Assembly (NCBI GenBank): GCA_015057615.1
Contig: SVEA01000055.1
Span: forward strand, 1-33,621
Origin: Lachnospiraceae bacterium
GTDB lineage: Bacteria; Bacillota; Clostridia; Lachnospirales; Lachnospiraceae
Reading direction: 5' to 3'
DNA: 33,621 bases
The notes beneath the pieces are model-generated. The model was not told the origin of the DNA. It did no database searches and saw only the letters and a program-made list of their open reading frames with translations. Shown here one piece after another: positions 1 through 33,621 of this stretch. How positions within the stretch are numbered: the first letter of the stretch is position 1; every line of letters begins with the position of its first letter. Both the position numbers and the translations under genes were made by a program.

Positions 1-124
1 TACCTCAATAAAGCTTCGATCTCACTACTGTATGGTATTGATTATAACCAAAATAAAGTAACTAATAAACCAAAAAGTGTCAGTAACCAGTTTTCATTCA
101 TAGTGGTGCGGCAAACGCATGAGG

Positions 125-171
125 GATTTGACACTCATATCCGTATAGGAAATTGCGGCAAACTCTGTGTT
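125..171. repeat. Junction of family B end and family A fragment
   Basis: The stretch TTTGACACTCATATCC matches the right end of the family B foldback element. It is followed directly by GTATAGGAAATTGCG, the left arm and loop of the family A hairpin, and then by GGCAAACTC, the right arm of the family A GAGTTTGCC hairpin. Both families are therefore truncated and fused within less than 50 bp. The family A piece looks like an internal deletion joining its two ends. Confidence 0.6.
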
Positions 172-218
172 ACATATAAATCCGTGGATAAACTTAATTG
201 CGTCAGGGCAAAAATAAG

Positions 219-247
219 TAGACGGATGATTCGAAATACAGTATAAT
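219..247 (+). promoter_or_regulatory. Candidate sigma-A promoter of rluF
   Basis: TAGACG at 219-224 (four of six matches to the -35 consensus) is followed by a 17-base spacer and a perfect TATAAT at 242-247. The start codon is 44 bases downstream. The -10 box is strong and the -35 box is weak. Confidence 0.5.
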
Positions 248-290
248 TACACTCGGACCCAGGCAAATATTGGGTAGAAAGTAGGAGAGC

Positions 291-1073
291 ATGGCAAAAA
301 GAACGAAGCGACTGACTTCCCCGGAGGAGACGAGCGGAGAAGTTAGAATTAATAAATTTTTAAGTGAAGCAGGAGTATGCTCAAGAAGAGAAGCGGATCG
401 TGCGATCACGGAAGGAAAAGTTAAGATTGACGGCGTTACAGCGGTTATGGGTGCCAAGGTAACAAAAGGCAATTTGGTTACTTATGAAGGCAAGCCGGTG
501 AAAAAGGAAGAAAAACTGGTCTTGATTGCATTTAATAAGCCGGTGGGAATCGTATGTACGACGGATCCTAGAGAGCCGGATAATATTGTCGATTTCATTC
601 AATATGGGATGAGAATATACCCCATCGGAAGGTTGGATAAGGATTCGGAAGGACTGATCCTATTAACAAACGATGGGAATATCGTGAATAAGATCTTACG
701 TGCCGAGAATAAGCATGAAAAGGAATACATTGTGAAGGTAAATAAAGAGATAACGGCGGAGTTTCTTAAGAAAATGTCAGCCGGGGTACCAATTCTGGAT
801 ACGGTGACAAATCCCTGTAAGATTACGCAGATGGACAAGTACACCTTTCGAATCATACTAACGCAGGGCTTAAACCGCCAGATCCGTCGGATGTGTGAAC
901 ATCTCGATTATCGTGTCGTACACTTGCAACGAATCCGCATTATGAATATACAATTGGGAAGGTTAAAATCCGGTAACTATCGTAATGTAACGGAGAGGGA
1001 AATTGAGGAACTAAATCAACTGATAAGAAAGAGAAGTCACGTTAATCGTTCCGCAGAAAAAAATACAAAATGA
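291..1073 (+). CDS. rluF: 23S rRNA pseudouridine synthase, RluF type
   Basis: Converts a uridine in 23S rRNA (U2604 for E. coli RluF) to pseudouridine in the cytoplasm. An S4 RNA-binding domain covers roughly residues 17-65 (INKFLSEAGVCSRREADR). The RsuA/RluB/E/F catalytic domain follows, with the signature GRLDKDSEGLILLTNDG at about 113-129; Asp116 is the expected catalytic residue. NRQIRRM near 195-201 is the usual C-terminal motif. The protein is 260 aa, close to the family norm, and ends in a Lys/Arg-rich tail. The start follows an AGGAG site at good spacing. The sequence NKPVGIVCTTD favours RluF over RluB, but the exact target uridine is inferred. It is probably monocistronic or loosely linked to ligA, with a repeat remnant between them. 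Confidence 0.9.
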   Translation: MAKRTKRLTSPEETSGEVRINKFLSEAGVCSRREADRAITEGKVKIDGVTAVMGAKVTKGNLVTYEGKPVKKEEKLVLIAFNKPVGIVCTTDPREPDNIVDFIQYGMRIYPIGRLDKDSEGLILLTNDGNIVNKILRAENKHEKEYIVKVNKEITAEFLKKMSAGVPILDTVTNPCKITQMDKYTFRIILTQGLNRQIRRMCEHLDYRVVHLQRIRIMNIQLGRLKSGNYRNVTEREIEELNQLIRKRSHVNRSAEKNTK

Positions 1074-1088
1074 AGTTTCTCTTACAAA

Positions 1089-3203
<2,115 letters not shown>

Positions 3204-3250
3204 AAATTTGTAAGACGCAGGGATATAATGGAAAGTTACACCATTAATCG

Positions 3251-3279
3251 TTGATTTATTTTCTTAAACATGATATGAT
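3251..3279 (+). promoter_or_regulatory. Sigma-A promoter of metA
   Basis: TTGATT at 3251-3256, a 17-base spacer and TATGAT at 3274-3279. Transcription would start near 3286, leaving a leader of about 130 nt before metA. Confidence 0.65.
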
Positions 3280-3285
3280 ATTTCT

Positions 3286-3416
3286 TGTTCACACAATAAA
3301 CTCCTATGGATAATATAGGAGGGTGCTGAGTAGAAATAGCCTTTATAATCGGAAAGGCTATCTGAATTTTACAAATAGATAATTTAACAAAATAACAACG
3401 AAGATGGTGATACATA
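3286..3416 (+). promoter_or_regulatory. Structured metA leader, class not recognised
   Basis: Two hairpins sit in the leader. CTCCTAT (3301-3307) pairs with ATAGGAG (3315-3321). ATAGCCTTT (3336-3344) pairs perfectly with AAAGGCTAT (3353-3361). They are separated by GGTGCTGAGTAGAA, and an AT-rich unstructured stretch follows. None of the SAM-I, SAM-II or SAM-III core motifs, nor a T-box, could be recognised. It may be a regulatory RNA for methionine synthesis or only a structured 5' UTR. Confidence 0.4.
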
Positions 3417-4322
3417 ATGCCGATTAAAGTGCAGAGCGATTTACCCGCAAAGAAAATTTTAGAAGATGAAAACATATTTATCATGGACGAAACCCGTGCG
3501 CTGCATCAGGATATCCGTCCTCTTAAAATAGCGATTTTAAATCTTATGCCGATTAAGGAAGACACGGAGGTTCAGCTGCTGCGAAGCCTTTCCAATACAC
3601 CCCTCCAGGTGGATATTACGTTCCTGACGACCGGAACCTATGTTGGAAAGCACACGCAGACCAGTCATTTGGATCAATTCTATCTTACGATTCAGGATGT
3701 TAAGGACCGTAAGTTTGATGGTTTGATTATTACCGGTGCTCCGGTGGAATTAATGGACTTTGAAGAGGTGGATTATTGGGAGGAGCTTACGAAGATTATG
3801 GAATGGTCGAAGTCCCATGTCACCTCCACCCTGCATATCTGCTGGGGTGCTCAGGCGGGTCTATATTATCATTATGGTATTGAGAAGAAAAAATTAGATA
3901 CAAAGCTGTTTGGAATATTTGAACATAGAGTACTAAAGAGAAAGACCCCGTTTGTAAGAGGATTTGATGACGTTTTCTATGCGCCGCATTCCCGATATAC
4001 GACGATTGATAAGGAGGATATCTTAAAAAATAAGGAGCTGACGATTCTTGCGGAATCAGAGGAAGCCGGAGTATTTATTGTCATAGCGGAGGAAGGAAAG
4101 CAGATCTTTGTTATGGGTCATCCGGAGTATGACAGAGTATCTCTGGACAATGAATATAAGAGGGATATTGCAAAAGGACTCTCCATTGATTTACCAAAGC
4201 ATTACTATCCGGAGGACCTTCCCGAGCAGCGTCCTACCTTGGTATGGCGGGCTCATGCGAATATTATGTATACAAATTGGCTCAATTATTATGTATATCA
4301 GGTGACACCTTACGATTTGTAA
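3417..4322 (+). CDS. metA: Homoserine O-acetyltransferase (MetA family)
   Basis: Activates the hydroxyl of L-homoserine in the first committed step of methionine synthesis. The 301-aa protein aligns end to end with the MetA family. The catalytic triad is readable: nucleophile Cys142 ([15 protein letters not shown]), His235 and Glu237 (VMGHPEYDR). The residue that decides acyl-donor choice in this family, position 111, is Glu here ([10 protein letters not shown]). Glu is found in acetyl-CoA users and Gly in succinyl-CoA users such as E. coli, so acetyl transfer is predicted although automated annotation often says succinyltransferase. It is preceded by its own promoter and a structured leader. 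GATGGTGA is a modest ribosome binding site before the ATG. No other met gene is nearby. Confidence 0.93.
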
Positions 4323-4451
4323 GAAACCCTAGCAAACCTGCATGTATGTGGGGTTAAAGACTACTGTAAAAAAGCATCTAATGGTTACAGCATGGAATAA
4401 ACTTGTTTATAGAAACTGCGTAGTTGTTTTTAAGTTCTTATTGGGGGAAGA

Positions 4452-5519
4452 ATGATGAAACTGATCGAATATCTACAGGGCAGGTCTAGCACATGTTTGC
4501 TATGGGGGTTCGCAATAGAAACCATTTGTATCATAATATTAATTGTAATCGTGCTGTTCTTATTAGCAAATGATCGTAAAAATAGGATGACTGCCCTTAC
4601 GTTAGAGCAGATGCAGGAGACCTTTCTATTAGAAGGGGAACGTTATCGGATTGCGACAGAGCTGTCTCAGGATATCATTTTCGAATATCGGATCGGCGAG
4701 GATGAGATGGTGAATACCGAAAAATACCGGGAATTGTTTGGGGGAGATCCGGTGATACCGGAATTTACAGTGTGCTGTGGAAAAAGGCAGGAGAAGGTTC
4801 ATCCGGATGACTGGGGAATTTATCTCGAATACTGCCGGGAATTAAGAGAAGGAAAGGGGATTATTGAGACAGAGTTTCGAATCAAAAACCGTTTGGGTGA
4901 GTTCATCTGGTGTCAGGCGATGGGAAAGACTATCTATGATGAGGATAAAAAACCGCTTCGGGTCATCGGAAAGATTGTAAATATTGATATACAGAAAAAA
5001 GAGCTGGAGGCTTTAGAATACAAAGCCACCAGGGATCCGCTTACGAATGTTTATAATCGAGAAGTTACCTTTAAGAAAATCGAGAGGTTTATCACAGGGA
5101 ATAAGAACAACCGACATATGCTGATGTTCATTGATTTCGATGATTTTAAAACGGTCAATGATAATTATGGGCATTTGATCGGCGATAAAATCCTGATCTA
5201 TGTGATCAGCAAAATTAAGGCGGTATTCTCGGAGGGTGAAATTATCGGCAGGATCGGCGGGGACGAATTTGCTGTTTTCGCAGGAAATATTACCGATCTT
5301 GATGAGGTACTGCATAAAGCGGATACCCTTCGCTGTGCGATGGAAACAACCTATTTTGATAGGGGAAATGCAATCCCTATTTCCGGAAGCATCGGTATCG
5401 CTATCTACCCGGAGGATGGCTTACATTATGAGCAGTTGATGGAACGGGCAGATAATGCTCTATACCGTGCGAAGGAGCAGGGGAAAAATAGTTTTATGCT
5501 TTATTCTCCGGTCATTTAA
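4452..5519 (+). CDS. Membrane-anchored PAS-GGDEF diguanylate cyclase
   Basis: Predicted to make the second messenger c-di-GMP from two GTP. One transmembrane helix (about 17-39, rich in Ile/Leu/Val) follows a short N-terminus. A PAS fold with PAC-like end covers about 62-180 (HPDDWGIYLEYC, then GEFIWCQAMGKTIYDEDKKPLRVIG). A GGDEF domain covers about 190-353, with an intact GGDEF motif at 269-273. The autoinhibitory I-site (RxxD five residues upstream) is absent: SEGE occupies that place, so product inhibition may be weak. Two adjacent ATG codons are possible starts (4452 and 4455), and the GGGGGAAG site fits the second slightly better. The 3' end overlaps the convergent flippase gene by 8 bp. 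The PAS ligand is unknown. Confidence 0.88.
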   Translation: MMKLIEYLQGRSSTCLLWGFAIETICIIILIVIVLFLLANDRKNRMTALTLEQMQETFLLEGERYRIATELSQDIIFEYRIGEDEMVNTEKYRELFGGDPVIPEFTVCCGKRQEKVHPDDWGIYLEYCRELREGKGIIETEFRIKNRLGEFIWCQAMGKTIYDEDKKPLRVIGKIVNIDIQKKELEALEYKATRDPLTNVYNREVTFKKIERFITGNKNNRHMLMFIDFDDFKTVNDNYGHLIGDKILIYVISKIKAVFSEGEIIGRIGGDEFAVFAGNITDLDEVLHKADTLRCAMETTYFDRGNAIPISGSIGIAIYPEDGLHYEQLMERADNALYRAKEQGKNSFMLYSPVI

Positions 5520-7089
5520 AATCTTTCTTTGAAATGGCATGTGTAATGATTAATAATCCGATACAAATGGCGCAGAACAGTATACAGAAAGTCAGGATCA
5601 GAACGACTTCACTGGTTTGCGTCATTTTTTTTATGTATTCATAGCTTTCCTTGAGAAGAAAGCCGGAAAATGCGGTAATCATACCTGGTTTTACAAGATT
5701 GTCTGTGGCATTAAAAGAAAAGCGGACATATCTTCCTACGGCGATGCTGTCTAAGAAAGTAATGATCAGCTGTCCGATCAGCAGTGCAATTAAATATCCG
5801 GAGATTCCCCTGGAGGGTATCAAAAAGATGATCAGGAGAATCTTGCTTATCGATCCGATAATGGAATTGATAAAAGTAATACGTGGCTTACCAAGACCAT
5901 TAATAATACTGCTCAGGGTTGTGGAGAGGTAAATCAGCGGGCATAGCCACGCAAGAACCACCAGGAAGGTTCCTGCCTCCTCGTTATGAAGCACTAAGGT
6001 ACCTAAATCTTTCCCAAAGTTAATAAATATGCCGGTGCTTATGATTCCTATTATTAAACTGTATTTTATAGCAATGGCTGTAGTTTTCCCAATCATTCGT
6101 TCATTATTAAGAGCCTGTGCCTCCGAAATGGTAGGCAGGAGAAGAACTGCCAGTGCATTGATTAACGCTGTTGGAAACATAATAAAAGGTATGGACATAC
6201 CATTTAGAACACCATAGGTACTAAGCGCCTGGGAGGTCGTTAATCCAAATCTCCGTAGCATCGTAGGGATAAGAACGGTTTCAATACTATGTAATATATT
6301 AATTAGTAGACGGTTTGCCGAAAGTGGCACACTTACATGCAGAATTTCTTTTGTAACCTGTTTCTTACCGGACATTTTTGCATTGGGATCCGGTCCGAGG
6401 ACGAGGAGCTTACCAGGAGACTTGGTAAAGAATAAGGAGAGAAAATTGTAGAGGCAGGAAGCAATCTCCCCGAATAAGATTCCCAGTACAGCGAGCTCGC
6501 AGGTAACGGACAGTTCACCATTGCCTGCCAACAGGGCGATAGCATATACTGCGATCACACGGACAATCTGCTCTAAGAGCTGCGTAGATGCCGGTATAGC
6601 AGTTTTTTTTAACCCATAATAGTAGCCGTTAATACAGGAGGTTATACCGCAAAAGGGAAAAACAAATGCCAAGATGCGGAGAGATTTGGCGCACCTTTCT
6701 TCTAATAAGAAACGCCAGGCAATATAATCTGCACCCCAGTATACCAGGATGGACATTAGCAGGGCAAGGGATACGGACAATACTAAGCCAGTCCTTAGAA
6801 TTCGGGAGATGTTCTTGTCATTTCGCTTTCCCAGCTCAGCAGCGACAAGTCTTGAGAGAGAGGTTTGAATACCGGTTGCGTAGACGGTAAACGCTATTCC
6901 GTAAACAGGAAAGATAAGCTGATAGATCCCTAATAGCTCCGCTCCCATAGTATTGGACAGGAATATTTTATAGAAGAAACCGATTACCCTTGTGATAAAG
7001 CCTGCAAGGGTAAGAATCATGGTTCCCTTCACGATATTATTTCTTTTCGCAAGATGTAATTGTTCCGGAGTCAGATTATTATCAGCCAT
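5512..7089 (-). CDS. SpoVB-like polysaccharide/lipid flippase (MOP superfamily)
   Basis: A 525-aa integral membrane protein of the MurJ/SpoVB/Wzx group, predicted to flip lipid-linked precursors across the membrane. The N-terminus is characteristic of SpoVB relatives: GTMILTLAGFITRVIGFFYK, then an Asn-Thr-Met-Gly segment and GIYQLIFPVYGIAF. About 14 hydrophobic helices run through the whole length. The ATG at 7089 is preferred over the upstream ATG at 7107, because a GAGG sequence lies before it and the extra residues are not family-like. Clostridial genomes often carry several SpoVB paralogues, so a sporulation-cortex role is possible but not shown; no sporulation gene adjoins it. It converges on the GGDEF gene with an 8-bp overlap and no room for a terminator. 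Confidence 0.87.
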   Translation of the reverse strand: MADNNLTPEQLHLAKRNNIVKGTMILTLAGFITRVIGFFYKIFLSNTMGAELLGIYQLIFPVYGIAFTVYATGIQTSLSRLVAAELGKRNDKNISRILRTGLVLSVSLALLMSILVYWGADYIAWRFLLEERCAKSLRILAFVFPFCGITSCINGYYYGLKKTAIPASTQLLEQIVRVIAVYAIALLAGNGELSVTCELAVLGILFGEIASCLYNFLSLFFTKSPGKLLVLGPDPNAKMSGKKQVTKEILHVSVPLSANRLLINILHSIETVLIPTMLRRFGLTTSQALSTYGVLNGMSIPFIMFPTALINALAVLLLPTISEAQALNNERMIGKTTAIAIKYSLIIGIISTGIFINFGKDLGTLVLHNEEAGTFLVVLAWLCPLIYLSTTLSSIINGLGKPRITFINSIIGSISKILLIIFLIPSRGISGYLIALLIGQLIITFLDSIAVGRYVRFSFNATDNLVKPGMITAFSGFLLKESYEYIKKMTQTSEVVLILTFCILFCAICIGLLIITHAISKKDFK

Positions 7090-7224
7090 TTCAAACCATC
7101 CTCGCATTTTATGATACTTTACATGATATAAATAGGGAGCTTACAGCGCACTCATATATTATGTTTATTCCATCATATGACAACTTATGTTATGGCGGAG
7201 ATGAATTTTCGAAATCCACTATGG

Positions 7225-7488
7225 ATAGGAGTAAGCTTCGTCAATTTGCACATTTTATGTGTTGATAAGTACAATCCTCGTAAAGGTGTGGAATTTGCAA
7301 CAGGGGCGGGGGTATCTTGCAATTTCATCTTGTTTTGTTCAACTCACTCTATGATTTTGCAATTTTAAAACACACCTTAATATGAAACGTATTAAAATAT
7401 GGTTTCCTATTACTTAAGTATTTCCTTGGTCTGTGCAAATTGAAGAAGCCGATTTGTTAAGAAGGCTTTTTACAATCAAATTAATATT
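7225..7488. repeat. Family B foldback element, divergent copy
   Basis: The left arm (GCTTCGTCAATTTGCAC, then GTTGATAAGT) and the right arm (TTTCCTATTACTTAAGT, CTGTGCAAATTGAAGAAG, GATTTGTTAAGAAGGC) are clearly family B. The interior (about 7272-7380) does not match the other copies. It holds a different imperfect hairpin, GAATTTGCAA with TTGCAATTTC, around a G-rich loop. The terminal TCAAAAGCC motif is lost on the left. It fills most of the divergent gap between the flippase gene and iscR, so it borders both promoters. Confidence 0.65.
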
Positions 7489-7521
7489 ACTATTTTGTGA
7501 TTACAGAAATGAAAATTTTAG

Positions 7522-7550
7522 TTGACAGTTTTAAAGTATGGTGTTATATT
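7522..7550 (+). promoter_or_regulatory. Sigma-A promoter of the isc cluster
   Basis: Perfect TTGACA at 7522-7527, a 17-base spacer and TATATT at 7545-7550. The transcript would begin near 7557, just before the tandem repeats at 7567. Autoregulation by IscR is expected from the family. Confidence 0.8.
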
Positions 7551-7566
7551 TAAAGCCGAGTGATTT

Positions 7567-7607
7567 AATAGGAATTAAAACAATAGGAATTAAAACAATA
7601 GGAATTA
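7567..7607 (+). repeat. Three tandem 15-bp repeats in the iscR leader
   Basis: AATAGGAATTAAAAC occurs twice perfectly (7567-7581 and 7582-7596), and its first 11 bases occur a third time (7597-7607). The array covers roughly +10 to +50 of the predicted transcript. The helical spacing (15 bp) and position would suit an operator array or a translational control element, but it could also be a neutral slippage product. Confidence 0.75.
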
Positions 7608-7654
7608 ATAATATGAACGGGTAAACCGGTGGAGAGGGGTAAGGTGAGAGCAGA

Positions 7655-8128
7655 ATGAAACTTTCTACCAAAGGAAGATATGGTCTAAGAGCGGTGCTTG
7701 ACCTTGCAGTGCATGATACCGATGAAGCAGTGGCATTAAGCCAAATTGCGGACAGACAGGGCATATCGATGAACTATCTGGAACAATTGATTCCAAAGCT
7801 GAGGAAGGCTGGAATTGTAAAAGGAATTCGCGGTGCGCAGGGCGGCTATATACTTGCTAAGCCAGCGGATAAAATTTCAATCGGAGATATCTTAAGAGCC
7901 TTGGAGGGAGATTTGAACCCGGTAGATTGTGCAGAGGTTAGTAATGGCGAAAGTACCTGCAGCAACTCGGATACTTGTGTAACCAAATATGTTTGGAAGC
8001 GTATTAGTGATAGTATAAATGACGCTGTCGACGGAATTATGCTTTCCGAGCTTGTGGAAGAAAGTAAAAGGGTACAGACCGGGGATCCCACAGACTATAT
8101 TAGAACAAAGCAATCTTGTGGAAAATAA
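7655..8128 (+). CDS. iscR: Rrf2-family transcriptional regulator, IscR-like
   Basis: Regulator of Fe-S cluster or cysteine metabolism that binds DNA through an N-terminal winged helix. The 157-aa protein starts MKLSTKGRYGLRAVLDLAVH, typical for Rrf2. The recognition helix region GISMNYLEQLIPKLRKAGIV is followed by the wing GIRGAQGGYILAK. Three Cys at 92, 102 and 108 correspond to the cluster-ligating Cys of IscR, although the first spacing is longer than in E. coli IscR. That makes a [2Fe-2S]-sensing role likely; CymR-type regulators lack these Cys. An AAGGTGAG site precedes the ATG. It heads the iscR-nifS-nifU cluster and is separated from nifS by only 29 bp. Confidence 0.9.
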   Translation: MKLSTKGRYGLRAVLDLAVHDTDEAVALSQIADRQGISMNYLEQLIPKLRKAGIVKGIRGAQGGYILAKPADKISIGDILRALEGDLNPVDCAEVSNGESTCSNSDTCVTKYVWKRISDSINDAVDGIMLSELVEESKRVQTGDPTDYIRTKQSCGK

Positions 8129-8157
8129 TACATGAAAATTTTAGGAGATGACAACGT

Positions 8158-9339
8158 ATGGAAAATAAAATCTACCTGGATAATGCCGCAACTACCAAGA
8201 CCAGACCAGAAGTGGTAGAGGCAATGCTACCTTACTTTACTGAGAAATTTGGCAATCCATCCAGTATCTATGAATTTGCTTCCCAGAATAGGAAGGCAGT
8301 CGACGAGGCAAGAGGAATTATTGCAAAGTCATTGGGGGCTGATATTTCTGAAATCTATTTTACAGCCGGTGGTACAGAGTCGGACAATTGGGCGCTGAAA
8401 GAGACTATTGATGCCTATGCTTCAAAAGGAAATCATATCATTACGTCGAAAATTGAGCATCATGCCATCCTTCATACCTGCGAATATCTTGAAAAGCATG
8501 GGTGTGAGGTGACCTATGTGGATGTGGATGAAAACGGAATCATTAAGCTGGATCAGTTAAAGAAAGCGATCCGGCCGAACACCATTTTAATATCTGTAAT
8601 GTTTGCAAACAATGAGATCGGAACGATTCAGCCGATTAAGGAAATCGGAGAAATAGCAAAACAGCACAATATTTTATTCCATACAGATGCAGTACAGGCT
8701 TATGGGCAATTACCGATCGATGTAAATGAGCTGGGAATTGACATGCTGAGTGCCAGTGCCCACAAGCTGCATGGACCAAAGGGAATCGGTTTTCTCTATA
8801 TCCGAAAGGGTGCGAAGCTTCGCTCCTTAATTCATGGCGGGGCACAGGAAAGACAGCGTCGTGCAGGTACCGAAAATGTTCCTGGTATTGTAGGATTTGG
8901 CAAGGCAGCTGAAATTGCTATCGCAACCATGGAGGAGAGGAAAAAGAAAGAAATCTACCTCCGCGATAAATTAATGAAACGGGTAATGGCAGAAGTCCCT
9001 TTTGTTAGGGTAAATGGCGACAGAACCAGAAGGCTGCCAAACAATGTGAACTTCAGCTTTCAATTTATAGAAGGAGAGTCTCTGCTGATCATGCTGGACA
9101 TGAATAATATCTGTGCCTCCAGCGGCTCTGCATGTACCTCAGGCTCCCTGGATCCATCTCATGTTCTTTTGGCGATCGGATTACCTCATGAGATCGCTCA
9201 TGGTTCCTTAAGACTTACCTTAAGTGAAGAGAATACAGAAGAAGAAATTGATTATACGGTTGATAAGATCAAGGAAATTGTTGATAAATTACGTCAAATG
9301 TCCCCGCTGTATGAAGATTTCGTAAAGAAAAGATCATAA
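8158..9339 (+). CDS. nifS: Cysteine desulfurase (NifS/IscS)
   Basis: PLP enzyme that takes sulfur from L-cysteine as a persulfide and releases alanine. The sulfur goes to the scaffold encoded next and probably to MnmA. The 393-aa protein shows YLDNAATTK at the N-terminus, the PLP lysine Lys203 in SASAHKLHGPKG and the persulfide Cys326 in SSGSACTSGS, the class I long-loop arrangement. HHAILHTCEY and FHTDAVQAYG are the other PLP-pocket motifs. An AGGAG site lies 12 bases before the ATG. It is co-transcribed with iscR upstream and the nifU-like gene 36 bp downstream. The absence of iscA, hscA, hscB and fdx matches the reduced system of clostridia. Confidence 0.96.
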   Translation: MENKIYLDNAATTKTRPEVVEAMLPYFTEKFGNPSSIYEFASQNRKAVDEARGIIAKSLGADISEIYFTAGGTESDNWALKETIDAYASKGNHIITSKIEHHAILHTCEYLEKHGCEVTYVDVDENGIIKLDQLKKAIRPNTILISVMFANNEIGTIQPIKEIGEIAKQHNILFHTDAVQAYGQLPIDVNELGIDMLSASAHKLHGPKGIGFLYIRKGAKLRSLIHGGAQERQRRAGTENVPGIVGFGKAAEIAIATMEERKKKEIYLRDKLMKRVMAEVPFVRVNGDRTRRLPNNVNFSFQFIEGESLLIMLDMNNICASSGSACTSGSLDPSHVLLAIGLPHEIAHGSLRLTLSEENTEEEIDYTVDKIKEIVDKLRQMSPLYEDFVKKRS

Positions 9340-9375
9340 AGCAATATAAATCTACTGAAACATTGGAGGAAAGTT

Positions 9376-9813
9376 ATGTATACAAAAAAAGTTATGGATC
9401 ATTTTACCCATCCTCGTAATATGGGAGAGATTGAAGATGCAAGCGGCGTCGGTACGGTCGGAAATGCAAAATGCGGCGATATTATGAGAATGTATTTGGA
9501 TATCGACGATAATGGAGTAATTCGTGATTGTAAATTTAAAACATTTGGATGCGGTGCGGCAGTAGCCACAAGCAGTATGGCAACGGAATTGGTGAAAGGC
9601 AAGACGGTACAGGAAGCACTTTCGGTAACCAACAAGGCAGTTATGGAGGCTCTGGACGGACTTCCACCTGTGAAAGTGCATTGCTCCTTATTAGCGGAAG
9701 AAGCCATTCATGCAGCACTATGGGATTATGCGGAAAAGCACAATATAAAAATTGAAGGTCTTTCAAAGCCGAAAAATGATATCAGCGAGGAAGAGGAAAA
9801 ACCGGAATATTAA
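9376..9813 (+). CDS. nifU: Fe-S cluster assembly scaffold (NifU N-terminal/IscU)
   Basis: Scaffold on which [2Fe-2S] clusters are assembled from NifS-derived sulfur. The 145-aa protein consists of a single NifU_N/IscU domain. Cluster ligands are visible: Cys33 with Asp35 (AKCGDIM), Cys59 (TFGCGAA) and Cys103 (KVHCSLLAEE). The C-terminal tail (about 128-145) is acidic and probably disordered. The ferredoxin-like and NfuA-like domains of full NifU are absent. GGAGGAAAG precedes the ATG. No terminator is seen after it; a family B remnant and then mnmA follow, so read-through into mnmA is plausible. Confidence 0.94.
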   Translation: MYTKKVMDHFTHPRNMGEIEDASGVGTVGNAKCGDIMRMYLDIDDNGVIRDCKFKTFGCGAAVATSSMATELVKGKTVQEALSVTNKAVMEALDGLPPVKVHCSLLAEEAIHAALWDYAEKHNIKIEGLSKPKNDISEEEEKPEY

Positions 9814-9825
9814 TATAAGACCAAA

Positions 9826-9865
9826 GACGATTTGTTAAGAAGGTTTTTGACGCTCCAATCAATAT
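9826..9865. repeat. Family B right-end remnant
   Basis: GACGATTTGTTAAGAAGG, then TTTTTGACGCTCCAATCAATAT, matches the right terminus of the family B element. No left arm or core is present. It lies in the nifU-mnmA gap. Confidence 0.65.
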
Positions 9866-9907
9866 GAAAGGAGTAAGGAACAAGATCGAGTAAGGAAACA
9901 GCAGGTG

Positions 9908-9925
9908 AAGCGAATTAATTCGCTT
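9908..9925. promoter_or_regulatory. Perfect 18-bp palindrome before mnmA
   Basis: AAGCGAATTAATTCGCTT is a perfect inverted repeat with no spacer. It ends 28 bases before the preferred mnmA start and 4 bases before an alternative upstream ATG. It could be an operator or a small hairpin affecting initiation; no protein is assigned. Confidence 0.45.
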
Positions 9926-9953
9926 TGCTATGAAGAAAGGCATGGTTATTAAC

Positions 9954-11093
9954 ATGGAAAAAGTAGTGGTAGGAATGTCCGGAGGCGTAGACTCATCTGT
10001 GGCAGCATACCTATTGAAGGAACAGGGATATGAGGTCATTGGTGTAACGATGCAGATCTGGCAGGATGAGGATGTCTGTACCATGGAGGAAAATGGCGGA
10101 TGCTGCGGACTCAGCGCGGTAGAGGATGCCAGAAGAGTGGCAGCAGTGCTGGATATCCCTTACTACGTCATGAACTTTAAGCAGGAATTTAAAGCTAACG
10201 TTATGGATTACTTTGCTTGCGAGTATCTGCAGGCAAGGACTCCAAACCCGTGCATTGCTTGTAATCGGTATGTAAAATGGGAATCTCTGCTGAAGCGTTC
10301 CATGGGGATTGGTGCTTCCTTTATAGCAACCGGACATTACGCAAGAATTATTCGGCTGCCAAACGGCAGATATACGATACGAAAATCTGTGACCCAGGCA
10401 AAGGATCAAACCTATGCTTTATATAACCTTACGCAGCATCAGCTTGCACATACCCTAATGCCGGTTGGGGAATATGAAAAGGACCGGATCCGTGAGATTG
10501 CTAAGGAGCAGATGCTTCCCGTAGCGAATAAACCGGACAGTCAGGAGATATGTTTTGTACCGGATCATGATTATGCCGGCTTTATTAAAGATTATCTGAA
10601 GGAAAATGAAGACCGGATAAAAAAGAACCCGAGTTTTCCGGTTAAGGATGGTGTTCCGGCAGGCTTAACTCCCGGTAATTTTGTGAATACCGCGGGAGAA
10701 ATTATCGGAAGGCACAAAGGATTAATTCACTATACGATTGGGCAGAGAAAGGGTTTAAACTTAGCAATGGGACAACCTATGTTTGTCCTAGAGCTAAAGC
10801 CGGACACAAACGAGGTCATCATAGGAAGCGGGAAGGAAGTTTTTTCCGACCGACTGTATGCGAACCATTTGAATTTTATGGCGATAGAAGATCTTGACGG
10901 AGAAATGGCGGTAGAAGCCAAAATCCGTTACAGCCACAAAGGGGCACGGGCGATCATTAAGAAAACAGCGGGAGATGAGATACAATGTATCTTTGAGGAA
11001 CCGCAGAGAGCGATCACACCAGGACAAGCGGTAGTATTTTATAAAGAGGATATTATTATCGGCGGCGGAACGATTATTAGTAAAAAAGAATGA
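9954..11093 (+). CDS. mnmA: tRNA-specific 2-thiouridylase MnmA
   Basis: Places the 2-thio group on U34 of Glu, Gln and Lys tRNAs, using ATP and persulfide sulfur from a cysteine desulfurase. From this start the protein is 379 aa. The PP-loop is GMSGGVDSS at 7-15. The two catalytic Cys are Cys103 (NPCIACNRYVKW) and Cys200 (SQEICFVPDHDY). GHYAR and YTIGQRKGL are family motifs. An in-frame ATG at 9930 adds eight residues, but the MEKVVVGMSGG start is the usual N-terminus and a GAAAGG lies upstream of it. Its place after nifS-nifU fits a sulfur-relay role. The stop codon is followed at once by a family B remnant and a strong terminator. Confidence 0.95.
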   Translation: MEKVVVGMSGGVDSSVAAYLLKEQGYEVIGVTMQIWQDEDVCTMEENGGCCGLSAVEDARRVAAVLDIPYYVMNFKQEFKANVMDYFACEYLQARTPNPCIACNRYVKWESLLKRSMGIGASFIATGHYARIIRLPNGRYTIRKSVTQAKDQTYALYNLTQHQLAHTLMPVGEYEKDRIREIAKEQMLPVANKPDSQEICFVPDHDYAGFIKDYLKENEDRIKKNPSFPVKDGVPAGLTPGNFVNTAGEIIGRHKGLIHYTIGQRKGLNLAMGQPMFVLELKPDTNEVIIGSGKEVFSDRLYANHLNFMAIEDLDGEMAVEAKIRYSHKGARAIIKKTAGDEIQCIFEEPQRAITPGQAVVFYKEDIIIGGGTIISKKE

Positions 11094-11118
11094 TTCAAGT
11101 GTCAAAAGCTGATTTAAT
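11092..11118. repeat. Family B left-end remnant at the mnmA stop
   Basis: GATTCAAGTGTCAAAAGC with TGATTTA matches the left terminus of family B. It begins within the TGA stop codon of mnmA and breaks off after about 27 bases. The full copy at 19762 touches the copA stop codon in the same way. Confidence 0.6.
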
Positions 11119-11124
11119 AGAAAT

Positions 11125-11186
11125 GAAAGGCTATGATAAGATACCTGCAATAGTAAGCCAGCAGGTAATTTGTCACAGCCCTTTTT
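11125..11186 (+). terminator. Rho-independent terminator of mnmA
   Basis: A long stem with outer AAAGG-CT and AGCCCTTT arms and inner perfect TACCTGC / GCAGGTA arms, ending in CTTTTT. The stem is about 23 positions with few mismatches. It ends the nifS-mnmA transcription unit. Confidence 0.8.
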
Positions 11187-11187
11187 A

Positions 11188-11360
11188 TCGTATAGGAAAT
11201 TGCGTCCTATACGACAAAAAACCTCCATGCGAACATAGTTTGCATTGGGATGACGTACTCAGCACGTAACGAATACTTGAAACATGTATTCGTAAGGTAT
11301 TTATCTGCCTGCGGCAGAACGCGCTCGGCACGAGAGTTTGCCAAGGCAAACTTTGCTACT
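11188..11360. repeat. Family A modular palindromic element, long copy
   Basis: A mosaic of hairpins in order: TCGTATAGGA / TCCTATACGA (loop AATTGCG), a GCGAACATAGTTTGC segment, CGAATAC / GTATTCG, CTGCCTGCGGCAG, and GAGTTTGCC / GGCAAACTT, ending GCTACT. Other copies lie at 16046-16140 (short) and 25371-25510 (inverted). The frames across it are not genes. Confidence 0.75.
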
Positions 11361-11454
11361 GTAAGGAAGGTCCGTTCTTCAAAACCGTGCATAAATATGC
11401 TGCAATTGGGATTTGAAACAACGGTCGAGCGTAGCATATATGCGATCCTTACAG
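11359..11454. other. Nested inverted repeats downstream of hisK
   Basis: CTGTAAGGA (11359-11367) pairs with TCCTTACAG (11446-11454). Inside, GCATAAATATGCT faces AGCATATATGC, and CCGTTCTTCAAA can pair with TTTGAAACAACGG. No T-run follows on either strand, so it is not a standard terminator. It is absent from the other family A copies. It may be a 3' UTR structure of the minus-strand hisK transcript or another repeat module. Confidence 0.45.
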
Positions 11455-11459
11455 CTTCT

Positions 11460-12275
11460 TTATAGTTTCTGGAACACCGGTTTTCCCTGATGAAAAACGG
11501 CATAGTAGCGATAACCTAAGCTCTTTAATAATTCCGACACGCTTTCAAAGTCGTAGCAGAGGTACTCCGGTGCATGGGCATCGGAACCGATTGTAATAAG
11601 CTCGCCACCAAGCTCACGGTAAAGCTTTAGTACCTCTGCGTCCGGATGAGGACGTCCCAGTCCATATTTGTAGCCGGAGGAATTGACTTCAATACCCTTT
11701 CCATGGGAGATAATGATTTTTAAAGCTTCCTCTAACAGATCCAGATAATCGCGATAGGAATAGTGGAAGTTTTCTGTTAACGGCTTTGGTATATACCGAA
11801 TGATATAATCAATATGTCCATATACATGGAAGTCGTTAATTGCCTGACAGTTTTCAATAATCGTCTCATAATAGCGGCGAATCCCTTCCTCCACCGTCTT
11901 ATCCGCCCAATATTCCGGGTAATAGGGATCATAATGATCAACGACATGGGAGGAGCCAATGATAAAATCAAACGGATAGCTTTTTATAAGAGAAGTGATC
12001 CGGTCTTTTAGATGGGGTTGTAATCCCAGCTCAATTCCGGTTAAAATGGTAATCCGATCCTGATAGCGCTCTTTCATATTCTTTAGCTTTGTACGATATT
12101 CCTCTACATCAAATACAAAATCATATCCATCCCGGATTGGATAATCATAATCCATATGATCCGTAAAGCATATCTCCTTCATACCATGCCTGATCGCGCT
12201 TTCAATCATATCCTCCATGGAAGCTTTGCTGTCATTAGAAAAATTGGAATGCATATGGCAATCTGCCTCAATCAA
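11460..12275 (-). CDS. hisK: Histidinol-phosphatase, PHP family
   Basis: A metal-dependent phosphoesterase of the PHP superfamily, predicted to remove phosphate from L-histidinol phosphate in histidine synthesis. The preferred start is a TTG at 12275, with GGGAG eight bases upstream, giving 271 aa starting MIEADCHMHSNFSND. Metal ligands are visible in DCHMHSNFS, GIELGLQ, IGSSHVVDHYDP, HIDYIIRYI and IGSDAHAPEYL. A second TTG one codon upstream is also possible; the longer frame to 12305 lacks a ribosome binding site. No other his gene is near, so HisK specificity rests on overall similarity, and another phosphoester substrate cannot be excluded. It lies 64 bp downstream of rqcH on the same strand. 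Confidence 0.85.
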   Translation of the reverse strand: MIEADCHMHSNFSNDSKASMEDMIESAIRHGMKEICFTDHMDYDYPIRDGYDFVFDVEEYRTKLKNMKERYQDRITILTGIELGLQPHLKDRITSLIKSYPFDFIIGSSHVVDHYDPYYPEYWADKTVEEGIRRYYETIIENCQAINDFHVYGHIDYIIRYIPKPLTENFHYSYRDYLDLLEEALKIIISHGKGIEVNSSGYKYGLGRPHPDAEVLKLYRELGGELITIGSDAHAPEYLCYDFESVSELLKSLGYRYYAVFHQGKPVFQKL

Positions 12276-12339
12276 CAAGATCTCTCCCTTCTGTAAAATG
12301 CTCAAATTCTATAGTTTGTTTTTCGGTTAAGCTTTATAT

Positions 12340-14109
12340 TTACTTGATCTGCTCAATACCGGATATATCCGTAGAAGCTACCATGGAATAATTGGTATAG
12401 TAAACGACGAATCCCGGCTTGCCTCCGTTTGGTTTTTTTACGTTTTTCTTTAAGGTGTAATCAATTTCAACCTTTTCTGCATCTCTGGCACTGGAATAGT
12501 AGGCAGCCAGTCTAGCAGCTTCCTCAAAGGTGCGGTCCGGAAGCTCGCTTCCCCCTGCCTTCACGATCACATGGGAACCGGCGATCTTTTTCGCATGGAA
12601 CCACCAATCGCCCCCTTCGGCAAACTTAAAGGTAAGTGCATCATTTTGAAAATTGTTTTTTCCGATGTAGATCGAATAGCCGTCGGAGGAAACATAATGA
12701 AGGGGTTTGCTTTTTCCTGTCACTTTCTTCGCCTTTACCTTCATGTTACCCTGCTTTTTGCCGGTATATTTTTTTTTGATATAACCGTATTCCATCAGTT
12801 CCCGTTTTAGGTCGGTTAAATCATCTTCCTCCGATGCAATATCAAGGGCAGCGCGAATGGATTCCAGATGGGTGAGATCATCGGCGGTATCCTGAACTAG
12901 CTCTGATAAGGCTTCATAGGTCCGTTTCAGCTTATTGTATTTTTCAAAATAATGCTTTGCATTCTCCATTGGTGCCAGCGTCGGATCGAGGGGGATGGTG
13001 ATTTCTTTATCGGTATAATAATTGACGGCTTTTAATTCTTTTGCACCCGGTTCTAATCCGTAGCCGTAAGCGGTGATTAACTCGCCGTATACCTTGAATT
13101 TATCTCTTTTCTCCGTATCCTTTAACTGCTTTAACTGCAAATCATATTTTTTACTTTCCCGGTCGATCGCATTCGATAGAATTTTACGAAGGTCAGCAGA
13201 TTTTTGATGGATACGGGAAAGAGCGGTTTTTTTAGCATAGTATTTCTCCAGCATAGCAGAGACCGAGTCATAGGGCTGTATCTCGTGGTTTTTATAGCAG
13301 GAGAGGGTAACACTGGCGAATTCAACCGGGGAACCATTAAGGGTCACAATATTAGGAGTAAACCTTGCCTCCTTAACGTCCTCCATCAACCGTTCCAGAT
13401 TGCGGAACAGATGCAAACCGGCAGCTTCTCCTACAGATGCCGCGGATAGGGAGGCATCTAAGGAAGCGCGGCAGCACAGCTCATTAGCAATGAGCGGACT
13501 GATACCGGTGAGGCTGGTATAGATCGCCTTGCTAAGGGGCATCGGTTTCTGTAAAACAGTTTCCAAAAAGGTATTCTGATCAAGGGTCAATGGGTCATAT
13601 TTCTTCCTGGTCTCCGGTATAAAATAATCCCGTCCCGGAAGGACCTCCCGGACGGAGCTTACGAATAGATTCACCCTCTTAATGCTGTCAATTATTTTCA
13701 TATCTTCATCACAGAAGATGATATTACTGTGCTTTCCCATCAATTCGATAATTAAAAATTTGATACGAACATCTCCAAGTTCGTCAAGATGCTCCAGCTT
13801 AAAATTAATGATTCGTTCTAAACCGGGCTGCGAAATATCTAATATCCGTGCGCTTGCCAGATGTTTTCGAAGCAGCATGCAGAAATTCGGAGCTGTCATA
13901 GGGTTCGACTTATTATTCTCCGTCAGATATGCAAGCGGCAGACTGGCATCTGCGGATAGCAGCAGTTTATAGGGATCCCTTGCCGAACCCTTTATTGTTA
14001 AAATTAGTTCATCTTTTTCGGGCTGCGCGATCTTATTGATCCTTCCGCCCATAAGAGTCTGACGCAATTCGTTGACAATATTTGCAATAACAATTCCATC
14101 GAAAGCCAT
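12340..14109 (-). CDS. rqcH: Ribosome quality control protein RqcH (NFACT, formerly fibronectin-binding)
   Basis: Homologue of eukaryotic Rqc2/NEMF. It binds obstructed 50S subunits and recruits Ala-tRNA to add C-terminal alanine tails that mark stalled peptides for decay. The 589-aa protein starts MAFDGIVIANIVNEL, the NFACT-N signature. A helix-hairpin-helix part with AIYTSLTGISPLIANEL follows. A charged coiled-coil middle covers about 290-430. The C-terminal NFACT-R domain contains WWFHAKKIAGSHVIVK. The ATG at 14109 has AAAGGAG seven bases upstream; a TTG two codons earlier is also in frame. Older annotation as fibronectin/fibrinogen-binding protein comes from a minor surface activity of homologues. 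A weak TATAAT (minus strand, 14197-14202) may be its promoter. Confidence 0.93.
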   Translation of the reverse strand: MAFDGIVIANIVNELRQTLMGGRINKIAQPEKDELILTIKGSARDPYKLLLSADASLPLAYLTENNKSNPMTAPNFCMLLRKHLASARILDISQPGLERIINFKLEHLDELGDVRIKFLIIELMGKHSNIIFCDEDMKIIDSIKRVNLFVSSVREVLPGRDYFIPETRKKYDPLTLDQNTFLETVLQKPMPLSKAIYTSLTGISPLIANELCCRASLDASLSAASVGEAAGLHLFRNLERLMEDVKEARFTPNIVTLNGSPVEFASVTLSCYKNHEIQPYDSVSAMLEKYYAKKTALSRIHQKSADLRKILSNAIDRESKKYDLQLKQLKDTEKRDKFKVYGELITAYGYGLEPGAKELKAVNYYTDKEITIPLDPTLAPMENAKHYFEKYNKLKRTYEALSELVQDTADDLTHLESIRAALDIASEEDDLTDLKRELMEYGYIKKKYTGKKQGNMKVKAKKVTGKSKPLHYVSSDGYSIYIGKNNFQNDALTFKFAEGGDWWFHAKKIAGSHVIVKAGGSELPDRTFEEAARLAAYYSSARDAEKVEIDYTLKKNVKKPNGGKPGFVVYYTNYSMVASTDISGIEQIK

Positions 14110-14262
14110 AATCAATCTCCTTTATCAAAACGTTCCGTAGAACGGTAAAATTTAATCTGTGTCATATCGTAAAGTTAGGATTGCTGTATTTACAAAATTA
14201 TATCATACTATCAAGAAAAAGTATAAATTGTTTTAAGATTCTATTCTTATCAAAATCTTAAG

Positions 14263-14278
14263 ATGACTTATGACATTT
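14263..14278. promoter_or_regulatory. 16-bp motif ATGACTTATGACATTT, copy 1
   Basis: The same motif recurs with one change each at 16654-16669 and 25338-25353, each time in a regulatory gap (gdhA/rqcH, csoR/DUF3781 and argS/cheX). Similarity to the third copy extends on both sides (AATCTT before, ATCC and GTATAA after). Function is unknown. The rest of the 14110-14429 gap is AT-rich with nothing else recognised. Confidence 0.4.
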
Positions 14279-14429
14279 ACATCCGTATAAAAATTAATAC
14301 GTACGGTTGAATAATTTTTGAAAAAAGAATAAGTGAGAACAGAATTTGCCATAACATAGTGGGATAGCTGCCATAATTAATAATTATATGAAATATTGAA
14401 TATTTATGTAGTAATTACAAAAAAAGTTC

Positions 14430-14458
14430 TTGAATTAAGAGGAAGGGATGGATATAAT
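14430..14458 (+). promoter_or_regulatory. Sigma-A promoter of gdhA
   Basis: TTGAAT at 14430-14435, a 17-base spacer and a perfect TATAAT at 14453-14458. Transcription would start near 14465, giving a leader of about 120 nt. Confidence 0.8.
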
Positions 14459-14476
14459 AAAAAAGCGGATACAAAG

Positions 14477-14506
14477 GCGCATTTGGTTTGTGAAATGCGC
14501 TCTTTT
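14477..14506 (+). terminator. Terminator-like hairpin in the gdhA leader
   Basis: GCGCATTT (14477-14484) pairs perfectly with AAATGCGC (14493-14500) and is followed by TCTTTT. It lies only about 12 nt into the transcript and before the coding region, so it could attenuate gdhA or stabilise the 5' end. The outer sequence TACAAAG can also pair with CTTTGTA near 14523-14529. The U-tract is short, so termination strength is uncertain. Confidence 0.45.
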
Positions 14507-14581
14507 ACAACTCAAGTGCGTGGCTTTGTAATTTCCTTGTATATTTGTTCCTTACGTCTTATTTTAGCCAAAGGAGATTAA

Positions 14582-15919
<1,338 letters not shown>

Positions 15920-16003
15920 GATACACGCAATTTAATATATTCATATAGTAATAGTCCAGGCTTGATCAATCAGCATTCTATTATTTATAACCTAGTTGTA
16001 GAG

Positions 16004-16045
16004 AAAAGGGCGGGAGTGTCAATACATCCCGTCTTTTACTTTTTT
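16004..16045 (+). terminator. Rho-independent terminator of gdhA
   Basis: AAAAGGGCGGGA pairs with TCCCGTCTTTT (11 pairs including G-U) around a 10-nt loop and is followed by ACTTTTTT. The T-run merges into the family A repeat that starts at 16046. Confidence 0.85.
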
Positions 16046-16140
16046 CGTCGTATAGGAAATTGCGTCCTATACGACAAAAAACGCTCCGCTAAGGAACGCG
16101 CTCGGAGCAAGAGTTTGCCAAGGCAAACTCTTTGCTACTA
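16046..16140. repeat. Family A modular palindromic element, short copy
   Basis: It contains the TCGTATAGGA / TCCTATACGA hairpin, then GCTCCG / CGGAGC around AAGGAACGCGCT, then the perfect GAGTTTGCC / GGCAAACTC hairpin, ending TTTGCTACTA. The middle modules of the 11188 copy are missing. It is inserted against the gdhA terminator. The rest of the gap to 16243 shows a run of nine C (16196-16204) and no gene. Confidence 0.8.
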
Positions 16141-16242
16141 ATAACATATTGATTGTATCAGACCTTTTCTCATGGAAGGAAGGTTATTCCTTTGTCCCCC
16201 CCCCAATAGAAAACGCTTCTATAAGATCTATCCGGTAATCCA

Positions 16243-16509
16243 TTATTCGACTGTCGCATCCTTACTTTGATGAGCCGTAATGATGGTGTAACTGTAAGCG
16301 TTTACCGTAATCTCATATCCGTCGATATCGATGTACCAGTTTTTCCCCTTTCTAGTAATAACAGCATGTGCATCTTGAATTTTATTGCGGCACCATTTTA
16401 CTACATCATCTACATTTAACGCAAGATTTCTTTTAATTCGTTCCATACCCATATCCGTTGTATGCAGCTTATCTATATTTTGCAGTAGAGCGCACATCGT
16501 ATCGTCCAT
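16243..16509 (-). CDS. DUF3781-like small protein
   Basis: An 88-aa protein starting MDDTMCALLQNIDKLH, probably of the DUF3781 family of short Firmicutes proteins with unknown function. The C-terminal half (RKGKNWYIDIDGYEITVNAY) looks like a small beta-rich fold, and the N-terminal half is helical. The start at 16509 is chosen because AAAGGAG sits at ideal spacing; the longer frame to 16569 adds 20 residues with no ribosome binding site. It is divergent from csoR with a 285-bp gap. There is no transmembrane segment or signal peptide. No function is proposed. Confidence 0.7.
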   Translation of the reverse strand: MDDTMCALLQNIDKLHTTDMGMERIKRNLALNVDDVVKWCRNKIQDAHAVITRKGKNWYIDIDGYEITVNAYSYTIITAHQSKDATVE

Positions 16510-16653
16510 TTTTATTCTCCTTTGATGCGTTTGAGTTTTGCCGTTGCGCGGAAAGATGATATAAAGCAACGGTGCTTGTTTAATAAGAAAATCATATCAC
16601 ACTTCTTAGCCAACCTGAATATATAAGGTCCTATCATGTTCTTTGTTTTTTAT

Positions 16654-16669
16654 ATGATTTATGACATTT
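16654..16669. promoter_or_regulatory. 16-bp motif, copy 2 (ATGATTTATGACATTT)
   Basis: It differs by one base from the motif at 14263-14278. It lies 45 bp upstream of the csoR -35 box and within the promoter region of the divergent DUF3781 gene. Confidence 0.35.
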
Positions 16670-16713
16670 AAATCAATTTTTATATAGAAATTACAAGAAA
16701 GGATATAATAAGA

Positions 16714-16742
16714 TTGACAAAAAGTATTTGATTTTATATAAT
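16714..16742 (+). promoter_or_regulatory. Sigma-A promoter of csoR-copA
   Basis: Perfect TTGACA (16714-16719), a 17-base spacer and perfect TATAAT (16737-16742). The CsoR-type operator begins four bases downstream and would cover the transcription start, so this strong promoter needs repression. Confidence 0.88.
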
Positions 16743-16745
16743 AAT

Positions 16746-16764
16746 TATACCCAACGGGGGTATA
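16746..16764. promoter_or_regulatory. CsoR operator
   Basis: Inverted repeat TATACCC - 5 bases - GGGTATA, matching the known CsoR box (TACCC...GGGTA) of Firmicutes copper operons. It overlaps the predicted start of transcription. Binding by the adjacent CsoR product, released by Cu(I), is inferred. Confidence 0.85.
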
Positions 16765-16794
16765 GTATATAAAAATAGATTAGGAGGATATTCG

Positions 16795-17193
16795 ATGGCA
16801 GAAAAGCAAGCTTCAAATCAAGATATAGATAACAGCATGGATCAAATGGAAGAGGAGCTTCTTCAAGATTTTGATCACTGTAAGGCAGAGCATTGCCACA
16901 CGTCGGATTGCGATCGAAGGAAAACGGTCCGCGAGGCAAAATTAAAGGGGAATCTTCTTACAAGATTAAATCGGGTAGAGGGTCAGATCCGCGGTATTAA
17001 GGGCATGATCGAGAAGGATGTATATTGTGATGATGTGCTGAATCAAATTTCCGCGGCGCAGTCGGCGTTAAGCTCGATTAGCAAGCTGGTTCTTGAAAAT
17101 CATATCAAGGGCTGCCTTGTAAAAAGAATACATGCAGGGGAAGATGAGGTCATTGATGAGCTGCTGGCTACGATTCGAAAAATGCTAAAGTGA
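16795..17193 (+). CDS. csoR: Copper-sensing repressor CsoR with Cys/His-rich N-terminal extension
   Basis: A DUF156/CsoR-family all-helical repressor predicted to bind the operator 31 bp upstream and let go on binding Cu(I). The core (about 44-132, RLNRVEGQIRGIKGMIE) carries the Cys-His-Cys metal site: Cys78 (VYCDDVL), His103 and Cys107 (ENHIKGCL). The protein is 132 aa, longer than the roughly 90-105 aa usual for the family. The extra N-terminus is acidic and has a cluster of possible ligands: His28, Cys29, His33, Cys34, His35 and Cys39. AGGAGG precedes the ATG. copA follows after 101 bp, presumably in the same operon. Confidence 0.92.
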   Translation: MAEKQASNQDIDNSMDQMEEELLQDFDHCKAEHCHTSDCDRRKTVREAKLKGNLLTRLNRVEGQIRGIKGMIEKDVYCDDVLNQISAAQSALSSISKLVLENHIKGCLVKRIHAGEDEVIDELLATIRKMLK

Positions 17194-17294
17194 TCAATGC
17201 GAAACGTTATATTCATCGTCTCGAGAAATTCTTGGAAGCAGCAATTAATATAAAGTGATAAAGATGATCGAAGCATGGAAGGGAGTGACATTTT

Positions 17295-19763
17295 ATGAAT
17301 AAAGAAACGGTTAAGATAACCGGGATGACCTGTGCAGCATGTGCGCAGAGAATTCAAAAATCAGTGAGTAAGCTGGATGGAGTTAACGAAGCCAATGTTA
17401 ATATTGCTACGGAGAGGTTATCGGTCGAATATGAGGAAAGTAAAGTTTCTAAGGCTAAAATACAGGAAGTAGTTGAGAAGCTGGGATATGGAATTATTTG
17501 GGAAAAAAAGACGAATTCGGTTACCATTCCTATCGGCGGGATGACTTGCGCGGCTTGTGCCCAAAGGATTGAGAAAATATTAAATAAATTGGATGGTGTT
17601 GAGAAAGCCTCCGTTAATTTAGCAACCGAGAAGGCAACTGTTGTGTATGATCCGCAGGTTGTCCGTCTCTCGGGAATAAAAAAGAGCATCGAAAAGCTCG
17701 GATACAAGGCACTCGATATCGAGCAGGAAGGAACCATTGATCAGGATAAGCTTCGTAAGCAGAAAGAGATTAAAACCTTACGGACCAAATTTATTGTGTC
17801 CCTGATATTTGCGGTTCCCTTACTCTATTTTGCGATGGCGCCAATGGTATCCTGGTGGCCGTTTCCAATACCGGAATTTTTTGCCCCGATGATGCATCCG
17901 CTCAGGTATGCGATTCTGCAGCTGACCTTAGTTACTCCGATTATTATCGCCGGCTACCGTTTCTATACGGTCGGCTTCCGTGCCTTGTTGCAAAGAAGCC
18001 CGAACATGGATTCCTTAGTGGCAATCGGTACCTCGGCAGCCATGATATACAGTATTTACAATACCTTTGAAATTGCAGGCGGGAATCCCCATGCCGTAAT
18101 GGGACTGTATTATGAATCTGCAGGGGTTATCATCACCTTGATTCTTCTTGGAAAATCCTTAGAGGCGGTATCAAAAGGAAAGACCTCCGAAGCGATTAAG
18201 AAGCTGATTGGTCTCGCTCCTAAAACCGCGATTGTGATTCAGGACGGGAAGGAAATTGAGGTTCCTATTGAAGAGGTAGAAATCGGAGATGTCATAGTGG
18301 TAAAGCCAGGCGATAAAATTCCGGTAGACGGTGTGGTTCTTGAGGGAACAACAGCTATTGATGAAGCAATGCTTACTGGGGAAAGCATGCCGGTGGGTAA
18401 GAAAACCGGGGATCCGGTATATGCAGCAAGTATTAATAAGAATGGGATGATCCGGTTTCAGGCAACGAAGGTAGGAAAAGATACCGCATTGGCACAGATT
18501 ATTAAATTAGTGGAGGACGCACAGGGCTCCAAAGCACCGATTGCGCAGATCGCGGATATTGTATCCGGCTACTTTGTACCAATTGTTGTTATTATCGCAA
18601 TCGTTGCATTTGCAGCCTGGATGATTTCTGGGCAGTCCCTTGCCTTCTCCTTAACCATCTTTATCTCCGTGCTGGTTATCGCCTGCCCCTGTGCGCTGGG
18701 GCTTGCCACACCGACCGCAATCATGGTCGGAACCGGTAAGGGTGCAGAGAACGGTATCCTATTTAAGGGTGGAGAGGCTTTGGAAATGACCCATAAGATT
18801 ACTACGATTGTATTTGATAAGACAGGAACGATTACCGAAGGAAATCCGGAGGTAACGGATATTATTCCTACCCCCGGCTCAGACCGGAATAAATTATTGC
18901 AGTTAGCAGCTTCCGGAGAGAAGGGGTCGGAGCATCCGCTTGGTGATGCAATTGTTAGGGGTGCAGAAAAGGAAAACCTGGAGCTTTTAAGGGTGGAGCA
19001 ATTTGAAGCCATTCCTGGTCACGGAATTAAGGTAATCCTGGAGTCAAAGGAAGTACTCATCGGCAATAAGAAGCTAATGAAGGATAGAGAGATTGCCTTA
19101 AATGAGCTAAGTGCCAGATCGGATCAGTTAGCCGGGGAAGGCAAAACACCGATGTATGTTGCAGTAGATCATAAGCTTGCCGGAATCATTGCGGTTGCCG
19201 ATGTGGTGAAGGAAGGCAGTGCAAAGGCAATTCAGAAGCTTCAGGAAATGGGAATCGAGGTTGTCATGATTACCGGTGATAACCGTAAGACTGCCGAAGC
19301 GATCGCTAAGCAGGTAGGCATCTACCGCGTTCTTGCAGAAGTGCTGCCGCAGGATAAATCCAATGAGGTTAAGAAGCTGCAGGCAGAAGGTAAAAAGGTA
19401 TGTATGGTCGGTGATGGAATCAACGATGCCCCTGCTCTGGTGCAAGCGGATGTAGGTATGGCAATCGGTTCCGGTACGGATGTGGCGATGGAATCCGCGG
19501 ACATTGTTCTTATGCGAAGTGATTTGATGGATGTGCCGACGGCAATTCATTTAAGCAGGAGAACCATACGCAATATCAAAGAGAATTTGTTCTGGGCATT
19601 CGGTTATAATACGGCAGGCATTCCGATTGCGGCAGGCGTTCTCTACCTCTTTGGCGGACCGCTGTTAAGCCCAATGTTTGCAGCAGCGGCAATGTCCCTA
19701 AGTTCGGTTTCGGTTCTTACCAATGCGTTAAGATTAAAGAGATTTAAACCATATCATGAATGA
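17295..19763 (+). CDS. copA: Copper-exporting P1B-type ATPase CopA
   Basis: Pumps Cu(I) out of the cytoplasm at the cost of ATP. The protein is 822 aa. Two N-terminal heavy-metal-binding domains carry GMTCAACAQRI (Cys13/Cys16 and Cys85/Cys88). Eight transmembrane helices are expected. The transport-site CPC motif is Cys464-Pro-Cys466 in ACPCALGLATP. The phosphorylated residue is Asp508 in DKTGTIT. The actuator motif is LTGESMPV, the nucleotide-binding SEHPLG follows, and GDGINDAPAL is the hinge. All signatures of the Cu(I) class are present. GGGAG precedes the ATG. The TGA stop overlaps the first bases of a family B repeat, which separates copA from copZ. Confidence 0.96.
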   Translation: MNKETVKITGMTCAACAQRIQKSVSKLDGVNEANVNIATERLSVEYEESKVSKAKIQEVVEKLGYGIIWEKKTNSVTIPIGGMTCAACAQRIEKILNKLDGVEKASVNLATEKATVVYDPQVVRLSGIKKSIEKLGYKALDIEQEGTIDQDKLRKQKEIKTLRTKFIVSLIFAVPLLYFAMAPMVSWWPFPIPEFFAPMMHPLRYAILQLTLVTPIIIAGYRFYTVGFRALLQRSPNMDSLVAIGTSAAMIYSIYNTFEIAGGNPHAVMGLYYESAGVIITLILLGKSLEAVSKGKTSEAIKKLIGLAPKTAIVIQDGKEIEVPIEEVEIGDVIVVKPGDKIPVDGVVLEGTTAIDEAMLTGESMPVGKKTGDPVYAASINKNGMIRFQATKVGKDTALAQIIKLVEDAQGSKAPIAQIADIVSGYFVPIVVIIAIVAFAAWMISGQSLAFSLTIFISVLVIACPCALGLATPTAIMVGTGKGAENGILFKGGEALEMTHKITTIVFDKTGTITEGNPEVTDIIPTPGSDRNKLLQLAASGEKGSEHPLGDAIVRGAEKENLELLRVEQFEAIPGHGIKVILESKEVLIGNKKLMKDREIALNELSARSDQLAGEGKTPMYVAVDHKLAGIIAVADVVKEGSAKAIQKLQEMGIEVVMITGDNRKTAEAIAKQVGIYRVLAEVLPQDKSNEVKKLQAEGKKVCMVGDGINDAPALVQADVGMAIGSGTDVAMESADIVLMRSDLMDVPTAIHLSRRTIRNIKENLFWAFGYNTAGIPIAAGVLYLFGGPLLSPMFAAAAMSLSSVSVLTNALRLKRFKPYHE

Positions 19764-20068
19764 TATGAGTGCCAAAAGCTGGTTTATAAAATTACTTCAT
19801 CAATTTGCACAATTTATGTATTGATAAGTAATTAGGAAACATATTTCATTCGCAACATATTGTTCTCAGAGTGCTGCATAAAACGCAGCGCAAAGCATTG
19901 CAAAAAATGTAATATTTGGGTTGAAGTACGTAATGGTACATAAGACCACAAAATACGTGATTTAAGTACCAACGACTTCAAACAGTTGCTCATTAAAGTA
20001 TTGCTTCCTATTACTTAAGTTTGTTCTCGATTTTGTGCAAATAGAAGAAGGCTTTTAACACTCAAATC
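19762..20068. repeat. Family B foldback element, full copy 1
   Basis: Left end GATATGAGTGCCAAAAGC and right end GGCTTTTAACACTCAAATC are imperfect inverted repeats. The arms continue inward: AATTTGCACAA on the left and TTGTGCAAAT on the right, then TAAGTAATTAGGAA and TTCCTATTACTTAA. The core has three hairpins: GCTGC / GCAGC, GCATT / AATGT, and TTGAAGT...GGTAC / GTACC...ACTTCAA with a long loop. There is no open reading frame for a transposase. The left end starts within the copA stop codon. Confidence 0.85.
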
Positions 20069-20156
20069 AAGAATTTGACGAAATAAATTGCTTGGGTGTT
20101 GGAAGCTCGTAACGGTTCCGCATCCAGCCATTAAAAATTAAAGGAGGATTTCTAAT

Positions 20157-20363
20157 ATGGAAAATACAATCATTCATGTAAACGGTATGTCATGCCAGCA
20201 TTGCGTAAAAGCTGTTACGAACGCCGTTGGTGCTTTAAACGGTGTCAGCGATGTTGAGGTGGATCTAAAGGCAAAGACGGCAACCGTAGGGTTTGACAAG
20301 GAGAAGATTACCTTGGATAAAATCAAAGCAGCAATTGAAGACCAGGGCTATAATGTGGTCTAA
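20157..20363 (+). CDS. copZ: Copper chaperone CopZ
   Basis: A 68-aa heavy-metal-associated domain protein that carries Cu(I) to CopA or CsoR in the cytoplasm. The metal motif is GMSCQHCVKAV with Cys13 and Cys16. The beta-alpha-beta-beta-alpha-beta pattern fits the whole length, which is the normal CopZ size. The Gln-His between the Cys pair is typical of CopZ rather than of the CopA domains. AAAGGAGG with good spacing precedes the ATG. It lies 393 bp after copA, with a complete repeat in between, and has a strong terminator. It may depend on read-through from the csoR promoter or on a promoter at the repeat edge; none was clear. Confidence 0.93.
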   Translation: MENTIIHVNGMSCQHCVKAVTNAVGALNGVSDVEVDLKAKTATVGFDKEKITLDKIKAAIEDQGYNVV

Positions 20364-20404
20364 AGCAGATAAGAGAAGCGTTATGTAGAAATAACGAGCA
20401 CCGT

Positions 20405-20457
20405 AAGGAGCTGATGCAAAGCCTAACAGAATTGGCGGAGCAGCAGCTCCTTTTTTT
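20405..20457 (+). terminator. Rho-independent terminator of copZ
   Basis: AAGGAGCTG pairs with CAGCTCCTT; the 3' arm runs into seven T. The loop of about 30 nt is unusually long but includes a further GC pairing option. Confidence 0.75.
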
Positions 20458-20538
20458 CTTAAGAAATTCTTTTGAAAATTCTCCAAATTATATTATTGAC
20501 ATATAATATTATATGGTATATAGTATTGTTGATTTCAT

Positions 20539-20853
20539 AATATTGATTTGAGTGTCAAAAACCGATTAATAAACCACTTTCGTCAATTTGCGCAATTTAT
20601 GTATTCACAAGTCGTAATATGAAGCCTGTTTTATTCGTAACACGTTGTTGCACAAAGCATTGCAAAAAACGCAATACTTGGATTGAAGTACATAATGGTA
20701 CATAAGACCACAAAATACATGGCCTAAGTGCCAACGATTTCAAACAGTTGCTCATTAAAATATGTTTTATATTACTAGTGCTTTTTCCTCGATTTGAGCA
20801 AATTGATGAAGACTATTTGTTAAGAAAGCTTTTGACTCTCAAATCAATATTAG
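20539..20853. repeat. Family B foldback element, full copy 2
   Basis: The ends are perfectly complementary over 15 bases (TAATATTGATTTGAG at 20539-20553 and CTCAAATCAATATTA at the right), longer than in other copies. Core hairpins match copy 1, including the long-loop form with AAGACCACAAAATAC. It sits between the copZ terminator and padR in the same orientation as copy 1, only 470 bp away. The padR frame runs upstream into it but has no start signal there. Confidence 0.85.
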
Positions 20854-20885
20854 TTATAGAATGTGACCGGAAGGGAGTTGATGAT

Positions 20886-21203
20886 ATGGTATTTAATACC
20901 GGTTCGGCCCTGCTCGATGCAATTGTTCTTGCCGTGGTTTCCATGGATTCAGAAGGAACCTATGGATATAAGATAACGCAGGATGTACGGCAGGCAATTG
21001 AAATTTCAGAATCAACTTTGTATCCCGTTCTACGAAGATTACAGAAGGATGACTGCCTGGAAGTCTATGATATGGAATTTGGAGGAAGAAACCGAAGATA
21101 CTATAAGATCACGGACAAAGGCAGAGTACAGCTTAAGTTCTACAAAGATGAATGGGAAAGTTATTCTGGGAAGATTAATTATTTATTTGGAGGGGTGAGT
21201 TGA
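20886..21203 (+). CDS. PadR-family transcriptional regulator
   Basis: A 105-aa winged-helix regulator of the PadR-s1 type. The fold is readable in GTYGYKITQDVRQAIEISES, then TLYPVLRRLQKDDCLEVYDME and GGRNRRYYKITDKG, the last being the wing. The ATG at 20886 has GGAAGGGAG upstream; the frame continues 46 codons further into a repeat, with no ribosome binding site there. Its TGA overlaps the ATG of the next gene, so the two are translationally coupled. PadR genes paired with HAAS/DUF1700 genes are a common Firmicutes arrangement in which PadR represses its own operon. The inducing signal is unknown. Confidence 0.92.
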   Translation: MVFNTGSALLDAIVLAVVSMDSEGTYGYKITQDVRQAIEISESTLYPVLRRLQKDDCLEVYDMEFGGRNRRYYKITDKGRVQLKFYKDEWESYSGKINYLFGGVS

Positions 21204-22198
21204 TGTCAAAGATAGATTTTATGAAAGAGCTTGAAAGCCTACTATCGGATATCCCCAGTGATGAAAAAGAGGAAGCGCTCCAGTATTATGCGGATTATTT
21301 TGAGGATGCCGGAGAGGAGAATGAGGAAGCAATCATAGGGGAATTAGGTTCACCGGCAAGAGTAGCCTCCATTATAAAAGCGGAGCTTGGCGGCAATTCC
21401 TCTGAGTGTAATAGGGGGGTTTTTACGGAGAAAGGATACCAGGATACAATTCTTCCAGACGAGAAGTATGAAATCGTTGGTTCCGAAAGGCAGGAAGAAG
21501 ACGAGGCTCCTGCCGGGAAAGCAAGGATGAAGCCGGAAGAAAGCACCTCTCTGGAGGTATCTAAAATTTCAAATGATCAAGCGAAAAATCAGGATGGAGC
21601 CAGATACCGTAATCCGCAGGGAGAGCACCAGGCGAACGACGGATACCGTAATTCACAGGGAGATTACCGGGCGAACAATGGATACAGCAGGTCGCAAGGC
21701 GGGCAACAGGCGAACGACGGATACCATAATTCACAGAGTGGACAACGGGCGAACAATGGATATAATGGGTCGCAAAGCGGGCAACAGGCAGATGACGGAT
21801 ACCGCAGGCAGCAGGAAAGCTATAAGAAGAATACGAATATTGGCTTAATTATTCTGCTCTGTATTCTGGCAATTCCGGTTGGGCTTCCTGTACTGGCTAC
21901 TATCTTTGGCATCACAGTTGCTTTACTTGCCACTATATTCGCTCTATTCATTGGTTTCGGTGCTGCGGGTCTTGCCTTGATGGGAGTCGGCGTCGCACTT
22001 GTAATCGCCGGTATTATAAAACTCGGGATTCCGTTTATCGGATTTGTGCTGTGCGGAGTTGGTTTGCTTAGTCTCGGATTAGGAATGCTGCTTGTAATGT
22101 TAACCGGTTTTATCGGGAAAACAGTATTTCCGGCGATCGTAAGGGGCATTGTGAATATCTGCAGGCTGCCATTTAAGAACAGGAGCGTGACGGCATGA
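21203..22198 (+). CDS. HAAS-domain (DUF1700) membrane protein with 13-residue repeats
   Basis: Probable partner of the upstream PadR. The N-terminal HAAS domain (about 3-63: MKELESLLSDIPSDEKEEAL, then YYADYFEDAGEENEEAIIGELG) is the form usually found next to PadR regulators. A charged linker follows. Residues about 135-205 consist of five and a half tandem 13-residue units built on YRNSQG..RANDG. The C-terminal third holds three to four hydrophobic helices rich in Gly, Ile and Leu, then a basic tail. The 331-aa length is greater than simple HAAS proteins because of the repeats. AGGGG precedes the ATG, which overlaps the padR stop. The next gene starts inside this gene's stop codon (ATGA). Confidence 0.88.
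   Translation: MSKIDFMKELESLLSDIPSDEKEEALQYYADYFEDAGEENEEAIIGELGSPARVASIIKAELGGNSSECNRGVFTEKGYQDTILPDEKYEIVGSERQEEDEAPAGKARMKPEESTSLEVSKISNDQAKNQDGARYRNPQGEHQANDGYRNSQGDYRANNGYSRSQGGQQANDGYHNSQSGQRANNGYNGSQSGQQADDGYRRQQESYKKNTNIGLIILLCILAIPVGLPVLATIFGITVALLATIFALFIGFGAAGLALMGVGVALVIAGIIKLGIPFIGFVLCGVGLLSLGLGMLLVMLTGFIGKTVFPAIVRGIVNICRLPFKNRSVTA
21605..21799 (+). repeat. 39-bp in-frame tandem repeat
   Basis: Five units of 39 bp start at 21605, 21644, 21683, 21722 and 21761, and a partial sixth follows at 21800. They encode 13-residue Gln/Asn/Gly/Tyr-rich repeats. Alternate units are most alike (QANDG versus RANNG), which suggests growth by duplicating a 78-bp pair. Copy number may vary among strains. 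Confidence 0.85.
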
Positions 22199-23043
22199 AA
22201 ACATTTTCAAGAATTTGGTTAGGAATTGGATTATTTGCGATTGTATTCGGATTGGGTTTTCTGGCTTTAGCAGCAACAAGAACGGATGTCAGAAGGAATT
22301 TTCCCGTCTATACCATTGATAAGACCTACGAGGATGTCGAAAAACTGAATATTGAAATTGCCTATGGAACGGTGGAGATCGTGGAAGGAGACCAATTTCA
22401 AATACGCGGGGAAAATCTCGTAGATGAGAAGTTTGAGACTAACGTGGAGAATGGGACTTGGTATATAAAGGATCACCGTAAGAATAAATTACCTCTCTTT
22501 GATCATGATCTGCCGCTGAACGGGATTTCATGGAGTAAGGATAATTCACCAAGGATCACCATCACGCTTCCCAAGGATTTTGTAGCGGATAATATTACCC
22601 TGAAGGTTCATGCAGGTGAAGTCAGAGCGAATACGGTACGGGCAAAGAGGGGTGCATTTTCAGTGGGTGCAGGGACTTTAAAGGTGGATCGGCTTCAGAT
22701 TTTAGAGGATTCTAAGTATCAAGTTGGTGTTGGAGAAATCATCGTGGAGCAGATTGCAGCCGGGAATGTTCAGATCGTTTGCGGAGTCGGTGAGGTTCAA
22801 ATCGATGGTACGATTACCGGTGAGAGTGAGATCCAATGCAATATAGGAAGTGTGGCACTTAATTTGCAGGGAAAACGGGAAGACTATTCCTACCTCATTG
22901 ACAGCAGCATCGGAGATATAACGATCGGTAATGAGAGTGTAGGCGGCTTCGGCAAGAATAAAAGAATTGATAATAATTCGGAAAATATTTTGGATATTCA
23001 ATGTAATATTGGCGAGGTTACTATTGATTTTACGGAATATTAA
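22195..23043 (+). CDS. DUF4097-family surface/adhesin-like protein
   Basis: A 282-aa protein with one N-terminal transmembrane helix (about 6-27, IWLGIGLFAIVFGLGFLAL). A long beta-helix-like region of the DUF4097 type follows, shown by repeated turns such as VGAGTLKVDRL, VGVGEIIVEQI, CGVGEVQIDGT, CNIGSVALNL, SSIGDITIGN and CNIGEVTIDF. It is likely displayed outside or anchored at the membrane. The start codon overlaps the stop of the HAAS gene (ATGA), with AGGAG upstream. Genes of this family commonly follow padR-HAAS genes. Biochemical function is not known. Confidence 0.9.
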   Translation: MKTFSRIWLGIGLFAIVFGLGFLALAATRTDVRRNFPVYTIDKTYEDVEKLNIEIAYGTVEIVEGDQFQIRGENLVDEKFETNVENGTWYIKDHRKNKLPLFDHDLPLNGISWSKDNSPRITITLPKDFVADNITLKVHAGEVRANTVRAKRGAFSVGAGTLKVDRLQILEDSKYQVGVGEIIVEQIAAGNVQIVCGVGEVQIDGTITGESEIQCNIGSVALNLQGKREDYSYLIDSSIGDITIGNESVGGFGKNKRIDNNSENILDIQCNIGEVTIDFTEY

Positions 23044-23082
23044 GGTAAGATTAAATTAGGATTATAGGAAAGGAGAATTTAT

Positions 23083-23268
23083 ATGGAACAGAAAAAATTA
23101 TATCGATCCTCAAAGGACAAGATGCTTTGCGGAGTGTGCGGAGGAATTGCAGAATATATCAACCTGGATCCAACGATTGTCCGCCTGCTGTGGGTTGTTA
23201 TCAGCCTTGCAGGAGGATTTGGCGTACTGCTATATATTATTGCAGCAATTATTATGCCGATTCATTAA
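23083..23268 (+). CDS. PspC-domain membrane protein
   Basis: A 61-aa protein made of a single PspC domain: KLYRSSKDKMLCGVCGGIAE, YINLDPTIVRLLWVV, then a hydrophobic helix ending IMPIH. In enterobacteria PspC senses membrane stress. Short stand-alone PspC proteins in Firmicutes are usually near PadR/HAAS or LiaFSR-type genes. It is the last gene of the four-gene operon, 39 bp after the DUF4097 gene, with AAAGGAG before the ATG. A GC-rich terminator-like hairpin follows about 100 bp downstream. Confidence 0.93.
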   Translation: MEQKKLYRSSKDKMLCGVCGGIAEYINLDPTIVRLLWVVISLAGGFGVLLYIIAAIIMPIH

Positions 23269-23371
23269 TCCGTTTCATGGATAATGTTTCGCTAATTAAA
23301 GATGCAATCGCTAGGAAATACTACGGGTTTGATATTGGGATGCAAGAACACATAAGCTTTTTCAGAAAGAA

Positions 23372-23433
23372 AAGCAAGCCAAAAAACGGCCCCGCCTCGA
23401 CGGGGGCGCGGGGTAGTTTTTGGCTTGCTTTCT
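23372..23433 (+). terminator. GC-rich long terminator after pspC
   Basis: A symmetrical structure: GCAAGCCAAAAA faces TTTTTGGCTTGC. Inside, CCCCGCC faces GGGGGCGCGGGG around a tiny TCGA loop. The inner hairpin followed by TAGTTTTT forms a standard terminator, and the outer arms make the whole palindromic and probably bidirectional, suited to the convergent cheY side. The almost pure G/C core stands out against the AT-rich surroundings. Confidence 0.75.
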
Positions 23434-23451
23434 ATTTGCGCTCACCTGCTT

Positions 23452-23745
23452 GATATGAGTGTTAAAAGCCGATTTATAAAACTAACTTCATCAATTTCAC
23501 AATTTATGCATTGATAAGTAATAGGAAACATATTTCATTCGCAACACATTGTTTCCAAAGTGCTGCATAAAACGCAGTGCCAAGCATTGCAAAAAATGCA
23601 ATACTTGATTGAAGTACGTAATGGTACGTACCAACGACTTCAAACAGTTGCGCATTAAAATATTGTTTCCAATTACTTAAGTTTTACCTTGCTTTGTAAA
23701 AATTGATGAAGACGATTTGTTAAGAAGGCTTTTAACACTCATATC
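23452..23745. repeat. Family B foldback element, full copy 3 (short-loop form)
   Basis: Left end GATATGAGTGTTAAAAGCC and right end GGCTTTTAACACTCATATC are perfect inverted repeats of 19 bases. Arms and core match copy 1, but the tip of the third hairpin is deleted: GTAATGGTAC runs straight into GTACCAACG. It lies between the pspC terminator and the 3' end of cheY. Confidence 0.85.
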
Positions 23746-23750
23746 CTACT

Positions 23751-24107
23751 TTATAAAACTTTTTTTAGAATAGTAATGATTTGAGCCGCTTCGAAAGGTT
23801 TCGCAAGAAATTCAGCAGCTCCATATTTGATTGCATCTACCATTTTTGTCTTTTGGCCTGCAGCGGTTACCATAATGATCTTAGCACTGTTATCGTATTC
23901 CATGATAAGCTTTAGAGCCTCCAGACCATCCATTACCGGCATCGTAATATCCATGGTTGTTATGTCCGGATGGAGTTCCTGGAATTGTTCTATGCCATCC
24001 TTACCATTCACGGCTTCTCCAACAACTTCATGTCCTTCTTCCTCTAATATGCCTCTAAGAATTTTACGCGAAGTCTTTGAATCATCCACTATCAGAATTC
24101 TTGCCAT
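23751..24107 (-). CDS. cheY: CheY-like single-domain response regulator
   Basis: A 118-aa receiver domain without an output domain. Key residues: acidic pocket Asp8/Asp9 (ILIVDDSKTSR), phosphoacceptor Asp53 (TMDITMPVMDG), Thr81 (VTAAGQ) and Lys103 (LAKPFEA). This is the CheY/CheY-II pattern of Firmicutes, which controls the flagellar motor or another process. GGAGGAATAGG precedes the ATG. It lies 15 bp after the CheX-domain gene on the same strand, so the two should be co-transcribed, and CheX may dephosphorylate it. A family B repeat begins 5 bp beyond the stop codon. Confidence 0.9.
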   Translation of the reverse strand: MARILIVDDSKTSRKILRGILEEEGHEVVGEAVNGKDGIEQFQELHPDITTMDITMPVMDGLEALKLIMEYDNSAKIIMVTAAGQKTKMVDAIKYGAAEFLAKPFEAAQIITILKKVL

Positions 24108-24122
24108 ATCCTATTCCTCCCC

Positions 24123-25010
24123 CTAATCGATTTTAACTAAACTATTCATTGCAACAATAAGTTCCACTTTAGCGCCATCCATTAACATCGGAATGATAAT
24201 GACTTCTCCGTTCGTTATAATCTTTTTATTCCGTTCAAAAAGTGGCGGAGTCATATCCATATGAATATCTTCCTCGCTAAGCTTGGAAGCAAATAATCCA
24301 TTATTGCAATTGATAAACTCACAGACGGAATCAAAGGCATCCTCATCCATCCGGTCAAATTTCTCTTTTGCAAATGGCTCTGCGATATGTAATAATTCAT
24401 CTTTCCCGGAAGCGAAGCCTGCGAAAATCTGATGCTCCCCATTCATATGCTGGTAAGCCAGGTTACCGAAGGCATAGTTGCTTTTCTTATAGGATTTTTG
24501 AAGTACAACTTCACTATTAATAAAGCGTACCAGATTCCGGATCGCCAGGCTGATGTAATCGCAGAGGAAGGGATTGTCTGCTTCCACAAACAGCGGAATA
24601 ATACGATCAATATCACCGGATTTTAAGGCATCAATCTCGTAGTCAGTAAAACCGTACTCGTTTTTGTACTCCTCCAGATAGCTTTCGATTTCCTCTATGG
24701 TAAGTACCTTGTTTTCTGTTATCGCCTGAACGAATTTACTATACGGATTGCCCTGCATATTAAGCAGATAAGCAACCTCCTCCGATAGAAGATAACCCTT
24801 TTCAATTGCCACATCACCAAATCGGAGATCCATTTTCTTCTGAAGTTCATTCACTTCATCTGCCTGCTTGGCTGTTAATAACTTTTCTGCTACAGCAATT
24901 ACCCCCAATTTTGCTGGGCTGGATTTTTGATGTGCAATTATTTCATTAAATTCTGCTTGAGAAATCCTATTCTTTTCTAACAAATAACGCCCAAAATACT
25001 GCCCGAACAT
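24123..25010 (-). CDS. CheX-domain protein with N-terminal MshEN-like repeats
   Basis: A 295-aa protein with two parts. The C-terminal part (about 145-295) resembles the CheX/CheC-type phosphatase fold; Glu231 and Asn234 in CEFINCNNG match the ExxN catalytic motif, so it probably dephosphorylates the CheY encoded next. The N-terminal part has three similar segments at 5-28, 34-57 and 63-86, spaced exactly 29 residues apart. Each starts with (L/F)G and ends in Gln, like the 24-residue c-di-GMP-binding MshEN motif with its five-residue spacer. The third fits best (RFGDVAIEKGYLLSEEV). Residues 87-145 form a charged helical linker. The start at 25010 has AAAGGAG. Chemotaxis control linked to c-di-GMP is inferred. 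Confidence 0.8.
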   Translation of the reverse strand: MFGQYFGRYLLEKNRISQAEFNEIIAHQKSSPAKLGVIAVAEKLLTAKQADEVNELQKKMDLRFGDVAIEKGYLLSEEVAYLLNMQGNPYSKFVQAITENKVLTIEEIESYLEEYKNEYGFTDYEIDALKSGDIDRIIPLFVEADNPFLCDYISLAIRNLVRFINSEVVLQKSYKKSNYAFGNLAYQHMNGEHQIFAGFASGKDELLHIAEPFAKEKFDRMDEDAFDSVCEFINCNNGLFASKLSEEDIHMDMTPPLFERNKKIITNGEVIIIPMLMDGAKVELIVAMNSLVKID

Positions 25011-25370
25011 GTTATTTCTCCTTTCATCGATCAAGATTGCAACCCCAATGCAACTTAATTCAATTTTCTTTAAATAAAACCCTATACCTCTAATATACAA
25101 CATAATTCATAAAAAATATAGCCATTATTTTAAAAATAATGATAATATTGTTATAAAACACAAATAATGGTACGACTATCTGATTATATTTCTGCTTTTC
25201 TCTATGTTTTTATCCGAACTATGCATGATTGTGTAAAAAATGTGCTATGTTAATAAAACAAAGTTTGTCTTTTTTGAAGAAGGTATTCGCTGCCGAATTG
25301 TATATATATAAGGTTCGATTCTGATCCAAATCTTGAAATGACTTATAACATTTCTATCCTCGTGTATAAT
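25011..25370. other. AT-rich intergenic region between cheX and argS
   Basis: No gene is supported. It contains a near-perfect AT palindrome at 25123-25141 (CATTATTTT / AAAATAATG), which may lie in the cheX promoter region. The third copy of the 16-bp motif (ATGACTTATAACATTT) is at 25338-25353, and a TATAAT is at 25365-25370 without a convincing -35 box. No T-box features were found for argS. Confidence 0.5.
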
Positions 25371-25510
25371 TAGTAGCAAAGAGTTTGCCTTGGCAAACTC
25401 TCACGCCGAGCGTGTTCTGCCATGGGCAGATAAATACCTTACACACGAGTGCGCATCCTTAGCGGAGCGTTTTTTGTCGTATAGGACGCAATTTCCTATA
25501 CGACAAAAAA
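25371..25510. repeat. Family A modular palindromic element, inverted copy
   Basis: In the opposite orientation to the 16046 copy: TAGTAGCAAAGAGTTTGCC with GGCAAACTC, then TCTGCC / GGGCAGA, then TTAGCGGAGCG and TCGTATAGGA / TCCTATACGAC with A-runs. The middle module is intermediate in length. It forms the 5' flank of argS and would lie in the argS leader if transcription starts at the TATAAT just upstream. Confidence 0.8.
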
Positions 25511-25586
25511 TATTTTTAGGCTAATGACAATTAAGATCATCTATGATAAAGTATTGTTTAAGTTAGGAAGAGAACTGGAGGTCAAA

Positions 25587-27356
25587 ATGAAAACAATAAT
25601 TGATTTAATAGCAGAAGAAGTGAAACAAGCCTTTGTTCAGAGTGGCTTTGATGACAAATACGGGACGGTCACAATATCAAACCGGCCGGATTTGTGCCAG
25701 TATCAGTGCAATGGCGCATTGGCAGCGGCAAAGCAGTATCGGACAGCACCAATGACGATTGCACAGCCAGTTGTAGAGCTTCTTGAAAAAAATAATATAT
25801 TTTCGGAGATTACGGCGATCACGCCCGGCTTTATTAATATTACCGTAAGCAAGGATTTCCTGGCAGGTTATATGAATCAAATGAGAAAGGAAGAGAATTT
25901 TGGCTGCGAGAAGGAGCCAAATCCAAGAACTATTATTATCGATTACGGCGGGCCCAACATTGCTAAGCCACTTCATGTCGGTCATATGCGTTCTGCGATC
26001 ATCGGCGAGAGCATCAAGAGGATTCTTACCTTTATGGGAAATAAGGTAATCGGGGATGCCCATCTGGGAGACTGGGGTACCCAAATGGGGCTGGTAATTG
26101 CCGGGTTACGTCAGAGAAAACCGGATCTGGTATATTTTGATGACAGCTACGAAGGGGAATATCCCGCAGAAGCTCCTTTCACCATAACGGAATTGGAGGA
26201 AATCTATCCGGCTGCCAGTGAATATTCAAAGAACAACCCGGAATTCAGAGAAGAGGCAAAGCATATTACCTACCTCCTCCAGAATGGGCACAGAGGATAT
26301 CGTGCGATCTGGAATCATATCCTTGAGGTTTCAATCACAGACTTAAAGAAAGTATATCAAAGGCTGAATGTAACCTTTGATCTATGGAAAAAGGAAAGTG
26401 ACGCACAACCTTATATACCCGATATGGTTCAGTACTTTAAAGATAATAATTATGCAAGAATCAGCGAGGGCGCTCTTGTTGTGGATGTTAAGGAAGAGAC
26501 GGACACAAAAGAGATTCCTCCCTGCATGATTTTAAAATCGGATGGTGCAACTCTTTACAACACGACGGATCTCGCTACAATCGTGGAGCGTATGAAATTA
26601 TTTGCACCGGATCGAATGATCTATATTACGGATAAACGGCAGGAGCTTTATTTTGAAACCATCTTTCGCTGCGCCAGAAAGACAAAACTGGTGAAGGAGG
26701 ATACCGAGCTTAACTTTATTGGTTTTGGTACCATGAACGGGAAGGACGGGAAGCCTTTTAAGACTAGAGAGGGCGGCGTGATGCGTCTGGAGCATCTTAT
26801 TAAGAGCGTGACGGATGAGGTGTATCGTAAGATTCTGGAAAACCGTAGTATGGAAGAGCAGGAAGCGAAAGAGGTTGCGGAAAAAGTCGGCGTTGCCGCT
26901 TTAAAATATGGAGACCTCTCCAATCAGGTGTCCAAGGATTATGTCTTTGATGTTGAGCGTTTTACTTCCTTTGAAGGAAATACCGGACCATATATCCTTT
27001 ACACCATTGTTCGTATTAAATCCATTCTTTCTAAATATGAGGAAATGGGAAGGAAGCTTTCGAAGAATGCGGTTATTCTGCCCGCCTCTTCCGATTATGA
27101 GCAGGCGTTAATGCTGGAGCTGGCGAAGTTTAGTGAAGTGATGGATTTCGCATATCAGGAGACGGCTCCAAACCGCATTTGCCAATACCTCTTTGATCTG
27201 GCGGATGCATTTAACAGCTTCTATCATGAAACAAAGATTATTGCGGAGGAAGATGAGAAGCAGCAATCCTCCTGGATTATTTTAATTACTTTGGTTCTGG
27301 ATATCCTTCTTACCTGTACGAATTTAATTGGTATTGAAGCGCCGGAGCGTATGTAA
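25587..27356 (+). CDS. argS: Arginyl-tRNA synthetase
   Basis: Charges tRNA-Arg with arginine using ATP; a class I synthetase. From this start it is 589 aa. An N-terminal Add-1 domain recognising the tRNA D-loop (about 1-100) is followed by the HIGH-type motif HVGH (130-133, in NIAKPLHVGHMRS). The catalytic Rossmann domain includes YNTTDLATIVERM. The helical anticodon-binding DALR domain closes the protein, with QYLFDLADAFNSFYHETKI near the end. The ATG at 25587 has GGAGG at correct spacing; the upstream frame to 25524 adds 21 residues over a region with no site. Its leader contains a family A repeat. A hairpin lies downstream. Confidence 0.95.
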   Translation: MKTIIDLIAEEVKQAFVQSGFDDKYGTVTISNRPDLCQYQCNGALAAAKQYRTAPMTIAQPVVELLEKNNIFSEITAITPGFINITVSKDFLAGYMNQMRKEENFGCEKEPNPRTIIIDYGGPNIAKPLHVGHMRSAIIGESIKRILTFMGNKVIGDAHLGDWGTQMGLVIAGLRQRKPDLVYFDDSYEGEYPAEAPFTITELEEIYPAASEYSKNNPEFREEAKHITYLLQNGHRGYRAIWNHILEVSITDLKKVYQRLNVTFDLWKKESDAQPYIPDMVQYFKDNNYARISEGALVVDVKEETDTKEIPPCMILKSDGATLYNTTDLATIVERMKLFAPDRMIYITDKRQELYFETIFRCARKTKLVKEDTELNFIGFGTMNGKDGKPFKTREGGVMRLEHLIKSVTDEVYRKILENRSMEEQEAKEVAEKVGVAALKYGDLSNQVSKDYVFDVERFTSFEGNTGPYILYTIVRIKSILSKYEEMGRKLSKNAVILPASSDYEQALMLELAKFSEVMDFAYQETAPNRICQYLFDLADAFNSFYHETKIIAEEDEKQQSSWIILITLVLDILLTCTNLIGIEAPERM

Positions 27357-27374
27357 TCAAATAATGTATTACTT

Positions 27375-27407
27375 ATGAGAGTGTGGGGGGAAAACCGGCA
27401 CTCTCAT
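27375..27407 (+). terminator. Hairpin after argS
   Basis: ATGAGAGTG pairs perfectly with CACTCTCAT (9 bp), with extra GG/CC pairing inside. It is followed by TCC instead of a T-run, so terminator function is uncertain. Confidence 0.5.
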
Positions 27408-27435
27408 TCCAAATACGAAACTCTCTAGCTAAGTT

Positions 27436-27723
27436 ATAGGAGTGTCAAAAGCCTTCTTAACAAATCGTCTTCATCAATTTGCATAAATCAAGGTAAACCA
27501 TAAGTAATGGGAAACAATATTTTAATACGCAATTGTTTGAAGTCGTTGGCACTTACCATTACGTACTTCATTCCAAGTATTGCGTTTTGTGCAATGCTTT
27601 GCGCTGCGTTAATACAGCACTTTGGGAGCATGTGTTACGAATGAAATTTATATTATATTACTTATCAATACATTGTGCAAATTGACGAAGTTGGTTTATA
27701 AATCGGCTTTTAGCACTCATATC
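27436..27723. repeat. Family B foldback element, full copy 4 (inverted, short-loop form)
   Basis: It begins ATAGGAGTGTCAAAAGCC, then TTCTTAACAAATCGTC (the reverse of the other copies' right end), and ends CGGCTTTTAGCACTCATATC. The core is in reverse orientation and lacks the tip of the third hairpin, as in copy 3. It lies between argS and pyrC and ends only 23 bp before the pyrC start codon, so pyrC transcription must begin within or across it. Confidence 0.85.
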
Positions 27724-27746
27724 ATAGAATGGAAAGGAAGAAACCG

Positions 27747-29054
27747 GTGCTAATTCTGATTAAAAATGGTTATGTGATTGATCCCGCAGCGGATCGGGAA
27801 GGGTACTATGATATTCTGATTGAAGATGATCTGGTGAAACAAATTGACCGCAGCATTCCCGAGGAGGAATTCGAGGAAATGGCGGACGAGAGTGAACGGG
27901 TACGGATTGATGCTGCCGGTAAATATGTAATGCCTGGCTTTATCGATCTTCATGTGCATCTGAGGGAGCCTGGTTTCGAATATAAGGAGACCATACGGAC
28001 CGGCGCTCTGGCAGCGGCGGCAGGCGGCTTTACTACCATCTGCCCGATGCCGAATACAAAGCCTACAATCGATTCTGCGGATCGAATCCGCTTCCTTAAG
28101 GATAAGGCAGCGAAGGAGGCAGTGATTCATGTTCTTCCAATCGGCTCGATAACCCTGGGGCAGGAGGGGAAGGTTCTGGCGGATATAGCTTCGATGGCAG
28201 AAGCCGGTGCGGTGGCACTCAGCGAAGATGGTAAATCCGTTATGGACAGCGCCTTATATGCGAAAGCAATGCGAGAGGCAGCAAAGGCAGGAATTCCGAT
28301 TTTTGCTCACTGCGAAGATAAAGACCTTGCCGCAAATGGGGTGATGAATGCCGGAAAGCGAGCGGAGGAGCTTGGTCTTACAGGTATAAGCAATGCAGTC
28401 GAGGACATTATTACGGCAAGGGATATCCTGCTGGCAAAGAAAACCGGCGTACGGCTTCATATCTGCCACTGTTCTACGGTGGACAGTGCGAGTTTCATTG
28501 GATTAGCGAAGGAGAAGGGGCTGCCGGTTACCGGTGAGGTCTGCCCGCATCATTTCGCCCTGTCGGACGAGGATATTCCCGCAGACGAAGCCAATTATAA
28601 GATGAATCCTCCTTTAAGATCCCCGAAGGATGTCCAGGCGGTTAAGGAAGCCTTACGAAATGATATTATCGATGTGATAGCTACCGATCATGCCCCTCAT
28701 GGGGAAGAGGAGAAATCAGGATCCATGGTGAATGCCCCATTTGGTATTGTAGGGCTGGAGACCGCATTTTCCCTGACCATGACCGAACTGGTAAAACCAG
28801 GGGTAATCACCCTTCGGCAGATGGTAGAGAAAATGAGTGCCAATCCGGCGAACATACTTGGGATACGGCGGGGCTGTATAGAGAAAGGCTGGGTTGCAGA
28901 CCTGGTGATAGCAGATCCGAAGAAAGAATACCGGATCGATAAGAGTAAGTTCTATTCGAAAGGAAGAAATACGCCTTTCAATCAAAAAAAAGTTGTCGGA
29001 AGAATTGAATATACCTTGGCAGCCGGTAAGATTGTTTATAAAGCAAAGGTTTAA
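27747..29054 (+). CDS. pyrC: Dihydroorotase, class I
   Basis: Zinc amidohydrolase that cyclises carbamoyl-aspartate to dihydroorotate, step three of pyrimidine synthesis. Metal ligands: His69 and His71 in FIDLHVHLREPG, the histidines of IFAHCEDKD and ICHCSTVD, and the Asp of ATDHAPHGEEEK. A GTG at 27747 is chosen as start (435 aa, MLILIKNGYVIDPAA). AAAGGAAG lies six bases upstream, and this matches the usual N-terminus. The ATG at 27729 lies almost at the repeat edge without a binding site. It is followed by a hairpin and then pyrF 89 bp later. Confidence 0.94.
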   Translation: MLILIKNGYVIDPAADREGYYDILIEDDLVKQIDRSIPEEEFEEMADESERVRIDAAGKYVMPGFIDLHVHLREPGFEYKETIRTGALAAAAGGFTTICPMPNTKPTIDSADRIRFLKDKAAKEAVIHVLPIGSITLGQEGKVLADIASMAEAGAVALSEDGKSVMDSALYAKAMREAAKAGIPIFAHCEDKDLAANGVMNAGKRAEELGLTGISNAVEDIITARDILLAKKTGVRLHICHCSTVDSASFIGLAKEKGLPVTGEVCPHHFALSDEDIPADEANYKMNPPLRSPKDVQAVKEALRNDIIDVIATDHAPHGEEEKSGSMVNAPFGIVGLETAFSLTMTELVKPGVITLRQMVEKMSANPANILGIRRGCIEKGWVADLVIADPKKEYRIDKSKFYSKGRNTPFNQKKVVGRIEYTLAAGKIVYKAKV

Positions 29055-29070
29055 TCGAAGTTACGTTCCA

Positions 29071-29111
29071 TTATAGAGTTTGTGTCTGCGCGGCATCCAC
29101 AAACCCTATAA
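29071..29111 (+). promoter_or_regulatory. Hairpin in the pyrC-pyrF gap
   Basis: TTATAGAGTTTGTG (29071-29084) pairs with CACAAACCCTATAA (29098-29111), 13 of 14. The loop holds CTGCGCGG, which recurs at 29122-29129 just before the pyrF ribosome binding site. No T-run follows on the plus strand, while A6 at 29115-29120 would give a U-run on the minus strand. It could be an mRNA processing or control structure between the two genes. Confidence 0.45.
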
Positions 29112-29143
29112 CATAAAAAAGCTGCGCGGAAATGAGGTTAAAG

Positions 29144-30085
29144 ATGATTAATACATTAATTAAGAAAATTGAGCAGTTAAGTGCACCGCTGGTGGTTGGT
29201 CTGGATCCGATGCTTAACTTTATTCCGGAACAGATATTGCAGCGTGCGTACAGCGAAAAAGGGGAAAACCTGGAGGGTGTGGCTTCTGCTATCTGGGAAT
29301 TTAATAAAGGAATCATTGATGCAGTCTATGACCTTATTCCCGCCGTGAAGCCGCAGATCGCAATGTATGAGCAGTTCGGTCTGGAAGGACTGAAGGTATA
29401 TAAGCAGACCATTGATTACTGTAAGGAAAAAGGTCTTGTTGTTATTGGAGATGTAAAGCGCGGAGATATCGGCTCAACATCCGCAGCCTATGCAACCGGA
29501 CATCTTGGGAAGATAACGATGGAAGGCAGGGATTACAGAGGATTTGACGAGGATTTTATTACGGTGAATCCGTATCTTGGCTCGGATGGGATTCTACCTT
29601 TTATTGATGTGTGCAAAGAGGAGAAGAAAGGGTTGTTCGTATTAGTTAAAACATCGAATCCTTCCAGTGGAGAGTTTCAGGATCAATTGATCGGCGAGAG
29701 GCCGCTGTATGAATTGGTCGGAGAAAAGGTAGCAGAGTGGGGCAGGCTTCATATGGGAGACTCCTATAGCTATATCGGAGCAGTCGTTGGTGCAACCTAT
29801 CCGGAAGTAGGCAGAGCACTTCGTAAAATTATGCCGAAAACCTACCTTTTGGTACCAGGATATGGAGCGCAGGGAGGAAAAGCAGAAGATCTGGCGGATT
29901 ATTTTGATAAGGATGGATTGGGAGTCATCGTGAACTCCTCCCGAGGAATCATTGCTGCATACAAACAGAAGGGGTATGAGAAATTCGGTCCGCAGGCTTA
30001 TGCGGACGCTTCCAGACAGGCTGTAATCAACATGAGAGAGGATTTAAAGAAGGCTTGGTTAAAAACAGATAAAAACTTAAGATAG
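29144..30085 (+). CDS. pyrF: Orotidine 5'-phosphate decarboxylase
   Basis: Decarboxylates OMP to UMP, the last step of de novo UMP synthesis. From this start it is 313 aa, the longer class typical of clostridia and actinobacteria. The catalytic Asp-Lys-Asp set is visible: Asp103, Lys105 and Asp108 in IGDVKRGDIGST. VVGLDPML at the N-terminus and LVPGYGAQGG near the C-terminus contact the phosphate. The ATG at 29144 is preferred because GAGG lies upstream of it; the ATG at 29132 has no site. It lies 89 bp after pyrC. Downstream is the large hairpin at 30120 and then the convergent ppiB. Confidence 0.94.
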   Translation: MINTLIKKIEQLSAPLVVGLDPMLNFIPEQILQRAYSEKGENLEGVASAIWEFNKGIIDAVYDLIPAVKPQIAMYEQFGLEGLKVYKQTIDYCKEKGLVVIGDVKRGDIGSTSAAYATGHLGKITMEGRDYRGFDEDFITVNPYLGSDGILPFIDVCKEEKKGLFVLVKTSNPSSGEFQDQLIGERPLYELVGEKVAEWGRLHMGDSYSYIGAVVGATYPEVGRALRKIMPKTYLLVPGYGAQGGKAEDLADYFDKDGLGVIVNSSRGIIAAYKQKGYEKFGPQAYADASRQAVINMREDLKKAWLKTDKNLR

Positions 30086-30119
30086 AAACTTAACAAGTAT
30101 TATTGCAATAAAATAAAAA

Positions 30120-30288
30120 TGATACAAGGAGGTCTGTGATCTTCCTGTAATGCACTGTTTGAAAGACAGATTGTTTATTTTGTGTGACATAAGCGAACAA
30201 ATTTACATTTGCACGATAGTGGCATACAAAATGAATGACCTGTCTTTCGACCTGTGTGTGAAGGAAGGTCATTGGCCTCCTTGTATCA
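30120..30288 (+). ncRNA. Long imperfect hairpin, candidate structured RNA
   Basis: The whole 169-nt stretch folds on itself. Bases 30120-30146 pair with 30262-30288 (26 of 27, the first 13 perfect: TGATACAAGGAGG with CCTCCTTGTATCA). Then 30152-30169 pairs with 30240-30257, including GAAAGACAG with CTGTCTTTC. Then 30171-30190 pairs with 30219-30238, and CAAAT / ATTTG closes a four-base loop at 30203-30206. Read on the plus strand, about ten pairs are G-U and only about two are A-C. The minus strand would show the reverse, so selection for a plus-strand RNA fold is suggested. On the minus strand the stem is followed by TTTTTATTTT, so it could instead terminate ppiB. Confidence 0.55.
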
Positions 30289-30314
30289 ATCGCAACCTAA
30301 ATTGCAATAGCTTT

Positions 30315-30839
30315 TTAGAATTTTTCCGGTTCCGCATACGTTGCACCGTAGGTTTCTACCGTTACTTTCTCCATAATCTGCGGCTCTAAGGGCACATCGG
30401 AGTAGTTTGTCTTTGTCTCAGCTATTTTATTTACGACATCCATTCCCTCGGTAACTTTGCCAAAAGCAGCATAGGAACCATCAAGATGGGGTGAATCCTT
30501 ATGCATGATAAAGAACTGGGAGCCTGCGGAATTCGGATGCTGTGATCTTGCCATAGAAATAACGCCGGCTTCATGCTTTAAGTCATTCATAAAATTGTTA
30601 TAGGTAAATTCCCCTTTGATCGAATAACCCGGACCGCCCATGCCATTTCCATCCGGGTCTCCGCCTTGTATCATAAAACCGCGGATAATCCGATGAAAGG
30701 TCAGTCCGTCATAGAAACCTTTTCTCACGAGTGAAATAAAATTATTAACCGTATTCGGAGCGATTGCCGGGTACAATTCTAATTTCATGGTATCGCCATT
30801 TTGCATTTTGATCGTTACAATTGGGTTTTTGTCTGCCAT
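30315..30839 (-). CDS. ppiB: Peptidyl-prolyl cis-trans isomerase, cyclophilin type
   Basis: Speeds cis-trans isomerisation of Xaa-Pro bonds in folding proteins; cytoplasmic, with no signal peptide. The 174-aa single cyclophilin domain includes the catalytic segment TFHRIIRGFMIQGGDPDGNG (Arg, Phe, Gln). GVISMARSQHPNSAGSQFFI and HLDGSYAAFGKV are further active-site motifs. It is preceded by a very good promoter and AAAGGAAA before the ATG. It interrupts the pyrimidine genes on the opposite strand; no functional link to them is known. Confidence 0.95.
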   Translation of the reverse strand: MADKNPIVTIKMQNGDTMKLELYPAIAPNTVNNFISLVRKGFYDGLTFHRIIRGFMIQGGDPDGNGMGGPGYSIKGEFTYNNFMNDLKHEAGVISMARSQHPNSAGSQFFIMHKDSPHLDGSYAAFGKVTEGMDVVNKIAETKTNYSDVPLEPQIMEKVTVETYGATYAEPEKF

Positions 30840-30897
30840 ATTTAATTTCCTTTCCTATATATCTTAAGTCCTAATTATATCTGCCTTTTGCTGCTAA

Positions 30898-30926
30898 ATA
30901 TAACATAGTAGGATTAATTTTGTCAA
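30898..30926 (-). promoter_or_regulatory. Sigma-A promoter of ppiB
   Basis: On the minus strand: perfect TTGACA (30921-30926), a 17-base spacer and TTATAT (30898-30903). The leader to the ATG would be about 50 nt. Confidence 0.82.
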
Positions 30927-30964
30927 GACTAGTAAAATATTGGTATGCCATAAAATCGGTTCCA

Positions 30965-31006
30965 TTGCGGGTTAACGCAAACTGCAATTGAATTTTCAAT
31001 TGCAGT
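30965..31006. promoter_or_regulatory. Two adjacent palindromes upstream of ppiB
   Basis: TTGCG / CGCAA (30965-30980) is followed directly by ACTGCAATTGAA and TTCAATTGCAGT (30981-31006), a 12-bp perfect inverted repeat with a two-base centre. They lie 40 to 80 bp upstream of the ppiB -35 box and just before a repeat core. They may be an operator or repeat debris. Confidence 0.4.
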
Positions 31007-31043
31007 ATTATATGATAATAGAAGGATATTTATTATTTCAATA

Positions 31044-31220
31044 TCAATTTGCACTGTAGGAAAACGATTTTAATTCGCAACCGTTTGAAGTTGTTGGTAC
31101 TTAGACCCACGTATTTTGTGGTCTTATGTACCATTACGTACTTCAAACCCAAGTATTGCGTTTTTTACAACGCTTTGGGGAACACGTATTGTGAATTAAA
31201 ATAGTTTCATATTACTTGAT
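31044..31220. repeat. Family B core without terminal repeats (inverted, long-loop form)
   Basis: Contains CAATTTGCAC, CGCAACCGTTTGAAG, the third hairpin with the AAGACCACAAAATAC tip in reverse, TTGCGTTTTTTACAA and TTCATATTACTTGAT. Neither GAGTGTCAAAAGCC end is present. It fills the divergent gap between ppiB and yjbQ. Confidence 0.75.
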
Positions 31221-31261
31221 ACCAAATAAAGTAGCAATTATAGGGAAGGGGCATTAAGATT

Positions 31262-31666
31262 ATGCAGCAAATATACACCATAGGTATTAAAACCGGACAG
31301 CCTGCGGCTATGATTGACATTACGAAGGAAGTACAGAAGCTGGTAAAGGAAAGCGAAGTAAAGCAGGGAATCTGCGTCGTATTTGTTCCGCATACAACGG
31401 CAGGAATTACGATTAATGAGAATGCGGATCCGGATGTTGTTCGTGATATGACGATGGAGATGAATAAGATTGTGCCTATGAAGGATAATTACAACCATAT
31501 GGAGGGGAATTCTGCTGCCCATATTAAGGCAAGTGTGATGGGCTTTTCAGAAACGATTCTGATTGAGGATGGAAGGTTGCTACTTGGTACCTGGCAGGGA
31601 ATCTATTTTATGGAATATGATGGACCAAGATTTCGTAAAGTGTATGTTAAAATTTTGGAAGGATAA
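31262..31666 (+). CDS. yjbQ: YjbQ/UPF0047 family protein (secondary thiamine-phosphate synthase-like)
   Basis: A 134-aa small beta-barrel protein of the YjbQ family. Family members have weak thiamine-phosphate synthase activity; the true role is uncertain. Signature: VPHTTAGITINENADPDV near 43-60 and EGNSAAHIKASVMG near 81-94, then LGTWQGIYFMEYDGP toward the C-terminus. The conserved His residues of these motifs are present. GGGAAGGGG precedes the ATG at slightly long spacing. It lies between ppiB and pyrK, and no thi genes are nearby. Confidence 0.92.
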   Translation: MQQIYTIGIKTGQPAAMIDITKEVQKLVKESEVKQGICVVFVPHTTAGITINENADPDVVRDMTMEMNKIVPMKDNYNHMEGNSAAHIKASVMGFSETILIEDGRLLLGTWQGIYFMEYDGPRFRKVYVKILEG

Positions 31667-31815
31667 GTGGACGATTTTTGTGAAAAATCTCTCAAATTAT
31701 CCCTTGTGTCCGATAATAAACTCTGTTAATATAAAGCAGATAAAGGCTATCATTCTTAGAAGCAGCTAACATGACAGGATAGACAAAAGAAGATCGTACG
31801 TATAGGAGTAATGCA

Positions 31816-32580
31816 ATGGCAACATTAGAAAATCAAACAATTGTAGTACAGAAAACAAGAATTGCAGAGGATATCTACAGTCTCTGGCTGCAGGCACCGA
31901 GGATCGCAGAGGCGGCTGTGCCGGGGCAATTTATCTCTTTATACTGCAGGGATGGCAGCCGTATTCTTCCGAGACCGATCAGTATTTGTGAAATAGACCG
32001 GGAGACGGGAAGAATTCGAATCGTATTCCGGGTAGTGGGAAAAGGAACGAAGGAATTTTCTCTTCTGATAAAAGGGCAGCCGCTTCGTGTTATGGGTCCG
32101 CTTGGCAATGGCTTTACGCTTGAGGGAAAGAAGACGATCCTTATCGGCGGAGGTATCGGAATACCGCCGATGTTGGAGCTGGCAAAGCAGTTAAATTGTG
32201 AGAAACAGGTGGTATTAGGATACCGTGACATTACCTTTATGGAGAAGGAATTTGAACCATATGCAAGGGTGTATCTGTCGACGGAGGATGGAAGTCAGGG
32301 AGTGAAGGGCAATGTCCTGGATGCAATTCGCCATTATCAGCTGGAGGCTGATATCATCTATGCCTGCGGTCCCATTCCTATGTTAAGGGGAATCAAGGAA
32401 TATGCCGGAGAGCATTCGATAAAAGCGCAGTTGTCCTTGGAGGAACGGATGGCATGCGGGATCGGGGCATGCTTTGCCTGCGCATGCAAGTCAAAGGAGA
32501 CCGATCCGCATACGAATGTTAAGAACAAACGCATCTGCAAGGACGGACCTGTTTTTTATGCGGAAGAGGTGGAACTATGA
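31816..32580 (+). CDS. pyrK: Dihydroorotate dehydrogenase B, electron-transfer subunit
   Basis: FAD- and [2Fe-2S]-containing partner that passes electrons from PyrD to NAD+. The 254-aa protein has an FAD-binding barrel with RPISICEIDR, a nucleotide-binding domain starting ILIGGGIGIPPM, and a C-terminal cluster with Cys in MACGIGACFACACKS plus ICKDGP, giving the four ligands. AGGAG lies eight bases before the ATG. Its last four bases overlap the pyrD start (ATGA), indicating coupled synthesis in the usual 1:1 complex. A weak possible promoter (TTGTGT, 17 bases, TAATAT) lies near 31704-31732. Confidence 0.95.
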   Translation: MATLENQTIVVQKTRIAEDIYSLWLQAPRIAEAAVPGQFISLYCRDGSRILPRPISICEIDRETGRIRIVFRVVGKGTKEFSLLIKGQPLRVMGPLGNGFTLEGKKTILIGGGIGIPPMLELAKQLNCEKQVVLGYRDITFMEKEFEPYARVYLSTEDGSQGVKGNVLDAIRHYQLEADIIYACGPIPMLRGIKEYAGEHSIKAQLSLEERMACGIGACFACACKSKETDPHTNVKNKRICKDGPVFYAEEVEL

Positions 32581-33485
32581 ATACATCCGTTAAGATCGGC
32601 AATATAGAGTTTAAGAACCCAGTTACTACGGCATCCGGTACCTTTGGATCCGGAATGGAATATGCCGACTTTTATGATCTATCCTGCTTAGGAGCGGTTA
32701 CCACGAAGGGGGTTGCAAGCGTCCCATGGCAGGGAAACCCTACGCCCAGAATAGCGGAGACCTATGGAGGAATGCTGAATGCAATCGGACTCCAAAATCC
32801 GGGTGTGGATGTTTTTATTCATCGTGATATCCCTTTCCTGCGGCAATACGACACGAGAATCATTGTCAATGTCGTAGGGAAAACCGTGGAGGATTATTGT
32901 GAGGTTGTGGAGCGCCTTGCCGATTGTGACGTTGATCTGCTGGAAATCAATATTTCCTGCCCGAATGTAAAGGAGGGCGGTATTGCCTTTGGTCAGAATG
33001 CAAGGCGGGTCGAGGAAATTACGTCAGAGATTAAAAAGAGAGCAAAGCAGCCGATTATTATGAAGCTGAGTCCGAATGTTACGGATATTACGGAGATGGC
33101 GAAAGCAGCAGAAGCAGGCGGAGCGGACGCGCTTTCCTTAATCAACACCCTGACGGGAATGAAAATCGATATCCATCGAAGGACCTTCGTCCTGGCAAAT
33201 AAAACCGGAGGACTATCCGGTCCTGCGATCAAACCGGTTGCGGTTCGCATGGTATATCAGACGGCAAATGCGGTCAAGCTCCCGATCATCGGTATGGGCG
33301 GGATAAGAAACGCGGAGGATGCGCTGGAATTTATCATGGCGGGAGCCACCATGGTTGCTGTGGGTACGGCAAATTTCATGTATCCAACCGCTGCGCGTGA
33401 GGTGGCAGAAGGCATCCGGCAATATATGACGGCATATGGAATTGAAGATATCAATACGTTGATTGGATGCGTTAGTGATCGCTGA
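32577..33485 (+). CDS. pyrD: Dihydroorotate dehydrogenase B (NAD+), catalytic subunit
   Basis: FMN enzyme oxidising dihydroorotate to orotate, step four of pyrimidine synthesis. The 302-aa length and the catalytic Cys128 in LEINISCPNVKEGG place it in class 1B, which requires PyrK, encoded immediately upstream with a 4-bp overlap. FMN-binding motifs: TTASGTFGSGMEY, KLSPNVTDITEMA, SLINTLTGMKID, and IIGMGGI then AVGTAN at the phosphate site. No terminator is visible before the family B repeat that starts 86 bp later. pyrE and carbamoyl-phosphate genes are not in the window. Confidence 0.96.
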   Translation: MNTSVKIGNIEFKNPVTTASGTFGSGMEYADFYDLSCLGAVTTKGVASVPWQGNPTPRIAETYGGMLNAIGLQNPGVDVFIHRDIPFLRQYDTRIIVNVVGKTVEDYCEVVERLADCDVDLLEINISCPNVKEGGIAFGQNARRVEEITSEIKKRAKQPIIMKLSPNVTDITEMAKAAEAGGADALSLINTLTGMKIDIHRRTFVLANKTGGLSGPAIKPVAVRMVYQTANAVKLPIIGMGGIRNAEDALEFIMAGATMVAVGTANFMYPTAAREVAEGIRQYMTAYGIEDINTLIGCVSDR

Positions 33486-33571
33486 AAGTGAAATGCATGG
33501 ATTGGTTGTGTGAATGTTCACGGATCGGAATGTATAATAGATGGGAATGGGTTTAAACGATAGTCAAATTT

Positions 33572-33621
33572 GATTTGAGTGTCAAAAGCCGATTTATAAA
33601 CCAACTTCGTCAATTTGCACA
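33572..33621. repeat. Family B foldback element, copy cut by the window end
   Basis: GATTTGAGTGTCAAAAGCC, GATTTATAAACC and TTCGTCAATTTGCACA match the left arm of the other copies. The rest lies outside the window. A possible -10 box TATAAT lies upstream at 33533-33538 with a poor -35. Confidence 0.8.

What the first reader, a model, noticed from the sequence alone, without database searches (positions are those of the whole stretch)
30120..30288. 169-nt near-continuous hairpin with plus-strand G-U bias
Almost every base between 30120 and 30288 pairs with a partner around a four-base loop at 30203-30206. About ten pairs are G-U on the plus strand while only about two A-C oppositions would be G-U on the minus strand. 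A decaying DNA palindrome should give equal numbers, so an RNA made from the plus strand is suggested. It is unlike both repeat families here and lies downstream of pyrF. A competing reading is a large terminator for ppiB, because TTTTTATTTT follows the stem on the minus strand.
Basis: partly seen in the sequence, partly recalled or inferred. Interest (0 to 1): 0.7.

Follow-up and report, generated by a model that had tools for sequence, protein, structure and literature searches.

The report
Mobile giant hairpin in terminator slots
The long hairpin is one of dozens of copies of a small mobile DNA element that sits where genes end and probably stops transcription from both sides; its ends resemble those of a known type of jumping gene that targets such spots, and its core keeps a fold on one strand as if it had to work as RNA.

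Summary
The hairpin at 30120-30288 is real (plus strand -89.2 kcal/mol, z -13.2; minus strand -63, z -7.3). It is not single: 39 further places in this genome, at least 80 copies in a complete congener genome, and model matches in 29 of 34 genomes of the genus. No Rfam family fits. The unit is about 210-300 nt: a core with conserved TAATGCACTGTTTG and CTGTGTGTG inside arms ending GGGGCTGTTGC/GCAACAGCCCC. Helices covary strongly. Copies sit at gene 3' ends, core in either direction, without convincing target duplications. At pyrF-ppiB, 7 of 11 relatives read carry an ordinary terminator hairpin in that slot and one carries the element. The ends match an intact IS1182-family insertion sequence in a congener, and IS1272 of that family is reported to replace terminator stem-loops without target duplication. 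Best reading: an IS1182-type non-autonomous element (MITE) living as a two-way terminator, with a core constrained on one strand, possibly as RNA. Mobilisation by IS1182, termination and core function are inferred; the transposase is absent from many genomes that have copies.

The parts
29132..30085 (+). pyrF-type orotidine 5'-phosphate decarboxylase gene, converging from the left
   Evidence: PF00215, 87.2 bits; open frame
30099..30109 (+). Degenerate outer 5' arm (ATTATTGCAAT), counterpart of GGGGCTGTTGC..AAT in better kept copies
   Evidence: Read from the sequence and the alignment of copies
30110..30119 (-). T-run TTTTTATTTT on the minus strand directly after the hairpin, possible terminator tail for ppiB
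   Evidence: Sequence; not tested; simple scan negative
30120..30288 (+). Inner rod-shaped hairpin of the element, loop 30203-30206
   Evidence: Folding and shuffles; copies; model R1 match 30133-30276, 121.6 bits plus strand, 64.2 bits minus strand
30148..30161 (+). Conserved core segment TAATGCACTGTTTG
   Evidence: Conserved across copies of the genus
30182..30228 (+). Conserved apical part (GTGTGACATAAGCGAACA..GATAGTGGCATAC)
   Evidence: Alignment A1
30252..30260 (+). Conserved core segment CTGTGTGTG, opposite TAATGCAC
   Evidence: Alignment A1 and pair counts
30301..30316 (+). Degenerate outer 3' arm (ATTGCAATAGC, 30301-30311) followed by TTTTT (30312-30316), possible terminator tail for pyrF
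   Evidence: Sequence and copies; termination not tested; simple scan negative
30315..30839 (-). ppiB-type cyclophilin peptidyl-prolyl isomerase gene, converging from the right
   Evidence: PF00160, 171.8 bits; open frame

Best explanation
The hairpin is one copy of a family of small non-autonomous mobile elements (MITE-like) spread over a genus. Each copy is a long rod-shaped inverted repeat. Its arms end in GGGGCTGTTGC/GCAACAGCCCC or variants, often flanked by an A-run and a T-run, and act as a two-way intrinsic terminator; its core has a fixed strand-specific fold, most likely needed as RNA. Copies were placed at gene 3' ends by an IS1182-family transposase that recognises these ends and targets or replaces terminator stem-loops, leaving no target duplication. 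The unit can later turn round in place, and some copies lose the core and remain as plain hairpins. Shown from sequence: the family, the fold, the covariation, the 3'-end position, the core in either direction at the same slot, no convincing target duplications, and matching ends on an intact IS1182-type insertion sequence. Inferred: that such a transposase moved the copies, that the arms terminate transcription, that the reversal is inversion in place, and that the core works as RNA.
For: Dispersed copies. Covariation: 371 two-sided cells against 141.6 shuffled, slid controls 31.5-47.5% paired against 85.9%; 176 two-sided compensatory cells in 76 G006 copies. Position: 33 convergent, 41 tandem, 2 divergent of 76, background 17, 97, 29 of 143; 34 of 41 tandem copies nearer the upstream stop. 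Same slot holds an ordinary hairpin in 7 of 11 relatives read by eye and the element in L017. Target duplications near shuffled level, flank-to-flank complementarity 8 of 54 against 0.4 expected. IS1182-family insertion sequence with ends GGGGCTGTCGC/GCGACAGCCCC in G006, three copies; G015 relative with right end GCGACGGCCCC; DUF772 fragment beside a GGGGCTGTTGCAAAA end in the own genome. IS1272 of this family is reported to target terminator hairpins, delete the stem-loop, leave no duplication and enter one terminator in both orientations (PMC5678879, PMC4923244). Core G-U:A-C 208:94, distal arms 20:35.
Against: The transposase is not co-distributed with the copies: homologues of the 544-aa protein in 3 of 34 genomes (one as fragments); DUF772 in 10 of 34 and absent from G012, G026, G031, G014, G027 and G004, all with 10 or more model matches; PF13751 absent from the own genome. 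The shared ends are only about 11 nt with one difference. Four of 54 copies have a direct repeat of 5 or more bases against 1.2 expected. A simple terminator scan of the window slot found none. The strand bias was absent in the first own-genome count (20:20), is weak in G012 (17:14), and by distinct pair types is 85:58 in sum; the cells are not independent, and these alignments are fitted to the model.
Confidence: 0.6

Rival explanations
1. Plain palindromic MITE: only the DNA inverted repeat and terminator function matter. The core has no RNA role; its G-U bias was inherited from the founding copies and is inflated by alignment to the model.
For: First own-genome count 20:20; G012 17:14; distal arms without bias (20:35); core direction indifferent to gene direction, 18 with and 23 against; core lost in four G006 places while arms stay.
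Against: Derived changes still favour G-U 121:45 in G006 and 56:31 in the own genome; two adjacent wobble pairs stay wobbles in 58 and 46 of 60 rows; mutation bias in unpaired columns runs the other way.
Confidence: 0.4
2. The element is moved by another enzyme: a Y1/HUH transposase as for REP elements, an IS110 recombinase, or a reverse transcriptase.
For: Weak target duplications, strand-specific pairing and hairpin targets would fit some of these; IS110 and reverse transcriptase genes exist in G006.
Against: None is co-distributed: Y1_Tnp absent in G004, G030, G014, G031, G026 and G027, which have 10-34 model matches; RVT_1 absent in G012, G026, G031; IS110 above its cut-off in only 8 of 34 genomes and absent in G012 and G030. 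The same weakness applies to IS1182. Matching ends were looked for and found only for IS1182-type copies.
Confidence: 0.2
3. A host RNA family or giant terminator that evolved in place at each gene end, without mobility.
For: Copies share slots between species (24 locus pairs) and the structure covaries.
Against: Near-identical copies at unrelated places in G006; one copy nested inside the ends of another at G006 1836898; direction random at shared slots, 10 same and 14 opposite; ordinary hairpins in the same slot of relatives.
Confidence: 0.05

Closest known systems
IS1182-family insertion sequences, especially IS1272 and TnSha1 (PMC5678879: abstract and passages; PMC4923244: passages)
   Same: End sequence type as found here on the G006 IS1182 copy; insertion at terminator hairpins; no target duplication; repeated use of one terminator in both orientations
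   Different: The element codes for no transposase and is itself a complete hairpin; deletion of the target stem-loop was not shown here
IS1182-related MITEs of Methanosarcina acetivorans (ISMac2-type, 160 and 169 bp; PMC3852290, one passage)
   Same: Short non-autonomous relatives of the same IS family, similar size, several copies
   Different: Archaeal; sequence not compared here; no structured core or terminator slot mentioned in the passage seen
ERIC, Correia/NEMIS, BOX, SPRITE and QMITE2 repeats (review PMC10969869, passages; further details recalled)
   Same: Dispersed intergenic repeats whose transcripts fold into stable hairpins; some sit at 3' ends or look like terminators
   Different: Other hosts; sequences not compared here; whether they show the one-strand core covariation was not checked

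Membership tests
MITE (non-autonomous inverted-repeat element) | Short, non-coding, many dispersed copies | tested here: met
   at least 80 copies in G006 (76, 4 more)
MITE (non-autonomous inverted-repeat element) | Terminal inverted repeats | tested here: met
   GGGGCTGTTGC/GCAACAGCCCC-type ends recognisable in 54 of 76 G006 copies; degenerate in the window copy
MITE (non-autonomous inverted-repeat element) | Target site duplication (usual, not universal) | tested here: not met
   4 of 54 with 5 or more bases, 1.2 expected; absence is what IS1272-type transposition predicts
IS1182-derived MITE | Ends shared with an autonomous IS1182-family element in the same genome | tested here: met
   G006 only: GGGGCTGTCGC against GGGGCTGTTGC; own genome has a degraded DUF772 remnant with such an end
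IS1182-derived MITE | Transposase present where copies are | tested here: not met
   DUF772 in 10 of 34, close homologues in 3 of 34, copies in 29 of 34 genomes
IS1182-derived MITE | Mobilisation by the transposase | not testable with these tools
   Needs a transposition assay
Intrinsic terminator | G+C-rich stem followed by a U-run at a gene 3' end | tested here: inconclusive
   Position and T-run enrichment in G006; simple scan negative for the window copy; termination itself not testable here
Known Rfam RNA family | Match at the gathering score | tested here: not met
   None in the window; 8 related loci at E up to 1 gave 21 matches, 20 to microRNA families and one to rli51, all below gathering
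REP/RAYT elements | Co-occurring Y1 transposase | tested here: not met
   Absent from six genomes with 10-34 model matches

The most novel reading that the evidence does not exclude
A mobile terminator element carries a conserved small RNA: 80 or more scattered copies in one genome keep the same plus-strand fold with two conserved, wobble-containing segments, so a selfish unit has spread an RNA device to the ends of many genes, and the unit flips in place so that the RNA can be read from either side.
Probability: 0.25. Interest if true: 0.78.

Novelty: new variant of a known kind. Interest (0 to 1): 0.52.

Why it matters
If right, this is a bacterial element family that limits harm to its host by settling in transcription terminators and acting as one, and that keeps a strand-specific fold by compensatory change across a genus. 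With dozens of copies per genome it is a natural test case for structure-directed transposition by IS1182-type enzymes and for whether mobile repeats carry working RNAs. It also shows that strong covariation and G-U bias do not by themselves mark a single-locus RNA gene.

Tried and rejected
Rfam at gathering in the window and at E up to 1 in 8 related loci gave nothing usable. PF13751 in the own genome: none. Y1_Tnp, IS110 and reverse transcriptase as movers: not co-distributed; IS1182 fares little better and is preferred for its matching ends and reported behaviour. A search for further element ends in G006 that might flank an unknown autonomous partner gave 37 hits (18 forward, 19 reverse, up to 3 mismatches); the 8 regions that I did not recognise were fetched and were four further copies and four stem-only hairpins. 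The order-wide model search (295 genomes, strict filters, 11 candidates scored per genome) matched the own genome and two weak hairpins of another genus without CTGTGTGTG. RNAalifold with default settings gave a sparse structure of 25 pairs; the 58-pair structure used later came from relaxed RIBOSUM settings on the same alignment after dropping six rows. A first self-alignment with loose scoring ran into random flank and was replaced. Alignment A1 holds 61 of the 62 copies selected by core length (L192 left out); copies whose anchors were missing or whose core was short or long were not used there. Papers: search listings; none of the listed titles describes this repeat; that library lacks most subscription journals.

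Full report
Observation. The plus strand of 30110-30300 folds into one rod with the four-base loop at 30203-30206, -89.2 kcal/mol, z -13.15, none of 200 shuffles as good. The minus strand gives -63 kcal/mol, z -7.30.

It is a repeat. BLAST in its own genome gave 73 pieces, which I grouped into this place and 39 others; two of these, L121 and L122, show the same sequence. In 61 genomes (own plus 60 relatives) 14 had matches, all of the same genus. A covariance model R1 built from 61 aligned copies matched 29 of 34 genomes of the genus, own included, at E up to 0.01, two of them only at E above 0.001. Match numbers there were 62 in the own genome, 93 in G012 and 96 in G006, where 96 was also the number scored; both strands of one hairpin may be counted, as they are, where 58 matches are 35 distinct places. 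In G006, 76 distinct copies were analysed and 4 more turned up. An even sample of 400 kb of G006 held 7 distinct copies, which scales to about 73 per genome. G012 is probably Mobilitalea sibirica: its contig C23 has the same length as a contig of that record. Of 295 genomes drawn from the order, only the own genome and two of another genus matched under strict filters; those two are weak (42-53 bits) and lack CTGTGTGTG.

Anatomy. From outside in: often an A-run, an arm GGGGCTGTTGC or variant, a variable helix, the segment TAATGCACTGTTTG, a variable helix, an apical part GTATGnCAnAAGCGAACA..TGTTCGATnATGGCATAC, the returning helices with CTGTGTGTG, the arm GCAACAGCCCC and often a T-run. In the window the outer arms are degenerate (30099-30109, 30301-30311). 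Several own-genome copies lack the apical part in a symmetric way, and four G006 places keep only the arms as a short hairpin.

Structure is constrained. On 60 distinct rows the 58-pair structure has 85.9% of cells paired (shuffled mean 75.6), 371 cells with changes on both sides (141.6) and covariation score 0.326 (0.165); sliding the partners drops pairing to 31.5-47.5%. Helices change in step, for example TTTGAAAG/CTTTCAA, TTTGCCGA/CCGGCAA and TTTGAGCG/CGCTCAA. Among 76 G006 copies, 176 cells have two-sided compensatory changes, against 45 A-C, 88 transversion and 17 two-sided breaks. The structure came from the same alignment and later alignments are fitted to the model, so part of this is built in.

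Strand bias. Over all cells of A1, G-U is 351 and A-C 109, much of it shared by descent. Against each genome's own consensus pair, single changes gave G-U:A-C of 121:45 in G006 and 56:31 in the own genome (35 copies), 17:14 in G012, 8:3 in G026 and 6:1 in G031, in sum 208:94. The earlier count on MAFFT alignment A1 gave 20:20 for 15 own copies, 21:11 for 13 of G006, 19:14, 8:6 and 5:1. By distinct pair types the later counts are 35:22, 23:21, 14:11, 7:3 and 6:1. Cells are not independent, because copies are related. Unpaired columns in G006 show C>T 5, G>A 18, A>G 9, T>C 10, so mutation bias does not explain the excess. In the arms of the same G006 copies G-U:A-C is 94:49 within about 24 nt of the core and 20:35 further out. 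The plus-strand constraint therefore belongs to the core and the helix next to it. Two adjacent wobble pairs stay wobbles: U-G in 58 of 60 and G-U in 46 of 60 rows. This fits RNA, or single-stranded DNA of that strand.

Where copies sit. With a crude open-frame caller (80 codons or more), 76 G006 copies lie in 33 convergent, 41 tandem and 2 divergent gaps; 143 background gaps of at least 100 nt were 17, 97 and 29 (Fisher p 3.9e-7 for convergent and 1.7e-4 for divergent). In tandem gaps the core begins a median 50 nt after the stop codon, and 34 of 41 are nearer that stop than the next start. The core runs with the genes in 18 and against them in 23. Copies thus occupy the terminator slot without regard to core direction.

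The window slot. pyrF and a cyclophilin gene converge here. Of 80 related pyrF loci fetched, 32 were searched with R1 and one, L017, has the element. Of 11 slots read by eye, L009-L015 (7) hold an ordinary hairpin, L017 the element, and L016, L018 and L019 have other surroundings. On the minus strand the window hairpin is followed at once by TTTTTATTTT; on the plus strand the outer arm is followed by TTTTT. A simple terminator scan found none here, but it allows only loops of 3-8 bases.

How copies arrive. Ends were recognisable in 54 of 76 G006 copies. Direct repeats of 5 or more bases occur in 4 (1.2 expected). Flanks are complementary to each other beyond the ends in 8 (0.4 expected). T-rich and A-rich flanks are enriched, 20 and 25 of 54 against 4 and 8 further out. 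G006 has three nearly identical insertion sequences with a 544-aa transposase that scores as IS1182 family (324.1 bits, cut-off 270; PF13751, PF01609, DUF772). They end GGGGCTGTCGC/GCGACAGCCCC; two lie after an A-run, and the joined flanks of the third fold as a hairpin before a T-run. G015 has a 70%-identical transposase, and that copy's right end reads GCGACGGCCCC. The own genome keeps a DUF772 fragment near a GGGGCTGTTGCAAAA end. IS1272 of the IS1182 family is reported to target terminator hairpins, remove stem-loop sequence, leave no target duplication and enter one terminator repeatedly in both directions (PMC5678879, abstract and passages; PMC4923244, passages); a large survey reports IS1182 over-represented between convergent genes (PMC9208149, passages). 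Against this, the transposase is missing from many genomes with copies: DUF772 in 10 of 34, close homologues in 3 of 34.

Turning in place. Among 24 locus pairs with an orthologous neighbour beside the element (5 own-genome against G006, 11 other loci against G006, 8 other loci against own), 10 have the core the same way round and 14 the opposite way; some loci occur in more than one pair. In the close pair L180/L125 (neighbour proteins 93-95% identical) the reversed segment seems to include some 20 nt of flank, which points to inversion in place rather than a second insertion. This was read from the alignment by eye.

Verdict. The feature is a MITE-like, terminator-dwelling hairpin element with IS1182-type ends and a strand-constrained core. 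The kind is known; the combination of terminator slot, full hairpin form, genus-wide covariation and one-strand core bias is one I did not find described in the listings and passages seen.

Noticed in passing
window 11182-11222, 16042-16082, 25469-25511: Three near-identical palindromes of about 41 nt (TTTTTGTCGTATAGGA...TCCTATACGACAAAAAA type), another hairpin repeat family.
   Followed up: no
window 1113-1165, 7236-7486, 19760-20849, 23450-23745, 27436-27725, 31069-31184, 33570-33621: A longer intergenic repeat family, pieces in both orientations.
   Followed up: no
window 21564-21797: 39-nt tandem repeat in a region with overlapping open frames.
   Followed up: no
L094, L096, L109, L114, L126 (own genome): A short hairpin insert of the type TAGTCTCGCAAAAAACCTGCGAGACATT lies inside or at the edge of several copies of the element, suggesting nested insertion.
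   Followed up: no
L257 1501-1638, L258 1501-1638 (another genus): One weak R1-like hairpin (53 and 42 bits) in each of two species, lacking CTGTGTGTG.
   Followed up: partly
L305 1836-2138 (G006): Two cores in tandem within one pair of outer arms.
   Followed up: no
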